Source: Bacteroidota bacterium
GTDB taxonomy: Bacteria > Bacteroidota > Ignavibacteria > Ignavibacteriales > Ignavibacteriaceae
DNA: 64,000 nucleotides
Direction: 5' to 3'
Assembly (NCBI GenBank): GCA_020161395.1
Contig: JAIUOE010000008.1
Coordinates: forward strand, 62,001 to 126,000
In this document: positions 1 through 64,000 of the stretch, one piece after another
How positions within the stretch are numbered: the stretch's first letter is position 1
Layout of the letters: the number at the start of each line of letters is the position of its first letter
Translations under genes and position numbers: made by a program
Notes under the pieces: model-generated
The model's input: the letters and a program-made list of their open reading frames with translations, nothing else
Databases searched by the model: none
What the model was told of the DNA's origin: nothing

Positions 1-212
1 CTCATGTCGGAGATCATTTCGAAGGGAGTGGAGACCCAGCTCTCATTAATATACACCTCCGTTTGTTCCACCTTGAACTTTTGAGTGTGGACCAAAACAG
101 GCAGAAGAATCAGGCATAAGAGGGAGCGTAAGAAATGACTGTCCCCCGGTAACTTTCCCGGTTTTGTCTTAATGGCTGAACCGGATAATTTAAAGATTAA
201 TCTGAGATTCAT
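1..212 (-). CDS. Secreted protein, N-terminal fragment (runs off window)
   Basis: This minus-strand frame is open from an ATG at 212 to the window edge, about 70 codons with no stop. Residues around 30-43 form a hydrophobic stretch (LLCLILLPVLV) after basic residues, ending near HTQ, which looks like a signal peptide with an unusually long leader; a start further downstream is possible. It begins 22 bp after the stop of the gene ending at 235, on the same strand, so it is probably the last visible gene of the operon of secreted propeller proteins. The mature N-terminus (KVEQTEVYINESW) resembles the start of the 1112-residue protein upstream (QAERTEVIVPNAL). The function cannot be assigned from this fragment. 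Confidence 0.55.
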   Translation of the reverse strand, partial: MNLRLIFKLSGSAIKTKPGKLPGDSHFLRSLLCLILLPVLVHTQKFKVEQTEVYINESWVSTPFEMISDM

Positions 213-234
213 ACTTAGCCTTTTTGTGATTGCA

Positions 235-2343
235 TTATTTTAAAAGTACCATCTTCCCGGTAAGAACTTTCCCGCCGGCTGTGACACGGTAGAAATAAAC
301 ACCCGAGTCAAGCCCGGCTGCATCGAAATTGAATCTGTTCTCACCCTTGCTGCCTTTGATGTCGTTCGAAAAGATGAGTGATCCGAGTGACGAGAAAACC
401 TCCAGCCGGCAGTTGAAATCTTCTGGTAGTGTAAAATGTATTACAGTTGAGCCATTAAATGGGTTCGGGTAGTTGCCGAGTGTGAAAGCAGAAGGTATCT
501 CAAAGATTGATTTTTCGTCGTCTGTCGAAACAAGGGAACCGCCTGTATCGCCACGATACAAACCACCGGACCTGGTGGATATCAAAAATTGTCCGGAATT
601 AATAAATTTAACAACCGTAAAATGGAATTTATTCCCTGTTTCCTTTTTTTGCCAGGTGTTACCCGAATCAGCAGAAACAAATAGGCAACCCGAATCTCCT
701 GCCGCGATGATATTTGCACCGATCGAGGAAATGGTGTTGAAACGAAGAGTTGTGTCAACAAAAACGGTTTGCCATGAGGCGGCATTGTCGGTTGATTTCA
801 TTATATAGCCGGACCTTGTGACGAGGACACCTGAATTACTGCCGAACCGTGTATAGGAGGATATCAACGGTGTGACCTGAGGTTGCAGAATCCAGTTGGT
901 TCCTCCGTTCGTGGTTACATAAAATTGCATACTGTCGCGCAAAACCCAACCATTTTGTTGAGAAATAAAGTTAAGATGGGTCAGCCTGCCACCGGTCAGA
1001 TTGATTTGAGTGTTTACAGATCCACCGGTACGCTTGTATAATTTGCTGAATGCATTCTGTCTGGGCTTTTCCAGCGTGTCGGTTGATATGAAATAACCAT
1101 CATTCCGGGAGAATGACTGCTCTGAAATAATAATTCCAGAGTTCAACGACAACATTGAAGACCAGGTATTGCCGTTGTCAGAGGAATAATCGATAGCTTT
1201 CTCCCGCACTCTGTAACCTGTATTATTGCCCGGAAAATAGCAGGAACCAACCCACTTATCGTCATAGACATAGAACCATGAATTACCGGAATTAGTGGTT
1301 CTTGCGATTCTTCCTCTTTTCTCTCCGGGAGCATTTCCGCTGACAGTCCAGTCTGTTTCACTGTTAATCATAATTGTATGGGGTGGGCGGTCGGCAAAAG
1401 AGACTATTGTACTTTTCCAATTTGAGTACCCCGGATCGCCATAGATCAGGTCAGGTCCCTTTGAAATAAGATACATCCTGGAACCCTTGAGCCACATGCC
1501 TGTATAATTTCTGTTACCACTGATGTTATACTCATCGAGTATGTAAGCAGAACCAGCATACTGGATCAAAAAGTCACGATTTCGTTCGAGACAGCCAAAT
1601 ATTCTACCCGGTTCCACTTCCATTGCTCCGGCGAAGGAATTGTCAAGAATTAATTTTCTGGAGGTATAAGTAAGTCCACCATTATTTGAGAAGATAATCG
1701 TAAAGTCTTTTGAAATAAAGAGACGATTCTGTCCAAGGACAAATGCAGCTTTAATCGGGGAACCGGAATAGGGGAGAAAATAGTTGGTCCAGGTAAGACC
1801 CCCGTCTGTAGTTGAAAGCACTCCGCCGTGCTCCTTGAGTGCAAAGCCTCTGTTATAGTCGGAAAAGACAACTTTCTCGAGATTGTCGATACCCAACCGG
1901 AGCACATTCCAGGAGGAGCCCATATCCTCACTTTTGGCGAAAAAGCCGTTTTCACCAGTGATAACAAGAGTTGAAGGGGAAAGAGACTGTATAAATGAGA
2001 GTTTTTGCCCCGGATAATCTGTGAGCGAGAGGTCGATCCAGGTCAGACCCCTGTCTATCGAGTATGCCACCATACCCTGATAGCCACATACAAAAACGGT
2101 GCCATTTCTTGAAATACCAAGGTTGGTGATTCCTCTGTTACCCGGAACAGGAATGTTTTGTAGAGTCTTCCCGCTGTCGGTTGATTTGTACAGTTCCCCG
2201 TTGCTTCCAACTACAAAACCTGTGGAAGCATCGAAAAAATCGACAACAATAAATGATTCAACTTCATTAAATTTAAAAACATTCTGAAGCTGCGAGCGGT
2301 TGGTCGTGAAAAGTAAAATCAGAAAAATAAAAAAATATTTCAT
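235..2343 (-). CDS. Secreted Asp-box/YCF48-type propeller protein with T9SS sorting domain
   Basis: A 702-residue protein with a short N-terminal hydrophobic leader (MKYFFIFLILLF). The body carries repeated Asp-box-like motifs of the form S-x-D-x-G-x-T/S-W (for example STDSGKTL, STTDGGLTW, TTNGGTNW, SADSGNTW), the signature of YCF48/BNR/sortilin-like beta-propellers. The last ~84 residues are a type A T9SS sorting domain: NYPNPFNGST, then SGVYFYRV and a terminal KMVLLK. The protein should be exported by Sec, cross the outer membrane by T9SS and be released or anchored at the surface. Ligand or activity is unknown; many such proteins are annotated only from the repeats. It lies 9 bp downstream of the next propeller gene. 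Its sorting domain is nearly identical to that of the gene at 5778-7904. Confidence 0.88.
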   Translation of the reverse strand: MKYFFIFLILLFTTNRSQLQNVFKFNEVESFIVVDFFDASTGFVVGSNGELYKSTDSGKTLQNIPVPGNRGITNLGISRNGTVFVCGYQGMVAYSIDRGLTWIDLSLTDYPGQKLSFIQSLSPSTLVITGENGFFAKSEDMGSSWNVLRLGIDNLEKVVFSDYNRGFALKEHGGVLSTTDGGLTWTNYFLPYSGSPIKAAFVLGQNRLFISKDFTIIFSNNGGLTYTSRKLILDNSFAGAMEVEPGRIFGCLERNRDFLIQYAGSAYILDEYNISGNRNYTGMWLKGSRMYLISKGPDLIYGDPGYSNWKSTIVSFADRPPHTIMINSETDWTVSGNAPGEKRGRIARTTNSGNSWFYVYDDKWVGSCYFPGNNTGYRVREKAIDYSSDNGNTWSSMLSLNSGIIISEQSFSRNDGYFISTDTLEKPRQNAFSKLYKRTGGSVNTQINLTGGRLTHLNFISQQNGWVLRDSMQFYVTTNGGTNWILQPQVTPLISSYTRFGSNSGVLVTRSGYIMKSTDNAASWQTVFVDTTLRFNTISSIGANIIAAGDSGCLFVSADSGNTWQKKETGNKFHFTVVKFINSGQFLISTRSGGLYRGDTGGSLVSTDDEKSIFEIPSAFTLGNYPNPFNGSTVIHFTLPEDFNCRLEVFSSLGSLIFSNDIKGSKGENRFNFDAAGLDSGVYFYRVTAGGKVLTGKMVLLK
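238..489 (-). repeat. Duplicated T9SS sorting-domain DNA, copy 1
   Basis: The 252 bp encoding the last 84 residues of this gene match 5781-6032 at the DNA level over long uninterrupted blocks. The two domains differ at five residues by my count (79/84 identical), while the preceding propeller regions are not comparably alike. This points to recent copying of the sorting domain or gene conversion. Confidence 0.8.
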
Positions 2344-2352
2344 TGCGTCCCC

Positions 2353-5300
2353 CTATTTCAGAATTAACATTTTACTGGTTAGAACGACCCCATTTCCCCG
2401 CAATCGATAAAGATAGATACCACTTGCGAGTTCACCGGAGTTAAAATGCTCGCGGTAAGTCCCTTTTTCGAACCATCCCTCGTGAAGTGTTGCTACCTTT
2501 TCACCCATTGTATTAAAAACCTCAAGCACATAAGAACCCGGAGAGGCGATGGTAAACCCGATCACAGTGGAAGCGTTGAAAGGATTCGGGTAATTCTGTG
2601 ACAAAGTGAAATGAGTAACTGTGGAACCAACTTCAATTCCGGTGGGATTACCCGAGTTCAGCGGGACAAGGAACAATTTATTGTACCTGGCGGAGATGAG
2701 TATGGTTTGTCCGGAAATTTCCACCCCCATAGGTCTGGAGCCTTCTGGCAGTTTACTGTATCTCCATGGATCAGTTGGGGATAAAGATGTGTATATACCA
2801 CCGAGTGAATCGACGACGACACTTACGCCATTTCTTGTTACCATATCCCGGATAGGAGTACGAATCTCAAAATATTCGTGTTTCCAGGTATAGCCCATGT
2901 CGGTGGATGTTCTTCTTTCTCCGTTTTTGTTGAGAATCACGATGGTGCCGTCACGGGCAAAGCTCACCTTTTTGAAAACTTCCTGTTGTGACATTCCAAT
3001 GTATCGGAATGTCTGTCCTCCGTCATCTGACAGGGTTACATTACCGTATTCACCGACTGCTGCAATTTTATCGCTTCCCATCGTTGAAGCACTCAAGAGG
3101 TTTCCATAACTTGGAGCGAACCATATTCTCGTCCATGATGCCGGGCCAGAACCTGCCTGGAAGATGCTGCCATAATAACCGGTACCGAACAACTTGTTTG
3201 GTTGAAGTGGAGCCAGTGAAGTGATCATGGTACTGCCAAACGGGGCTTCTTTTCGTATCCAGGAATAACCTCTGTTTGTCGAGTAGGCAATAAAGTTGCC
3301 GTTTGTCAGGTAGAACACATTCCCATTACCCGGGTCATGATAAAATCGGAGAATGGGGAATGTTGTGCCCGAGGTAACCGTTGTCCAGTTTATAGGGAGC
3401 TGGTCGGTTCGTGCGATTTCACCCCTGCTGTTACCCACCATCAATCTTCCATCGGGAAGGATAATGGATGCGGTAAGATCGGCAACCAGGGGAGTCTGGT
3501 AGGCAACTGCCTCGAGAGCAATGGTTGAAGATTTGAAACTGTACCATGGGTTGAAACTGCCCCAGCCATATTTATTTGCCGCTCTTACTCTCCAGAAATA
3601 GAGAGATGAATCGGCGGTAAGAGTCACTCTGCATGATGTGGAATCGAACCCGGTGATGTTTTCAACGATATTTGAAGTGTCACCGAGAGCAAGTTGAAAA
3701 TGATACTCCGTTACAGGGGCGACCGTCCATGGTTCCTCCCATCTGAACAAAAGGTTATGGAATTCATAGGGAGAGCCGTCAACCGGGTAGTTTCTTAGTA
3801 TCGTTGTAGGCGGAGGTGAATCAGTTGAGCGTGAAAATTTCCAGTATTTCCCGTTTTCACTCAGCAGAAAGATGTTATTTTCTCCCGCAGCTACAATCTG
3901 TTTTTTCTCAATATTGGGTCCGAGATAAATATCCTTCCAATTTATTTTGCTTCCCCGGTTGAATATAAGATGATTCTGATTACCCGTCAGAGCGATGAAT
4001 CCGCCCTGAGATTGATCCACCAGTGTCGGCGCACTCGTTATACCTATATATCGCCACGCCGACTCTTCATACCATGCCGTAACTCCGTCCGAGGAATTAT
4101 GCAGGAGCCCCAGAGTACCGGGGTCGAGGGTAAAGATTCTTCCGGGAAATGATTGTTTCTGCCAGGTGGCACCTCTGTCGGTTGTTATAAGCGCGTCGCT
4201 TGTAGTATTACTTGTCGGGTAAGTGGCAGAGCCATTATAACTGTCATAGAAATTGAGGTTCTGAAAGGTTCCTCCCGAGAGTCCGGTGTAAACAGGAGTA
4301 ATCTGCTGCCATGAAGGAGTCGTCATATAGAGGGAATCTTCGGTGCAGAAAAAGATTGTATCTCTTCCCGCAAATGCAGCCCGTTTTATTGAACCTCTGA
4401 AGGCAGAGCTTATTGTTTGCCATGAGTTACCCTCGTCATTGGATTCCAAAATATCGCCTCCTTCACAAATCGCAATAATTTCCGAATCGCTTTTTCGTGC
4501 AAAACTTGTAATGGTAGCCATCAGTACGGGGACAGATGTTTCAATCCAGGAATCGCCTCCGTCGGTGGTTTTCAATATGGCATTTTTGGAAGTGGCGGCA
4601 AATCCCTTCGAATCGTTGATAAAATAGAGGCATGAGGCGAAAACATTCCCCGGCAGTTTGTATTGTTCAACTTTCAGATCGTGAAGCCCCTCTCTGTGGA
4701 TAACCATTACAGCGGGATGGAACGGTGAGTAATTCGAACCCAAAACGAATTTATCCCATGTTGTTACCGTAAATTGATTCATAAATCTGTGTCGAAAATT
4801 GAGGGGAAGATAGGTGGCAGTTGAATCGGTAACTGAATAGCGGGCAATTCCGGCGGTGTAGTAGTTTATGTCGTTATCCAGACACCAGATTTCTGAATCA
4901 CTTACAAAAGAATATCCGTAGGCTTGAGCATTTCCGGGAGAAGTGAGCCTTTTGAGTATTTCACCACCCGGAGAAACATGGTATACGACACCATTGTAAG
5001 TGCCGATGATGAAACCTGCCTCCCCTTTTGCGATAAAGGTATAATCAAAGATGGTTGACGGAAGTTCTGTCCTGTTCCATGAGATTCCGTTATTGGTTGA
5101 GAATAAAATGGCTGCAGGAAGCGGGTACTGGGGATCTTCGGTTACGAAAAGATACCCGTTATTGTAAAACAAGGTTGGCTTTACATCCCTGTACTGCCAG
5201 GGAACCTGAAGCCATGAGATACCGAGGTCTGAGGATATCAGCAGTTCATTATTCGAAGTGAAATTTACAGCATACCGGTGATTGAAAAAGAGGCCGTTGT

Positions 5301-5691
5301 TGAACTTTTCACCCGCCCATAGTGTGGCTGCCAGAGACCATGATTCGCCACCGTTGTAACTGTGATAGACAAACTGGCTGTCGCGAATGGCAACTATTGA
5401 ATCCCTTCCTATAGAGTACATCTTCATTATTTGATCGAGTTGCACTGAAGTTTTTCCATCTTTCCAGGTTCCTCCGCCATCTGTGGTGAGTCCGTAGAAC
5501 GGTGTTTGGGCAATGAAGGATATGCCATTCAATGAATCGCTGAAGTGTATTTCACCCGCACCTTTTCCATTATAGAAGCTCAAGGCGTTTGGGACAATTA
5601 CTTCTGTCCTCTCTGCCTGTACGGGTTGAGCACTCATTTCGATGCTCAGAAAAGTTGCGAGGGCAGCAATTATAAAGAGTATGTATTTCAT
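2353..5691 (-). CDS. Large secreted Asp-box propeller protein with FN3-like domain and T9SS sorting domain
   Basis: A 1112-residue protein with a signal peptide (hydrophobic residues 4-18, likely cleavage near MSAQ). Two blocks of Asp-box repeats (TTDGGGTW, SYNGGESW, TTDGGDSW, STDMGYTW) flank a fibronectin type III-like segment at about residues 626-722, recognised from LLFRWEEP, YHFQLAL and YFWRVRAANKYGWGSF. The C-terminus is a T9SS sorting domain (NYPNPFNAST, SGIYLYRL, KMLILK). Two propellers separated by an FN3 module is a plausible architecture. The gene sits between two other propeller genes (9 bp upstream of the next one, 86 bp after the previous), so they are likely co-transcribed. The sorting domain is ordinary and clearly different from the duplicated pair. 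Substrate is unknown. Confidence 0.88.
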   Translation of the reverse strand: MKYILFIIAALATFLSIEMSAQPVQAERTEVIVPNALSFYNGKGAGEIHFSDSLNGISFIAQTPFYGLTTDGGGTWKDGKTSVQLDQIMKMYSIGRDSIVAIRDSQFVYHSYNGGESWSLAATLWAGEKFNNGLFFNHRYAVNFTSNNELLISSDLGISWLQVPWQYRDVKPTLFYNNGYLFVTEDPQYPLPAAILFSTNNGISWNRTELPSTIFDYTFIAKGEAGFIIGTYNGVVYHVSPGGEILKRLTSPGNAQAYGYSFVSDSEIWCLDNDINYYTAGIARYSVTDSTATYLPLNFRHRFMNQFTVTTWDKFVLGSNYSPFHPAVMVIHREGLHDLKVEQYKLPGNVFASCLYFINDSKGFAATSKNAILKTTDGGDSWIETSVPVLMATITSFARKSDSEIIAICEGGDILESNDEGNSWQTISSAFRGSIKRAAFAGRDTIFFCTEDSLYMTTPSWQQITPVYTGLSGGTFQNLNFYDSYNGSATYPTSNTTSDALITTDRGATWQKQSFPGRIFTLDPGTLGLLHNSSDGVTAWYEESAWRYIGITSAPTLVDQSQGGFIALTGNQNHLIFNRGSKINWKDIYLGPNIEKKQIVAAGENNIFLLSENGKYWKFSRSTDSPPPTTILRNYPVDGSPYEFHNLLFRWEEPWTVAPVTEYHFQLALGDTSNIVENITGFDSTSCRVTLTADSSLYFWRVRAANKYGWGSFNPWYSFKSSTIALEAVAYQTPLVADLTASIILPDGRLMVGNSRGEIARTDQLPINWTTVTSGTTFPILRFYHDPGNGNVFYLTNGNFIAYSTNRGYSWIRKEAPFGSTMITSLAPLQPNKLFGTGYYGSIFQAGSGPASWTRIWFAPSYGNLLSASTMGSDKIAAVGEYGNVTLSDDGGQTFRYIGMSQQEVFKKVSFARDGTIVILNKNGERRTSTDMGYTWKHEYFEIRTPIRDMVTRNGVSVVVDSLGGIYTSLSPTDPWRYSKLPEGSRPMGVEISGQTILISARYNKLFLVPLNSGNPTGIEVGSTVTHFTLSQNYPNPFNASTVIGFTIASPGSYVLEVFNTMGEKVATLHEGWFEKGTYREHFNSGELASGIYLYRLRGNGVVLTSKMLILK

Positions 5692-5777
5692 ATAGACCTG
5701 CTAATATTCAAGTGTTTCAGATTTCCAAATTTAACACTTTCTACTGGAATTATAAAATTCAGTATGATGACTTCGCT

Positions 5778-7904
5778 CTACTTCAAAAGAATCATCTTAC
5801 CGGTGAGGAATTTGCCTTCCGCCTTGACACGGTAGAAATAAACACCCGAGTCAAGCCCGGATGCATCAAAATTGAATCTGTTCTCTCCCTTGCTGCCTTT
5901 GATGTCGTTCGAAAAGATGAGAGAACCAAGGGACGAGAAAACCTCCAGCCGGCAGTTGAAATCTTCGGGTAGTGTAAAATGTATGACAGTTGAACCGTTG
6001 AAGGGATTCGGGTAGTTTCCGAGAGTGAAAGCAACGGGCACTTCGAAATTTTCATCTTCAATACCGGTGAAAATACCGGGGGGATCACCTTTGTAAAATT
6101 TTCCGGAGACTGTTCCGACCACATAGGAGAGATCGGGGAGAAGTGCAACCGAAGTCAGATGGTCAGTCATGCCGCTGTTCAATTGCTGCCAGGTCTCTCC
6201 CGAATCTGTCGTTGCGATAATCTTCCCGTCGTTCCCGACGACGATCGATTTCCCGTCAATGCTTTTTGATCCGCCATTTAGAATGGACCAGGGAGAACTG
6301 TAGGTTGTTGTCCAGCTTATACCGGCATCAGTAGTGAAAGAGATTGAGCCCGAGCTGAAGGCTATGTATCCCCGTTCAAAGGCAAGGCCCCCAACGACAT
6401 TACCTCCATAGAGGTTATGATAGGCGTGAATATTGTACCCATGATCTTTACTCACCATAACCAGTGAACGGGTTCTGTCCCTGATCCATACAAGACCCCC
6501 GCTTCCCACAAGAATCTCATTGTACCAGTATTCGCTGGTTTGCCTGATCAGTGTCCAGGAAGTGCCTCCGTTAGTGGACCGGTAAAGCCGGGATTTTATG
6601 TCGTAAGGTCCGGGGAATTCAACATAATTGATCAGATATACATTATTGGAGTCCAGAAAAATAACATCACTGAGATAGGTTCCTGCGGAATATTGCCTTT
6701 GCCAGGTTTTTCCGCTGTCCCCGCTGAACCAGAGAGCAAAGTCGATCATTGTTAACCTCTGCGGCGAGATGGGATGAACATTCAACAACGGACGGACATC
6801 AGCAGATTGCTTCCATCTTTGTCCACCATCAGTGGTAGTGAATACGAACCCCCTGGTCCAGAATGATACATCCGGTATTTTACCACAGGCGATGCCGACA
6901 TTGGCATCAGCAAACCGCATATTCCACAGCTCGATCCCTTTTGTTGTCAACAGCAGTTGTTCCCATCCAGCGCTTTTATTGTATGCTCTCGCAATTGAGG
7001 GACCAACCCCGGTGACATAGAACCAGTCGTCCATGGTCTTAAAAGCGGCAAGATATTTTCGGGGTGGAGGTGTTTGGCCGCCGTATTTTTTACAGAAAAT
7101 GGTATCGGGCTGTATGACGCAGAGAACAATCGAACCGCCATCATCAGCGAAGAGAACCGAATCCCTGCTCTTGTGCCAGGCGGCGATAACGGTATCTCCG
7201 GACATATAATATGCCTGCACTTCATTTTTCCAATCGAGACCGCCATTCGTGGAGGCAAGCACCATACCGTTCCTCCCAAAAACAGTGACCATGGTATCGG
7301 AATGGAGAGCGAGCACAGCCATATCGAATCCGGATGTGGCGACTTGTAATGCAGACCAGGAATTACCGCCGTCGGTTGTTCCGAGCAGTTTGGCATTATC
7401 TCCTGCCACCCACCCTTTCATCTGGTTTGAGAAACTTATGTCGTTCAGATTATTGATGCCGTGGGTCGTAACATTCCAAGTCACGCCATTGTCCGTTGAC
7501 CTGATCACTGTTCCTCCCGTACCGCACGCGAGAATGGTAGTTGAATTGAGTGTCGTAATCGAGAGGAGGTTGGCGGAAGTGCCGGTGGCAAGTTGGAACC
7601 ACGAAAGGCCGTTGTCTGTTGAGCGGATAACTTTACCGTTTTCGCCGCAGCCAAATATCAGCGAATTGCCGGCAACGGTCAGTTTGTTTATCCCCGTAAG
7701 GAGAGGGTTGCTTATTTCATCCCATGTCACACCGGAGTCAGTGCTGGTAAGGAGTATGTTCTGACCTGTAGCAGCCAGAATTCTGTTGTTTGAGACGACG
7801 ATTGCCCGAATGGCATCGATATCCTGAAACCTCTGCAGAGGTGTGAGTTGTGCGTCAAGGCAGAGGGTTAAAAATACCAGCCAGGTAAAAACATATTTTT
7901 TCAT
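5778..7904 (-). CDS. Secreted Asp-box/YCF48-type propeller protein with T9SS sorting domain
   Basis: A 708-residue protein and the first gene of the four-gene propeller operon. It has an N-terminal signal peptide (KKYVFTWLVFLTLCLDAQ) and evenly spaced repeats with the YCF48/Asp-box pattern: STDSGVTW, STDNGLSW, STDNGVTW, TTDGGNSW, STNGGLDW, TTDSGETW. The spacing of about 40-45 residues in the N-terminal part fits propeller blades. The C-terminal 84 residues form a T9SS sorting domain (NYPNPFNGST to KMILLK). No catalytic residues of sialidases (Arg triad, Tyr/Glu) could be identified, so an adhesion or structural role is more likely than hydrolysis; this is inference. Confidence 0.88.
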   Translation of the reverse strand: MKKYVFTWLVFLTLCLDAQLTPLQRFQDIDAIRAIVVSNNRILAATGQNILLTSTDSGVTWDEISNPLLTGINKLTVAGNSLIFGCGENGKVIRSTDNGLSWFQLATGTSANLLSITTLNSTTILACGTGGTVIRSTDNGVTWNVTTHGINNLNDISFSNQMKGWVAGDNAKLLGTTDGGNSWSALQVATSGFDMAVLALHSDTMVTVFGRNGMVLASTNGGLDWKNEVQAYYMSGDTVIAAWHKSRDSVLFADDGGSIVLCVIQPDTIFCKKYGGQTPPPRKYLAAFKTMDDWFYVTGVGPSIARAYNKSAGWEQLLLTTKGIELWNMRFADANVGIACGKIPDVSFWTRGFVFTTTDGGQRWKQSADVRPLLNVHPISPQRLTMIDFALWFSGDSGKTWQRQYSAGTYLSDVIFLDSNNVYLINYVEFPGPYDIKSRLYRSTNGGTSWTLIRQTSEYWYNEILVGSGGLVWIRDRTRSLVMVSKDHGYNIHAYHNLYGGNVVGGLAFERGYIAFSSGSISFTTDAGISWTTTYSSPWSILNGGSKSIDGKSIVVGNDGKIIATTDSGETWQQLNSGMTDHLTSVALLPDLSYVVGTVSGKFYKGDPPGIFTGIEDENFEVPVAFTLGNYPNPFNGSTVIHFTLPEDFNCRLEVFSSLGSLIFSNDIKGSKGENRFNFDASGLDSGVYFYRVKAEGKFLTGKMILLK
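5781..6032 (-). repeat. Duplicated T9SS sorting-domain DNA, copy 2
   Basis: Second copy of the 252-bp sorting-domain segment at 238-489, in the same orientation and about 5.5 kb away. Conserved DNA blocks include the stretch encoding RLEVFSSLGSLIFSND. Two direct copies this similar could recombine and delete the intervening gene. Confidence 0.8.
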
Positions 7905-7962
7905 TTTGCTTCCCGCAACAAAAAAAGTGGTTTGTTGATGGAACTTACAAATTTTATTGCAG

Positions 7963-7997
7963 AAAACAAAAAAGGCTACCCTTTTGAGGCAGCCTTT
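7963..7997 (-). terminator. Rho-independent terminator after ccmF
   Basis: On the minus strand, AAAGGCTGCC pairs with GGTAGCCTTT (10 bp, one G-T) around a TCAAAAG loop (stem 7971-7980 with 7988-7997), followed by a T-rich run. It lies 25 bp past the ccmF stop. The stem resembles three other terminators in this window. Confidence 0.8.
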
Positions 7998-8021
7998 AAT
8001 AATTATTTCAAGAAAAAAAGA

Positions 8022-10439
8022 TCAGTGTTGAGCTTCTCTTAATCTTCTGACTGTTGATATGACAAAACCGAAAACCACAACCAGTACACCAGCCCAAACC
8101 AGATTGATCATTGGTTTGATGGATGCGTGGATGGTAAGAACTTCTTTTGGAGTTTTCTTTGCGGCATTACCATTTTTGTCAACCACGATCACGGTTGCTG
8201 TCCTGTCGCCGGGATTTACAGTTTTCAGGGTCAGGGTCACACCGAACTCCTCGATTATCACAGGGTCAGCCTGCATTTTGCCGGCAATTCTGGAGTAAAG
8301 GAGGTCTTTTTCCAGGGTTTTCCCGTCTTTCGATACGATTGCCCTGACGCCCATACTAAAATCAGCATCGGTTGACATGGCTGACATATCGGGTTTAATG
8401 AACTCCTTATATTTGATTTTCACGCCAGAGGTGGATATCTCTTTCCCTTCGGAAATGGTGATTCCTTCAGCGCCTGCATCCTGTGATCCGTCATCGAAGC
8501 CGACAGGAGCAACATAGAAATCGGAGAGAAGACCGTATTTCATATCAGGTTCCTTCATCAGGGACTGATTGAAATCGGCGATGTACATAACAGGTCTTAC
8601 AACTGTAGTTGCCGAGCCCGATTTCACATCGAGTCTGCAATGATATTTGGTATGTCCGTTTTCCTGGAATGGTTCGAGACCTGCAAAAGTAACATCGTAT
8701 CCGAGGACATTCGCTGTTTTTCCTTTTTCGAGGTCAATTTCCATTTCAGAACTGAAAGCAGAGGAACCGATAACTCCGAGAACAAAGAGAGCCAGACCGA
8801 TATGAGCAACATAGGCACCGAGTTTGCTCTGGTTCCCTTTGATTACTCTAAACATCACTTCGGCATTTACCACGAGAGAGAATACAGCGGCAACAAGAAG
8901 AATAATCATCATAACCTTGTCAACCCCGCCGATGAAAATGGCAGCGGCACTGATGACAGCGGTGATTGCTCCGGTTCTTAACAGGTCTTTCTGGAGCATT
9001 CCTTTATCGGTGGTTTTCCACTTCAGGATGATGCTCAATCCGTTAATTACCAGAAGAATTATTCCAAGCGGCACATGCATCGTGTTGTAAAAATCAATTT
9101 CTACCTTCACTCCAAAGATTGGTGCCGAAGTTCCGACAAAGACTATAATGGCTGACATTCCGAGAGAGAAAGCTGCCATGAAAAGAGCAAGTTCTCTTGA
9201 GAGTGTTGATTCTTCGCCTGTTTTCGATATCCTGAGAAGTGATTTCAATCTGAAAAGCACCATGCTGAAACCGAGACCTGTGAAGAACACTACAAAAATT
9301 ACGAGAAAAATATAAACAGCTTTTCCCGGTTCAGCAAAGGAGTGAACGGAGGAGTCACCGAGAATTCCGCTTCTTGTAAGGAATGTACTGTAAACAACCA
9401 GAACAAAAGTCAGAATAGAGAGAAGAATATTTGTAATAAGGTATCTTCCACTGTTCGGGTCTTTCTTTTGGGTTCTGATCTGAACAAGCATTGTGTGAAT
9501 TGCGGCTACGCTGACAATCCATGGCACAAGACTTGAGTTTTCAACCGGATCCCATGCCCAGTAACCACCCCATCCGAGGACACCATAAGCCCAGTAGCCA
9601 CCGAGCATAATGCCGAGACCGAGTATGCCTGCACATCCAAGAATCCAGGGAAGAGACTGTTTCACCCAGTCCTTGTAATCATTTTTTATCAGAGCCGAGA
9701 TTGCAAAAGCAAAAGGAACTGTGGTTGCAGAGAATCCAGCAAAAAGAATCGGGGGATGAATCTGCATCCAGAAGTTCTGGAGGAGAGGATTCAGACCTTT
9801 TCCGTGAATCAGCACATCAGAAAGCTGATAACCTGCGCCTGTGAGATTCGCAATAAAATCTTTATCGACTTTAATATGTGTAGGGCTTCCGCCTTCATTT
9901 CCAAAAAGGAAATTCTGAACGAATCCCATCGCCTGCGCCTGTAGCAGGTTCATATCGAAGTATTTTAATTCAACAAACGGATTGTCACCCTGCCAGATGA
10001 GGGCAAATGGATTTTTCATCAGAGGGGAGACCATCATGAGGAGGAATGATGTGGCAAGTGTATAAACCATCATCACACGGGGCTCGAGGTCACCTCTTTT
10101 TTCAGTGTAAGATTGCAGTCCGATACCAATGAGAACAGTCATCAAAATCCAAAGCATGAAACTGCCTTCCTGTCCCGCCCAAAAAGTGGAGAGGAGCAAG
10201 CCGAGAGGAAGGTCGTCGTTGCTGTAGTTGAAAACATAATTGTATTGGTTTTGGTGGGTAAGAATGATATATAACAGTAAAGTTGAGGCAACAATTACCA
10301 TCATTGACATAGCATGATATCCCAAACGGGCATATTTCAGGAATGTCACTTGTTCTCCTCTTCTGTAACCAAAGTAGAACATGGTCATCGAGAAGAGAGA
10401 GAATACCAGGGCGAGAGTAAGTACTATACTTCCTGCCAT
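8022..10439 (-). CDS. ccmF: Cytochrome c maturation heme lyase CcmF
   Basis: An 805-residue polytopic membrane protein of the heme-handling (CcsA/CcmF) superfamily, which attaches heme b to apocytochrome c at the outer face of the inner membrane. The tryptophan-rich heme-binding motif WGGYWAWDPVENSS is visible near residues 286-300, and histidines lie in periplasmic loops as expected (MQIHPPILFAGF before the motif). At least a dozen hydrophobic segments are followed by a C-terminal periplasmic region of about 200 residues and a final membrane helix (WAGVLVVVFGFVIS), which makes it longer than the ~650 residues usual in proteobacteria. It is the last gene of ccmC-ccmD-ccmE-ccmF; no ccmA, ccmB, ccmG or ccmH is present in the window. 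Confidence 0.93.
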   Translation of the reverse strand: MAGSIVLTLALVFSLFSMTMFYFGYRRGEQVTFLKYARLGYHAMSMMVIVASTLLLYIILTHQNQYNYVFNYSNDDLPLGLLLSTFWAGQEGSFMLWILMTVLIGIGLQSYTEKRGDLEPRVMMVYTLATSFLLMMVSPLMKNPFALIWQGDNPFVELKYFDMNLLQAQAMGFVQNFLFGNEGGSPTHIKVDKDFIANLTGAGYQLSDVLIHGKGLNPLLQNFWMQIHPPILFAGFSATTVPFAFAISALIKNDYKDWVKQSLPWILGCAGILGLGIMLGGYWAYGVLGWGGYWAWDPVENSSLVPWIVSVAAIHTMLVQIRTQKKDPNSGRYLITNILLSILTFVLVVYSTFLTRSGILGDSSVHSFAEPGKAVYIFLVIFVVFFTGLGFSMVLFRLKSLLRISKTGEESTLSRELALFMAAFSLGMSAIIVFVGTSAPIFGVKVEIDFYNTMHVPLGIILLVINGLSIILKWKTTDKGMLQKDLLRTGAITAVISAAAIFIGGVDKVMMIILLVAAVFSLVVNAEVMFRVIKGNQSKLGAYVAHIGLALFVLGVIGSSAFSSEMEIDLEKGKTANVLGYDVTFAGLEPFQENGHTKYHCRLDVKSGSATTVVRPVMYIADFNQSLMKEPDMKYGLLSDFYVAPVGFDDGSQDAGAEGITISEGKEISTSGVKIKYKEFIKPDMSAMSTDADFSMGVRAIVSKDGKTLEKDLLYSRIAGKMQADPVIIEEFGVTLTLKTVNPGDRTATVIVVDKNGNAAKKTPKEVLTIHASIKPMINLVWAGVLVVVFGFVISTVRRLREAQH

Positions 10440-10478
10440 AGCGGGTCTCCTTTCACAGGGTTCATCAAAATTTAATTA

Positions 10479-10913
10479 TCAGGAATCTTTTTTCTTCACA
10501 CCGTCAGGGTGAGTGGCACCTTCCGGGGCACCTTCCTGATATTTTGAAGGACATTTGGTAAGGATGTCTTTCGCTTCAAAAACATCACCAACATATTTTC
10601 CGGTTACCACAACGCTGGTGGCGGATTCAAAATTGTTGGGGATTGCACCGCGATAGAGCACCTTCATTTCATTGCCCTGAGCGTCTTTCATGTAGAAAGT
10701 GAAAATCTTGTCTTTATAGACATAATTTTTCTCTTTCACCCAGGCACCCGTGGCACGGATCATTTTACCTGATTCCTTAACTTTTGCGAGGCTTTCTTCG
10801 TACCCGATACTGCTCTGGGTGAAGAAGTAGCCCATAAATGCGAGGAACACCACGATGATTGCTCCACCGATGACGAACCTGCCGTTTTTTTGCATAAATG
10901 TCTGGTCTGACAT
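10479..10913 (-). CDS. ccmE: Cytochrome c maturation heme chaperone CcmE, cysteine type
   Basis: A 144-residue protein with one N-terminal membrane anchor (residues 13-31) and a periplasmic OB-fold, the shape of CcmE, which carries heme covalently from CcmC to CcmF. The usual heme-binding histidine motif (HxxxY) is replaced by C121-P-S-K-Y125, that is CxxxY. The tyrosine is retained and the sequence aligns otherwise (SGKMIRATG, VLYRGAIPNNF, VVVTGKYVGDVFEAKDILTK). Cysteine-type CcmE proteins are known from archaea and Desulfovibrio. The gene starts 1 bp after the ccmD stop and ends 39 bp before the ccmF start. Confidence 0.92.
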   Translation of the reverse strand: MSDQTFMQKNGRFVIGGAIIVVFLAFMGYFFTQSSIGYEESLAKVKESGKMIRATGAWVKEKNYVYKDKIFTFYMKDAQGNEMKVLYRGAIPNNFESATSVVVTGKYVGDVFEAKDILTKCPSKYQEGAPEGATHPDGVKKKDS

Positions 10914-10914
10914 A

Positions 10915-11049
10915 TTATTTCTCCTCGACTTCTTTTTTAAGTTCTTTTAATCTTTTGTCCAATGCATACAGGTAGGAGAAAATCCCTCCCCATGTAAGCA
11001 TTACTATAATCAGTACGATATAAATTGCATTTTTTTCAAGAAATTCCAT
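10915..11049 (-). CDS. ccmD: CcmD-like small membrane protein
   Basis: A 44-residue ORF reading MEFLEKNAIYIVLIIVML..., with one transmembrane helix (about residues 8-28) and a charged, helical, lysine/glutamate-rich tail (DKRLKELKKEVEEK). This is the size and design of CcmD, the small subunit that helps release holo-CcmE from the CcmABC complex. It fits exactly between ccmC (12 bp) and ccmE (1 bp). CcmD proteins are too short and variable to identify by sequence alone, so the call relies on size, topology and position. Confidence 0.75.
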   Translation of the reverse strand: MEFLEKNAIYIVLIIVMLTWGGIFSYLYALDKRLKELKKEVEEK

Positions 11050-11061
11050 ATCAAAAAATCC

Positions 11062-11784
11062 TTAGTAAAGTTTCTGTTTTTTAATCTTGTCGAGTAAAAT
11101 CATGCTTCTGGAACCGACTCCCCACATCCAGGCATAAAGCATGCTGAAAGCTGTGAGTGAAATGTAGAAAACCACTTGCATGTTCTGATTCATTTTGAAG
11201 TTGATTACAGGACCGGCGTTGTCATCGTCAGCACTTCCGGGGTGAAGGCCTGCCATTATTCTCGGCATTATGAAAATGAAAAAAGGAACGGTAACGAACA
11301 CAATCAGATTGTAAACTGCTGAAAGTGTAGCCCGCTTTTCTTCATTGTCGATTGCAGAGCGAAGGGCAAACAGGGCTCCATAGATGAGGAGGAGTGCGAA
11401 AATACTGGTCTCACGGGGATCCCAGTGCCAAAACGAACCCCATGCAAACTTTGCCCAGACGGATCCTGTTATCGTGGCGAGAATTACAAAAACCATTCCT
11501 ATCTGGATCGAAGTGTAGGCTTTCATATCGTCTTCAATATTCTTCTTGCGAAGATATTTTATACTGTAAATGGTTGCCATCAAAAATGCAACCACCGACA
11601 GCCACGAGCTCGGTACATGGAAGAATATTATCTTGGCATTTTCACCAAGACCCATAATGAACGGGAATTCATACCATGCCGAGGGTTTTGCAACTATCGG
11701 AAATGTAATTCCTGCAACAATAACATAAGCCATGAGGAAAAACAGCAGGATTTGATACCACTTTGTATGTACGATACTCTTCAT
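11062..11784 (-). CDS. ccmC: Heme exporter/heme-handling protein CcmC
   Basis: A 240-residue protein with six predicted membrane helices from the CcmC/CcsA heme-handling family. The tryptophan-rich motif WGSFWHWDPRET occupies residues 115-126. The flanking axial-ligand histidines appear to be H56 (FFHVPSSW) and the one in AGLHPG near residue 178. CcmC loads heme onto CcmE. It is the first gene of the ccm cluster, with 258 bp of AT-rich DNA upstream that should contain the operon promoter. Confidence 0.93.
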   Translation of the reverse strand: MKSIVHTKWYQILLFFLMAYVIVAGITFPIVAKPSAWYEFPFIMGLGENAKIIFFHVPSSWLSVVAFLMATIYSIKYLRKKNIEDDMKAYTSIQIGMVFVILATITGSVWAKFAWGSFWHWDPRETSIFALLLIYGALFALRSAIDNEEKRATLSAVYNLIVFVTVPFFIFIMPRIMAGLHPGSADDDNAGPVINFKMNQNMQVVFYISLTAFSMLYAWMWGVGSRSMILLDKIKKQKLY

Positions 11785-11989
11785 TTTATCTCGAAAAAAT
11801 AAAAATATTCAGTCTAAAAAGGTAAGCTTTATTTTATAAAAGGTCAAATTAAAATTTCTTAAGATTAATTTGTTTTACGATGTATAATATAATGGAAAAT
11901 CGGTAAGATTAAAATGCAATAAATATATGATAACAGCATTTATTATTTATGCCATTTTTTAGATTTAAATCCGTGAAGCAGTAAAACAA

Positions 11990-12023
11990 ACAAAAAAGGC
12001 TGAACCTTGAGATTCAGCCTTTT
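11990..12023 (-). terminator. Rho-independent terminator after rpmB
   Basis: A perfect 11-bp stem (AAAAGGCTGAA with TTCAGCCTTTT, 11994-12004 and 12013-12023) around an 8-nt loop, followed on the minus strand by TT and then GTTTG. It lies 20 bp past the rpmB stop. The rest of 11785-12042 is AT-rich with no gene seen and probably holds the ccm promoter. Confidence 0.85.
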
Positions 12024-12042
12024 AAAACTCTTGGAAGAGAAA

Positions 12043-12282
12043 TTATCTTACAGCGATTTTTTTCTCTCTGACAAGCTGCGCGATAACAGCAGTGCCATTT
12101 TTTGCAATGGTTTTGATTGCTTTAGCGGTGAGCTTCACTGTAACAAACCTGTTAAGTTCCTGAACCCAAATTCTCTTTTTCTGGAGATTTGGAAGGAATC
12201 TTCTTTTGGTGTGATTGTGAGCGTGCGAAATGCTGCTGCCGTACTTTGGTTTTATTCCGGTAACCTGGCATGTTCTTGACAT
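12043..12282 (-). CDS. rpmB: 50S ribosomal protein L28
   Basis: A 79-residue basic protein starting MSRTCQVTGIKPKYG, matching the L28 pattern: SHAHNHTKRRFLPNLQKKR, then a C-terminal part with VKLTAKAIKTI. I chose the ATG at 12282 over an in-frame ATG 78 bp upstream because L28 begins with this conserved segment and AGGAG lies 9-10 bp upstream. It is a single-gene unit with its own terminator. The N-terminal cysteine is followed by no second zinc-ligand pair, so it looks like a non-zinc form. Confidence 0.95.
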   Translation of the reverse strand: MSRTCQVTGIKPKYGSSISHAHNHTKRRFLPNLQKKRIWVQELNRFVTVKLTAKAIKTIAKNGTAVIAQLVREKKIAVR

Positions 12283-12384
12283 ATCTATAGACTCCTGGCT
12301 CTTGCTCATAAAAATTGAAAAACAGTTTGGTAATATACGGGATAGAAACGAGAAACGCAAAAAGAAAAATAAATCTTTTGTGAG

Positions 12385-12517
12385 AGAACCTCAGAACTCC
12401 GGAAACTCGGTACTCCGGAACCTCGGAACTTCAGCACTCCGGAACCTCAGAACCTCGGAAACTCGGTATCCGGAAACTCGGTATCCGGAAACACTTAAGT
12501 ACTGAGGTTCTGAAGTT
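12385..12517. repeat. Degenerate CGGAACTC-type intergenic repeat with inverted end
   Basis: The stretch between rpmB and the MlaF-like gene consists of imperfect short units built from CCGGAA, CTCGGAA and CTCAGAA (for example GGAAACTCGGTATCC occurring twice in tandem). From about 12497 it ends with the complementary pattern (CTGAGGTTCTGAAGTTCTG), so the block can fold back on itself. Unit length is irregular at about 9-16 bp. It holds no ORF. Confidence 0.75.
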
Positions 12518-12521
12518 CTGT

Positions 12522-13250
12522 CTAAAGGGTTCTGGCGATAAAGTCGGTGATTGTTGCATCCTCGGAGGCGAGGAGTTCGGCGGGAGTGCCTGTAAAGTAG
12601 ATTTTGCCTTCGTGTGCCATTGCGACGCGCTCAGCGACAATTCTTACGCTGATCATGTCGTGGGTGACGACGATGGAGGTTACATTTAATTTTACGCTGA
12701 GATCTTTGATGAGATTGTCGATTGATTCACTCATTATGGGGTCGAGTCCGGTTGTCGGTTCATCGTAAAGGATGTATTCAGGATTGGTGATGAGGGCACG
12801 GGCGAGTCCCACTCTTTTTCGCATACCACCGGAAAGTTCGGCAGGTTTTTGTGCTTCTATTCCGGGCAAGCCGACGAGTTCGAGTTTTTCCGCAACAAGG
12901 TCGTCAACCTGCGCCTTTGTATATTTTCTATTTCCTTCGATGAGGGGGAGTGAGACATTTTCTCCAACAGTCATTGAATCAAAAAGGGCAGCACTCTGGA
13001 AAAGGAAGCCAAACTTTTTGCGAAGCTCGTAAAGTTCTTTCTCTTTGATTTTATTAACATCGTATCCTTCCACTGTTACGGTACCGGAGTCGGGTTTCAG
13101 CAGTCCGATAATGTGTTTGAGGAGTACTGATTTACCACACCCTGATCTGCCGATTATGGCAAGAGCTTCTCCCTTGTTGATTTTCAGGCTAACTCCTCTT
13201 AAGACCTGATTGTCACCGAAATTTTTATAAATATTATCGAGCTCAATCAT
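12522..13250 (-). CDS. ABC transporter ATP-binding protein, MlaF/Ttg2A type
   Basis: A 242-residue ATPase with Walker A GRSGCGKS (residues 34-41), a Q-loop (FLFQSAALFDSMTV), signature LSGGMRKRVGLARAL and Walker B ILYDEPTTGLDP. The phrases AALFDSMTVGENV and GGMRKRVGLARAL are typical of the MlaF (Mkl) group, which powers retrograde phospholipid or sterol transport with an MlaE permease and an MCE-domain protein. No permease or MCE gene is present here, so its partners must lie elsewhere. It starts 9 bp after the dprA stop on the same strand. Confidence 0.88.
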   Translation of the reverse strand: MIELDNIYKNFGDNQVLRGVSLKINKGEALAIIGRSGCGKSVLLKHIIGLLKPDSGTVTVEGYDVNKIKEKELYELRKKFGFLFQSAALFDSMTVGENVSLPLIEGNRKYTKAQVDDLVAEKLELVGLPGIEAQKPAELSGGMRKRVGLARALITNPEYILYDEPTTGLDPIMSESIDNLIKDLSVKLNVTSIVVTHDMISVRIVAERVAMAHEGKIYFTGTPAELLASEDATITDFIARTL

Positions 13251-13259
13251 ATTTGTTCT

Positions 13260-14378
13260 TCATATTCTGACAAAATTTTTGCCGGGTAACTGCCTGATCA
13301 ATCCCTTGAATTCGAGTTGCAGCAGATTGATCAGGCATTCTGAAACATTCAAGCCTGTGAGCGATGCAATTTCATCGATGTGGAGAGGTTGATATTCAAT
13401 TGAGCTGTAGAGCTTCTCCTCAAACATTGAAAGCTCTTCCAACAGAGGTTCATTCTTCGGGGTTACTGTGGTGTTGAGGGGTTTTATGTTTAATTCATCG
13501 AGGATGTCGTTGGTATCGATGACGAGTTTTGCTTCACCCCTTTGGATCAGGCGGTTTGTACCCCCTGACTTTGCAGAGTTGATATTGCCCGGGATTGCAA
13601 AGACGGCTTTTCCCTGGTCGATGGCGAATGCGGCAGTATGCAGAGCTCCTCCTTTTTCGGCTGCTTCGACAACGAGTGTACCAAGTGAAAAACCGCTGAT
13701 AATACGGTTTCTCGCGGGGAAGTTGATCGCATCAGGTTTTGTATCGGGGGCATATTCGGTTATTACTGCTCCTGAGGAGGCGATTTCTTTGGCAAGCTTT
13801 TTGTTTTCTGCGGGATAGATGTTTTTGAATCCGCTTCCGAGAACGGCGATTGTTCTTCCACCAGCCGAGAGGGCGGATTTATGGGAAGTGGTATCGATTC
13901 CCCGTGCAAGTCCGCTGATTACAGTAAAACCTTCCTTCACAATTCCTTTTGAAATGTCAGATGCGGTTTTCGTTCCGTAAGGGGTTGGGGTTCTTGTTCC
14001 GACAATACCGAGGGATTTTTTATCCTGCTCAAGAATTTCGCCGATTACATATATAAGAATTGGAGAATCGTAAATATTAACAAGCTGCTGCGGATACGAC
14101 TCTGAGCCGTAAGCTGCTATCCAGCCGAATGAAGTGACATAATCGTAATCTTTTTTGTAAATGGAATCGAAGTCGCCGTTTTTTACTCCTTCCAGAAAAC
14201 CTTTGTAAGCGGATTCCGAGAGTTTGACTTGTTTGGCTACATCTTTGGCGGGGGTTTCAATTGTTTTAATGCCGGTACCATAGATATCGAGCATCGCCTT
14301 CACTGTGACTATCCCGATTTGTTTGCAGTTGAGCAACCTTCGAAGAGCAATGAATTCTTCAATCGGGATTGATTTCAT
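13260..14378 (-). CDS. dprA: DNA-processing protein DprA (Smf)
   Basis: A 372-residue protein with the three DprA parts: an N-terminal helical region (to about residue 75), the Rossmann core with GTRTPTPYG, SGLARGIDTTSHKSAL, LGSG, FPARNRIISG and EAAEKGGALHTA, and a C-terminal winged-helix region (QPLHIDEIASLTGL). DprA loads RecA on incoming single-stranded DNA during natural transformation. It ends 9 bp before the MlaF-like gene and starts 7 bp after the EutN-like gene, so the three share a transcription unit. The gene alone does not prove competence. Confidence 0.95.
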   Translation of the reverse strand: MKSIPIEEFIALRRLLNCKQIGIVTVKAMLDIYGTGIKTIETPAKDVAKQVKLSESAYKGFLEGVKNGDFDSIYKKDYDYVTSFGWIAAYGSESYPQQLVNIYDSPILIYVIGEILEQDKKSLGIVGTRTPTPYGTKTASDISKGIVKEGFTVISGLARGIDTTSHKSALSAGGRTIAVLGSGFKNIYPAENKKLAKEIASSGAVITEYAPDTKPDAINFPARNRIISGFSLGTLVVEAAEKGGALHTAAFAIDQGKAVFAIPGNINSAKSGGTNRLIQRGEAKLVIDTNDILDELNIKPLNTTVTPKNEPLLEELSMFEEKLYSSIEYQPLHIDEIASLTGLNVSECLINLLQLEFKGLIRQLPGKNFVRI

Positions 14379-14385
14379 TGTTGTG

Positions 14386-14661
14386 TCAAACTGTTACGGA
14401 GATTTTATCGACAACACCAACGATTATCGTGTGGACGGGGGATTTTTTATTGTTAATAATTTGCTGGACAGCATCGCCTTCCTGAGTGACCATCACGATA
14501 TCACCGGGACCGGCAGAAACATAATCGATGGCGATGATGTCTTTGTTGTCCATGAAGTTCCCCTCGAGGTCGATTTTACGGACGAGGAGGAGTTTTTGAC
14601 CCGTCAGTTCCTTATTTTTAACTGAAGAGACTACATTTCCATGAACCTTTGCGAGGAACAT
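14386..14661 (-). CDS. EutN/CcmL-family shell vertex protein homologue
   Basis: A 91-residue protein that aligns along its whole length with the pentameric vertex proteins of bacterial microcompartments: MFLAKVHGNVVSSVKN, TGQKLLLV, AIDYVSAGPGDIVMVTQEGDA and IIVGVVDKI. The glycine in AGPGD that packs at the pentamer pore is present. No BMC hexamer, signature enzyme or encapsulation peptide is near; neighbours are a DUF3098-like gene and dprA. An isolated EutN may form a pentamer or hexamer with another role. Homology is secure, function unknown. Confidence 0.85.
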   Translation of the reverse strand: MFLAKVHGNVVSSVKNKELTGQKLLLVRKIDLEGNFMDNKDIIAIDYVSAGPGDIVMVTQEGDAVQQIINNKKSPVHTIIVGVVDKISVTV

Positions 14662-14668
14662 CTAAGGG

Positions 14669-14965
14669 CTACTCTTTAACTTCGTTCCCTGCTTTCCCCT
14701 TTTTGCGAAAAAGAATGGCAACGGGAAGAATAAGAACATAAGCTGCCACGAGGATAAGGGGAGCAGAGACGAGAGAAGCAGGATTATCCCAAGGTTTTTG
14801 TGAAAGGAGGACAAAACCTATAATAAGAGCCACGATACCTGATGCGAGAAGGAGATAGTTGACGGTATCGAAATAGATGTTAAAGGGGGAAGGGCTTTTC
14901 CATAAAGGGACCTGCCTTGAAGAAGATCTGCTTGAAGAAGATTTTCCTTGAATTTTTTTTGCCAT
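14669..14965 (-). CDS. Small membrane protein, DUF3098-like
   Basis: A 98-residue protein with a serine-rich basic N-terminus (KKIQGKSSSSRSSSR), two transmembrane helices (about residues 34-54 and 66-86) and a charged tail. The first helix and loop (LLLASGIVALIIGFVLLSQ) and the second (SAPLILVAAYVLILPVAILF) resemble DUF3098 proteins, which in Bacteroidota commonly sit near cell-division or envelope genes. It begins the dprA-containing transcription unit and ends 7 bp before the EutN-like gene. The function is not known. Confidence 0.7.
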   Translation of the reverse strand: MAKKIQGKSSSSRSSSRQVPLWKSPSPFNIYFDTVNYLLLASGIVALIIGFVLLSQKPWDNPASLVSAPLILVAAYVLILPVAILFRKKGKAGNEVKE

Positions 14966-14983
14966 GATTGAATCCTAAATTAT

Positions 14984-15012
14984 AAAAAGCCCGGCAAGGG
15001 GGATCGCCGGGC
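14984..15012 (-). terminator. Rho-independent terminator after the 82-residue gene
   Basis: On the minus strand a GC-rich 7-bp stem GCCCGGC/GCCGGGC (14989-14995 with 15006-15012) is followed by TTTTTATAA. A second perfect 10-bp hairpin, GTTCACCAGT with ACTGGTGAAC (15023-15032 and 15043-15052), lies just upstream in the same transcript, giving a tandem pair. Confidence 0.8.
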
Positions 15013-15132
15013 AACTTAACTGGTTCACCAGTCAGGGGAAGAACTGGTGAACAAATCCGTTAGATAAATAATTCTAATTGCCCCGGAAATATATGCAAGT
15101 TGGGGTAATTATGCAAACTATTTAATTACAGC

Positions 15133-15381
15133 TTATTTGCTGATCTGATAAACTATTTTACGGATAGTATCGAACTGCAGGTAAGGATATTCCTCACGGA
15201 TGGTATCGATAGCATCACCGGCAGAAACTTTACCAGCTCTAAGTTGTTTAAATTTCTTTCTGATCTGGTAATCACGAACAGATTTCTCGTCAATCAAGCT
15301 GTGTGTTGAAAGGAGTTCGTAAATTTCGTCTGAGATAAGATCAGATAACGGGTTTTCGATTTTTGCAACTACGCTTTTCAT
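15133..15381 (-). CDS. Small conserved-looking protein of unknown function
   Basis: An 82-residue soluble, charged and probably all-helical protein (DLISDEIYELLSTHSLID, IRKKFKQLRAGKVSAGDAID, LQFDTIRKIVYQI). I do not recognise the family. It is probably real: it has its own tandem hairpin terminator, a spaced upstream region and normal codon use. The alternation of short amphipathic helices and the RKKFKQLR stretch would suit a nucleic-acid- or protein-binding adaptor, but that is speculation. Confidence 0.65.
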   Translation of the reverse strand: MKSVVAKIENPLSDLISDEIYELLSTHSLIDEKSVRDYQIRKKFKQLRAGKVSAGDAIDTIREEYPYLQFDTIRKIVYQISK

Positions 15382-15682
15382 CGCTACTCCAATGAATTAG
15401 TGAATAAATATTAATAAACGCAAAAAGTAACAATCAACGCCTGGTGTGGCAGTCCTGTCGTTATTAATTAAAGGTGTAGCTAAGAAATTATAAAGGCTCC
15501 AAATTTTTCTCTTGCAAAATACGGCTTTTTTTCTTTTTACCAAAATATTTGACGAAAAAAAGAAGTTGTAACACTTAAATGTTAGTTCTGTCACATCACT
15601 CGTATTGTCTGTAATGTATTAGACCAAAAAAGAGGGGAAAAAGTTCCCTAAAAATCAGGGAGATTTGAATCAGGGTAAAAAA
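15382..15682. other. Gene-free AT-rich interval
   Basis: This 301-bp stretch holds only a 65-codon minus-strand frame rich in F, N and K with no recognisable motif, which I reject as a gene. It should contain the promoter and leader of the 82-residue gene and the downstream end of the RNase H gene. No clear terminator or repeat is visible. Confidence 0.5.
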
Positions 15683-16459
15683 CTATTGGCTGAATTCGAT
15701 CAGGAACAGGGAATCGAGGTCGATTTCTGATCTGCTTGAGAGGGCTTTTGTTGCGAGTTTATCAACATATTCATTCCATTTGACACCTGAATGCGCTTTT
15801 ACTTTATTCCACTTCACAGAAACTTTCGTTTTACCGAGAGACTGAAGATAAAACTGTGAGACAGGGGCTTTGGCGTTGTATCTGCCGGTAGCGATTTTCC
15901 CGATGAGATCAAGGTCGTAATGAAGTGTTGCCTCGCTGATGTTCATTGCTTCACATTTGACAAGGGCATGAATCACAGCGGTAAATTCACCGATTATCTG
16001 CCAGGAGGATGCATGTTCTCCATTTGTTACAAGCCCGGCAGCTTCGAATTTTTTTTCACCGTCCAGCAGAATAACATAAGCCCATGCAGCAGAGGTACCG
16101 TTGAAAGAGCCGTCTGTGTAGATATGCCAGCCCGTCAAATCGGGTTCTTCTTCTTCATTCACCTGAGGTTCGGAGATCGATGGATAGAGCTGATTCGCAA
16201 CCGGGTCTGAGGTTTTGTCGGTTGTAATCTTGAACGCACCTTTTTTTGAACTGAACCAGATGTTTACACCGCCGATTCTTTTCCCACCCGATTCAAGGGT
16301 AAGAAAGGCGTGATAAATGTTTTTTGGATTCAGTCCGGGTGACATGGTTACAGGCAGGTCAAGATCCTCGATTTCGAGGGCAAGCATTGCCGCGATCTCA
16401 TCACATTTTGCGAGGAGGATTTCATCGTAAGGGTGCGACTTGTTAAAAAGAGAGTCCAA
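15683..16459 (-). CDS. RNase HI-family protein with extra N-terminal domain
   Basis: A 258-residue protein. Residues ~110-245 form an RNase H fold with the catalytic set in place: D116 (YTDGSF), E158 (GEFTAV), D182 (HYDLDLIGKI) and D233 (NEYVDKLA), plus H223 (KAHSGV) on the flexible loop. It should cut RNA in RNA-DNA hybrids. The first ~105 residues have no motif I recognise and do not look like the short hybrid-binding domain found in other RNase H proteins. It overlaps the 3' end of no gene but starts 17 bp inside the upstream barrel gene's 3' end (16443-16459), so the two are translationally coupled. Confidence 0.85.
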   Translation of the reverse strand: MDSLFNKSHPYDEILLAKCDEIAAMLALEIEDLDLPVTMSPGLNPKNIYHAFLTLESGGKRIGGVNIWFSSKKGAFKITTDKTSDPVANQLYPSISEPQVNEEEEPDLTGWHIYTDGSFNGTSAAWAYVILLDGEKKFEAAGLVTNGEHASSWQIIGEFTAVIHALVKCEAMNISEATLHYDLDLIGKIATGRYNAKAPVSQFYLQSLGKTKVSVKWNKVKAHSGVKWNEYVDKLATKALSSRSEIDLDSLFLIEFSQ

Positions 16460-17756
16460 TGTCTAGTATCAGTTGTGATTTACCATTTTCATCGAAAGCT
16501 ATTTCAGCTCTTGCGACATTATAAGGAAGCACCGAGATGGTGACACCGAAACCGTACCCTTTTTGCATTCTGTCGAGCAGATATCCGCTTCCGGAGGGTC
16601 GCGAAATTCCAAGATCGACAAACGCCTGAAAACCAACACTGACTCTGTAACGGGTCAGACTTTTGGGTATAACGGGTAGTTTGAACTCTATCGGAAAATC
16701 CTCAAGAACATTGAACCAGGTTTCGAAGGAGCCTGTAATGAGTCCGTTTCCTTCAAGATGGTCATTATAGTGACCCCTGACCCGGTCATCGACACCTAAA
16801 ATAGAGATGTCGTAAAATGGGATGTTTTTCCCGAGTGCCTCCCGCATCGCCAGCCTCCACTTCCCGTAGAAAATTCCGGTGAGATGCCTGTAATTTCTTA
16901 TATCGAAGGAAAGAATGCTGTAATCAACTTCACTGCTTCCAATACCTTTATAAGTAAAATCGGTACCGAACCATAAACCGCTTGTCGGGGCGATGTTCAG
17001 ATTGCGGGTGTCATAGTGATATCTGAATGAGATGTATCCGTAGCGGTCAATGTTGGATGATGAGGCGTTTATTCCTGGGACATAAAGAGGAGTTTCGATG
17101 TAATTGTAACCTGCTGAGACAAAAACCCTGTGGAAAAGAGAGAATCTTTTACCTAGAGAAACGCCCGCTCTGAGCACCTGTTGTTTAAAAGACTGCCCGT
17201 AAAGGATTTCTGCGACATCGCTTTTGTTTTTTCTCGTGGTATAGCTGACATCGGTTTGAAGGGATATCTGCTGATCTCTAAGAAAATAGGGAATACTGTA
17301 ATTGAGCGAATAACCGGGGTCGTAGCCAAGCTTGGCCCTGCCCGAGAGTAATTCGTTCCTTCCTCTGAAGTTGAATATTTTCACATCAAGACCGAAAGAG
17401 AGTTTTGTCCAGTCTTTGTCGTTTCTGTCTATAAAAGGGATCGGATAGATATACCAGCTCTCTTTTACGGCGATAGTGAGGAGATTAAGGGAGTCCTGTT
17501 TTGTCAGAATCATGTCAACGGAAGTGAAGAGCTGGAGGCTGTAGATTCTTTTCCGGTTGAATTCGAGTATCAGGGAGTCTATTGCATCTCCCGGACCAAA
17601 CCCGAGTTCAGCGAGAATAATATCGTTATCGGTGATGTCATTCCCGGTAATTGAAATGGAATCCACCTTAAAGATACCGGAAGAGGAGGTGTCCTGACCG
17701 GACAGGGGACCGGAAAGGAGGAGAATGAAAAAAAACGGGATGAGAATTCTAATCAA
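16443..17756 (-). CDS. BamA/TamA-like outer-membrane protein (POTRA plus barrel)
   Basis: About 437 residues. After a signal sequence (IRILIPFFFILLLSG...SGQ) comes one POTRA-like module at about residues 30-105 (VDSISITGNDITDNDIILAELG, GDAIDSL, VKESWYIYPIP), then a 16-strand-type surface-antigen barrel with alternating strands and a final ILDIGLSF. One POTRA is fewer than BamA's five, so this is a BamA-superfamily paralogue, possibly for lipid or protein export. The start is uncertain: an ATG at 17825 would overlap the upstream gene by 73 bp and place a long polar leader before the signal peptide. The TTG at 17756, overlapping the upstream stop as TTGA, gives a clean signal peptide and is preferred. 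Confidence 0.8.
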   Translation of the reverse strand: MIRILIPFFFILLLSGPLSGQDTSSSGIFKVDSISITGNDITDNDIILAELGFGPGDAIDSLILEFNRKRIYSLQLFTSVDMILTKQDSLNLLTIAVKESWYIYPIPFIDRNDKDWTKLSFGLDVKIFNFRGRNELLSGRAKLGYDPGYSLNYSIPYFLRDQQISLQTDVSYTTRKNKSDVAEILYGQSFKQQVLRAGVSLGKRFSLFHRVFVSAGYNYIETPLYVPGINASSSNIDRYGYISFRYHYDTRNLNIAPTSGLWFGTDFTYKGIGSSEVDYSILSFDIRNYRHLTGIFYGKWRLAMREALGKNIPFYDISILGVDDRVRGHYNDHLEGNGLITGSFETWFNVLEDFPIEFKLPVIPKSLTRYRVSVGFQAFVDLGISRPSGSGYLLDRMQKGYGFGVTISVLPYNVARAEIAFDENGKSQLILDIGLSF

Positions 17757-18193
17757 TAAATGGCACCGAAGGTTTGGATAACTTTTTGAGTGCTGTTGCA
17801 ATGACGGTACTCTATCGCAATACAACGGTCCTGTATTGTAATAATGCCTGCTTCGACTGCGGGGGCAACTGCCTCGTCATTTCTGATTCCGAGCTGCAGC
17901 CAAAGAGCTTTTGGTTTCACGGCAAGGACATCTTCCATGATTTCAGGGATTCTGTTCGAGTTCATGAAAACATCCACGATGTCGATATCACCCGGGACAT
18001 CAGTAAGAGAAGGATAAATCTTTATTCCTGCCATTTCTTTCAGGTGTGGATGGACTCCCGAAACATGGTAGCCTTCATTTTTCAGCATGAGCGCAATTCG
18101 TCCGCTGTCTCTTCCCGGTTTGTCGGAAATACCGACTATGCAGATGTGTTTTGATGTCTTTAAAAGATTACAGATATCCATTAGCTTCACCAT
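17753..18193 (-). CDS. CoA-binding domain protein (YccU type)
   Basis: A 146-residue single-domain Rossmann protein of the CoA_binding family: ICIVGISDKPGRDSG at the nucleotide-binding loop, GYHVSGVHPHLKEMAG, then VDVFMNSNRIPEIM and ALWLQLGIRNDEA, ending in IQDRCIAIEYRHC. Proteins of this type resemble the N-terminal domain of succinyl-CoA synthetase alpha and bind CoA without known catalysis. It is the first gene of a three-gene minus-strand unit with the barrel protein and RNase H; the link between them is not obvious. Confidence 0.88.
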   Translation of the reverse strand: MVKLMDICNLLKTSKHICIVGISDKPGRDSGRIALMLKNEGYHVSGVHPHLKEMAGIKIYPSLTDVPGDIDIVDVFMNSNRIPEIMEDVLAVKPKALWLQLGIRNDEAVAPAVEAGIITIQDRCIAIEYRHCNSTQKVIQTFGAIY

Positions 18194-18390
18194 AAATTAA
18201 AATCCAAATATAATAATTGTGGAGCATTAAAGAGGTATAAATAGTTGTTACAAGACAATCCATCCTTATAAACCACCGAGCACACAGAGGACGCAGAGGA
18301 AGAGATTAATTATGAGACAGCGGGATTGTCGGGAGAGTAAAGGCAAGGAGTTGTGATTTGTTGGTAACTGATTATGAGTTTGTATGATTA

Positions 18391-18422
18391 TAAAAATGAA
18401 GGCTGCCCTTTTGAGACAGCCT
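18391..18422 (-). terminator. Rho-independent terminator after gcvP
   Basis: On the minus strand AGGCTGTC pairs with GGCAGCCT around loop TCAAAAG, followed by TCATTTTTATAA. It is 22 bp past the gcvP stop. The loop is identical to that of the ccmF terminator. The remaining ~200 bp up to 18194 contain a short CACAGAGGACGCAGAGG direct repeat and no gene. Confidence 0.75.
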
Positions 18423-18443
18423 ACCAAAGTGCTTCTTTAATGA

Positions 18444-21320
18444 TTACATGTACTCTTCAATCGGGGTGCATGTGCAGATCAGGTTTCTGTCTCCCAGTGC
18501 GGAGTTGATCCTTTTTACTGTGGGCCAGAATTTACCCGATTTCAGAGACGGAATCGGGAAAGCAGCTTTTTCTCTGCTGTATGAATGATTCCAATCGTCT
18601 GTCATCAATTCCAACTGGGTATGAGGAGAGTTTTTCAGAACATTGTCGTTCACATCAGCGATGCCATTCTCGATTTCCGCGATTTCTTCACGGATGGCGA
18701 TCATGGCGTTGATGAATCTGTCCAGTTCATACAATGACTCGCTCTCGGTGGGCTCAACCATAAGAGTACCGGCAACAGGGAAAGAGACAGTGGGTGCATG
18801 GAAACTGTAATCCATCAGTCTTTTAGCCATGTCCTCCACTTCGATATGAGCTGAGTGTTTGAACTCCCTCATGTCAAGAATCATCTCATGGGCAATTCTT
18901 CCGTTTTTACCCGAATAGAGGGTCTTGTAGTAACCCTCAAGTTTGGATTTTATATAATTGGCGTTGAGGATCGCAATTTTAGTCGCATTGGTGATACCTT
19001 CAGAACCGAGCATTTTGATGTATCCCAGAGAAATTACAAGTATGAGTGCACTTCCAAATGGTGCGGCGGAAATTGCCGTTACGCCACTCTCTCCGCCGGT
19101 TTTTACGACAGAATGGGAGGGGAGAAACGGTTTCAGTTGCTCTGCACAGCAGATAGGACCGACACCAGGACCACCACCACCGTGAGGGATGGCAAATGTT
19201 TTATGCAGATTAAGATGGCAGACATCTGCACCAATGGTTGCAGGAGAAGTCAAGCCCACCTGAGCGTTCATGTTTGCACCGTCCATGTAAACCTGACCGC
19301 CATATTTATGAATCACTTCGCAAATCTCGATAATGGACTCCTCAAATACGCCATGAGTGGAGGGATATGTAACCATGAGTGCAGCCAGCACATCTTTGTG
19401 TTGTTCTGCTTTGGCTTTAAGATCATCAAGTTCAATATTTCCTTGATCATCGCAATTTACGACAACTACATTCATACCTGCCATTACAGCACTTGCGGGG
19501 TTAGTGCCGTGAGCTGAGGAGGGGATCAGCACTACATTTCTTTGTGCATCGCCTCTGCTAAGATGATATTCCCGTATGACCATAAGTCCGGCGTATTCAC
19601 CTTGTGCGCCTGAATTTGGCTGAAGTGAGACTCCGGGGAAACCTGTAATGTCAGCAAGGTGAGCAGAAAGATCGTCAATGATTTGACGGTAGCCTTCCAC
19701 CTGATAAGCCGGAGCAAACGGGTGTATCGATGCGAATTCCGGTAAAGTTATTCCGATCATTTCAGTTGTGGCATTCAGTTTCATTGTGCATGAACCGAGT
19801 GGAATCATTGAATGAGCGAGGGAAAGGTCTTTGTTTTCCAGTTTTTTCACATAGCGAAGAAACTCTGTTTCCGAATGATATTTTTTGAATACTGGGTGAG
19901 TGAGATACTCTGAAGTTCTCGCGAACGGGGCAGTGTAATCTTCCGGAACAAGATCCTTTAATTCAGAAAGATTGAGCTTGAAATCGTTCATTTCGAAGGC
20001 TGTTGTGAAAGCGGAGATGATCTCGATCAGATCCATAATTTTGGTTGTCTGATGCAGTGAGATTCCAACATTTCCATTTTCGAACCAGCGGAAATTCAGA
20101 TTGAGGCTTTCAGCTTCAGTTCTTAGTTTTGCTGCCTGAGCCGGAGTCATTTCGATGAGAAGTGTATCGAAATAGTTTGAATTGGTCTGTTTGAATCCGA
20201 GGTCTCTTAAAGCAAGATCGAGCAAGCCAGTAAAACTGTGTATTCTTGATGCAATCTGGCGAATTCCCTCGGCTCCATGATAAACAGCGTACATCGAAGC
20301 GATGATGGCAAGAAGAACCTGAGCTGTGCAAATGTTGCTCGTTGCTTTTTCTCTTCTTATGTGCTGTTCTCTGGTTTGCAGAGCCATTCTAAAAGCGAGA
20401 TTTCCGGCCGAGTCAGTGGATGCACCGATAATTCTGCCGGGGATTACTCTTTTATACTTGTCAGAACAGGCAAAGAAAGCTGCGTGTGGACCGCCAAAAC
20501 CCATTGGAATCCCAAATCTTTGGGACGAACCAACTGCCACATCCGCTCCAAATTCGCCGGGAGGCGTGAGGAGAGCCAGGGACATCAGATCGGTGGCCAC
20601 GACAGTAGCGATGTTAAGAGCTTTTGCTTTACTGATAAAACCGGAGTAATCCTTCACTTCACCTCTTCCGGAAGGGTACTGGAGAATCAAACCAAAATAT
20701 GAATTATCGAGTGATGCAGAGGAAAAATCACCGAAGACGAGTTCAATGTTTTTTGGAATTGCACGGGTTTTTAAAACCTCAATGGTTTGTGGAAAGATAT
20801 CTTGATCCACAAAAAATTTAGTTGCGGATTTGTTTGTTTTATTCGCAAAAAGCATCAACATTGCCTCGGATGCTGCAGTTCCCTCATCCAAAAGTGAGGC
20901 GTTGGCAATCGGCAGAGCTGTGAGATCGGAAACCATGGTCTGAAAATTCATTAAGGCTTCGAGTCTTCCTTGTGCGATTTCAGCCTGATAGGGGGTGTAC
21001 TGGGTGTACCAGCCCGGATTTTCGAGGATATTTCTTAAAATAACCGCCGGGGTTACAGTCGGATAGTATCCCATTCCAATGTATGATTTTGCGATTATGT
21101 TCTTTTTGCCTGCATTTCTCAGGTATTCGAGGTATCCGTTTTCTGTCAGGGCATCAAAGTGGGGAAGTGGTTCTTTTAGTCTGATGTGTTCGGGGACGGT
21201 TTCATCAATCAACTGGTCAACTGATTCAACTCCTGTTTCATCCAGCATCAATTTTATTTCATGTGCATTAGGTCCGATATGTCGTTTTTCAAATTTATCG
21301 AAAATATCAAATGTCTTCAT
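18444..21320 (-). CDS. gcvP: Glycine dehydrogenase (decarboxylating), P-protein
   Basis: A 958-residue fused P-protein of the glycine cleavage system, which decarboxylates glycine and passes the aminomethyl group to lipoylated H-protein. Length fits the single-chain bacterial form. The N-terminal half has [26 protein letters not shown] and [12 protein letters not shown]. The PLP lysine is K707 in [18 protein letters not shown], with [10 protein letters not shown] and [10 protein letters not shown] before it. No gcvT or gcvH is adjacent, so the other subunits are elsewhere. The gene is monocistronic with its own terminator; 263 bp upstream separate it from the divergent peptidase gene. Confidence 0.97.
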
Positions 21321-21583
21321 TGTGGCTGTGCCTGTGTTATATAGAATTTAAAAAATATCAACATCAAAATTAATGAAATCAGGTGGAATTGAGAGTTATT
21401 AATTTTGGGTTGTGATTTATGATTAATTGAAATCATTCGTGAGCACCAGACTGTTTTGTGGATGACTGCATCCTTTCGGATTGTGAACCCGAATCGGATA
21501 ATTCAAGTGCGGAAAAATTGATATATTTGAGGTTGAGGTTTGCAGATTGCAGACAGTTTCCAAAACAATTCGACAGTAAAAAA

Positions 21584-23692
21584 ATGAGAACAGCAATTTT
21601 AAGTCTGGCAATACTGATTATGATGTTTCAAACAAATAATGGACAGAAAAACAATTTGAATAACAACGACAATCCTTTCTTTAAAGAGTGGAAAACCCCG
21701 TTTGGCACTCCACCGTTTACAGAGATAAAACTTGAACATTACCTTCCGGCATATGAGGAAGGGATAAAACAACAGACGATAGAGATTGAAAAGATTATTG
21801 CCGGCAGGGAAACACCCGATTTTAAAAACACAATCGAAGCTATGGAACTTTCGGGTTCACTTCTTTCCAAAGTTGACCGTGTATTTCAAAATCTTGTTTC
21901 AGTGATAACGAATGCCGAAATGCAGGTGTTGTCGGAGAAGTTTGCAATTATGCTGGCAAAGCACAGGGATGATATTTATTTGAATGATAAACTTTTCAAG
22001 CGAATAAAGACAGTATATGAAAATCGCGATAAAGAAAAGCTGAATGAAGAACAATCACTCCTCCTTAAAAATTATTACCTTGATTTTGTAAGAGGTGGTG
22101 CCAACCTGAATGAAGCACAGAAGACAAAACTCAGAGCGATAAATGAGGAACTTTCCAAGCTCAATGTGCTTTATGGTGACAATGTCAGGAAAGAGAACGG
22201 CAAATTTAATCTTGTAGTCGATAAAGAAGCTGATCTGGCGGGTTTATCGCAGGATATGATTTCGGCCGCATCTGAAAAAGCCACCGCAAAGGGACTTAAA
22301 GGGAAATGGGTTTTTACTATCGACAAACCAACACTTCTGCCGTTTCTTCAGTTTGCTCAAAACAGGAGCTTGCGCGAAAAGATGTATAAGGCATATGTGA
22401 ACAGAGGAAACAATAAAGACGAACTCGACAACAAGAAAGTACTCTCCAGAATTGTTTCGCTAAGGGTTCAAAAAGCAAACCTGCTTGGTTATAAAAATTG
22501 GGCTGATTTCGTTCTCGAGAAGAAAATGGCTAAAACTCCTGAAAATGCGTACAAATTCCTGTATGATGTCTGGAAACCGACACTGAAACGGGCTCAATCC
22601 GAAGTTGACGAAATGCAGAAAATCATCGACAAGGAAGGTGGTAAATTCAAACTTGAGCCATGGGACTGGTGGTTTTATGCCGAAAAAGTAAAGAAAGCCA
22701 AGTACGATCTCGACGAGGAAATGCTGAGGCCCTACTTCAAACTGGAAAATGTCCTGAACGGTGTATTTGCAGTTTCCACCAAGCTTTTTGGGATTCAGTT
22801 TGTACCGAGACCTGATATTGAAGTGTATCATCCTGATGTTAAAGCATTCGAGGTCAGGGAATCATCGGGAAAGCATATCGGAATTTTGTATACCGATTAC
22901 TATCCAAGGGACAGCAAGACAAACGGTGCATGGTGCGAGAATTTCAGACTTCAAAGCAACATTAACGGGAATTTCATTGCTCCTGTGATCTATAATGTAG
23001 GGAATTTCTCAAAGCCAACTGCGGACAAACCTGCTTTAATCAGTCTGGATGAGGTCAGGACGCTGTTCCATGAATTTGGTCATGCCCTGCATTTCCTTCT
23101 TGCGAATGTAACTTATCCGGGGTCCTCATCTGTTCCTGCTGATTTTGTTGAATTGCCTTCACAGATTATGGAGAAATGGGCACTTCAACCGGAGGTGCTG
23201 CGGATGTACGCAAAGCATTTTGCAACCGGAGAACTGATGCCTGATTCGCTAATCAAAAAGATTGACAATGCAGGGAAGTTCAATCAGGGATTTGAGACCG
23301 GTGAGTATATCGCTGCATCAATACTTGACCTCGACTGGCACACATTGACAGATCCCGCTGAAAAGGATGTAGCAGCTTTTGAGAAACAGTCACTGGAAAA
23401 AATGGGCATTTTACCCGAGTTTCTGCCAAGGTACATGAGCACTAACTTCCTGCATATTGCAGTTTGGGGATATGAGGCAGGATACTACAGTTATCTTTGG
23501 GCTGCCGTTTTGGATGCAGATGCATTCGAAGCGTTTGAAGAAAAGGGAATTTTTGATCAGAAAACTGCATCAGAATACAGAAAGTACATACTCGAACCCC
23601 TTGGAAGTGTGGATCTGATGGGAAATTACAAAAAATTCCGCGGCAGAGAACCAAAAGTGGACGCCCTGCTTAAGTCAAGAGGGCTGGAGTAG
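21584..23692 (+). CDS. M3-family zinc peptidase (Dcp/oligopeptidase), exported
   Basis: About 702 residues from the ATG at 21584. I prefer this start to the in-frame ATG at 21458 because it yields a signal peptide (MRTAILSLAILIMMFQTNNGQ) directly before the conserved N-terminus (PFFKEWKTPFGTPPFTEI). The zinc motif HEFGH is at residues 496-500 (TLFHEFGHALHFLL), with the third ligand expected in the downstream DFVELPSQIMEKW. The family cleaves dipeptides or short peptides from unblocked ends (peptidyl-dipeptidase Dcp). The export signal suggests a periplasmic role in peptide scavenging. It is followed by the DUF4160/DUF2442 pair after 16 bp. Confidence 0.93.
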   Translation: MRTAILSLAILIMMFQTNNGQKNNLNNNDNPFFKEWKTPFGTPPFTEIKLEHYLPAYEEGIKQQTIEIEKIIAGRETPDFKNTIEAMELSGSLLSKVDRVFQNLVSVITNAEMQVLSEKFAIMLAKHRDDIYLNDKLFKRIKTVYENRDKEKLNEEQSLLLKNYYLDFVRGGANLNEAQKTKLRAINEELSKLNVLYGDNVRKENGKFNLVVDKEADLAGLSQDMISAASEKATAKGLKGKWVFTIDKPTLLPFLQFAQNRSLREKMYKAYVNRGNNKDELDNKKVLSRIVSLRVQKANLLGYKNWADFVLEKKMAKTPENAYKFLYDVWKPTLKRAQSEVDEMQKIIDKEGGKFKLEPWDWWFYAEKVKKAKYDLDEEMLRPYFKLENVLNGVFAVSTKLFGIQFVPRPDIEVYHPDVKAFEVRESSGKHIGILYTDYYPRDSKTNGAWCENFRLQSNINGNFIAPVIYNVGNFSKPTADKPALISLDEVRTLFHEFGHALHFLLANVTYPGSSSVPADFVELPSQIMEKWALQPEVLRMYAKHFATGELMPDSLIKKIDNAGKFNQGFETGEYIAASILDLDWHTLTDPAEKDVAAFEKQSLEKMGILPEFLPRYMSTNFLHIAVWGYEAGYYSYLWAAVLDADAFEAFEEKGIFDQKTASEYRKYILEPLGSVDLMGNYKKFRGREPKVDALLKSRGLE

Positions 23693-23708
23693 GAGAGGAG
23701 TACCTAAT

Positions 23709-23969
23709 ATGCCTGAAATTTCTCGATTTTATGGGATCATTATCACAATGTACTATAATGATCATAATCCCCCTCATTTTCATGCCAGATATGGAGATGA
23801 TGTTGTAATCGTTTCAATCGAAGACATGGAAATTATTGAAGGAAATTTTCCGAGTAGAGCGTCTAATATGGTGTTGGAGTGGGCAAAGCAGAATAAAATT
23901 AAACTCCAAGAAAACTGGGATAACATTAGAAATGAAAAACCTGTTTTTAGAATTGAACCCTTAGTTTAG
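23709..23969 (+). CDS. DUF4160 protein
   Basis: An 86-residue protein with the DUF4160 pattern: MPEISRFYGIIITMYYNDHNPPHFHARYGD, then SRASNMVLEWAKQNKIKLQENW. The PPHFHA segment is the family hallmark. DUF4160 genes commonly precede a DUF2442 gene, as here (8 bp gap), and the pair is often suggested to be toxin-antitoxin-like. I see no catalytic motif that proves toxicity. GAGGAG lies 10 bp upstream. Confidence 0.88.
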   Translation: MPEISRFYGIIITMYYNDHNPPHFHARYGDDVVIVSIEDMEIIEGNFPSRASNMVLEWAKQNKIKLQENWDNIRNEKPVFRIEPLV

Positions 23970-23977
23970 GAGGAATC

Positions 23978-24277
23978 ATGTATTACGATGTAAAAATTGC
24001 CAAATATCTTGAAGAGTACAAAATTCACCTTGAATTTGAGGACGGAATTTCAGGGGTTGTTGACCTAAGTATTTTTACAGGGAAAGGCGAAATGTCCAAA
24101 AATCTTAAAAATATTGAATACTTTAAAACATTTTCAGTTAATCATGATCTGGGAACCATTTGTTGGGACAACGGTTATGACATTGCCCCTGAAACTCTTT
24201 ATTTTCTGCTGACAGGAAGGCATAATTACAGATCAGGGCTTCCCGACTACATTTCCGGTATGGTGACGAAACAATGA
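23978..24277 (+). CDS. DUF2442 protein
   Basis: A 99-residue protein of the DUF2442 family: a short beta-rich N-terminus (YYDVKIAKYLEEYKIHLEFEDG), GVVDLSIFTGKG, and FSVNHDLGTICWDNGYDIAPETLY, the conserved segment. It partners the upstream DUF4160 gene, with TAGGAGGAATC as ribosome site overlapping the previous stop. The last 31 bp overlap the 3' end of the convergent flavoprotein gene. The extension after the conserved core (RHNYRSGLPDYISGM) is slightly longer than usual. Confidence 0.87.
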   Translation: MYYDVKIAKYLEEYKIHLEFEDGISGVVDLSIFTGKGEMSKNLKNIEYFKTFSVNHDLGTICWDNGYDIAPETLYFLLTGRHNYRSGLPDYISGMVTKQ

Positions 24278-25215
24278 TTGAAGGAGGATTTGGAAAGAGA
24301 AATCTCTTGTAAGAGCATCCGAAAAATTTCACTAACGGGCAGAATCTCCTTAACCAAACCGGAGCTCTGCCCGGCTTCGAACTGCCCTTCCTCGTAGTTG
24401 CCCTCAAAGATTCCCATCATTTCCCGTTTCCTGCCGAGAGCCTCGATTATTTCCTCTTTTGAGGCTCCCCTTTTCTCAAGTTCAAGAGCCTGAAGTGAAA
24501 ACGGATTTTTTATCATTCTTGCGAGACCTGCGTTTCTGAGTCCGAGGATGGTTCCATTATCTGCTGCTTCAACAACCATTTGTTTATACAGGGGATGGGC
24601 TGAGGATTCGACTGATGCTGCAAAGAGTGTCCCGATTTGGACACCCGAAGCTCCGAGAGCGAGGCAGGCAGCCACTTGACGACCGTCCGCAATTCCACCT
24701 GCTGCTATGACAGGTATTTTTAACGCATCAACCATTTGAGGGATCAGGCAGAGAGATGTGATTTCATCCGGACCGTTATGCCCGCCGGCTTCCACCCCCT
24801 CACCAACGACTGCATCACAACCAACTTCCTGGGATTTGAGTCCCTGTTTTATATTGGAAACGACATGAATCACTCTGGCGCCTTTTGATTTCAATTTTTC
24901 GATATGCCGCCCGGGGTGTCCCGCAGAGGTGAATACGATCTCCACATTTTCTTCAAGCACCACATCTACAAGAGAGGAGATATCCTCCCTGAGTTGCGGG
25001 AGATTAACACCGAAAGGCTTTGAAGTCGCGGCTCTGCATTTCCTGATATGCTCCCGGAGGAGGTCAGGTTTCATTGAACCTGCACCGATTAGTCCAAGTC
25101 CTCCGTTTTCAGAAACTGCGGAAGCGAGCTTCCAGCCGGAGACCCATACCATACCGCCGGAGATTATGGGGAGGGATATATTGAAAAGTTTTGTGATACT
25201 TGTTTGAATTGTCAT
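24247..25215 (-). CDS. FabK/nitronate monooxygenase-family flavoprotein
   Basis: A 322-residue FMN-dependent TIM-barrel protein. Visible motifs: PIISGGMVWVSGWKLASAVS, ENGGLGLIGAG, VVGEGVEAGGHNG, PVIAAGGIADGRQVAACLALGA, VQIGTLFAAS. The family includes enoyl-ACP reductase II (FabK) and nitronate monooxygenase; the EAGGHNG motif and length favour FabK, but the two cannot be separated safely by eye. It is a lone gene, convergent with DUF2442 and divergent from the glycosyltransferase gene at 25313. An SDR-type enoyl-ACP-reductase candidate also lies at 48168, so the strain may have redundant reductases. Confidence 0.85.
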   Translation of the reverse strand: MTIQTSITKLFNISLPIISGGMVWVSGWKLASAVSENGGLGLIGAGSMKPDLLREHIRKCRAATSKPFGVNLPQLREDISSLVDVVLEENVEIVFTSAGHPGRHIEKLKSKGARVIHVVSNIKQGLKSQEVGCDAVVGEGVEAGGHNGPDEITSLCLIPQMVDALKIPVIAAGGIADGRQVAACLALGASGVQIGTLFAASVESSAHPLYKQMVVEAADNGTILGLRNAGLARMIKNPFSLQALELEKRGASKEEIIEALGRKREMMGIFEGNYEEGQFEAGQSSGLVKEILPVSEIFRMLLQEISLSKSSFNHCFVTIPEM

Positions 25216-25312
25216 TTTATTTCAGGGAATTTTACGAAATTTATCAGGTAAAATAATATTAATTCTCAAATCCGAGGATATCATCGTACTGAGTACTATT
25301 CATTCTTCCCTG

Positions 25313-26662
25313 ATGCGTTTCAAATTCCTTCAAAATAAAGATAATTACATCTGGTTGATACTTGTATTGGCTCTCTCCCTTAGGTTGGGGGCGTTTTTCT
25401 CGTTTCAGCCTTGGGACCCTGTTACGCAGAATGAAGTTGTCCTAAGGTTTGATGCCGCCCAGTATCACTCATTAGCAGTAAGTCTGACGGAAGGAGATTA
25501 TCGAGGAAATGCTTTTTGGGCTCCCGGTTTTCCATTCTTTGCCTCACTTGTCTACCAAATTTTTGGGCCAAAACCCTGGGCTGTTTTACTGTTAAATTGT
25601 TTTATTGGTTTAATATCAGTCTTTCTACTTGAGAGAATGGGGACAAAGTTCTTAGGAAGGAGGGTCGGCCTTCTCGCGGCTCTATTGATGGCGATAGAAC
25701 CCCATCAAATTATGTATTCCCAGATGTTTTATACGGAGAATTTGTTTATTCCTATTTTATTGGCTTCTGCATTTAGCTTATTGCTGTATGTTGAAAAAGT
25801 AAAAATCAGCGATTTGATTTTGTCGGCGTTTTTTTTAGCGTTATGCGTTTATATCAGACCTGCTGCAAATTATATTGTTGTAGTTTGGGCGGGTTTCTTA
25901 CTATTTCATTTTGGCAAAAAGTGGAAGGAGGGAGTTCGCGCTGCGGCTGTATTACTCGGAGTTCTCCTCCTTGTTCTCTCACCATGGTTGATAAGAAATT
26001 ATATGCTCTACGGTTACTTTGGTCATACAACGAACGGAGGATTCAATGTCGCATATATATTCGCCAGTTCGATCTATGAAAATCAGTACGGAATGACGAA
26101 GGATTCAAGTCTCGCGATTCTTCAGGACAGAGTTCAAAAATCAGGAAAAGACCTAAGCAATCCATTTATTTTAGATCAGGTCGAAACAGAAGTAGGTTGG
26201 CAAGTTATAAAATCGCATCCGAAGGAGTACCTTATTAATCACTTTTTTGGGAGTACAAATATTTATTTCTCACTCTCAACCAATCTTCTTGCAGAAATAT
26301 TGCATATCAAGGATCAGCTTCTCGTTCAGCCGAAAGGAAGCCCCGCTTACAATCATATAGATGAATTTCTTGAGAGAAAGGCAACTCCTTTGGTGGTTGC
26401 GGGTGCCTTTATTTTGTTATCTATGGCTATGACATATTTGTTTGTTCTTCGCGGAATCCTGGTAATGTACAAAGATGGACAGAAGGAGATTCTTTTCTTT
26501 TTACTCCTGACAATTCTTTATTTTACTTTAATCATAGGACCTTTAGGTGGAAGTGTCAGGTTCAAGGTACCAATTACTCCATTCTACCTGATTATTGCTG
26601 CAGTCGGAATGATTAAGTCTTTCCCCCGGATTTCACTTTGGTCCAAAAGGATGAAAGCCTAA
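25313..26662 (+). CDS. Membrane glycosyltransferase, GT39/ArnT-like
   Basis: A 449-residue integral membrane protein with about ten hydrophobic helices. The first luminal loop carries the acidic motif and context typical of GT-C enzymes (RFDAAQYHSLAVSL, WAPGFPFFASLVYQIFG), followed by PHQIMYSQMFYTENLF. Such enzymes transfer a sugar from a polyprenyl-phosphate donor to lipid or protein on the periplasmic side. A polyprenol-phosphate-mannose synthase-like gene at 37683 could supply the donor. The next gene, a nucleotidyltransferase, starts 73 bp downstream. Confidence 0.8.
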   Translation: MRFKFLQNKDNYIWLILVLALSLRLGAFFSFQPWDPVTQNEVVLRFDAAQYHSLAVSLTEGDYRGNAFWAPGFPFFASLVYQIFGPKPWAVLLLNCFIGLISVFLLERMGTKFLGRRVGLLAALLMAIEPHQIMYSQMFYTENLFIPILLASAFSLLLYVEKVKISDLILSAFFLALCVYIRPAANYIVVVWAGFLLFHFGKKWKEGVRAAAVLLGVLLLVLSPWLIRNYMLYGYFGHTTNGGFNVAYIFASSIYENQYGMTKDSSLAILQDRVQKSGKDLSNPFILDQVETEVGWQVIKSHPKEYLINHFFGSTNIYFSLSTNLLAEILHIKDQLLVQPKGSPAYNHIDEFLERKATPLVVAGAFILLSMAMTYLFVLRGILVMYKDGQKEILFFLLLTILYFTLIIGPLGGSVRFKVPITPFYLIIAAVGMIKSFPRISLWSKRMKA

Positions 26663-26735
26663 ATATAGCGATCGGAAATTTGGTTACAAAGCAAAAAAAT
26701 AAATATCTTTGTTGTTCATTTAAAAAAAATTCCTG

Positions 26736-27713
26736 ATGCGAGCAATAATCCCGGTAGCCGGCATAGGCAGCCGCTTAAAACCACATACAAATACGATTCC
26801 GAAAGTGCTTCTTACAGTAGGTGACAAGCCGATTCTTGGCCATATTCTGCAGAAACTGCTTGATTCAGGAATTCATGAAGCCACCTTTGTTACGGGTCAT
26901 CTCGGCGGAATGATTAAACATTATGTCGAGAAGAACTTTCCAATGATTGGTTCGATCTTTGTCGAGCAAAAAAAACAGGAAGGTCTTGGTCACGCAATTT
27001 ATCAGGCTGCACACACTTTTGGCAACGATGAAATCTTTATTATTCTTGGTGATACAATATTTGATGTCGATCTGGATAAGGTTTTCTCGTTGGGAGCGAG
27101 TGCATTGGGGCTTAAATATGTGGACGACCCCCGCAGGTTTGGTGTGGCAATAATTGAGGACGGAGAAATAAAACAGCTTGTTGAAAAGCCGGAAGTTCCC
27201 CCGTCAAACATGGCTATTGTGGGTTTGTATTATATCAGGAATTCAGAAAAACTTGCAGAATGTCTCAAGCACAATATCGATAACGATATCCGCACCCGCG
27301 GTGAATTCCAGTTGACAGACGCACTTCAGATGATGCTCGATCAGGGAGAGAAAATGGTGCCGTTCACCGTGGATGGCTGGTATGATTGCGGTAAACCTGA
27401 AACTTTATTGGAAACAAACAGGTTTTTATTATCGAAGCACCATGATTCAAACGGAAGTGGCAAGGTTGTCATCAATCCCCCGTGCTACATACATCCGAGT
27501 GCAGTGATTATGAATTCCGTGGTCGGACCCTTTGTTACCATTTCGGAGGGGGTAAAGATTTCCGAGTCGGTAGTAAAAAATTCCATTATTGGACCCCATG
27601 CCGAAGTGGAGAGATGTATCTTCGAAGATTCGCTCATAGGTGCGAATTCATTCCTGCGGGGAAAATACACCCGGGTAAATACCGGTGATTCATCAGAAAT
27701 TGATTTTAATTAA
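26736..27713 (+). CDS. Sugar-phosphate nucleotidyltransferase
   Basis: A 325-residue protein. The N-terminal domain has [28 protein letters not shown] (the GxGxRL...PK signature), LGDTIFD for Mg-nucleotide binding, [15 protein letters not shown], and a C-terminal left-handed beta-helix of hexapeptide type ([25 protein letters not shown]). It resembles long-form RmlA/glucose-1-phosphate thymidylyltransferases and archaeal sugar-1-P nucleotidylyltransferases. Sugar specificity cannot be read off. It lies 26 bp before metK and may be cotranscribed. Confidence 0.85.
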
Positions 27714-27739
27714 ACAGTCTAAACGAGGAAAAAACCAAG

Positions 27740-28885
27740 ATGTCATTTTATTTCACATCTGAATCGGTGTCTGAAGGACACCCCGATAAATTGTGCGATG
27801 CTATTTCCGATGCGGTTCTTGATGCCATATACGAGCAGGACCCCAACTCAAGAGTAGCTTGCGAAACCTATGCCACTACGGGACTTGTTGTAGTAGGTGG
27901 CGAAATAACCACAAACGCTTACATCGATCTTAATAAAGTGGTGAGAACCACCATTGAAGAGATCGGCTACACTAAATCGGAGTATAAATTTGCTGCTGAA
28001 AGTGTCGGTATTGTCAATGTAATGCACGAACAGTCAAGAGATATTGCAATGGGAGTTGATACAGGTGGTGCGGGTGATCAGGGAATTATGTTTGGATTTG
28101 CATGCGATCAGACAGAAGAATTGATGCCTTTGCCGATAGTTCTTTCACACAAACTGGTGGCAAAACTTGCTGAGATCAGAAAAGCCAACAATGGTTTGAT
28201 GAAATGGTTGAGACCCGACTCAAAATCACAGGTTACTGTTGAATATTCTGATGACAAAACACCACTTCGGGTTGACGCCGTGGTAATCTCCACTCAGCAC
28301 GATGCAGATGTCGATCAGGAAACGATCAAAAATGAAGTTATTGAAAATGTTATAAAGACCGTGATACCCGCAAATCTTCTTGATGAAAACACCAAATTCC
28401 ACATCAACCCGACAGGAAGATTTGAAATTGGCGGACCACACGGAGACACAGGACTTACAGGCAGAAAAATCATCGTTGATACCTACGGTGGATGGGCACC
28501 TCATGGTGGTGGCGCATTTTCGGGTAAAGACCCTTCCAAAGTTGACAGAAGCGCCACATACGCAGCCCGTCACATAGCAAAGAATGTAGTTGCTGCAGGA
28601 CTTGCGAAAGAATGCCTTATTCAGGTTGCCTATGCCATTGGTGTTGCACAGCCTGTATCAATTTTTGTTAACACCTACGGTACCGGAAAGATTGACGACA
28701 AAGCGATTGCAAAAATGATCGAAAAAGAAGTTGATCTTACACCAAAAGGAATTATTGAAAGACTTCAACTCAGGAGACCCGTTTACAGAGCAACCGCAGC
28801 ATACGGTCACTTTGGCAGAAGTGGAGACGGATTTACCTGGGAGAAACTCGACCTGGTAGATACTTTCAAGAAATACGCTAATTAA
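27740..28885 (+). CDS. metK: S-adenosylmethionine synthase
   Basis: A 381-residue enzyme making AdoMet from methionine and ATP. Conserved elements are all present: [19 protein letters not shown], the P-loop-like [31 protein letters not shown], and [30 protein letters not shown] precedes the ATG. It is followed after 45 bp by ahcY, so synthesis and recycling genes of the methyl cycle are together. I find no SAM riboswitch in the 26-bp gap upstream. Confidence 0.98.
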
Positions 28886-28930
28886 TTTGTTTTATACACT
28901 CGATTATATGAAAATCAGGAGTCTTATTTA

Positions 28931-30208
28931 ATGGATCACAAACAAGGTCACTACAAAGTTAGAGACATTTCCCTCGCTGACGCGGGAAGAATGAAAATTG
29001 AGTGGGCAGAGTCAAGAATGCCCGTAATGATGAAAATCAGAAAAGAAGTTGAAATCACAAAACCGTTGGCTGGTTATAAAATCGCCGGCTGTCTTCATGT
29101 TACAAAAGAGACTGCAGTGCTTATCGAAACCCTTTCTGCAGCAGGTGCAAAAGTTTCATGGAGCGGTTGCAATCCACTTTCAACACAAGACGACATTGCT
29201 GCAGCACTTGCCGCCAATGGAACTGAGATATATGCATGGCATGGAATGAATGTTGAAGAATTCTACTGGTGCATCGAACGCACACTCGACATGAAACCAA
29301 ATCTTACGCTCGATGATGGTGCAGATCTTATTTTCACCGTTCACAACAAATTCCCTGAACTCATCCCGACCATCATCGGTGGTACCGAAGAGACAACAAC
29401 CGGCGTTCACAGACTGAGAGCCATGGCGGATGCAGGTGCATTGAAATATCCAGTAATTGCCGTGAACGATGCTGAAACCAAATGGGATTTTGATAATGTG
29501 TTCGGAACTGGTCAGTCATCAATTGACGGTATCCTCAGAGCTACATCAATCCTGCTTGCTGGTAAAAACTTCGTGGTAGCCGGTTACGGTCACTGCGGAA
29601 GTGGTGTTGCTAAGAGAGCCCAGGGAATGGGTGCAAATGTTATAGCCACTGAAGTAAAGCCAACCGCTGCTCTAAAAGCCACACTGGAAGGTATGCGCGT
29701 TATGACAATGGATCAGGCTGCTGCAATCGGCGATGTATTCATTACCGCTACCGGCATCAAAGATATCATTGTAAAGAGACACTTCGAAGTAATGAAAGAT
29801 GGTGCAATTATCTGCAACACCGGTCATTATGACTGCGAAATCAATATCAACGATCTCGAAGCAATCGCTGTAAAGAAGAGGACTGTGCGTCCAAACAACG
29901 AAGAGTACACTCTTGCTGACGGAAGAAAAATATATCTTCTCGCACAGGGCAGACTTGTAAATCTCGCTGCTGCTGAAGGACATCCTTCTGAAGTGATGGA
30001 CATGTCATTCGCCAACCAATTCATGTCACAGGTTCGCCTTGCAAACGAACACAAAAATGGCAATAAACTTGATAATAAAGTTTATGACATTCCTGAAGCT
30101 CAGGATCAGGAAATCGCCGGAATTAAACTTTCAACTCTTGGTTATTCAATCGACAAATTGACACCGGAGCAAATTGAATATATGGATGATTATTCCGCAG
30201 GAACCTGA
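28931..30208 (+). CDS. ahcY: Adenosylhomocysteinase, short archaeal/Thermotoga-like form
   Basis: A 425-residue enzyme that splits S-adenosylhomocysteine into adenosine and homocysteine. The substrate segment (VTKETAVLIETL, CNPLSTQDDIAAAL) and NAD-binding loop (VVAGYGHCGSGVAKRAQGMGA) are clear, as is NTGHYDCEI. The C-terminus stops at LTPEQIEYMDDYSAGT, without the extra KPxxYRY tail of long forms that closes the NAD site of the neighbouring subunit. It is the second gene after metK and is followed by a strong terminator. Confidence 0.95.
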   Translation: MDHKQGHYKVRDISLADAGRMKIEWAESRMPVMMKIRKEVEITKPLAGYKIAGCLHVTKETAVLIETLSAAGAKVSWSGCNPLSTQDDIAAALAANGTEIYAWHGMNVEEFYWCIERTLDMKPNLTLDDGADLIFTVHNKFPELIPTIIGGTEETTTGVHRLRAMADAGALKYPVIAVNDAETKWDFDNVFGTGQSSIDGILRATSILLAGKNFVVAGYGHCGSGVAKRAQGMGANVIATEVKPTAALKATLEGMRVMTMDQAAAIGDVFITATGIKDIIVKRHFEVMKDGAIICNTGHYDCEININDLEAIAVKKRTVRPNNEEYTLADGRKIYLLAQGRLVNLAAAEGHPSEVMDMSFANQFMSQVRLANEHKNGNKLDNKVYDIPEAQDQEIAGIKLSTLGYSIDKLTPEQIEYMDDYSAGT

Positions 30209-30267
30209 TTTAGCTATGATCTATTAGCTATGAACTATGAGCTGGTAGTGATTTAGTTTTAGTGTTT

Positions 30268-30300
30268 AAGGCTGCTCGAAAGGGTGGCCTTTTTTATTTT
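30268..30300 (+). terminator. Rho-independent terminator after ahcY
   Basis: AAGGCTGCTC pairs with GGGTGGCCTT (10 bp using G-T pairs) around a GAAA tetraloop, followed by TTTTTATTTT. It lies 60 bp after ahcY and closes the metK-ahcY unit. Confidence 0.85.
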
Positions 30301-30399
30301 AAAGCGGATTTTACTTGCTGAAAATTATTGAATTTCTGCATTATTGAATAATTGCATTAATTTGTTCTTCATTTTTTTTGATTTTTGGAACAGAAACCA

Positions 30400-31014
30400 A
30401 TGGAATTGTACGAACTTCATCCGATAACACCACAGAAGAGATTTATCACTAAAGCTGCTGAGTCTCTTCGTGCAGGGGAAATAGTGATATTCCCGACTGA
30501 CACATACTACGGAATGGGGTGCAGTATTTATGCCAAAGGTGCCCTTGAACGCCTTTTCTCGATCAAGAATGAGACCAGGGACAAGCTTTTCAGTTTTATT
30601 GTTCCTGATCTCAAAGATATTTCCACATATGCCAGAGTCTCCGACTTTGCTTACAAAAAGATGAGAAAATTGCTTCCGGGTCCATACACATTCATCCTTC
30701 CTGCGGCAAGGGAAGTGCCAAAAAGATTGTGGTCGAAAAGAAAAACAGTGGGTATCAGGGTTCCCGATCATGCAATAGCGATTGAGCTCGCCAGGGAACT
30801 CGGACATCCGATCGTCAGTACCTCCACAACCAACAGAAGAGGTGACATTCTTACACGACCTGAGGAGATTGAATCAGTTTTGGGGTTTGCAGTCGATGTT
30901 ATGCTTTCAGCAGGTTATGTCCCAAACCAGCCCTCAAGTGTTATTGACCTAAGTGGTGATGAACCCGTAATTATCAGAGAAGGAGCCGGGGATATCAGTT
31001 CGTTTGAAGATTGA
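30400..31014 (+). CDS. Sua5/YciO/YrdC-family protein, YciO-like
   Basis: About 204 residues from the ATG at 30400; a TTG 15 bp upstream is an alternative. YrdC-fold motifs are visible: GEIVIFPTDTYYGMGCS, GPYTFILPAA, VGIRVPDHAIAIEL and PIVSTSTTNRRGD, ending PVIIREGAGD. It is closer to YciO-type proteins than to TsaC. A second YrdC-family gene lies at 62484, so one may be the tRNA threonylcarbamoyl-AMP synthase and this the accessory paralogue. It stands alone between the ahcY terminator and an 8-bp tandem repeat. Confidence 0.85.
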   Translation: MELYELHPITPQKRFITKAAESLRAGEIVIFPTDTYYGMGCSIYAKGALERLFSIKNETRDKLFSFIVPDLKDISTYARVSDFAYKKMRKLLPGPYTFILPAAREVPKRLWSKRKTVGIRVPDHAIAIELARELGHPIVSTSTTNRRGDILTRPEEIESVLGFAVDVMLSAGYVPNQPSSVIDLSGDEPVIIREGAGDISSFED

Positions 31015-31022
31015 GGGGATGC

Positions 31023-31070
31023 AATAATCCAATAATCCAATAATCCAATAATGCAGTAATGCAATAATCT
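31023..31070. repeat. 8-bp tandem repeat, six units (AATAATCC)
   Basis: Three exact AATAATCC units are followed by AATAATGC, AGTAATGC and AATAATCT. The 48-bp array fills the gap between the YciO-like gene and the 3' end of the DUF4143 ATPase gene and ends 7 bp from the latter's stop. Confidence 0.85.
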
Positions 31071-31077
31071 TTTGTTC

Positions 31078-32250
31078 TTAGACGAGTGCGGTGAGGAATT
31101 TCGAAGCCGACATAACCCGAATGTTATCTTTAATCAGGTCAATATCGTTTTTCATTACAATCTGATAGTTGAAGGGAATTTTTAAGCGATCCCGGAAAAA
31201 GGCGATATTTTTTGACGGACTCGTGTCACTTAACTTCACTTCCACACTGAACCACGGTTGATTTTTATAAGTAACCAAAAAGTCAACTTCTTTTTTGTCC
31301 ACATTTCTCAAATAAAACAAATCAAGTTTATAGCCCTGATTCTCTACCATAAAATTAATGAATTTAAGCAGATGCGAAGCTATCATGTTTTCGAAACGCT
31401 GCCCGGGTTCCTCGACTTGTGACCAGTCATACATATACACCTTCGCCTCCTTTTTTAACGATCTGACTTTGGATGAATGATAAGGATAGATTCTGAAGGT
31501 ATAGTAGAACTCTTCAAGAATATTAATCCAACTCGATACGGCGCGGTGGCTGATTTCAAGATCTTCTGAAATGGCATTTATCGAAAGTGGTCCTCCTGCT
31601 TTTGATGGCAGCATATCACCAAGCAATTTCATGTTTGAAATATCTCTGATATCCTGTGTATCGCGGATATCTTCCCGAAAAAGTCTCTCCAGTCTTTCAT
31701 TTTGCCATCTTCTCAGCACTCTTTCATCCTGTTTTACAAATGGTTCGGGAAATCCTCCAAACTTGTAAAGTGCTTCAAGATTTTCATTAGAGCCATTGTG
31801 ATCGAGCACCAGTTCCGTACCTGGGTGGATGCTATTGGCTCTTCCTTCAATCTCTGCCAGCGAGAAGGGATGAAGAGTGTAATAGTGATATCTTCCCTGA
31901 AGTGAATCTCCCCCTTTACGGTAGATATTTAACCGGGCACTTCCGGTAACCAAAATGCTGTATTTTTCTTTCCAGGAATCAAATATTCCCTTTATGAAAC
32001 TTTTCCAAATTCTGTATTTATGTATTTCATCTAGAATAAGGAGGGAATCATCGCCGGGAAGGATGTAGTCTTTAAGGGCTTTTCGGTGGTCGGAATTGTC
32101 CCAATTGTAGTAATGCCATTTGGGGAAGTTTTGAGTGATAAACCTTTTAGCCAGGGTGGTTTTACCAACTTGTCGTGCGCCTCCAATGAAAACCATCTTT
32201 TCTTTGAGGTCTTCTGTGATAGAGTCAGTCAGATAACGATTCAGTTCCAT
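31078..32250 (-). CDS. AAA ATPase with DUF4143 C-terminal domain
   Basis: A 390-residue protein. The N-terminal AAA_14 ATPase has Walker A GARQVGKT (residues 24-31), Walker B LLILDE (70-75) and a sensor segment SILVTGSARLNIY. The middle contains a winged-helix-like part (LSINAISEDLEISHRAVSSWINIL). The C-terminal DUF4143 domain carries a PD-(D/E)XK-like arrangement: KKEVDFLVTYKNQ followed by SVEVKLSD. These genes are common singletons in many genomes, often amplified, with no settled function. Upstream (32285-32348) is a tandem palindromic repeat, downstream an 8-bp tandem repeat. All motifs appear intact. Confidence 0.9.
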   Translation of the reverse strand: MELNRYLTDSITEDLKEKMVFIGGARQVGKTTLAKRFITQNFPKWHYYNWDNSDHRKALKDYILPGDDSLLILDEIHKYRIWKSFIKGIFDSWKEKYSILVTGSARLNIYRKGGDSLQGRYHYYTLHPFSLAEIEGRANSIHPGTELVLDHNGSNENLEALYKFGGFPEPFVKQDERVLRRWQNERLERLFREDIRDTQDIRDISNMKLLGDMLPSKAGGPLSINAISEDLEISHRAVSSWINILEEFYYTFRIYPYHSSKVRSLKKEAKVYMYDWSQVEEPGQRFENMIASHLLKFINFMVENQGYKLDLFYLRNVDKKEVDFLVTYKNQPWFSVEVKLSDTSPSKNIAFFRDRLKIPFNYQIVMKNDIDLIKDNIRVMSASKFLTALV

Positions 32251-32284
32251 TTTTCATGCTCTAAAATTGATTCCTCGAAAAATA

Positions 32285-32348
32285 CGAACATTTTTGCTTT
32301 AAAGCAAAAAAACACGCGAACATTTTTGCATTAAAGCAAAAAATCACG
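32285..32348. repeat. Two 32-bp tandem repeats with central palindrome upstream of the DUF4143 ATPase
   Basis: Copy 1 is 32285-32316 and copy 2 is 32317-32348, directly adjacent and differing at two positions. Each begins CGAACA, ends CACG and holds a dyad: copy 1 has the perfect palindrome TTTTTGCTTTAAAGCAAAAA, copy 2 has one change (GCATT). The array fills nearly the whole gap between the cysteine-synthase stop (32351) and the ATPase start (32250), placing the dyads 39-85 bp upstream of its start codon. An operator or protein-binding site is a natural reading. Confidence 0.85.
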
Positions 32349-32350
32349 AA

Positions 32351-33328
32351 TTATATCAGGTTATTCGCAGTTAGCCAGTCATCGTTATAGACGGTGGAGA
32401 GATACTTATAGCCTGAGTCGCAGATGACGGTACAGATGACTGAGGGCTCCTTCAGTTGTTTTGCAAGTGACAAGACACCGAAAATGTTCGCACCCGATGA
32501 CCCACCGGATAAAATTCCTTCCTCAGCCACAAGCAGAAAAGTATGCTCAATGGCCTGTTTATCAGTCACCTGAATCATGTCATCGAGTACCTGGAGTTGG
32601 GCTGTTTGAATAAGAAATTCGTCACCAAGTCCTTCGATTAGGTATCGGGAGGGAGTTCCAATCTTTTTGGTTTTAAAGTACTCGTAAAAAATTGAACCCA
32701 CCGGATCAACCCCCACAACCTTGATGTCGGGATTTTTCTCTTTGAGATATCTTCCTGCACCAGTGCATGTTCCGCCTGTTCCCACACCCGCCACGAAATA
32801 GTCGATTCTTCCGTTCATCTGTTGCCAGATTTCAGGACCGGTTGACATGTAGTGAGCCTCGTTGTTGTCGAGGTTGTTGTGCTGATCGATATAGAAAACA
32901 TTGGGGTCTTCAGCGGCGAGTTTGGCAGCGAAATTGTTGTACGACTCGGGATGTTCCGGCGGAAGGGATGCATCAACCTTGATAACATCCACACCCATTA
33001 TTTCGAGCATCTTAATTTTTTCTTTGGAAGTAGTGTTCCTTATAACGATTTTTAATTTGTAGCCTTTCTGTTTACAGACAATTGCCAGCCCCATAGCAGT
33101 ATTACCCGAGGAATTCTCGATAATGGTATCACCCGGTTTTATTTTCCCTTCCTTTTCCGCTTTTTCGATCATGTACATGGCGATGCGGTCTTTAATACTC
33201 CCGCCGGGATTCATAAATTCCAGTTTAGCCCACACTTCATGATTTGTAAGTTTTGAAATATTTTCCAATTTTACGCAGGGGGTTCTCCCTATGGCTTTGA
33301 GGAGGTTGAGATTTGAATTAAATGTCAT
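32351..33328 (-). CDS. Cysteine synthase/cystathionine beta-synthase family enzyme
   Basis: A 325-residue fold-type II PLP enzyme. The PLP lysine lies in MNPGGSIKDRIAMYMIE, the substrate loop is IIENSSGNTAMGLAI, the phosphate-binding glycine loop is AGVGTGGTCTGAGRYL, and a GGSSGAN motif follows. It lacks the C-terminal CBS regulatory domains. HYMSTGPEIWQQ resembles cystathionine beta-synthases more than CysK, so the enzyme may make cystathionine or cysteine from activated serine; I cannot choose. It follows the secreted-protein gene by 17 bp on the same strand. Confidence 0.9.
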   Translation of the reverse strand: MTFNSNLNLLKAIGRTPCVKLENISKLTNHEVWAKLEFMNPGGSIKDRIAMYMIEKAEKEGKIKPGDTIIENSSGNTAMGLAIVCKQKGYKLKIVIRNTTSKEKIKMLEIMGVDVIKVDASLPPEHPESYNNFAAKLAAEDPNVFYIDQHNNLDNNEAHYMSTGPEIWQQMNGRIDYFVAGVGTGGTCTGAGRYLKEKNPDIKVVGVDPVGSIFYEYFKTKKIGTPSRYLIEGLGDEFLIQTAQLQVLDDMIQVTDKQAIEHTFLLVAEEGILSGGSSGANIFGVLSLAKQLKEPSVICTVICDSGYKYLSTVYNDDWLTANNLI

Positions 33329-33345
33329 GATTAAATCCGTTAAGA

Positions 33346-34191
33346 CTATTGATTACAATCGGTTGCGAGATCAAAAGCGGCGATGTACCACTTCCCGTTT
33401 TCGTATGCGAAGTCGATTTCAAAACCTTGTGTGTTTATTGTTCTGAGGACAATTTTACTCTCTGCCAGCCTCAATTTTTGTACTGAAGCATCATCCCAGT
33501 CATCGTATTCAAGAAGTGAATATTCCCAGCGGGAGATTCTGCTGTATGACCTGACACCCTGAATGAAGCATCCCTCTTTCGACCAGTCTCCTGTTTCACA
33601 ATTGTAGGCAGGAATTTCTCCAAATGTCATATCATCGGGTTGCAGTTTAATCTGGTCATCAAAGTAGATGAAAATTCCGGTTGCAAAGATGTCCTCCAGA
33701 TTTGTCGGGATGGAATCAAGATGAACAGGCAAAAATGAGGAACCAGGATTAATCATCACATAGAAACCATATGCAGGATTGATGTATCTGTTCAGACCTT
33801 GATAATCTTTGGTGTTTATCATCAGAGCAATGTTGGCATAGATGCGTGAAAATTCATCCTTGTCAATTTCAGGCATTTTTGTCATCAGAGCAGGTGGAAC
33901 GGGAAGAACCCAGACATCCTTGTACTTCTCTTTTTGTCTGAGATCGTCCCAGAGATTTACTGCAGAATTAACATCATCAAAAAATCCCGTACATATCCTG
34001 TAAACGATTCCCGATTTTAACTTGAAATCAAGTATTTCGGGATTCAGTCCGTCACGCATGGCTTCTTCATATTTCTCTGTCAGGGCATTTCTGTTAGCAT
34101 CCGAAGAAAGTACGACTACAAATCCCTGAGAGAAAACTCCAACAGGAAGGAGCAGAAAAAGGAAGAAGAGTAACAGATTCGATTTTTTCAA
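33346..34191 (-). CDS. Secreted protein with SPOR-like N-terminal region
   Basis: A 281-residue protein with a clear signal peptide (KKSNLLLFFLFLLLPVGVFSQG). Residues ~22-100 (GFVVVLSSDANRNALTEKY, GIVYRICTGFFDDVNSAVNLWDDLRQ, DVWVLPVPPAL) have the layout of a SPOR-like peptidoglycan-binding repeat. The rest (VMINPGSSFLPVHLDS, IFIYFDDQIKLQPDDMTFGEIPAYNCETG) is unassigned and contains two cysteines that could form a disulfide. It is the first gene of the minus-strand pair with the cysteine-synthase family gene; upstream is a 204-bp divergent promoter region before the glycan cluster. Confidence 0.7.
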   Translation of the reverse strand: MKKSNLLLFFLFLLLPVGVFSQGFVVVLSSDANRNALTEKYEEAMRDGLNPEILDFKLKSGIVYRICTGFFDDVNSAVNLWDDLRQKEKYKDVWVLPVPPALMTKMPEIDKDEFSRIYANIALMINTKDYQGLNRYINPAYGFYVMINPGSSFLPVHLDSIPTNLEDIFATGIFIYFDDQIKLQPDDMTFGEIPAYNCETGDWSKEGCFIQGVRSYSRISRWEYSLLEYDDWDDASVQKLRLAESKIVLRTINTQGFEIDFAYENGKWYIAAFDLATDCNQ

Positions 34192-34395
34192 ACTTGGGAA
34201 ATTCTTTTTTTTGAGTGTGCAATTTACAAAACAGGAGGGATTATATTCTTTAGTCTGACCTGACTATCTGCGACGGTTGCAAAATTTCCGGCAATCCTGT
34301 AAGATGCACCGGTTCAAGATATTTCTGTCCGTCTTAAAGACTTCAAGGAATTCAGTATATTTAAAGTTTACAAATAATTATTTTTGAAGAGAAAG

Positions 34396-35319
34396 ATGGC
34401 ACAACCCCTTACCGTAGTTATCATGCTGAATTATAATGGGGCAAAAGACACGGTGGAATGTATTGAATCTCTGCAACGAATAGACTATGAGAACTACAGA
34501 ATTCTCATTGTTGACAATTGCTCAACTGATGATTCCGTGGAGCTTTTCAGGAAGAAATTTCCGGCACTTGATCTTTACATTACAGAGAAGAATCTCGGAT
34601 ATACGGGGGGAATAAACCGCGGATTCAGGGAAGCTTCCAAATTTGGACCTAAATATATGCTGGTTCTTAACAATGATACCATTGTTGAGCCAAACTTTCT
34701 CTCAGAACTTGTAAATGCGATGGAATCAGATCCGCAGGCAGCCGCGGCGGGTGGACTCATACTTGCCGAACACGACAGAAAAACCATCTGGTTTGGTAAT
34801 GGTAAAATGATAAAGTGGCGGGGACTGGCGGTTCACCTGGACAAAGGGTTACCTGTAGAGAGGAAATCACACAATCAAGTAACCGAGACTGATTTTCTAA
34901 CCGGATGCATGATCCTGTTCAGAACCGATCATCTTGCAAAAGCCGGGTTGGAAGATGAAGATTTTTTCATGTACCTTGACGACATAGAATTTTCAGCAAG
35001 GTTACGAAAGTGCGGTTTCAAACTATTATATCAACCCTCTGCGGTAATCTATCACAAAGTTTTGGGTGAAAGAGAGAGCCCTCTAAAACTATATTACTCT
35101 GTCAGGAATCGTTTTTTACTGAATAACAAGATGAATTCGGGGATCATCCGTCTAATATCGGCGATCTATTTTTTTACTGTGATTTCGTTGAAAATTGTTG
35201 TGTGGTCGTTCACAAACAAACCTTTTGCAAAAGTTGCACGGGCGGCTCTGAATGATTATTTCAGCCATAATCTTGGCTCGGGAAGGGGACCCAACCTGAC
35301 TGGAATTCTTGAAGGCTGA
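34396..35319 (+). CDS. Family 2 glycosyltransferase (rhamnosyltransferase-like)
   Basis: About 307 residues. The GT-A fold is clear: VVIMLNYNGAKDTVECIESL, LIVDNCSTDDSVE, YTGGINRGFREA, LNNDTIVEPNFL (DxD-like NDT) and DEDFFMYLDDIEFSARLRKCG. The C-terminal ~60 residues include a hydrophobic helix. I chose the ATG at 34396; a TTG 12 bp upstream would also work. It is the first gene of the eleven-gene plus-strand run and 3 bp before the next GT2 gene. The acceptor is probably a lipid-linked glycan. Confidence 0.9.
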   Translation: MAQPLTVVIMLNYNGAKDTVECIESLQRIDYENYRILIVDNCSTDDSVELFRKKFPALDLYITEKNLGYTGGINRGFREASKFGPKYMLVLNNDTIVEPNFLSELVNAMESDPQAAAAGGLILAEHDRKTIWFGNGKMIKWRGLAVHLDKGLPVERKSHNQVTETDFLTGCMILFRTDHLAKAGLEDEDFFMYLDDIEFSARLRKCGFKLLYQPSAVIYHKVLGERESPLKLYYSVRNRFLLNNKMNSGIIRLISAIYFFTVISLKIVVWSFTNKPFAKVARAALNDYFSHNLGSGRGPNLTGILEG

Positions 35320-35322
35320 CGA

Positions 35323-36258
35323 TTGAAAAAAGTATTTGCCGTAATTCTGAATTACAATGGATATGACGATACACTGAATTGTTTGAAAAGTCTTCAAAGA
35401 GAGGACTGCAAAGGGTTGTATCCCGTCATCGTTGACAACAATTCACCGGACGGAAGCGGCAAGAGGCTTTTTTCAGAAATTACTAATCTGCCTGTAATCC
35501 TGAACGAAGAAAACACAGGCTACGCCGGAGGAATGAATACGGGTGCCAGATATGCTCTCGCCCAGGGTGCCGATTTTGTTCTGTATGTTAACAACGACAC
35601 TGAATTTGGGGGAAATACAATCTCTGAGATGGTGAAAGTCGCCGAGAGAGATCCTGCAATCGGGATAGTGTCCCCGAAGGTGCTGTATCTGGATGAGAGG
35701 GATAAAATATACTGTGCCGGCAGCCGTTACATTTTTTGGCGGTGTGGAAATGTTTCACTCGGGAAAGGTACAAAAGCTTCTGAAAATTGCAATTCAGAAA
35801 TGGAGATAACTCACGCTGAAGGAGCCTGTCTGCTGATAAAAAGAGAGGTTTTTGAGAAGTCTGGCTTCATGAGTGAGTTCTTTTTCATGTATTTTGAAGA
35901 CCTTGAATACTCACTGAGGGTAAATAAAAAATTCAAAATTATGTTTACTCCCAACGCAGTGATGTATCATCAGTCGGGGGCAGGCAAATCATTTGAACAG
36001 TACTCTAAACTGTACCATTATTATTTTACAAGGAACAGGTTCCTTATTTTCAGAGATCATAATCTCTTCGAAAAACTTTATGTGTTCCTTTATTCCACGG
36101 CAATTACGATTCTGAAATCGCTTGCAATAATTAAAGGTGCAGCGGAAAAAGGAAGAACTCTCAAAGCGATATGGAGTGGCTATTTTTCCGGACTCGCATA
36201 TATGACAAAAATTTGGAAGCTTGACGAAAGCAGACCATTAATAAACAAAAACCTGTAA
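35323..36258 (+). CDS. Family 2 glycosyltransferase
   Basis: A 311-residue GT2 enzyme with a TTG start (TTGAAAAAAGTATTTGCC) 3 bp after the previous stop. Motifs: FAVILNYNGYDDTLNCLKSLQ, VIVDNNSPDGSG, YAGGMNTGARYALAQGADFVLYVNNDTEF and EFFFMYFEDLEYSLRV. It is paralogous to the preceding gene and likely adds the next sugar. The two differ in C-terminal length and loop sequence, so they are not recent duplicates. Confidence 0.9.
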   Translation: MKKVFAVILNYNGYDDTLNCLKSLQREDCKGLYPVIVDNNSPDGSGKRLFSEITNLPVILNEENTGYAGGMNTGARYALAQGADFVLYVNNDTEFGGNTISEMVKVAERDPAIGIVSPKVLYLDERDKIYCAGSRYIFWRCGNVSLGKGTKASENCNSEMEITHAEGACLLIKREVFEKSGFMSEFFFMYFEDLEYSLRVNKKFKIMFTPNAVMYHQSGAGKSFEQYSKLYHYYFTRNRFLIFRDHNLFEKLYVFLYSTAITILKSLAIIKGAAEKGRTLKAIWSGYFSGLAYMTKIWKLDESRPLINKNL

Positions 36259-36269
36259 TATTAAGCAAA

Positions 36270-37673
36270 TTGAACAAAAAACAAGAAAAATTTCTATTAA
36301 TTGCTGCTGACTTTATAACGATTAATCTCGCCTGGGTAATATATTTTTATATCCGGAACGAGTCGGGGATGTTTGCACAATTTACAGAGCCCGGATTTCT
36401 AATACCGATGCTGGTGATATTTTTCTACTGGTTTATGCTCTTTGTATTTTTCGGAATGTACAGGACATGGTTTGCACTCTCACGATTCGATGAGATATTT
36501 ACTCTAGTAAAAACCACTTTTTGGGGGACATTCATCCTCTTTTTTGCGATTTTTATTGACGATTCAGGGACTGGCGAGAATACGGGGAACAGATTCCTGA
36601 TATTTATATACTGGGGACTTATGGTTTCGCTGACCGTAACCGGACGCCTTCTCCTCAGATCGATTCAAAGGAAACTGTTGATTCAGGGAATCGGCAGGAA
36701 GAAGGCTCTCATAGTCGGATTCAATGAGCGGGCAATGGAGATACATGACCAGATTAATTCTCATCCCGCGCTCGGACTCGACATAACAGGTTATGTTGCC
36801 ATTAAGGAAGAGAATATTGGTAAGGAGTATAACGGGGTTTCGGTTGTAGGAAGGGTGAATGAGATTGAGGATATTATTGACCGCCTCGGGATAAAAGAGG
36901 TGATCCTTTCGGTGAGCAGGAACCACGATGACCTGCTAATAGAGATAATTTCCCGTTGCGAGACCAAGGAAGTAAGGCTGAAAATCATTCCTGATCTTTA
37001 CGAAATTCTTAGCGGTCAGGCAAAAACGATGCAGCTTTACGGATTTCCACTTATTGACATTAATCCGCAGTTAATGTCTGAATGGGAGAGGGGAGCAAAA
37101 AGGGTGATAGATGTTGTTGTTTCATTTATCATTTTACTGTTGGCTTCCCCGATAATTCTCGCAGCGGCGGTTGCGATTAAAATTGACAGCAAAGGACCCG
37201 TTATCTATAAACAGGAAAGAAGCGGGTTGAATGGAAAAGTTTTCAAGGTTTACAAGTTCCGTTCGATGTATCAGGATGCCGAAAAGAGGACGGGACCTGT
37301 CTGGTCACAAAAAGATGATCCCAGAATAACCCGTGTCGGGAGATTTATCAGACGGGTAAGAATTGACGAGTTGCCACAGATATGGAATGTTTTTAAAGGC
37401 GAAATGAGCCTGGTTGGTCCCCGTCCTGAGAGACCGTTTTTTGTTGAGCAACTGGCGAAGGAAATACCTTATTATAAAAGGCGACTAAGAGTGAGACCGG
37501 GAATTACAGGCTGGGCTCAGGTGAAGCATAAATATGATGAAAATATTGAAGATGTGAAGACCAAACTTCAGTTCGATCTTTTTTACATTGAGAACATGTC
37601 GCTAAAAACAGATATCAAAATTTTGTTCCGGACGGTCTTTGTAGTACTGTTTGGAAAAGGACATTACGATTAA
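36270..37673 (+). CDS. Polyprenyl glycosylphosphotransferase (WbaP/CpsE-like)
   Basis: A 467-residue protein with a TTG start. Four or more N-terminal membrane helices precede a Rossmann-like CoA_binding_3 region (LIVGFNERAMEIHDQI) and a C-terminal bacterial sugar transferase domain at about residues 275-467. Catalytic features are intact: KRVIDVVVSF, SKGPVIYKQERSGLNGKVF, KFRSMYQDAE, DELPQIWNVFKGEMSLVGPRPE (DELPQ at 366-370) and RPGITGWAQV. It moves a hexose-1-phosphate onto undecaprenyl phosphate and so starts the repeat unit for the cluster's polysaccharide. Confidence 0.93.
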   Translation: MNKKQEKFLLIAADFITINLAWVIYFYIRNESGMFAQFTEPGFLIPMLVIFFYWFMLFVFFGMYRTWFALSRFDEIFTLVKTTFWGTFILFFAIFIDDSGTGENTGNRFLIFIYWGLMVSLTVTGRLLLRSIQRKLLIQGIGRKKALIVGFNERAMEIHDQINSHPALGLDITGYVAIKEENIGKEYNGVSVVGRVNEIEDIIDRLGIKEVILSVSRNHDDLLIEIISRCETKEVRLKIIPDLYEILSGQAKTMQLYGFPLIDINPQLMSEWERGAKRVIDVVVSFIILLLASPIILAAAVAIKIDSKGPVIYKQERSGLNGKVFKVYKFRSMYQDAEKRTGPVWSQKDDPRITRVGRFIRRVRIDELPQIWNVFKGEMSLVGPRPERPFFVEQLAKEIPYYKRRLRVRPGITGWAQVKHKYDENIEDVKTKLQFDLFYIENMSLKTDIKILFRTVFVVLFGKGHYD

Positions 37674-37682
37674 TCCCGAAAT

Positions 37683-38417
37683 ATGGAAAGTGGTATGGAT
37701 AAAAAAACATTAATAATAGTGCCTACCTACAATGAGATGGATAATATCCAGAAACTCATTCCCGTGCTGTTTGAGCTTGGAATAGAGGGTCTGGATGTTC
37801 TTGTGGTCGATGATAATTCACCGGATGGTACGGGTGACTATGTGGAAAAACTGTCACAAAATGATGAACGGATACACATCCTCCGACGACCGGGTAAAAT
37901 GGGCTTGGGTACCGCTTATTGCGACGGTTTCAAATATGCAATCAATAACGGTTATGATTTCGTTTTTGAAATGGATGCCGATTTCTCACATGATCCAAAG
38001 GTTGTTCCAAAGTTTCTGGAAAAAATTGCTGATGCCGATCTCGTGATTGGCAGCAGATATCTCACCGGTGTGAATGTGATAAACTGGCCAATGAAAAGGC
38101 TGTTGTTGAGCTATTTTGCCAATTTTTATACAAGAGTCATTACAGGTCTGCCGATAAAGGATGCTACCGGAGGATACAAGTGTTTTCGGGTTGAAGTTCT
38201 TAAGTCGATAAACCTTGATAACATAAAATCAAACGGATATGCCTTCCAGATAGAGATGAATTTCAAGGCGTGGAAAAAAGGCTTCCGTCTGGCTGAAATA
38301 CCGATTATTTTCTTCGACCGTTTTCAGGGAACATCAAAAATGTCGAACAAGATAGTGAAGGAAGCGGTTTTCATGGTCTGGAAACTCAGACTTGGAAGTA
38401 TTTTTGGCTCGTTGTAG
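37683..38417 (+). CDS. Polyprenol-phosphate mannose/glucose synthase-like GT2
   Basis: A 244-residue Dpm1-type enzyme: TLIIVPTYNEMDNIQKLI, VLVVDDNSPDGTGDYVEKL, GLGTAYCDGFKYAI, FEMDADFSHDP (DxD), VIGSRYLTG and FQIEMNFKAWKKGF, ending FDRFQGTSKMS. It makes a polyprenyl-phosphate sugar on the cytoplasmic face, the donor for GT-C enzymes such as the one at 25313. It lacks C-terminal membrane helices, as in the soluble bacterial form. Ten bp follow the previous stop. Confidence 0.9.
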   Translation: MESGMDKKTLIIVPTYNEMDNIQKLIPVLFELGIEGLDVLVVDDNSPDGTGDYVEKLSQNDERIHILRRPGKMGLGTAYCDGFKYAINNGYDFVFEMDADFSHDPKVVPKFLEKIADADLVIGSRYLTGVNVINWPMKRLLLSYFANFYTRVITGLPIKDATGGYKCFRVEVLKSINLDNIKSNGYAFQIEMNFKAWKKGFRLAEIPIIFFDRFQGTSKMSNKIVKEAVFMVWKLRLGSIFGSL

Positions 38418-38429
38418 GGCACGGTAGCT

Positions 38430-40415
38430 GTGATCGATCTGTCGATTATAATTGTTAACTACAATGTAAAGGAGTTCATCCAGAATCTTCTGGAATCGAT
38501 TAAAAGTGCTTCGAAGAATATAAGCACTGAAGTGATTGTAGTTGACAACGCATCCGATGACGGAAGTATCGAATTAATCAGGCAGAAGTATCCCGAAGTT
38601 ACTTTGATAGAGAACAGCAGGAATCTCGGGTTCAGTAAAGCCAACAATCTGGGTCTCAAAATTGCAAAAGGAAAATTCCTTCTTCTGTTGAATCCTGATA
38701 CTTTGGTGAAGGAAGATACCTTCGAAAAGATGATTTCATTTTTCGAATCAACACCTGAAGCCGGCATGGCGGGTTGTAAGCTGCTGAATACAGATGGTAC
38801 ACTCCAGCTTGCCTGCAGACGCGGTTTCCCCGGTCCCTGGGCATCATTCACAAAAGTGACAGGACTCTCGACGCTGTTCCCCCGCAGCCCTCTGTTCGCC
38901 CGCTACAATCTGACATATCTCGATGAAAACGAGACCTATGCTGTGGATGCCATCTCGGGTGCATTCATGATGATCAGGAGGGAAGTGTACGAAAAAACCG
39001 GTGGTCTTGATGAAACTTTCTTTATGTATGGCGAGGATCTCGATCTCTGTTACAGGGTGAACAAAGCAGGATACAAAGTTTACTATGTCCACACGACCGA
39101 AATCATCCATTATAAAGGTGAGAGTACAAAAAGAAGCAATCTAAACGAAGTGAAAGTCTTCTATGAGGCTATGCACATTTTCGTGAAGAAATATTATGCC
39201 GGGTCATTTTTTCTACTTCTTTTTCTTCGCACGGCAATACTTGCAAGGGAGATGCTCGCATTTTTAGGGAAGAAAAAACTGGTTTTCGTTTCCGTTCTGA
39301 TGGATTTGCTGTTTTACAATCTCACGATGTTTCTGGCGGTAAAGATTTACACAACCTACCGGGACTGGGAGTCGGGAATTCCCTCGTATGGAATCCCGGT
39401 AATTTATTCGATACCGGTTTTGGTTCACATACTCACTTCGGCGGTGCTCTCGGTTTACAGAAAAGACCGGCTGTCGGTATTGCGGACTCTTGGAGCGGTG
39501 ATAGCAGGATTCTTCGTTATTACCTCACTCACATTTTTCTTCAAGGATTATGCTTTTTCAAGGGGTGTAGTGCTGATTCTTTACTTTACACTTCCTTTTA
39601 CACTCGGCGGGTGGAGAATTTTTGCCAAATTGTGGTTTAAAGCAGGGGCTTCCGGTGATGTCTCTCTAAGGAAAAGGGCAGTTGTGGTCGGGACAGGTGA
39701 AGAAGCCATAAAACTCGCAAAAAAATTGCAGAAGAAAAAGGGGGAATATTCCCGTATTGCCGGGTTGATCGGGACAAAAAGACTGCAAATCGGGGAGCGA
39801 ATAGAAGGATTTGAGGTAATCGGAAGTTTGGACAATATAATCAGGGTTATCAGGGAAAAGGGGATTGAAGAGGTGATTTTTACCACCGGGGAGTTGAGTT
39901 ACAATGCAATAATAGGAATTGTAGCTGCATGCCGGAAGGAAAATGTCGAGTTTCAAATCACAGGTGGTGAGAGTGATTTTATGGTGAGCAAATCTGAAGT
40001 TTCAATTCTTAACGAGATACAGCTTTTTGAGGTGAATTACAATATCGGGTTTCCTCTTCATAAAATAATAAAGAAATCCTTTGATATTCTCTTCTCACTT
40101 TTTATCTTATTTTTCCTTTTTCCATTTCTTTTTGCAGTAAAAATGATTTCCGGGAGAGAGAGCCGGTTTTACTCGTTCATAAAAGGGATGTGGAGAGTTT
40201 TGAAAGGTGAATGCAGTATTGTCGGTCCGAAAGAAGAAACGCCCAAGGGTGAACCCTGGCTCGGGAAAAAGGGATTGACCGGCTTTTGGTTTACGGATAT
40301 GGATGAAGATGAAGATTCTGCCAAATCGGATATTTTTTACGCTAAAAATCAAAATATCTGGCTTGATTTGGAAATAATAGGCAAGACTTTTAATAAACTA
40401 ATGAACGAACAGTAA
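38430..40415 (+). CDS. GT2 fused to a degenerate polyprenyl glycosylphosphotransferase
   Basis: A 661-residue GTG-start fusion. Residues 1-~240 are a GT2 (rhamnosyltransferase-like) domain: [54 protein letters not shown]. Then come several membrane helices (~250-400), a CoA_binding_3-like Rossmann segment ([17 protein letters not shown], about 417-433), and a C-terminal remnant of a bacterial sugar transferase. That remnant keeps [24 protein letters not shown] and GLTGFWF, but lacks the whole middle part: the GPVIYKQ-RSG loop, KFRSM and DELPQ found in the intact enzyme at 36270. It is thus probably inactive as a phosphotransferase. Confidence 0.85.
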
Positions 40416-40416
40416 C

Positions 40417-41367
40417 ATGGCAAAGACAATTTTAGACTTTGAAAAACCGATAATTGAACTCGAAGAACGACTCGTGGAGATGAAAAAAGCTTCCGACGGT
40501 CTCCAGATTGATGGAGAAATAGCAAAGATCGAGGACAAGGTAAAACAACTGAAAGAGAACATCTACCACAGTCTTACCCGTTGGCAAAAGGTTCAACTTG
40601 CCAGACATCCCGACAGACCATACACCCTTGACTACATTTACAACATGACAAGTAACTTCATGGAGCTTCATGGTGACCGCACATTCGGTGATGACAAGGC
40701 TGTGGTTGGCGGATTCGCCATGATAGGGAATTTTAAAGTCATGATTATCGGGCAGCAGAAGGGTCGAGACACCAAGAGCAATCTTTACCGTAATTTTGGC
40801 ATGCCCAATCCTGAAGGATACAGAAAAGCCCTTCGTCTGATGAAACTTGCCGAGAAATTTAATTTACCTGTTGTTACACTTCTCGACACTCCGGGGGCGT
40901 TCCCCGGTCTCGAAGCTGAGGAGAGAGGTCAGGCGGAAGCGATTGCCCGGAACCTGCTTGAGATGGCAAGATTGAAAGTGCCTATTGTTGTTGTGATTAT
41001 TGGTGAAGGTGCGAGCGGAGGTGCACTTGGTATGGGAGTTGGTGACAGAATCCTTATGCTGGAGAATGCATGGTATTCCGTAATCAGTCCCGAATCATGT
41101 TCGAGCATCCTTTGGAGGAGCTGGGACTACAAGGAACAGGCAGCCGAGGCACTCAAGCTTACCGCACAGGATCTTCTTCCGCTGAAAGTAATTGACCGTA
41201 TTGTTCCCGAGCCGCTCGGTGGTGCCCACAAGGATCATCAGGAGATGGCGGAAATCCTTAAGGGGATAATCACTGAGGAGCTGGCAAATCTGGTTAAAAT
41301 AAAGCCTGATAAACTGGTTGAAAACAGAATCGAAAAATTCGCCGGAATTGGCTCTTTTCAGGAATAG
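40417..41367 (+). CDS. accA: Acetyl-CoA carboxylase carboxyltransferase subunit alpha
   Basis: A 316-residue subunit, normal length. Signature stretches: [16 protein letters not shown] at the N-terminus, [83 protein letters not shown] and [17 protein letters not shown]. With AccD it forms the carboxyltransferase making malonyl-CoA, the first step of fatty acid synthesis. It begins one base after the stop of the GT fusion gene. Confidence 0.97.
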
Positions 41368-41370
41368 CCG

Positions 41371-41778
41371 ATGGTGAAGTTCGTAACAACTGTACGAATA
41401 AGGTATGCTGATACCGATCAGATGAAATTTGTCTATAACGGCAAATATCTGGAATTTTTTGAGGTCGGCAGAACAGAGTTGATTCGAGACATGGGAATGT
41501 CGTACAAGGAGATGGAAGAGGCGGGTTTTATGCTTCCGCTTTATGATACATATGTAAGGTATCACTCGCCGGCATATTACGATGAGATAATTGAGATTGA
41601 ATCGGCAATGAGCAGCAAACCATTGGCAAAATTGAAAATTGATTATACAATAAAAGTGGGTGACAGGCTTATTGCCACGGGTTACACCCAGCATGCTTTT
41701 GTAAGTGTGGCGACCGGGAAACCTGTAAGGTCACCGGAATTGTTTAATAAACTGATCGACAAATATTTTAAGGACTGA
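41371..41778 (+). CDS. Acyl-CoA thioesterase, YbgC/4-hydroxybenzoyl-CoA type
   Basis: A 135-residue hotdog-fold protein: VRIRYADTDQMKFVYNGKYLEFFEVGRTELIRDMG with the catalytic Asp in YADTDQ, and PLYDTYVRYHSPAYYDE. The usual HxxxY of the family is replaced by NGKYLEFFE, as in many YbgC homologues. It lies 3 bp after accA and in the same reading frame as the following nadC, separated from it by its own TGA only. Substrate is not determined; YbgC family members act on short- to long-chain acyl-CoAs. Confidence 0.88.
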   Translation: MVKFVTTVRIRYADTDQMKFVYNGKYLEFFEVGRTELIRDMGMSYKEMEEAGFMLPLYDTYVRYHSPAYYDEIIEIESAMSSKPLAKLKIDYTIKVGDRLIATGYTQHAFVSVATGKPVRSPELFNKLIDKYFKD

Positions 41779-41781
41779 TAT

Positions 41782-42630
41782 CTGAAACAGATTGACAGGA
41801 TAATTGAGTCAGCTCTCGAAGAAGATATAAAGAGCGGCGACATTACCACAGAAGCAATTATCAAAGAAAACCGTCCCGCAACTGGAATTTTCCGGGCGAA
41901 GGAAGATGGAGTGCTTGCCGGAGTGGCTGTTGCCCGTCAGGTTTTCGAGCTTGTAGATGAAACTGTTGAATTTAATGTCTTTTTTGATGATGGATCCGTA
42001 ATTAAAAAAGGTGACATACTTATTGAAGTTGAGGGAAATGCAGCTTCGATACTTGTGGCAGAGAGAACATCCCTGAACTTCCTTCAGAGAATGTCAGGAA
42101 TTGCATCTCTGTCAGCGCAATATGCGAGAGCTGTAGAAGGAACCACAGTCAGGATTCTCGATACAAGAAAAACAGCTCCCGGATTGCGACTTACGGACAA
42201 GCTTGCTGTGAAGACAGGTGGATGCCTCAATCACCGGACCGGGCTTTATGACATGTACCTAATAAAAGACAATCATATTGAGGCTGCCGGATCGATTTCT
42301 GACGCGGTAAAAGCAGTAAAAGAGCATCAGACAGAAAATGAGACTTCATACAAGATCGAGGTTGAAGTAAAGAATCTTGAAGAGCTGAAAGAGGCTCTCG
42401 AGAGCAGTGTGGATGTTATTATGCTCGACAATTTCAATGTGGAAGAGATCAGAAAAGCGGTGGAAATAACCAACAATACCTGTCTGCTCGAAGCATCGGG
42501 AGGGATAACCCTTGAAAATGTAAGGGAAATTGCAGAGACCGGCGTTGACTACATTTCAATAGGGGCACTCACTCACAGCGTCAAGGCACTTGATATTTCG
42601 CTTGATCTGAAGCTCAAACCCAAAGAATGA
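41782..42630 (+). CDS. nadC: Nicotinate-nucleotide pyrophosphorylase (carboxylating), non-standard start
   Basis: About 282 residues if translation starts at CTG 41782. The first canonical in-frame start is a GTG at 41911, which would cut off the conserved N-terminus (QIDRIIESALEEDIKSGDITTEAII). That stretch is present in frame directly after the thioesterase stop, so the true start must lie at 41782-41791 (CTG or ATT). Downstream motifs are normal: AERTSLNFLQRMSGIAS, DTRKTAPGLRL, KTGGCLNHRTGLYDMYLIKDNH, IEVEVKNLEE and VDVIMLDNFN. The enzyme makes nicotinate mononucleotide from quinolinate. It overlaps the flippase start by 4 bp (ATGA). Confidence 0.92.
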   Translation: MKQIDRIIESALEEDIKSGDITTEAIIKENRPATGIFRAKEDGVLAGVAVARQVFELVDETVEFNVFFDDGSVIKKGDILIEVEGNAASILVAERTSLNFLQRMSGIASLSAQYARAVEGTTVRILDTRKTAPGLRLTDKLAVKTGGCLNHRTGLYDMYLIKDNHIEAAGSISDAVKAVKEHQTENETSYKIEVEVKNLEELKEALESSVDVIMLDNFNVEEIRKAVEITNNTCLLEASGGITLENVREIAETGVDYISIGALTHSVKALDISLDLKLKPKE

Positions 42631-44117
42631 TTGATAAATTAAAGCAACTTTCAAAGGAAACGGTTATCTATGGAATCTCAACCGTAGTTGGCCGCTTCCT
42701 TAATTTTGTTTTAGTCCCTTTCTACAGTAATATTTTTAATCCCGATGACATGGGAGTGGTGGCTAACCTCTATTCCTATATGGCGATATTTAATATCGTG
42801 TTTATTTATGGAATGGACTCTGCTTATTTAAAGATGGGTTCGATGAAAGAAAACAGGGGGTCTTCAAAAGTTTTCACAACTTCCTATCTGACAATTCTAA
42901 CTTCGACAGCAATTTTTTCAGTTATTCTTTTCCTTTTGAAGCCACATTTGGGGATTTCGATCAGTATCGATTCTGCCGTATCGGGGAAATATGAACACCT
43001 GATCTCTTATGCAATAAACATACTCGCACTTGATGCACTGACTGTACTCCCTTTTATTTATCTCCGTCTGGAAAACAAAGCTCTTTTATTCTCCAAAATA
43101 CGGGTGATAAATATCCTGATAAATATCGGGTTGAATTTTATTCTGATTCTTGGTTTCAAGATGGGGGTGGAAGCGGTGCTCATTTCAAATCTCGTGGCTT
43201 CAATCTATTCTTTTATGGCTCTGATTCCTTATGTTCATGGAAATCTCTCGACAGAATACGATTTTTCGCTTCTGAAACGGATATTAAAATTCGGACTTCC
43301 TTTTCTTCCTGCAGGATTTGCAGCCATGATGATGCAGGTGATTGATAAGCCAATTGTGGAGAGGCTTACCGATCTTAAGACTCTCGGTATTTACAATGCG
43401 AACTATAAACTCGGCATTTTCATGATGCTTTTTGTGAGCATGTTTCAGTTTGCATGGCAGCCTTTTTTCCTGAAACACGCTTCTGATGACAATGCGAAGC
43501 AACTATTTTCGAAGGTTTTTACATACTTTACCATTGCAGGAAGTGTAATTGTGGTGATTCTCTCCCTGTTTATTGAGAATATCACAGAGCTGGGGTATGG
43601 CAGGGTTCATTTTTTGGGAGAGGCATTCTGGTCGGGCAGAAATATCATTCCTGTAATACTTCTGGGATATCTCTTCTACGGATTTTATGTTAATTTCAAT
43701 GCTTCATTTTATATTAAAGAGAAGAGTATACCGATTCCCGTACTGCTGGGAGCAGGGGCAATAGTTAACATTGCTCTAAATTTCCTTCTTATCCCTGTTT
43801 TTGGTATGATGGGGGCTGCGCTTGCCACACTCGGTTGTTATGTTGTTATTGCAATTGCGTTCTTTTATTATGGCAGAAAGCTGTTTGAGATAGACTACGA
43901 ATTCAGAAAAATATTTACAATCCTGATTCTGATCACGGGAGTGTTTGTAGTCTATTATTTGTTTATTTCGGGGCAGTCTGTTTCAGTATTTATAAAACTT
44001 GGTTTGAGTCTGGGATACCTTGCTCTGCTCGTTGTGACGGGAGTGATGAGCACGAGAGAATTAAAAATAATCGGCGACATTGTTAAAGGTCTGCCAAAGA
44101 AATTTAAGAGGAATTAG
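42627..44117 (+). CDS. Polysaccharide flippase, MOP superfamily (Wzx-like)
   Basis: A 496-residue membrane protein with about 14 helices, starting [25 protein letters not shown], the typical opening of Wzx/RfbX-type lipid-linked oligosaccharide exporters. Later helices such as [24 protein letters not shown] and a conserved final bundle fit the family. It should flip the undecaprenyl-linked glycan built by the upstream glycosyltransferases. It lies four genes downstream of them with accA, thioesterase and nadC in between. The ATGA overlap with nadC indicates coupling. Confidence 0.92.
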
Positions 44118-44118
44118 A

Positions 44119-44577
44119 ATGAACGAAAATTTAGTTTTGAAATTCAAGAGAATTGACGATTCAATGTCGGATATCCCCCTTCCGGAGTATCAGACCGGGG
44201 GTGCTGCAGGAATGGATATCAGAGCGGGAATTGAAGAGAGGGTAGTGATTCCAAAAGGTGGATTCGCCGCAATTCCCACCAATCTGCAGGTGGAGATTCC
44301 TGCCGGTTATGAGATTCAGGTAAGACCCAGAAGCGGTCTCGCTTTTAAAAACGGTATCGGGGTATTAAATGCTCCGGGTACCATTGATGAAGACTATCGC
44401 GGTGAAATAAAGGTTATCCTCTTCAATTTCGGGCAGGAAGACTTCGAAATAAAGCGGGGTGACAGGATTGCCCAGCTAATCCTTGGGAAGGTGCATCGTG
44501 CAAAAATCGAAGAAACAAAGATTATCAGTGAAACAGAAAGAGGCTCCGGCGGGTTTGGTTCCACCGGGAAGGGATAG
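44119..44577 (+). CDS. dut: dUTP pyrophosphatase
   Basis: A 152-residue trimeric dUTPase. I chose the ATG at 44119, one base after the flippase stop, over an upstream ATG inside that gene, because the family starts near LKFKRIDD and GAGG precedes it. All five motifs are present: [42 protein letters not shown] and [10 protein letters not shown]. It hydrolyses dUTP to dUMP, keeping uracil out of DNA and supplying dTMP synthesis. It sits 2 bp before dnaE, so nucleotide hygiene and replication genes are together. Confidence 0.96.
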
Positions 44578-44579
44578 GA

Positions 44580-47500
44580 ATGGGTAAATTTGTACACTTA
44601 CACAATCACACACACTACAGTTTGCAGGATGCTGCGTGTACGGTAAAGAGCCTGGTTAAGGCTGCTGCCGGATTCGAGATGCATGCCGTAGCTCTTACCG
44701 ATCATGGTGTCATGTATGGCATCCCGGAGTTTTATAAAGCTGCCAAGGGAGCGGGGATGAAACCGATCCTCGGGATGGAAGCTTACATCACAATTGAGAA
44801 CAAGAGCAGATTTGACAAAACTGTTGAACTGGATCCCGTCACCGGAAACAGGAAGAAAGCATACCACCACCTTATACTTTTGGCAAAGAACAACCAGGGA
44901 TTTAAGAATCTGATTAAACTTTCCTCGAGAGGTTTTTTGGAAGGTTACTATTACAAGCCAAGAATTGACCTGGAACTCCTAAAGGAGTATTCCGAAGGAT
45001 TGATCTGTACTTCCGCGTGTCTCGGGGGGGTGGTCTCCTTCTACCTCAGACGAAGGGATTACTCAAAAGCAAAGGAAGTGTCGAAACAGTATCAGGAGAT
45101 TTTTGGTGATGACTTTTATCTGGAGATTCAGGATCACAAGATTGCCGATGACAGGCTGATCCTTGACGGAATGCCAAAACTTGGAAAAGAACTGGGCATC
45201 AAACTCGTTGCAACGAACGATTGTCACTACATAAAACGCGAAGATGCCATCGCCCACAACATCCTCCTGAAGCTCTCTGAAAAAGGGGGTGAGACTGATT
45301 ATAAAAGTTTAAGATACGGCACAGATCAGATATATTTCAAGTCGCAGGAAGAGATGACTTCCCTTTTTAAGGACTATCCCGAGTCGATAGCCAGCACTCT
45401 TGAAATTGCCGACAAGTGTGATGTCAATCTTGACAAGAAGGAATATTTCTTCCCGAAATTCCCCATCCCCGCGGAATCACCCGACCAGACACTTGACGGT
45501 TATTTTGAATTTTTATCGCGGGAGAAGTTTGATGAAGTGTTCCCCGGTGAGAAAAGTGATGATTTGAGGGAAAGATTTGAGTATGAGCTCAAAACAATCA
45601 AGGAGATGGGATTTGCGGGGTATTTTCTCATCGTGCAGGACTTCATCGATGCGGCAAAAAAGATGGGTGTTGCTGTAGGGCCCGGAAGAGGATCTGCTGC
45701 CGGCTCGCTGATTGCCTTTGTGCTCAGAATTACCAAGATAAATCCGCTTGACTACGATCTCCTTTTTGAGAGGTTTTTGAATCCTGCAAGAAAGTCGATG
45801 CCTGATATTGATGTCGATTTTTCAGATGAAAAGAGGGGCAAGGTGATCGATTATGTCAAGCAGAAGTACGGGTCAGAGTCGGTTTCTCAAATTATAACTT
45901 TTTCCACACTCGCATCGAAAGCTGCGATAAAGGATGTGGGACGGGTGCTAAATGTCCCTCTGCATATAGTAAATTATATCACAAAATTCATACCTTCCAT
46001 CTTCGGCAAGGTTTACAGTATCGAAAAGGCACTCGCAGAAGTTCCCGAACTAAAAGATTATTCCAAGACCACCGATCCCACGATGATCGAGCTCTTCAAG
46101 TATGCGAAAACACTGGAGGGGATGAACCGGAATGCATCAAAGCATGCCGCGGGTGTGGTAATTGCTCCCGGTGATGTAAGTGATTATGTACCTCTCGCTG
46201 TGGTTGACACCTCGAGCATGGAGGCAGTGTCTCAGTATAATATGAAGGAACTTGAAGCGGCGGGTCTCCTAAAGATGGACTTCCTCGGGCTTCGTACCCT
46301 TTCAATTATTGAGGATACTTTGGCAATGGTAAAGGAGACCAGACCCAGGGGGGAGTGGGTCGAGGATATTGACTCGATTCCATTGGACGATCAGCTTACC
46401 TACGATGTGTTTGCAGACGGAAGGACAACAGGCATCTTTCAGTTTGAATCGGTGCCAATGAGAAAGCACCTCAAGAGACTGAAGCCACAATCAATAAAAG
46501 ACCTTGCAGCGATGAATGCGTTGTACAGGCCCGGTCCGATGGAAAACATCGATGACTTTATCGACAGGAAATATGGAAGACAGAGGGTAACCTATCTGCA
46601 TCCAAAACTTGAGCCGATTTTACAAGAGACCTATGGTATCATCGTATATCAGGAGCAGGTAATAAGAATTGCGAATCAACTTGCAGGCATGTCGCTTGCA
46701 GAAGCGGATATCCTTCGTCGTGCAATGGGTAAGAAGGATGTGGAGGCTATGCAGAAGCAGCGGAAGATATTTGTTGAGGCTGCAGAAGCGCATGGTGTTG
46801 AGGCGAAAACAGCGGGTGAGGTTTTCGATTTGATAGACAAATTTGCAAACTACGGATTCAACAAAAGCCATGCTGTTGCATACTCTTATCTGGCATATCA
46901 GACGGCATTTCTCAAGGCTCATTTTACAGAGGAGTTCCTCGCAGCGAACATGACGCATGAGTTTGGAAAGCAGGAAAAAGTTACCCTGTTTCTTGAGGAC
47001 TGCCGTAAACTGGGTATCGAAGTCCTGTCTCCCGATGTAAACAAACCCGCCAAATTTTTCACGGTGGAGAGAAAGAAGATAAGATTCGGGCTCTCCGCGA
47101 TAAAAAATGTAGGTGAAACAGCAGTTGACAGTATAATCGCTGCAAGAAAAAAACTGGGAAGAGATTTCAAGAGTGTTTATGAATTTGCGTCGCTCGTCGA
47201 TCTTAGACTTGTAAACAAGAGGGCGATGGAGGGTCTGGTTATGGCAGGTGCATTCGATTCGATCAATACCAACAGGCGGGCGATTTTTGAGTCGATCCCT
47301 GAGATAATTACATTCGGGCAGAATGTTCGTGAACTGAACGATGACAGTACAGCAAGCCTGTTTGGTGAGGATGTTCTTCAGGAGACCATCGTGGAGCCGT
47401 CTCTGGCGCAGGTTGAGGACTGGAGCCCGGATGACAGATTCATGAGTGAACTGGAAGTTACGGGATTCTACATTTCGAACCATCCCATGTCGGCTTATGA

Positions 47501-48068
47501 ACTTGAGGAACGGGCTTTTTCGTTCACATCGAATGTCGATAATTTTGAGACTATCAATGGAAAACCTGTGGGTCTCTGTGGCGTAGTCAACAATCTTGAA
47601 ACAAAAATCAGTGCAAAAGGACAGACCTTTGCCAACTTCACCGTGAACGGGTTAAGCGGCATGTTTGAGTGTACCATGTGGGCAAAGGCATATGAGAGGC
47701 ACATCAGTCTGATAACCAACGGGGCGGTTCTTTATTTCAACGGGACTGCAGAGCTTAATGGTGATTCAGTAAAAATACTGGTTGAAAATGCCATGCCAAT
47801 TGAGAATTGCATCGAAAAGTTTACGAGACGGTTAAAAATTACGATCGACCCCGCCCGTCTCCCGCTTGATGCACTTGGGAAAATTTATGACATATCAGTA
47901 GCGAGCCCCGGAAATGTGGAGATATTTTTTGAATATCTGGAGAGGGAAAACGGTAAGGTAAGGCCAAGGATATTCAGGGCGTCATTTCAAAAGATAAGTG
48001 TAAACAGGAATATCATCAACAAGTTGGGTGAAATAGTCGGTGAAGAAAACCTTATGGTGGACAGGTAA
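44580..48068 (+). CDS. dnaE: DNA polymerase III subunit alpha
   Basis: A 1162-residue replicative polymerase of the DnaE1 type. The N-terminal PHP domain starts HLHNHTHYSLQDAACTVKSL and runs to about residue 220. The palm carries PGRGSAAGS near 368 and the catalytic PDIDVDF near 407-413 (third Asp further downstream). Then come the thumb, fingers, helix-hairpin-helix (GFNKSHAVAYSYLAYQTAF) and an OB-fold around 995-1060 (GLCGVVNNLETKISAKGQTFANF). The HTHYS and HGV motifs retain several PHP metal ligands. It is the last gene of the eleven-gene run. Confidence 0.97.
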   Translation: MGKFVHLHNHTHYSLQDAACTVKSLVKAAAGFEMHAVALTDHGVMYGIPEFYKAAKGAGMKPILGMEAYITIENKSRFDKTVELDPVTGNRKKAYHHLILLAKNNQGFKNLIKLSSRGFLEGYYYKPRIDLELLKEYSEGLICTSACLGGVVSFYLRRRDYSKAKEVSKQYQEIFGDDFYLEIQDHKIADDRLILDGMPKLGKELGIKLVATNDCHYIKREDAIAHNILLKLSEKGGETDYKSLRYGTDQIYFKSQEEMTSLFKDYPESIASTLEIADKCDVNLDKKEYFFPKFPIPAESPDQTLDGYFEFLSREKFDEVFPGEKSDDLRERFEYELKTIKEMGFAGYFLIVQDFIDAAKKMGVAVGPGRGSAAGSLIAFVLRITKINPLDYDLLFERFLNPARKSMPDIDVDFSDEKRGKVIDYVKQKYGSESVSQIITFSTLASKAAIKDVGRVLNVPLHIVNYITKFIPSIFGKVYSIEKALAEVPELKDYSKTTDPTMIELFKYAKTLEGMNRNASKHAAGVVIAPGDVSDYVPLAVVDTSSMEAVSQYNMKELEAAGLLKMDFLGLRTLSIIEDTLAMVKETRPRGEWVEDIDSIPLDDQLTYDVFADGRTTGIFQFESVPMRKHLKRLKPQSIKDLAAMNALYRPGPMENIDDFIDRKYGRQRVTYLHPKLEPILQETYGIIVYQEQVIRIANQLAGMSLAEADILRRAMGKKDVEAMQKQRKIFVEAAEAHGVEAKTAGEVFDLIDKFANYGFNKSHAVAYSYLAYQTAFLKAHFTEEFLAANMTHEFGKQEKVTLFLEDCRKLGIEVLSPDVNKPAKFFTVERKKIRFGLSAIKNVGETAVDSIIAARKKLGRDFKSVYEFASLVDLRLVNKRAMEGLVMAGAFDSINTNRRAIFESIPEIITFGQNVRELNDDSTASLFGEDVLQETIVEPSLAQVEDWSPDDRFMSELEVTGFYISNHPMSAYELEERAFSFTSNVDNFETINGKPVGLCGVVNNLETKISAKGQTFANFTVNGLSGMFECTMWAKAYERHISLITNGAVLYFNGTAELNGDSVKILVENAMPIENCIEKFTRRLKITIDPARLPLDALGKIYDISVASPGNVEIFFEYLERENGKVRPRIFRASFQKISVNRNIINKLGEIVGEENLMVDR

Positions 48069-48167
48069 AATTCAAAATGAAAATAAATTAATCCCTTTAT
48101 GTTGTAAAACAAATTTTGTATTATTGCAACTCTATTTTCTATTTAATCTACAAAGAAGGTTACATCT

Positions 48168-48992
48168 ATGAGTAATGGATCCACCGGCAAGTATTATGCG
48201 CTGATCTTAGGAGCCTCGTCAGGTTTTGGCGGAGCAACAGCCATAAGGCTTGCAGCAGACGGATACAACATCATTGGAGTGCATTTAGACAGGGCGGTCA
48301 ATATGCCTCTCGTGAACGGGATCATTGATAAAATAAAGAGCTATGGTGTTGAAGCCAAATTCTTCAACATGAACGCAGCAGATGAGAAGAAAAGACAGGA
48401 AATTATTGAAAGTCTTCTCTCTGAAGAGACCCACCCAAAAATAAAAGTTGTGATGCATTCGCTGGCATTCGGGACACTGTTGCCATTTGTTCCGACAGAC
48501 GGCGGGAAGTATATTACAAAAGCACAAATGGAAATGACACTCGATGTCATGGCACATTCCCTTGTTTACTGGGTCCAGGATCTGTTTCAGGCAGGTTTAT
48601 TATCGGAAGGAGGAAGAATCTTTGGAATGACCAGCTCCGGCGGTCATGCAATAATTCCTTCATACGGAGCTGTATCTGCAGCAAAAGCATCTTTGGAATC
48701 GCATATCCGGCAACTCGCAAGTGAACTCGGACAATTTGGTATCACTGCCAATTCAATTATGGCAGGTGTCACTGACACCCCGGCGCTCAGGAAGATTCCG
48801 GGAAGTGTACCTATGCTTGAAGTGGCGAGAAGGAAAAATCCCGGTGGCAGACTGACAACCCCTGAAGATGTGGCTGACATTATTTCTTTGCTTTGTAAAC
48901 ATGAAGCCCGCTGGGTTAGTGGTGGTGTTATAAATGTTGACGGTGGTGAAGACATAGTGAGTTATGTAGGTCAGAATAGCGAAACCATTTAA
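48168..48992 (+). CDS. Short-chain dehydrogenase, enoyl-ACP reductase-like (FabI/FabL type)
   Basis: A 274-residue SDR with Rossmann loop LGASSGFGGATAIRL. The catalytic arrangement is S-S-G-G-H-A-I-I-P-S-Y-G-A-V-S-A-A-K, that is Tyr-x6-Lys, the spacing of enoyl-ACP reductases, not the Yx3K of ordinary SDRs. VMHSLAFGTLLPF and MTLDVMAHSLVYWVQDL match the substrate side of that group. C-terminal WVSGGVINVDGGEDI is typical SDR. A fatty-acid role fits accA in the preceding operon. The AAGAAGG site lies 10 bp upstream. It differs enough from FabI that the exact type is open. Confidence 0.82.
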   Translation: MSNGSTGKYYALILGASSGFGGATAIRLAADGYNIIGVHLDRAVNMPLVNGIIDKIKSYGVEAKFFNMNAADEKKRQEIIESLLSEETHPKIKVVMHSLAFGTLLPFVPTDGGKYITKAQMEMTLDVMAHSLVYWVQDLFQAGLLSEGGRIFGMTSSGGHAIIPSYGAVSAAKASLESHIRQLASELGQFGITANSIMAGVTDTPALRKIPGSVPMLEVARRKNPGGRLTTPEDVADIISLLCKHEARWVSGGVINVDGGEDIVSYVGQNSETI

Positions 48993-49007
48993 ACAGAAAG
49001 GACTTTT

Positions 49008-49328
49008 ATGAAACCGGTAACAATAACCGACCAGAATTTTAATGACGAAGTAACCAAATCAAACATACCTGTTCTTATCGATTTTTGGGCTGTTTGGTGC
49101 GGACCTTGCCGTGCAATCGCGCCTGTTGTGGAACAACTCGCAGCTGAGTATGACGGAAAGATCAAGATAGGCAAGCTGGATGTAGATGAGAACCCTGAAA
49201 CTGCTGTAAAGTTTGGGGTAAGAAGCATTCCAACACTTTTACTTTTTAAGAACGGACAGGTGGTTGACACAATAATAGGGGCTGTTCAGAAACAGGTAAT
49301 AGTACAAAAAATAACCCCGTACATCTAA
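49008..49328 (+). CDS. trxA: Thioredoxin
   Basis: A 106-residue thioredoxin with the active site W30-C-G-P-C34 in [13 protein letters not shown], followed by the conserved [15 protein letters not shown] with the cis-proline. It reduces disulfides in the cytoplasm. AGAAAGGAC lies just upstream and 15 bp separate it from the enoyl-reductase-like gene, so the two may be cotranscribed. No terminator is evident in the following 60 bp. Confidence 0.95.
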
Positions 49329-49402
49329 TTACCTTTCAAAAATTTAAAGATTTTTGTAATTCGCACTTTACTAAAAGAAAATCCTGAATTAAATTTTTGT
49401 TA

Positions 49403-49433
49403 TTTTTTTCAAAAAAGTGTTGTTTGAAAAAAA
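49403..49433. other. AT-rich hairpin within a 361-bp intergenic region
   Basis: TTTTTTTCAAA (49403-49413) pairs perfectly with TTTGAAAAAAA (49423-49433) around AAAGTGTTG. It may terminate trxA transcription weakly or be regulatory DNA. The rest of 49329-49689 is AT-rich with no ORF and probably carries the promoter for the T9SS cargo gene. Confidence 0.45.
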
Positions 49434-49585
49434 ATATTTGAATAATTTCCCTGTCCTCAATATTACTTTTTTGATAATATGAGGATAAAGCACAAGATTG
49501 AATACACAAGTGATTGAAAAATTGTCATAAATGGCGGGAAAACCAGATAAATGGTGTGTGTAAACGCAACATCTGTTGAATTCTC

Positions 49586-49614
49586 TTGGCATTGTGATAA
49601 AAAGTGAGTAATAT
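49586..49614 (+). promoter_or_regulatory. Candidate sigma70-like promoter of the T9SS cargo gene
   Basis: TTGGCA and TAATAT separated by 17 bp, about 75 bp before the start codon at 49690, with AGGAG just before the ATG. Found by eye only; AT-rich DNA gives many such matches. Confidence 0.35.
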
Positions 49615-49689
49615 AAAGTTAATATTTTATGTTTTTCGCTTAGTTTTCTAAATAACAATCCAAAACCAATCAATAAATAGGAGTATCCT

Positions 49690-51489
49690 ATGCTTAAAAG
49701 AACACTCTTTTTGCTTGCAAGCGTTACCTTGGTAATGTCACTTCAAGCCCAGAACAAGAGCGAATATAGCAAACACGCTCCGGTAAAAGTTGAACCCGCT
49801 GTTGAAACAACAGCATCAGTTCCCCTTACCGGTGGTGTGCCAACATGGGGTCCATCAGCACTTAACTGGGTAGCTGTTGACACCATGGGTAACACTTTCG
49901 GACCTGCAATCGGTGCATTGAATCCAATGGCATTCGATCCTTGGTCAGGTGCAATAATGCTGGTACACAGAGGAAGAGCAACCTACGGCACAACAAGCCA
50001 GTTGTTCTACAACTACTCGACAGACGGTTCTACATGGACCAGAGTAACCCCTGCAATCAACTCCAGCGTTACACAGGCTGCAAGATATCCATCAATGACC
50101 TTCAACAACCCAACAAAGGGAAGTGCATTGACAGACTGTCTCGTTGCTTTCTCATGGCCACAGCTCAATCCATCAGCTTTTGGTGATGTAGGTGCGGGTG
50201 CAGATGAATCAGTAGGTGCAGGAAGCACAGTAGCCATCCTCGAAGTAGGTGTGGGCCGTACTTTCTCATCACAGGTTCCAACTTTCGCAAGTGATAATGC
50301 TTCATTGATACTTTGGGCATCGGACAATCAGGTAGATGCAGCTTTAAAACTGTGGAAAACCGCTGATTTCCAGGCTGTTGATACATTGACACCTCCATCA
50401 TGGGAGAGTGCTGCATTTGAAGAAGGCGGATCTGTAACATTAGGTGGAGCATCAAACAATGGTGTTCTTTACTATGGTGTTTTAGGTACACTTCCTCTTC
50501 AGACCCCAATCACATCCGGTTGGACACCTGCTTACTCAAAATCGACTGACAATGGTGCTACCTGGTCAACATTTAAAGTTGCTGATTTCAGAAGCATCCC
50601 TGCTCTTGCCAGATATGACAGAGTATATGACTACAAAAAAGGCGATGCATTTGTTTCCTACCAGGGTGACATGAATGTTGATAAAAACGGTTTCGTTCAT
50701 TTCCTGATTCAGGTAACCGATACTACTGTTGACAACAACAGCGGTTTGAACTCACTTGTTGAAATCTATGAAACAGCTAATGGCTGGGACGGAAAAGTTG
50801 TGTTTGAAGGAATTGGCGACAGCTCCTATACAAAACTTACAGGTCCTGGACTTGGTCAGACCGGTCCTGACAGCTACCTCGCTTTCGATAAAGACAGAAA
50901 TATCATGGTTGCTACATGGAATGCTCCACGCACCATTACTGACAGTCTTGTTGACATTTGGGCTTCCTACAGATTTGTAGATGGTGGCGCATGGTCAACT
51001 CCTGTTAATCTTACAGACAGCCCTGGAATGAATGAAAATTCACACCACATGGCTCCTTATGTAAAGAGCAATGGCAACGGTTCATACACTGCCTATGTAT
51101 TCTATCACTACCCTGCAGGTTACACAGGATACTATCCTGACGCAACCTACGATACACAGCCATCAGTTATTTATGCTGCCGGATATACATTCACAGCAAC
51201 AGGTGTTGAAAATGAATCGAACCCGACAGGATTTGTTCTTTCACAGAACTATCCTAACCCGTTCAATCCTTCAACATCAATCAAATACACCGTTGGTGAA
51301 AGAGCAAATGTTACCCTTAAGGTATTCGATATGCTCGGTAGAGAAGTTGCATCATTAGTAAATGAAGTAAAAGAACAAGGTTCATACTCTGTGAATTTTG
51401 ACGCTGCAAAACTTGCTTCAGGTACATATGTATACAAACTTACTGCCGGAAACTTTGTAGAAACCAAGAAAATGGTTCTCCTCAAGTAA
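49690..51489 (+). CDS. Secreted T9SS cargo protein, Asp-box-like
   Basis: A 599-residue protein with a signal peptide (LKRTLFLLASVTLVMSLQAQ) and a T9SS sorting domain at the C-terminus (NYPNPFNPST, VTLKVFDMLGREV, SGTYVYKL, KMVLLK). The body has tryptophan-rich Asp-box-like motifs (YSTDGSTWTRV, STDNGATWSTF) and FDPWSGAIMLVHRG, suggesting a sialidase-type propeller; catalytic residues were not identified. Asp, Asn and Tyr are abundant, as in extracellular proteins. It is a monocistronic gene with its own hairpin terminator, and its codon use suggests strong expression. Confidence 0.85.
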   Translation: MLKRTLFLLASVTLVMSLQAQNKSEYSKHAPVKVEPAVETTASVPLTGGVPTWGPSALNWVAVDTMGNTFGPAIGALNPMAFDPWSGAIMLVHRGRATYGTTSQLFYNYSTDGSTWTRVTPAINSSVTQAARYPSMTFNNPTKGSALTDCLVAFSWPQLNPSAFGDVGAGADESVGAGSTVAILEVGVGRTFSSQVPTFASDNASLILWASDNQVDAALKLWKTADFQAVDTLTPPSWESAAFEEGGSVTLGGASNNGVLYYGVLGTLPLQTPITSGWTPAYSKSTDNGATWSTFKVADFRSIPALARYDRVYDYKKGDAFVSYQGDMNVDKNGFVHFLIQVTDTTVDNNSGLNSLVEIYETANGWDGKVVFEGIGDSSYTKLTGPGLGQTGPDSYLAFDKDRNIMVATWNAPRTITDSLVDIWASYRFVDGGAWSTPVNLTDSPGMNENSHHMAPYVKSNGNGSYTAYVFYHYPAGYTGYYPDATYDTQPSVIYAAGYTFTATGVENESNPTGFVLSQNYPNPFNPSTSIKYTVGERANVTLKVFDMLGREVASLVNEVKEQGSYSVNFDAAKLASGTYVYKLTAGNFVETKKMVLLK

Positions 51490-51522
51490 TTACCGGAAGT
51501 TCACTTAGGTAATGAAGAATTA

Positions 51523-51552
51523 GGCGAGCCCTGCTGAAAAGTGGGGTTCGCC
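51523..51552 (+). terminator. Hairpin terminator after the T9SS cargo gene
   Basis: GGCGAGCCC pairs with GGGTTCGCC (9 bp, one G-T) around a 12-nt loop, followed by ATTTATAA. The T run is weak, so termination efficiency is uncertain. It lies 34 bp past the stop. Confidence 0.65.
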
Positions 51553-51623
51553 ATTTATAACTAATAAATAAGCTGCACAATTTTTTGCAAATCACATCAT
51601 CCAACATCTTTGGAGGATCAGGG

Positions 51624-54452
51624 ATGAAGATTTTGAAAGAACTCTTTTTAGGACTTCTGTTAGTTTCGCTCTTCTCGGTAACCGGCTTGGCGCAATCCGG
51701 TGTCGGAAAACTTACCGGGAAGGTAGTTGATTCCAAATCAAAAGAAGCTATCATCGGAGCAAATGTTAAAATTTTAGGTACCAGACTTGGTGCCGCATCA
51801 GACATTAACGGTATGTATTTCGTGTTGAATATCAACCCGGGAACATACAGTGTCGAAGTTTCATATGTTGGTTACGGAACAAAAACATTCCAAGGAATAA
51901 GAATTGTTGCCGGTATCACAGAGGAACTTAATGTTGAACTTTCTTCAGGTGTCACACTTGACGAAGTGGTAATTGTTGACAAGAAATTCTTTGAAGAGAA
52001 GTCAACTAACACCACAAAAGTCTATGATGCTGAAGAAATTCAGAAATTGCCTGTGAAAGGTGTTGAGAACATAGCCGGTTTGAACGCCGGTGTTGTAATG
52101 ACTGAAGGCTCCGGCGGAGCTTCCGGTAATGCAACCCTAAATGTCAGAGGTGGTAGAGGCGGAGAAGTTCTCTATATCGTTGACGGTGTACCTCAGAACG
52201 ACCTTTATTCAGGAGTAAACTATTCACAGGTAAGTAACGCCGCTATCGAGCAGATCTCCTTCCAGATTGGTGGATATGAAGCCAAGTATGGACAGGCTCA
52301 GTCAGGTATCGTGAATGTTACTACAAAATCAGGTAATCCGTTCTACACATTCTTTGGTGATGTTCTAACATCCTCATTTACAGATAAATACGGATATAAC
52401 CTTTATACAGCCACCCTCGGTGGTCCATACATTCCCGGAAACGGCGACCACACCTTCTTCCTCTCTGCAGAAAGAGGCTGGTTCCTCGATCAGGATCCGA
52501 GCGCGATCGCGCTTGAAGTCCCTTCAGTTGGTCTAAATTCGGCAACCCGTCCAAATTCGAGTGCCAGTGTATGGAGATTTACAGGAAGAACCACTCACAG
52601 GTTGAGTGAATCCTGGACAGTCCGTATTGGAGCGAACATTAACTTCAGAGAATTTAATGCCTACACACACTCTTATATTAAGAGTAATGCTGAGCACAAT
52701 CCGCTGGTAAAAAGAGAGAACTACTCACTTTCTGCCCGTATTTCTCAGAATGTAAGCAAGAATGCTTTCTGGAACCTTAATGTTGGTTACAAGCTGTATA
52801 AGAACGAACAAGGTGATGGCATATGGTTCAACAACCTTGAAGCTTACGGTGACAGTATCGCCAACGCTGCAAGAGGAGTTACACTTCCATTTAACGGTGG
52901 CAGAGTTAACTTCGACGAGTATGGTATCTTCTCAAAGTTCGGCAGAGTCAACAATGGTTACTTCCTGAACAATAACTCGGCATTAACCGCTGATTTCGAC
53001 TTCACCGCACAGATGGGCAAACACCTTCTCGAAGCAGGTGGTGGTTTTAACTATACAACCATCAGACTTTATTCAATTGGACCGGTTGGTCTGGCTTCCG
53101 ACAATCTTAAAGGTCTTCCCGATCAGGAAAGATACAGAAGACTTCAACCAACAGCAATTGGATATGATTTCACCGGAAAAACCCTTACATCAAAGGGCGA
53201 CGCCAACGAGCCAAAGCTTCCGCTGCTTGCTTATGCATACCTGCAGGACAGATTTGAGCTTTCTGACATGGTTCTTAATGTTGGTATCAGATTCGATTAT
53301 TTCGATACAAAAGCCGACATCTTAAGAGACCCGCTTTATCCTTACATTTTTGGAGACCCGAATAATTTCGATGCTGCTGACTTTGTGTCAAAAGAAGCAG
53401 AGATTTATTTCTCACCAAGAATTGGATTGGGCTTCCCTGTTAGTGCCAATACAGTATTCCATGCACAATATGGTAAATTCATTCAGCAGCCTTCACTTGA
53501 TCAGATTTACACAACTTATCAGGACCTCGGTTCCCTTGTTACTGATAACAATCTTGGTGTAAACAATGGTCATGTAAAGAGCGAAATTACCACTCAGTAT
53601 GAAATTGGTTTCCGTCATGTTGTAAGTGATCTTGCTGCAGTTAATCTTACTGCTTTCTACAAGAACACTGAAGGACTTGTAAACTCAGCAACCGTATTCT
53701 TCAGAAGATCTGAAGGTGGCGAGCTGTTGAGATACATCACCCCGACCAACACAGATTTTGGAACCATTAAAGGTCTTGCTCTTTCACTTGATGTTTCAAG
53801 AATCAGCTACTTCTCATTCTCGTTGAACTATACCTACTCTATTGCAGAAGGTACAGGATCATCCACAGGATCATCATTCACTGCTGCTTTCAGAAACAAT
53901 AATGGTGAAATTCCAAAAGTCATTGCCCCTCTCGATTTCGATCAGAGACACACCGGTGTTGTTAACATCGATTTCTTTGTTCCACAGGGTCAGCTCGGCT
54001 TCCTCGAGAATCTTGCAGCAAATCTTTTGCTCAGATTCAACAGCGGAAGACCGTATACCCCGCTTGAGTCACAGAACCTTCTTGCCGGTGCAACAAACTA
54101 TGGCGATACCAAAGGTTATGTAAACTCGGCTTACGGTCCCGGCAATTTTAGAGTGGACTTCAAAATTGAAAAAGCTTTCAAAATAAGCAATTTCATTTTG
54201 ACTCCGTATCTCTGGATTGAAAACCTGTTGGATTCAGACAACCCTGTTTCAGTTTATCAATCTTCAGGCGATCCTTATACTACCGGTTGGATCAATACCC
54301 TCGAAGGTCAAAGAACTGCAGCATCGACTCCAAATCCGGCGATCTACAAATCAGATTACCGTGCATTTGAAAGAAATCCTGGCAACTTCGGTATTCCAAG
54401 ACTCATAAAGCTTGGTTTCAAAGTTAACTTTACAAGTCAATCCGGTAAATAA
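51624..54452 (+). CDS. TonB-dependent receptor with carboxypeptidase-regulatory-like domain
   Basis: About 942 residues. The ATG at 51624 is chosen because GGAGG lies 8-12 bp upstream and the signal peptide (MKILKELFLGLLLVSLFSVTGLAQ) starts there. Residues ~28-110 are a carboxypeptidase-regulatory-like domain (GKLTGKVVDSKSKEAIIGANV). The plug follows (LNVRGGRGGEVLYIVDGVPQND, AKYGQAQSGIVNVTTKSG), then a 22-strand-type barrel (VNLTAFYKNTEGL, RFNSGRPYTPLES, NFRVDFKIEKAFKI). The TonB box is not obvious. Substrate is unknown, but the coupling to a large surface protein and PorV-like gene suggests a SusC-like or export role. Confidence 0.9.
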   Translation: MKILKELFLGLLLVSLFSVTGLAQSGVGKLTGKVVDSKSKEAIIGANVKILGTRLGAASDINGMYFVLNINPGTYSVEVSYVGYGTKTFQGIRIVAGITEELNVELSSGVTLDEVVIVDKKFFEEKSTNTTKVYDAEEIQKLPVKGVENIAGLNAGVVMTEGSGGASGNATLNVRGGRGGEVLYIVDGVPQNDLYSGVNYSQVSNAAIEQISFQIGGYEAKYGQAQSGIVNVTTKSGNPFYTFFGDVLTSSFTDKYGYNLYTATLGGPYIPGNGDHTFFLSAERGWFLDQDPSAIALEVPSVGLNSATRPNSSASVWRFTGRTTHRLSESWTVRIGANINFREFNAYTHSYIKSNAEHNPLVKRENYSLSARISQNVSKNAFWNLNVGYKLYKNEQGDGIWFNNLEAYGDSIANAARGVTLPFNGGRVNFDEYGIFSKFGRVNNGYFLNNNSALTADFDFTAQMGKHLLEAGGGFNYTTIRLYSIGPVGLASDNLKGLPDQERYRRLQPTAIGYDFTGKTLTSKGDANEPKLPLLAYAYLQDRFELSDMVLNVGIRFDYFDTKADILRDPLYPYIFGDPNNFDAADFVSKEAEIYFSPRIGLGFPVSANTVFHAQYGKFIQQPSLDQIYTTYQDLGSLVTDNNLGVNNGHVKSEITTQYEIGFRHVVSDLAAVNLTAFYKNTEGLVNSATVFFRRSEGGELLRYITPTNTDFGTIKGLALSLDVSRISYFSFSLNYTYSIAEGTGSSTGSSFTAAFRNNNGEIPKVIAPLDFDQRHTGVVNIDFFVPQGQLGFLENLAANLLLRFNSGRPYTPLESQNLLAGATNYGDTKGYVNSAYGPGNFRVDFKIEKAFKISNFILTPYLWIENLLDSDNPVSVYQSSGDPYTTGWINTLEGQRTAASTPNPAIYKSDYRAFERNPGNFGIPRLIKLGFKVNFTSQSGK

Positions 54453-54469
54453 TATTGGGAACTTGGAAT

Positions 54470-57400
54470 ATGAACAAAAAAATATATATAAAAGAATTCA
54501 TCCTCCTCTTTATCCTTGCGGCAGGTTTAGTGTCGTTTGGGTTCAGAGGTAATGACAACGGAGGCAAAGGCGGCGGCAAAGGGAACAACAATTCTCCTGC
54601 TCTGAAAGCCGGTGACTCCTACAGAATGTTTATCAATAACCTTAACATTCCGATGAACAGATCGGGTGTTATGGGTGATGTGTCTATTTTCGATCCCGAG
54701 ACCGGAGGCAACACTTCCGGTGGTCGTTTCGCGGGAACTGTATTCCTGTTTTCAGGAGGTTTCTTCCTTAGCGGCAAGACCAATGGAGTGCTCTGGACAA
54801 ACGCTGTTGCATCAGCTTCCCGTATTCAGGATTATGTACCTGGTACAGTGGCAGGTGGCAGAAACGATTCAAAAGCTCAGATATATGTACTCAGAGCTGC
54901 AGAAGGCGATTTTGCACCGGCATGGGATGAATGGAGAGATGCTGTAAAACTCGGCGCGTATTTTTACGATGGCGACGGTGACGGTGTTTACGATCCGATA
55001 GACAAAAACGGTAACGGTAAATGGGATAACACAGAAGACAGACCTGACCTTATTGGTGATGAAACTGCCTGGTGTGTTTATAACGATGCTACAGATCCTG
55101 CTTTGAGAAGATTCAATGATGTTTCTCCTCAGGGTATCGAGATCCGTCAGACAGTATTTGCTTTCAATACCAAAAGCTTTGTTGGTAACATGATGTTCCT
55201 CAGGTATTCACTTTTGAATACCGGTACGGTTGTAGATGTTATGGACTCAGTATATTTCGGTGTTTGGGCAGATCCTGATCTTGGTGATGCCTATGATGAT
55301 CTCGTTGGTTCTGATACCATTATCAACGCCGGTTATGTTTATAACGATGGAGATGATGCGGAATACGGTTCCAACCCGCCGACATTCCTTATCGACTTTT
55401 TCCAGGGACCAAAATCCTACATTCCAGGTGTTACATTTACAGATGTAAACAACAACGGGAAATGGGATGACGGAATTGATATTCCACTTGATACAGCCCA
55501 CTATGTTGGTGGTCAGGTAAGAGGAATAACATCATTTCCTGGTTCAAAGAACCTGGGACTTTCGTCCTTTATTCACTACATCCAGAGTCACCCGACACAT
55601 GGTGATCCTAACACCCGTCAGGAAGCAAGAAACTACATGGAAGGAAAAAACCGTGTTGGAGATGCTCTCAATCCTTGTACCTGGGCGTTTGGTGAAGTCC
55701 GTGGTGGTGTAGACTGTGCAACAGTTGATCCGAGATTCTCATACTCAGGTAACCCTGTTACCAATGTTGGTTGGATCAACAACACTGGTGCAGATCAGCG
55801 CCAGATGTCTAACACAGGACCTTTCAAACTTGAAAAAGGTGTTCCTGTTGATATCGTTGTAGCTTATGTTCTCGGAAGAGGATCAGATGCCAAGAATTCT
55901 GTTACTGTTGCAAAACAGTACTCGGAAATTGCTCAGCTTCTTTTTGATTCAAACTTCCCTTCACCACCACCACCACCACCGGTTAAACCTACGCTTGTTA
56001 CCGGAACTTCAACAAGTGGTGCAGGCTTCATAGATATTAACTTTGATACTTACGATCAGCTTAAGTATCGTGCTGTTGATACAGTATTGAACATCGACAG
56101 AAGAGTTAAAGGATTCTATGTAACAGCTTACAGAACGAACTCCAAAGAGTCTGTTATCGAAGGTGTGGAAAATGCTAAAATAGTAGCAAATTATGCACTC
56201 AACGATTCGATAAAAGGCATCTATACACTGTTTGCAAACGGTAATCAGGAAGTAAAGTTCGCTGATCTTCTACCGGAGTTCAAAATCGATTCTGCACTCT
56301 ACGCCGATCCTTCAACCGGGAGACTGCGTATCAAGATTACTTCAAATCCTTTTAACGGAGATCCGCTTGTCAAAGGACAGACATACTACTTTACAGTTAC
56401 AGCTTATGCGATCAACCATGCTGCAGTATTCCTGAAGGCACCTTACGATCAGAATAAATCTATCGTTTACGGTCCTGCAGGCGATTACATCGCCCGCTCA
56501 GGTGCAATAGAAGAGTATGAGACATCGATATTCCCTGTAGCATTCGGTGAAAACATGTATGTCCCTGCATCCGAGGGATCAACTGCTCAGATGTCGCAAG
56601 GACCTTCCAATGGTAAGGTACAGTATGTGGTTGTTGATAATAAAAAATTAACAGGCGATACTTACAATGTTGAATTTTTCAAAAATCAGACAGTTAAAAC
56701 TCCTTATTCTGTATTCTACAGGTTAAGGAACAAAACAACTAATGTTGTTCTTGCTGATTCAATGACAAAATTTGACACTACACTTGCAATAGTAGCTGGT
56801 AAAGTGACGGACGGATTTATCGTGAAGGTTTCTCCGACAACCGCCGCTTTGGGAACACCGACCTATTCCGGAACCAGATGGTACAGACCATTTTCAGCAA
56901 TAGGTGCACTGACCGGAGTATTTTACACCGGTGGCGATATACCAACTTCTGCGAAAATATCGTTGCCAAAGAATGGCGACAGAGCCTATTCCACTTATAT
57001 CTCAGCTGACAAGATGAGAAGAGTTGAATTGCGTTTTGCTCCAAATTCTGGTAAAGCCTACAGATATCTGCAAGGCTTCACGGGCTCGTCATTTGCTAGG
57101 AACGGTAACTATACCTACGCAGGAGCCATAGCTACTTCCGCGGATACCGTCGGTAAAGGACCTGTTGGTAAGCTTGGTGAAGGATTTGTTGATGTTCCAT
57201 TCACAGCATGGGCAGTTGACTCTAAATATGGTGAACAAAAGCAATTGGCAGTTGGCTTCGTTGAAATGTCAACTGTTATCAGAGGTGACGGTACGGCATT
57301 TCTGAAAGGAAATCCAAATGGCGAATGGGATCCGGGCGATTCGTTAAGATATTCCGGTGAAATAATCGTTATTTTCGATATGCCATATGATGCTACAGGT

Positions 57401-58048
57401 TCACAGATGGAGCTTACAGGTGGTGATTTTGGAACAGGTACAAAAGTTTGGGCGGATCTTGTGAAGGGCTATACAGTGCCTGCAGCAGCAGATCCAACCA
57501 AATATGATGCCAATTTCAAAGCGATTGCCAGCTCACCATGGCTTGCCGGTATGTATGTGGTAGGTTTGGAGAAACAAGACCCGGCTGTGTTCTATGCAGC
57601 AGGTGATACTCTGAAAATTCCGCTTTCGACATATCCGTACGTGAATGATATCTTTACATTTGCGACACAAAAGGGTGGTGATCTTACAACAGATCAAAAG
57701 AAAGCCCTTTTTGACAAAGTGAATGTATATCCGAATCCATTGTTCGCATACAATCCACAGTCAAGTTACAGTGGTAACTCGCCTGACAATCCGTATGTCA
57801 CATTTACAAATATGCCAACGGATGTAACGATTAAAATATTCTCGTTGTCGGGTATGTTGGTTCGTACACTCACAACAAATGACAAATCGTCACCAACCTC
57901 GCCATTCCTTCGTTGGGATTTGGAGAACGGTGATGGCCTCAGAGTTGCGTCGGGTATGTACCTCGCCATAGTAAAATCACCTGAATACGGTGAAAAAATA
58001 CTTAAATTTGCAATAATTATGCCGCAAAAGCAGATACAAAGGTTCTAA
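54470..58048 (+). CDS. Large surface protein with Ca-binding-like motifs and T9SS-type C-terminus
   Basis: A 1192-residue protein from the ATG at 54470. A signal-anchor (YIKEFILLFILAAGLVSFGF) precedes a Gly/Asn-rich stretch. Aspartate-rich loops resembling calcium-binding repeats occur near residues 166-186 (YDGDGDGVYDPIDKNGNGKWD-like), 324 (DVNNNGKWDDG) and 948 (NPNGEWDPGD). A polyproline linker (P x6) lies near 499-504. The C-terminal ~115 residues form a FlgD/T9SS-like Ig domain (VYPNPLF, VTIKIFSLSGMLVRTL, SGMYLAIV) with a short extra tail. It follows the TonB receptor by 17 bp and precedes the PorV/PorQ gene. I do not recognise a function. Confidence 0.8.
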   Translation: MNKKIYIKEFILLFILAAGLVSFGFRGNDNGGKGGGKGNNNSPALKAGDSYRMFINNLNIPMNRSGVMGDVSIFDPETGGNTSGGRFAGTVFLFSGGFFLSGKTNGVLWTNAVASASRIQDYVPGTVAGGRNDSKAQIYVLRAAEGDFAPAWDEWRDAVKLGAYFYDGDGDGVYDPIDKNGNGKWDNTEDRPDLIGDETAWCVYNDATDPALRRFNDVSPQGIEIRQTVFAFNTKSFVGNMMFLRYSLLNTGTVVDVMDSVYFGVWADPDLGDAYDDLVGSDTIINAGYVYNDGDDAEYGSNPPTFLIDFFQGPKSYIPGVTFTDVNNNGKWDDGIDIPLDTAHYVGGQVRGITSFPGSKNLGLSSFIHYIQSHPTHGDPNTRQEARNYMEGKNRVGDALNPCTWAFGEVRGGVDCATVDPRFSYSGNPVTNVGWINNTGADQRQMSNTGPFKLEKGVPVDIVVAYVLGRGSDAKNSVTVAKQYSEIAQLLFDSNFPSPPPPPPVKPTLVTGTSTSGAGFIDINFDTYDQLKYRAVDTVLNIDRRVKGFYVTAYRTNSKESVIEGVENAKIVANYALNDSIKGIYTLFANGNQEVKFADLLPEFKIDSALYADPSTGRLRIKITSNPFNGDPLVKGQTYYFTVTAYAINHAAVFLKAPYDQNKSIVYGPAGDYIARSGAIEEYETSIFPVAFGENMYVPASEGSTAQMSQGPSNGKVQYVVVDNKKLTGDTYNVEFFKNQTVKTPYSVFYRLRNKTTNVVLADSMTKFDTTLAIVAGKVTDGFIVKVSPTTAALGTPTYSGTRWYRPFSAIGALTGVFYTGGDIPTSAKISLPKNGDRAYSTYISADKMRRVELRFAPNSGKAYRYLQGFTGSSFARNGNYTYAGAIATSADTVGKGPVGKLGEGFVDVPFTAWAVDSKYGEQKQLAVGFVEMSTVIRGDGTAFLKGNPNGEWDPGDSLRYSGEIIVIFDMPYDATGSQMELTGGDFGTGTKVWADLVKGYTVPAAADPTKYDANFKAIASSPWLAGMYVVGLEKQDPAVFYAAGDTLKIPLSTYPYVNDIFTFATQKGGDLTTDQKKALFDKVNVYPNPLFAYNPQSSYSGNSPDNPYVTFTNMPTDVTIKIFSLSGMLVRTLTTNDKSSPTSPFLRWDLENGDGLRVASGMYLAIVKSPEYGEKILKFAIIMPQKQIQRF

Positions 58049-58057
58049 CACAAAGTG

Positions 58058-58081
58058 GGCGGCGGTGTAAAAGCTGCCGCC
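58058..58081 (+). other. GC-rich hairpin between the surface protein and PorV genes
   Basis: GGCGGC pairs with GCCGCC around a 12-nt loop, 10 bp after the stop. No T tract follows, so it may stabilise or attenuate the transcript instead of ending it. Confidence 0.5.
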
Positions 58082-58115
58082 ATACTTGGAATCAGAAATT
58101 AGGAGTTAACTTAAT

Positions 58116-59135
58116 ATGAAAAGATACTTATCATTGCTGCTAATACTCGCCTTCGTACTGCCAAGCTATGCAGGTGATATATCCCGCAAGGGTACAACCG
58201 GTGCAGACCAGTTGCTTATACCTGTTGGAGCACGCGGCATAGCTACAGGAGGCGCGTTCGTATCCAGTGTTACCGGTATGGAATCTATATTCTATAATCC
58301 TGCCGGATTGGATGTTGACAGGAAAACCGAAGCGATGTTCAGCTATATGTCCTATATAGCAGACATCAACATTTCCTACTTTGCTGCGGGAACCAGCCTT
58401 GGAGATTTCGGTTCAATAGCTTTATCATTTAAATCGATGAATTTCGGTGATATTCCGGTGACAACCATCAACACACCGGATGGAGACGGAACAACCTATT
58501 CGCCAGGCTTCCTGGTTGCAGGTTTGACCTATTCGAAAATTATCACTGACAGAGTTTCCATCGGCGTCAATGCCAAGGTAATCTCTGAAACAATCATGAA
58601 CACCAATGCTACCGGATTTGCTCTAGATTTTGGTGTTCAATACAGATTTGACAAGAACCTTACCATAGGTGCTGCGGTTAAGAATATCGGAACCAATATG
58701 CAGTATTCAGGTCAGGATCTTCAGTTCAAAACAAATGTACCTGGAGCTATTCCGGGATCAACAGGTGGCAACTACCAGGCTGTCACTGAACCTTACCAGA
58801 TACCGAGTTTCTTTGAACTCAGTCTTGCTTACAAGTTTGACTTTGACAAAGATAACAAACTCATGCTGGGTGGTACATTTGTAAACAATAACGCTTTCGA
58901 AGACCAGTTTAAGTTGGGTCTCGAGTATGGATTCCAGGATATGTTCTTTGTTAGAGGCGGTTATGCATTGCAGACAGCCAACAATCAGGACAACATATTC
59001 GGTGTCAATCTCGGAGCCGGTGTCAACTACAAACTAACCGACGAAATCGGAGTTGTTGTAGATTATGCTTTCCGTCAGGTTAAAGAGTTCCCAAATCCAA
59101 ACCACATAGTTACGGTAAAGTTATCGTTTAAGTAA
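58116..59135 (+). CDS. PorV/PorQ-family outer-membrane protein
   Basis: A 339-residue outer-membrane barrel with signal peptide (KRYLSLLLILAFVLPSYAG) and the PorV/PorQ family start (GADQLLIPVGARGIATGGAFVSSVTGMESIFYNPAGL), a FadL-like fold with conserved GAR and NPAGL. PorV shuttles T9SS cargo from the translocon to the attachment complex; PorQ has a related role. It follows the 1192-residue protein, so the pair may be a dedicated export unit. C-terminal strands end in VTVKLSFK. Confidence 0.88.
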   Translation: MKRYLSLLLILAFVLPSYAGDISRKGTTGADQLLIPVGARGIATGGAFVSSVTGMESIFYNPAGLDVDRKTEAMFSYMSYIADINISYFAAGTSLGDFGSIALSFKSMNFGDIPVTTINTPDGDGTTYSPGFLVAGLTYSKIITDRVSIGVNAKVISETIMNTNATGFALDFGVQYRFDKNLTIGAAVKNIGTNMQYSGQDLQFKTNVPGAIPGSTGGNYQAVTEPYQIPSFFELSLAYKFDFDKDNKLMLGGTFVNNNAFEDQFKLGLEYGFQDMFFVRGGYALQTANNQDNIFGVNLGAGVNYKLTDEIGVVVDYAFRQVKEFPNPNHIVTVKLSFK

Positions 59136-59153
59136 TCGATTTACTTTTTGTGA

Positions 59154-59186
59154 AGGCGTCCGTAATCATCGGGCGCCTTTTTTTTA
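59154..59186 (+). terminator. Rho-independent terminator after the PorV/PorQ gene
   Basis: AAGGCGTCCG pairs with CGGGCGCCTT (10 bp, one T-G) around TAATCAT, followed by eight or more T. It is 18 bp past the stop, and closes the TonB receptor-surface protein-PorV unit. Confidence 0.85.
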
Positions 59187-59202
59187 TCAGCCATATTATG
59201 GA

Positions 59203-60567
59203 GTGATTCCGGTGAAAAAGACAGTCGTTCTGGTATTGTTTTTCAGTTTATTCGCACTTGCCCAAAAGAAGCCCCTTTTCGATCTTGATTATGCCCGTTT
59301 TGCGGGTGATGACACTTCGGCAATAGTTGAAGTTTATTACAGTTTCTATCAAAATGCTTTTACCCCCTTTCAAAAGGAAAATAAAAATTTTATTCAAGGT
59401 TCAATAGGCATATTTATAGAGGATATAAAAACCAGCCAAGCCAGTTTCAAAAGGGAATATAATTTCACTTCCCCCGTTTACGATTCAATAAAGAATAATT
59501 TAACAGGTGTTCTTAGATTCAAATTGCGGCACGGGGAGTACAGATTTTCCTTTTCAGTTAAAGATTTAATGACTGAGGGGAGGAATGATACAGCCAAATT
59601 TAATATCCAGTTAAAAGATATTGGAAAAACGAAATTTAATATTAGTGATATAGAAGTTGCGACCAGAATCGAAAAGTCTGACAACGACTCATCCACCTTC
59701 TATAAAAACACCTTTGAAGTGGTACCAAATGTATCAACTGTGTTTGGGGAAAATCTTCCGGTGATTTTTTACTATGTCGAATTATACAATTTAAACAAGG
59801 ATACTGATCCTGAACTTCTGATATTGGAGCGGGTTCTTACAAATGACAAAAATGAGGAAGTAAGCCGTAAGCGGAGATACATCCCAAGAAAAAATGCCTC
59901 AATAGTTGAAGCGAATACAGTTAATATTTCCAAACTCCCCACCGGATCCTACAATTTAACAATTGCCCTCTTTGATTCACTATCAAACGAAATTGCAATG
60001 GCATCAAAGAAATTGTATGTCTTCAATTCCAAAGTAGTGGATACAGTTGCTACAAAGTACTCTGACAACGAATTTCTTTCCTCTGAATTTGCCACTATGA
60101 GTGAAGAAGAGATTGAAGAAGCATTTGGCCAGGCAAAGTATATTATCTCCAAAGTTGAAGAGAAACAGTGGGATCAGCTTAAAGAACTCGAAGGCAAGAG
60201 GAATTTTATGTTTACCTTTTGGAGAAACAGAGATTCCGACCCCACAACGGCAGTTAACGAGTTTAAAAGAGAGTATTACAAGAGAATTGAATATGCCAAC
60301 CAGGCTTATTCATCCTTCCAGAGAAAAGGCTGGCAGACTGACCGTGGCAGAGTTCACATTGTCTATGGAAGACCGAGCGAAATCAACCGTTATCCTTCAC
60401 AACTGGATACAAAGCCTTATGAGATATGGAATTACGATGATATCGAAGGTGGCGTTGAATTTGTTTTTGGAGACATTTCCGGATTTGGCGACTACAAGCT
60501 CCTCCACTCAACAAAACGGGGCGAGTTGCGGGATGACAACTGGCAGAACAGAATAAAGACATTGTAA
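59203..60567 (+). CDS. GWxTD domain-containing protein
   Basis: A 454-residue exported protein, with GTG start and a signal peptide (VKKTVVLVLFFSLFALAQ); a GTG 9 bp further downstream is an alternative start. The C-terminal part carries the family motif G376-W-Q-T-D380 in FQRKGWQTDRGRVHIVYGRP, after FWRNRDSDPTT and FKREYYKRI. The N-terminal half is beta-rich (YSFYQNAFTPFQKENKNF) and may resemble the other surface modules. GWxTD proteins are found mainly in Ignavibacteria, Fibrobacterota and relatives and have no established function. The neighbouring PorV-like gene suggests a periplasmic or surface role. Confidence 0.88.
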   Translation: MIPVKKTVVLVLFFSLFALAQKKPLFDLDYARFAGDDTSAIVEVYYSFYQNAFTPFQKENKNFIQGSIGIFIEDIKTSQASFKREYNFTSPVYDSIKNNLTGVLRFKLRHGEYRFSFSVKDLMTEGRNDTAKFNIQLKDIGKTKFNISDIEVATRIEKSDNDSSTFYKNTFEVVPNVSTVFGENLPVIFYYVELYNLNKDTDPELLILERVLTNDKNEEVSRKRRYIPRKNASIVEANTVNISKLPTGSYNLTIALFDSLSNEIAMASKKLYVFNSKVVDTVATKYSDNEFLSSEFATMSEEEIEEAFGQAKYIISKVEEKQWDQLKELEGKRNFMFTFWRNRDSDPTTAVNEFKREYYKRIEYANQAYSSFQRKGWQTDRGRVHIVYGRPSEINRYPSQLDTKPYEIWNYDDIEGGVEFVFGDISGFGDYKLLHSTKRGELRDDNWQNRIKTL

Positions 60568-60608
60568 TTGGTTATATTGCAAGTTACAAATTTTGAGAAT
60601 TAGTAGCA

Positions 60609-61478
60609 TTGCAGAACCTTTTAGAATATATCCTTTTTTCTTTATTTAGCAAGATATTCTGTCTCGCAGGATTTAAAAGGGCGTACTTGTTTGCGCCCTT
60701 TCTTACATTTATATTCCACGACCTCCTCAAACTTCGTCTAAAAGTTGTCTTAAAAAATCTCGAAATAGCCTTCCCGGAAATGACACCTGAGGAACGAAAA
60801 ATTCTCGCAAAGAAGTGCTATATCAGCAGTGCCAAGACATTTATCGAAATCATGACAATACCGGCGATGAAATATGAGGAGATAAAAGATTATTTTGGTG
60901 ACCCGGAGGTAAAATTTGTACAGGACTTCCATGCAAGAGGGAAGGGAGTGATTCTCATGACCGCCCACTTTGGAAACTGGGAAGTGGCGGCTCTCGGGTT
61001 TTCGAGAAAAATGGGAATCCGGTTTGCAGCGCTGGCACAGCCTCAGCGGAATGATTATGTTACGAGATGGATGGAAAAGCAACGAACCAAATGGGGGAAT
61101 CACATCTATAAGACCGGAAATGCCGCGATGATACTTTTCAGAGCATTGAAGAACGGAGAGATAATCGCCGTGGTTGGTGATCAAAGAGGACCTGAAGATG
61201 GTATCAGAGTCCCTTTTTTTGGCAGACAATCTGCCGTAAACGAAGGAATTGCTGTTCTTGCGCTTAAAACGGGTGCACCTGTAATATTTTCCATTACAAT
61301 CAGACAGAGTGACAACACTTATTTAACCGATGTATGTGAAGTATCCATGGAAAACCTGCCGGAGGGGAAACAGGAAAAAATTGTGGAAATCAGCAGACGG
61401 CACACGGCTATTCTCGAAGAGTACATCAGAAAATATCCGGAACAATGGTTTTGGATGCATAACAGGTGGAAGTATTGA
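60609..61478 (+). CDS. Lysophospholipid/lipid A acyltransferase (HtrB/LpxL family)
   Basis: A 289-residue membrane-associated acyltransferase with a TTG start. The HX4E catalytic motif is H120-F-G-N-W-E125 (MTAHFGNWEVAALGF), followed by VGDQRGPEDGIRVPFFG and the C-terminal WFWMHNRWK, all typical of the LpxL/LpxM family that adds secondary acyl chains to lipid A. One N-terminal helix. Overlaps the next gene (GT9) by 13 bp, so the two are coupled. The first ~40 residues are hydrophobic, as expected. Confidence 0.93.
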   Translation: MQNLLEYILFSLFSKIFCLAGFKRAYLFAPFLTFIFHDLLKLRLKVVLKNLEIAFPEMTPEERKILAKKCYISSAKTFIEIMTIPAMKYEEIKDYFGDPEVKFVQDFHARGKGVILMTAHFGNWEVAALGFSRKMGIRFAALAQPQRNDYVTRWMEKQRTKWGNHIYKTGNAAMILFRALKNGEIIAVVGDQRGPEDGIRVPFFGRQSAVNEGIAVLALKTGAPVIFSITIRQSDNTYLTDVCEVSMENLPEGKQEKIVEISRRHTAILEEYIRKYPEQWFWMHNRWKY

Positions 61479-62497
61479 CTACTGCAAAATATCTTGTAGT
61501 GCAAACTGCCTTCCCGGGAGATTCGGTGCTGACACTTCCTTTTCTTCAGGAGCTGCGACGGTTGTATCCTGAAGGGCAGATTGATGTTGTCTGTTCACCT
61601 GCCAGCAAGGAGATTTTTGAAGCATCACCATCAGTTTCCAATGTAATTCCATTTGACAAACGGGGAGAGTACAAAGGTTTCAGAGGGCTTGTACGATTTG
61701 CTGAGAGCCTCAAAGAAACCCGCTACTCGGCAATTTATTCGCTCCACAGATCAATCCGGACAACAATTCTTGTCGCACTCGCCGGTGGTGAGGAGTCAAT
61801 CGGATTCAACACAGCCTCATTCTCATTCCTGTATGATAAAAGGGTTCCGTATGTTTTCAGTGATCATGAGGTAAAAAGAAACCTGAATATGATCATGGAT
61901 TATCCCGGTGACAAATGGAAAATTTATCCTGAACTCACTGCGAGTGAAGAGCAGAAGCAAAAAGTCATGAGTTTTATTGAAGCAACAGGGGGCGGAAAAA
62001 TAATAGTTATTTCTCCCGGAAGTGTCTGGGAGACAAAGAGATATCCTGTGAAAAGCTACGCTGAAATCGCTTCCGGACTTTCTGCTGCAGGTTATAATAT
62101 TATCGTATCCGGAAGCAACAGTGAGAAGGATACAGGAGAAGAGATAAGAAGAATTGCCGGAGATCGAATAATAAACAGTTGCGGAATTTTTTCCATGACA
62201 GAAACTGTTGAACTGATGAGGCATTCTGAACTTTTAATAACGAATGACAGTGCACCGACTCATTTCGCAATGGCAGCCGGTGTCCCCGTTCTCACCATCT
62301 ACTGCTCTACCGTGCCTGAATTTGGGTTCTACGGCTACTCGGATAAAAGTCATTACTTATCGTCTGAGGTGAGCTGCAAACCGTGCGGTATTCACGGACA
62401 TAAAAAGTGTCCGACAGGGCAATTTGAGTGCGGAACAAAAATTAAAGCGTATGAAGTCATACGAAAAGTAAAGGAAATACTGGATGACCGAGCATAA
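61466..62497 (+). CDS. Family 9 glycosyltransferase (heptosyltransferase-like)
   Basis: A 343-residue GT-B enzyme: LVVQTAFPGDSVLTLPFLQEL at the start (the GD loop), YSLHRSIRTTILVALAGGEESIGF, VISPGSVWETKRYPVKSY and ITNDSAPTHFAMAAGVPVLTIYCSTVPEFGF, ending with a small cysteine cluster (SCKPCGIHGHKKCPTGQFECG) as seen in WaaF-type heptosyltransferases. It probably adds a heptose or another sugar to the lipid A core. A TTG at 61475 would also serve as start. It overlaps the following TsaC-like gene by 14 bp. Confidence 0.92.
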   Translation: MEVLTTAKYLVVQTAFPGDSVLTLPFLQELRRLYPEGQIDVVCSPASKEIFEASPSVSNVIPFDKRGEYKGFRGLVRFAESLKETRYSAIYSLHRSIRTTILVALAGGEESIGFNTASFSFLYDKRVPYVFSDHEVKRNLNMIMDYPGDKWKIYPELTASEEQKQKVMSFIEATGGGKIIVISPGSVWETKRYPVKSYAEIASGLSAAGYNIIVSGSNSEKDTGEEIRRIAGDRIINSCGIFSMTETVELMRHSELLITNDSAPTHFAMAAGVPVLTIYCSTVPEFGFYGYSDKSHYLSSEVSCKPCGIHGHKKCPTGQFECGTKIKAYEVIRKVKEILDDRA

Positions 62498-63125
62498 AAA
62501 CACATTAAAACTTAATATTGACGATAAATTAAATGATGCTATACAGAAGGCAATCCACATCTACTTTGAAGGCGGTGTTTTCATCTACCCGACCGACACG
62601 ATATACGGATTTGGGGCGAATCCCTTCAATACAGACGCACTTCAAAAAGTTACAGTAATCAAGAGACGCAGCATTTCTAAAAAGTTCATCCTGCTTGCAA
62701 GTGACATCGAAATGGTGCTGAAACATGTTGAACTCGCCGATGAGTCACACGCTGATTTTCTTCTGTCTCTATGGCCCAACCCTGTATCAGTGGTATTAAA
62801 GTTAAATCCCTACTACAAGAATATAATGGGTGATTCAACTGTTGCCTTCAGGATACCAAACCACAACTTTTGCAGAAAATTAACATCGGAACTGAAAATG
62901 CCACTCGTTTCAACCAGTGTTAACCGGAGTGATGAAACTGCGATGAATGACTTTCCGCAGATTTCACAGGAGTTCAGTCACGAAGTGGATGCAATTTTTT
63001 TCAGTGAGAAACCACCTTTAAATATAGCCTCGACAGTGATTGATCTCACCGAAAAAAAACCGGTACTTATCAGGGGAGGAATGATCGGTTTTGATGACAT
63101 ACTCCAGAAATTTAATGAAGTGTAA
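62484..63125 (+). CDS. Threonylcarbamoyl-AMP synthase-like protein (TsaC/Sua5/YrdC)
   Basis: A 213-residue YrdC-fold protein: GGVFIYPTDTIYGFGANPFN, VTVIKRRSISKKFILLAS, SLWPNPVSVVLKLN, VAFRIPNHNFCRKL, LVSTSVNRSDETAM and IASTVIDLTEKKPVLIRGG. The KRR-SKKF and STSVN signatures are close to true TsaC enzymes, which make threonylcarbamoyl-AMP for the t6A modification of tRNA. This copy is the better candidate for the essential enzyme of the two YrdC-family genes in the window. It overlaps the GT9 gene by 14 bp and directly abuts the next gene. Confidence 0.88.
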   Translation: MTEHKNTLKLNIDDKLNDAIQKAIHIYFEGGVFIYPTDTIYGFGANPFNTDALQKVTVIKRRSISKKFILLASDIEMVLKHVELADESHADFLLSLWPNPVSVVLKLNPYYKNIMGDSTVAFRIPNHNFCRKLTSELKMPLVSTSVNRSDETAMNDFPQISQEFSHEVDAIFFSEKPPLNIASTVIDLTEKKPVLIRGGMIGFDDILQKFNEV

Positions 63126-63566
63126 ATGGACAGAATCAGGAAGAAAATTGAGAAGTTAAAGTTCCGGTTGCTTCTGTTGCCGGCGGACAATCATTCAGGA
63201 GTGCCTGTCACAGTGATAGGATTCCGAAAAGGGATGCTATATCTCTCTTCAATTGTGGCGGTAATACTTGTCTTCTCTTTTCTGCTCTTTCGATTCACAA
63301 CATTAAATGAACTGGTAAATGTTCATTCCGAACTTTCAGACGAGGACAAGGCACTCATCACAAATCTTAATAAAAAAGTGGTCAATCTTGTTCACGAAAT
63401 GAATGCGATTAAGGCTGAAAACGAGAGAATGAAGTTTTTTCTTACCTTGAAGGACTCTGCAGTTTCTGCAAAGAATGACAGCCTCAGGAACAGTAACAAG
63501 AAAAAGCCTGCGGGCGAACAAGTCACTCCGAAGACAACGAAGGATAAAAAAGGTAACAGGAAATAG
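63126..63566 (+). CDS. Single-pass membrane coiled-coil protein, M23-peptidase N-terminus-like
   Basis: A 146-residue protein with a basic cytoplasmic start, a membrane helix at about residues 36-56 (LYLSSIVAVILVFSFLLFRF), a coiled coil at about 60-105 (ELSDEDKALITNLNKKVVNLVHEMNAI) and a lysine-rich tail. This is how bactofilin-associated M23 peptidases begin (ends in FFLTL), but here no peptidase domain follows; the frame closes with KDKKGNRK. It ends 7 bp before the bactofilin gene and starts directly after the TsaC-like stop. Confidence 0.7.
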   Translation: MDRIRKKIEKLKFRLLLLPADNHSGVPVTVIGFRKGMLYLSSIVAVILVFSFLLFRFTTLNELVNVHSELSDEDKALITNLNKKVVNLVHEMNAIKAENERMKFFLTLKDSAVSAKNDSLRNSNKKKPAGEQVTPKTTKDKKGNRK

Positions 63567-63573
63567 TGCAGCT

Positions 63574-63984
63574 ATGAAATTGAAAAAAGTAAACAAACTG
63601 TACAAACCCATAACGGTTATCTCTGCAGATGTGGTTATCAGAGGTGAAATCGAGGGAGGGTGCGATATGCGTTACGATGGCAAACTAAAAGGAGACATCA
63701 GGGTTGACGGTCTGCTTTTGATCGGCAAAACCGCAGAAATTACAGGAAATCTTGTAGCCGCGAGTATCGCAATAGCAGGAAAAGTAAAAGGCAATGCTTA
63801 TGCCACGGAGAGAGTGGAGATTAACCCGACCGGTGAATTGACGGGTGATATCCGGAGTAAAAGCCTCGTGATAGAAGACGGGGGAATTTACAAAGGTAAA
63901 GTGGAAGATGGAGTTGCGGAGAACATCGAGCCTTCGACAGACGGTGAGGGGGAAATCTCTGATGAGCCGGTGAATGCAGAATAA
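63574..63984 (+). CDS. Bactofilin
   Basis: A 136-residue polymer-forming cytoskeletal protein. The start is the ATG at 63574, because the upstream in-frame ATG lies inside the previous gene and the fold begins here. The core is the bactofilin beta-helix: ITVISADVVIRGEIEGGCDMRYDGKLKGDIRVDGLLLIGKTAEITGNLVAASIAIAGKVKGN-type repeats, ending GELTGDIRSKSLVIEDGGIYKGKV. A short acidic tail follows (EPSTDGEGEISDEPVNAE). Bactofilins recruit peptidoglycan enzymes and shape cells or appendages; the upstream membrane protein is the likely partner. Confidence 0.93.
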   Translation: MKLKKVNKLYKPITVISADVVIRGEIEGGCDMRYDGKLKGDIRVDGLLLIGKTAEITGNLVAASIAIAGKVKGNAYATERVEINPTGELTGDIRSKSLVIEDGGIYKGKVEDGVAENIEPSTDGEGEISDEPVNAE

Positions 63985-64000
63985 AAAAGAAGACAGCATA

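Follow-up and report, generated by a model that had tools for sequence, protein, structure and literature searches.

An AAA_14-DUF4143 gene in the 64,000-nucleotide stretch of Ignavibacteriaceae DNA analysed here (the window) is preceded by two tandem repeats with nested palindromes, and the locus raises the question of what such repeats do at the head of a gene for a putative ATPase-nuclease. We consider it probable, from comparison of sequences across the family, that these tandem dyads form a private operator through which the DUF4143 protein itself controls its own gene. Positions of the features concerned are collected in Table 1.

Table 1. Features at the DUF4143 locus, in window coordinates
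Feature	Position	Strand	Remarks
AAA_14-DUF4143 gene	31078..32250	(-)	390 aa; STAND-like ATPase, winged helix, PD-(D/E)XK-like domain (predicted); PADLOC PDC-S01
Candidate operator unit 1, gene-proximal	32285..32316	(-)	32 bp; perfect 20-bp dyad at 32291-32310
Candidate operator unit 2	32317..32348	(-)	32 bp; dyad at 32323-32342, one broken pair
Promoter-like TTG-N20-TATTTTTC	32277..32307	(-)	overlaps unit 1; placed by eye, weak
Internal 16-mer GCGGTGGCTGATTTCA	31543..31558	(+)	recurs in the G003 deletion scar
Six 8-bp AATAATCC/AATAATGC units	31022..31069	(.)	genome-wide intergenic repeat

The two 32-bp units differ at 2 positions. The dyad of the first, TTTTTGCTTTAAAGCAAAAA, is perfect, while that of the second, TTTTTGCATTAAAGCAAAAA, has a single broken pair; both are perfect in the sister genome G003. 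A reading of this DNA made without database searches (the sequence-only reading) had described two direct repeats of exactly 32 bp in length with one perfect and one mismatched 20-bp dyad, and this description is confirmed. For the 160 bp that precede the ATG, the tandem score was 27 at offset 32, which 10,000 dinucleotide shuffles failed to reach even once (maximum 15.5). Taken alone, the best dyad is less extreme (44 of 10,000 shuffles reached its score) because the region is AT-rich. The double repeat with its nested palindromes is real, and far above chance. The same reading had the repeats filling the whole promoter gap, which holds for most of the 100 bp between the ATG and the stop codon of the upstream cysK-like gene (32351-33328), but not for the 34 bp next to the ATG, which lie outside the repeats. 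The promoter-like element listed in Table 1 loosely resembles the known Bacteroidota-type promoter, and is regarded as putative. No other site with at most 2 mismatches to the 20-bp motif was found in the organism's own genome. Between dnaN-like and lipoprotein-like genes (L015, ~1500-1570) lie two copies of a dyad-containing 40-bp repeat (ATTTTACTTTAAAGCCAAAATGG), which is 3 mismatches from the motif and probably unrelated to the operator.

The downstream flank proved to be of a different kind. Six 8-bp units are indeed present there (90% match), ending 8 bp, rather than the 7 bp first given, from the stop codon of the gene; however, a 24-bp pattern of these octamers has 114 matches genome-wide as against 0 for its reversed control. 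The array therefore belongs to a genome-wide repeat family and is ruled out as part of the system, and the earlier notion of repeats on both sides as a single feature is abandoned. Such octamer arrays form a large intergenic family, with a further example upstream of a gene in L010. Other repeats were also encountered, among them short imperfect intergenic tandem repeats in the window at 30210-30360 (TTAGCTATGAACTA, ATTATTGAATAACTGC) and, at a separate locus (L008), a near-identical stretch (CACCCAAAATAATCTTATAAAATCTTAAATTTTACCTTATTTCGAC, two differences) that flanks the DUF4143 gene on either side.

The protein itself carries the signatures expected of its family, scoring 95.4 bits with AAA_14 (PF13173) and 81.7 with DUF4143 (PF13635), against curated cut-offs of 27 and 28.1, and matching seven PADLOC PDC-S01 models (best 7.8e-53, residues 3-369). 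The sequence-only reading had noted intact Walker motifs and a nuclease-like acidic...ExK arrangement, and over 40 homologues these residues are indeed invariant or nearly so: Walker A (G24, G29, K30) and Walker B (D74, E75) in the ATPase, and, in the nuclease-like E321-x-D323 ... E337-x-K339, the three acidic residues without exception and K339 in at least 90% of sequences. An AlphaFold2 model built from 40 sequences (mean pLDDT 94) predicts a winged helix at approximately residues 204-256 (pLDDT 94). Residues 1-280 of the model superpose on the archaeal ATPases 2qen (Z 15.2; 243 residues, rmsd 5.4) and 2fna (Z 14.4), and then on NLR and CED-4 proteins, in the STAND arrangement of an AAA core followed by a winged helix. 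The C-terminal sensor repeats of STAND proteins are absent from the 390 residues, which end instead in the nuclease-like domain, and on this account the protein was not assigned as a full STAND protein. Modelled alone, the C-terminal 125 residues (pLDDT 94.8) adopt an alpha-beta-beta-beta-alpha-beta PD-(D/E)XK core, with matches of moderate Z to Can2 (Z 8.5; 3.4 A, 118 residues), McrC (Z 7.8) and EcoT38I (Z 7.5), the top match being a TBP-interacting protein (2czr, Z 8.9). When solved structures were searched by sequence, the protein on its own gave no match, and its profile gave weak Card1 and Can2-type matches to the nuclease part. The model shows a PD-(D/E)XK nuclease fold with its catalytic residues kept, in which DNA or RNA cleavage is putative.

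Whether the repeats are a peculiarity of this locus was addressed with DUF4143 genes drawn from the same phylum and from a multi-phylum sample that included viral contigs (bacterial and viral members), in which the region from -160 to +20 was compared with that of other genes on the same stretches under naive start calling. A significant dyad or tandem repeat (shuffle p<=0.01) was found for 145 of 196 DUF4143 genes (74%) and for 65 of 447 controls (Fisher 8e-49), the controls being genes of the same loci that were neither matched for function nor drawn from a comparator ATPase family; the remaining 51 DUF4143 genes gave no significant signal in this simple test with its naive start calls. The rate holds after clustering of proteins at 50% identity (66 of 92 positive), and the phylum sample and multi-phylum sample agree when taken separately. 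Spacing is strict: a repeat offset of exactly 32 bp, approximately three helical turns, occurs in 39 DUF4143 and 5 control genes, with harmonics at 64 and 66, and a second, smaller class at 22-23 bp (14 versus 3 gene-offset counts) has a harmonic at 44. In DUF4143 genes the centres of significant dyads fall between -60 and 0 relative to the ATG; in controls they are scattered. In the multi-phylum set, TTGAC within -70 to -15 was present in 34 of 101 DUF4143 genes and 5 of 151 controls, often at the junction of two dyads, whereas the Bacteroidota promoter box TAnnTTTG was set aside as a signal (21 of 95 versus 35 of 296, a small difference only). These comparisons suggest that candidate operators are a family-wide property of most DUF4143 genes in many bacterial phyla, usually with a private sequence.

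Conservation of the operator letters is confined to close relatives. Orthologues at ~62% identity have the same 32-bp tandem dyad, and those at ~40% identity have a related layout in other letters; more generally, pairwise operator similarity is at chance level below ~40% protein identity and rises above 50%. Covariation of individual domains with the operator was weak over the range of 28-80% identity (standardized betas 0.14 for the winged helix, 0.08 for the nuclease and -0.09 for the ATPase), too weak for the DNA-reading domain to be named in this way, the winged helix not being singled out.

Taken as a mechanism, these features would be accommodated if the DUF4143 protein, most likely via its winged helix, bound a pair of dyads (or a larger number) that share a face of the DNA and lie across or next to the core promoter, and thereby controlled (most likely repressed) transcription of its gene. 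With the dyads 32 bp apart, binding would be cooperative and by an oligomer, which is what one would expect of a STAND-like ATPase, and a distinct operator sequence in each subfamily would allow several paralogues to reside in one cell without need for cross-talk. From the perspective of defence, the ATPase part might sense an infection signal, upon which the protein would leave the operator, its level would rise and the nuclease would be unleashed. Autoregulation, one of the roles first suggested for the repeats, is supported at the sequence level as a family-wide property by the architecture of the repeats, their enrichment, exact 32-bp period and position, the association of dyad with gene, and conservation only among close orthologues; from these we infer self-binding, repression, oligomerisation, induction by infection, a defence role and nuclease activity. 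Against it count the 51 genes without a significant signal, the weak covariation and the bias among dyad mismatches discussed next. In addition, the winged helix of STAND proteins often serves the nucleotide switch and not DNA binding, and, as described below, operators persist without the gene, such that their retention cannot rest on the protein alone.

A rather unlikely alternative is that the dyads act in RNA, as 5' leader hairpins blocking the ribosome site or as an attenuator. Among mismatches inside dyads, G-T is mildly more frequent than A-C (36 and 17; P = 0.013), the bias that pairing in RNA would produce, and RNA may therefore contribute; the 100 nt upstream fold modestly better than shuffles (z -2.05); and in a class of 37-bp dyads from another genus the dyad ends 6-7 bp before the ATG, a position compatible with action on the leader. 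However, DNA is favored because of the position over or next to the promoter, the exact 32-bp tandem period with its harmonics, the existence of direct-repeat classes that lack a dyad, and the -35-like TTGAC boxes within the repeats, at dyad junctions; the last three place a large part of the signal ahead of the point where the transcript probably begins. No Rfam family matched anywhere in the window.

That a different host regulator binds the dyads would agree with the persistence of orphan operators after gene loss, and is improbable on other grounds. The organism's own genome has nine DUF4143 genes, nearly all of which, judged by eye, have upstream repeats or dyads of visibly different sequence, where one regulator acting in trans should yield one motif; and operator likeness follows the likeness of the DUF4143 proteins above 50% identity.

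The orphan operators themselves were traced in related genomes. Among 79 relatives the 20-bp motif was found at 15 sites in 12 genomes, versus 1 for the reversed control, a search that accepted well-kept motifs only and so overstates retention. Beside it lay intact orthologues in 4 genomes, a disrupted gene in 1, a C-terminal remnant in 1 (remnants being present in G227 and G237) and a deletion scar in 1; 5 genomes have the motif without any gene, one of them (G226) with a single, non-tandem site that is probably due to chance. The refuting outcomes named in the sequence-only reading, absence of the motif from orthologues or its random placement at AT-rich sites, were not observed, orthologues at ~62% identity carrying the tandem dyad. 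Among the wider relatives, those with tandem dyads and no gene are G015, G018 and G251. In the sister genome G003, where the YrdC gene at the locus is 100% identical, the DUF4143 gene is gone and both dyads are kept; the scar holds the 16-mer GCGGTGGCTGATTTCA, which in the window lies within the gene, and each join shows microhomology: the gene was once present there and then deleted. G002 has a solo dyad and no gene, and G001 has neither gene nor operator. Four DUF4143 loci distinguish G000 from its sister genome G003. At each of them the operator is kept, and the coding sequence is either missing or has been exchanged, in one case for a 185-aa ORF without a Pfam match and in another for an Mrr-type gene that lies on the opposite strand. 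The latter slot (L281, G000:C1:232500-238500), which holds DUF4143 in G003, also has a 53-bp repeat array and two more ORFs nearby; as to defence context, the locus in the window is flanked by the YrdC-like and cysK-like genes, and this one homologous slot is occupied by Mrr in a sister genome. In the other genus, a search of 65 genomes for the 37-bp dyad class gave 16 sites in 15 genomes (reversed control 0), and 13 of the 15 loci read adjoin a DUF4143 gene or a recognisable piece of one: 11 have the gene, its ATG in each case 6-7 bp from the dyad (10 are full-length, and the one in L291 breaks off at 180 aa), a further locus has a fragment detected by HMM, and three gave no HMM match. In one of these three (L289) the start of the gene is recognisable and disrupted; the other two (L290, L293) retain the operator and were read by eye as deletions.

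We read operators without the gene as the result of frequent loss of a dispensable gene, although the operator may possibly take an active part in swapping. The four G000/G003 loci, with a nuclease of Mrr type among the replacements, would suit dyads that serve as recombination or homing sites, the nuclease acting beside them and the coding sequence being swapped there. This we think very improbable, given that the G003 scar has the form of an ordinary deletion, G001 lacks gene and operator alike, the decayed genes of the other genus fit plain loss, and the search for orphan motifs was biased to well-kept sites. Mobility, as raised by the sequence-only reading, survives only in the sense that the coding sequence is often gained, lost or replaced; no pair of inverted repeats was found bracketing the gene at the locus, and a mobile element or DNA transposon with flanking repeats is ruled out. 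That the repeats are AT-rich sequence arisen by chance, or terminate the cysK-like gene 2 bp past whose stop codon they begin, is scarcely credible in view of the shuffles, the hairpin without a following U-run and the tandem motif in orthologues upstream of their own DUF4143 genes (L019, L021), and is refuted as a general account by the enrichment over control genes. A more speculative extension of the preferred autoregulation, to which we attach little likelihood, is that the sequence read at the promoter is also monitored by the nuclease or ATPase switch, the operators being private docking sites that outlive the gene, in a slot that is vacated time and again and then taken by different defence genes, as in the Mrr swap.

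Among known systems, the C proteins of restriction-modification systems bind paired dyads (C-boxes) at their own promoter and so autoregulate the expression of a potentially harmful nuclease. The paired dyads at the gene's own promoter and the putative autoregulation of a possible nuclease are alike; C proteins, however, are small separate regulators, whereas the regulator candidate here is the ATPase-nuclease itself. Papers on C-boxes are cited in PMC3874152. The neighbours being cysK-like and YrdC-like, with no small controller and methylase, a C-protein regulated restriction-modification system was rejected. A type II toxin-antitoxin operon was likewise rejected: there is no partner gene, the cysK-like gene on the same strand being metabolic and separated by the operator, and the downstream YrdC-like gene convergent. 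Silencing of defence genes via repeated promoter sites is described for AbiEi antitoxin autoregulation (PMC7319586) and for RptR (PMC12255303), both of which have a separate regulator gene, unlike the single-gene DUF4143 system. STAND/NLR-type ATPases (2qen PABY2304, 2fna SSO1545, CED-4, plant NLRs, Avs) share the ATPase and winged helix and differ in having C-terminal sensor repeats where the DUF4143 protein has a nuclease-like domain. The excerpts of PMC12988326 consulted present PDC-S01 as a PADLOC candidate for single-gene phage defence, an ATPase fused to PD-(D/E)XK, ranked fourth commonest among candidate defence systems of prokaryotes; they give phage defence candidate status and mention no operator or autoregulation. 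For one DUF4143 gene, TT_P0211, PMC4406477 reports a 6.6-fold rise when a plasmid was present. Within the open-access literature, as distinct from subscription papers and preprints, and in the text portions it made available, we found no mention of such operators at DUF4143, COG1373 or PDC-S01 genes, and hence no earlier report of them.

PDC-S01 is a very common candidate anti-phage family for which the open-access sources found, as far as consulted, give no validated mechanism. If most of its genes have an operator that is private and strictly spaced, this would offer a direct handle on the family, as a DNA target in vitro and as a reporter for inducers, and the natural pairs of protein and operator would lend themselves to the mapping of specificity. 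If the proposal is true, the candidate effector of this single-gene system would also regulate itself.
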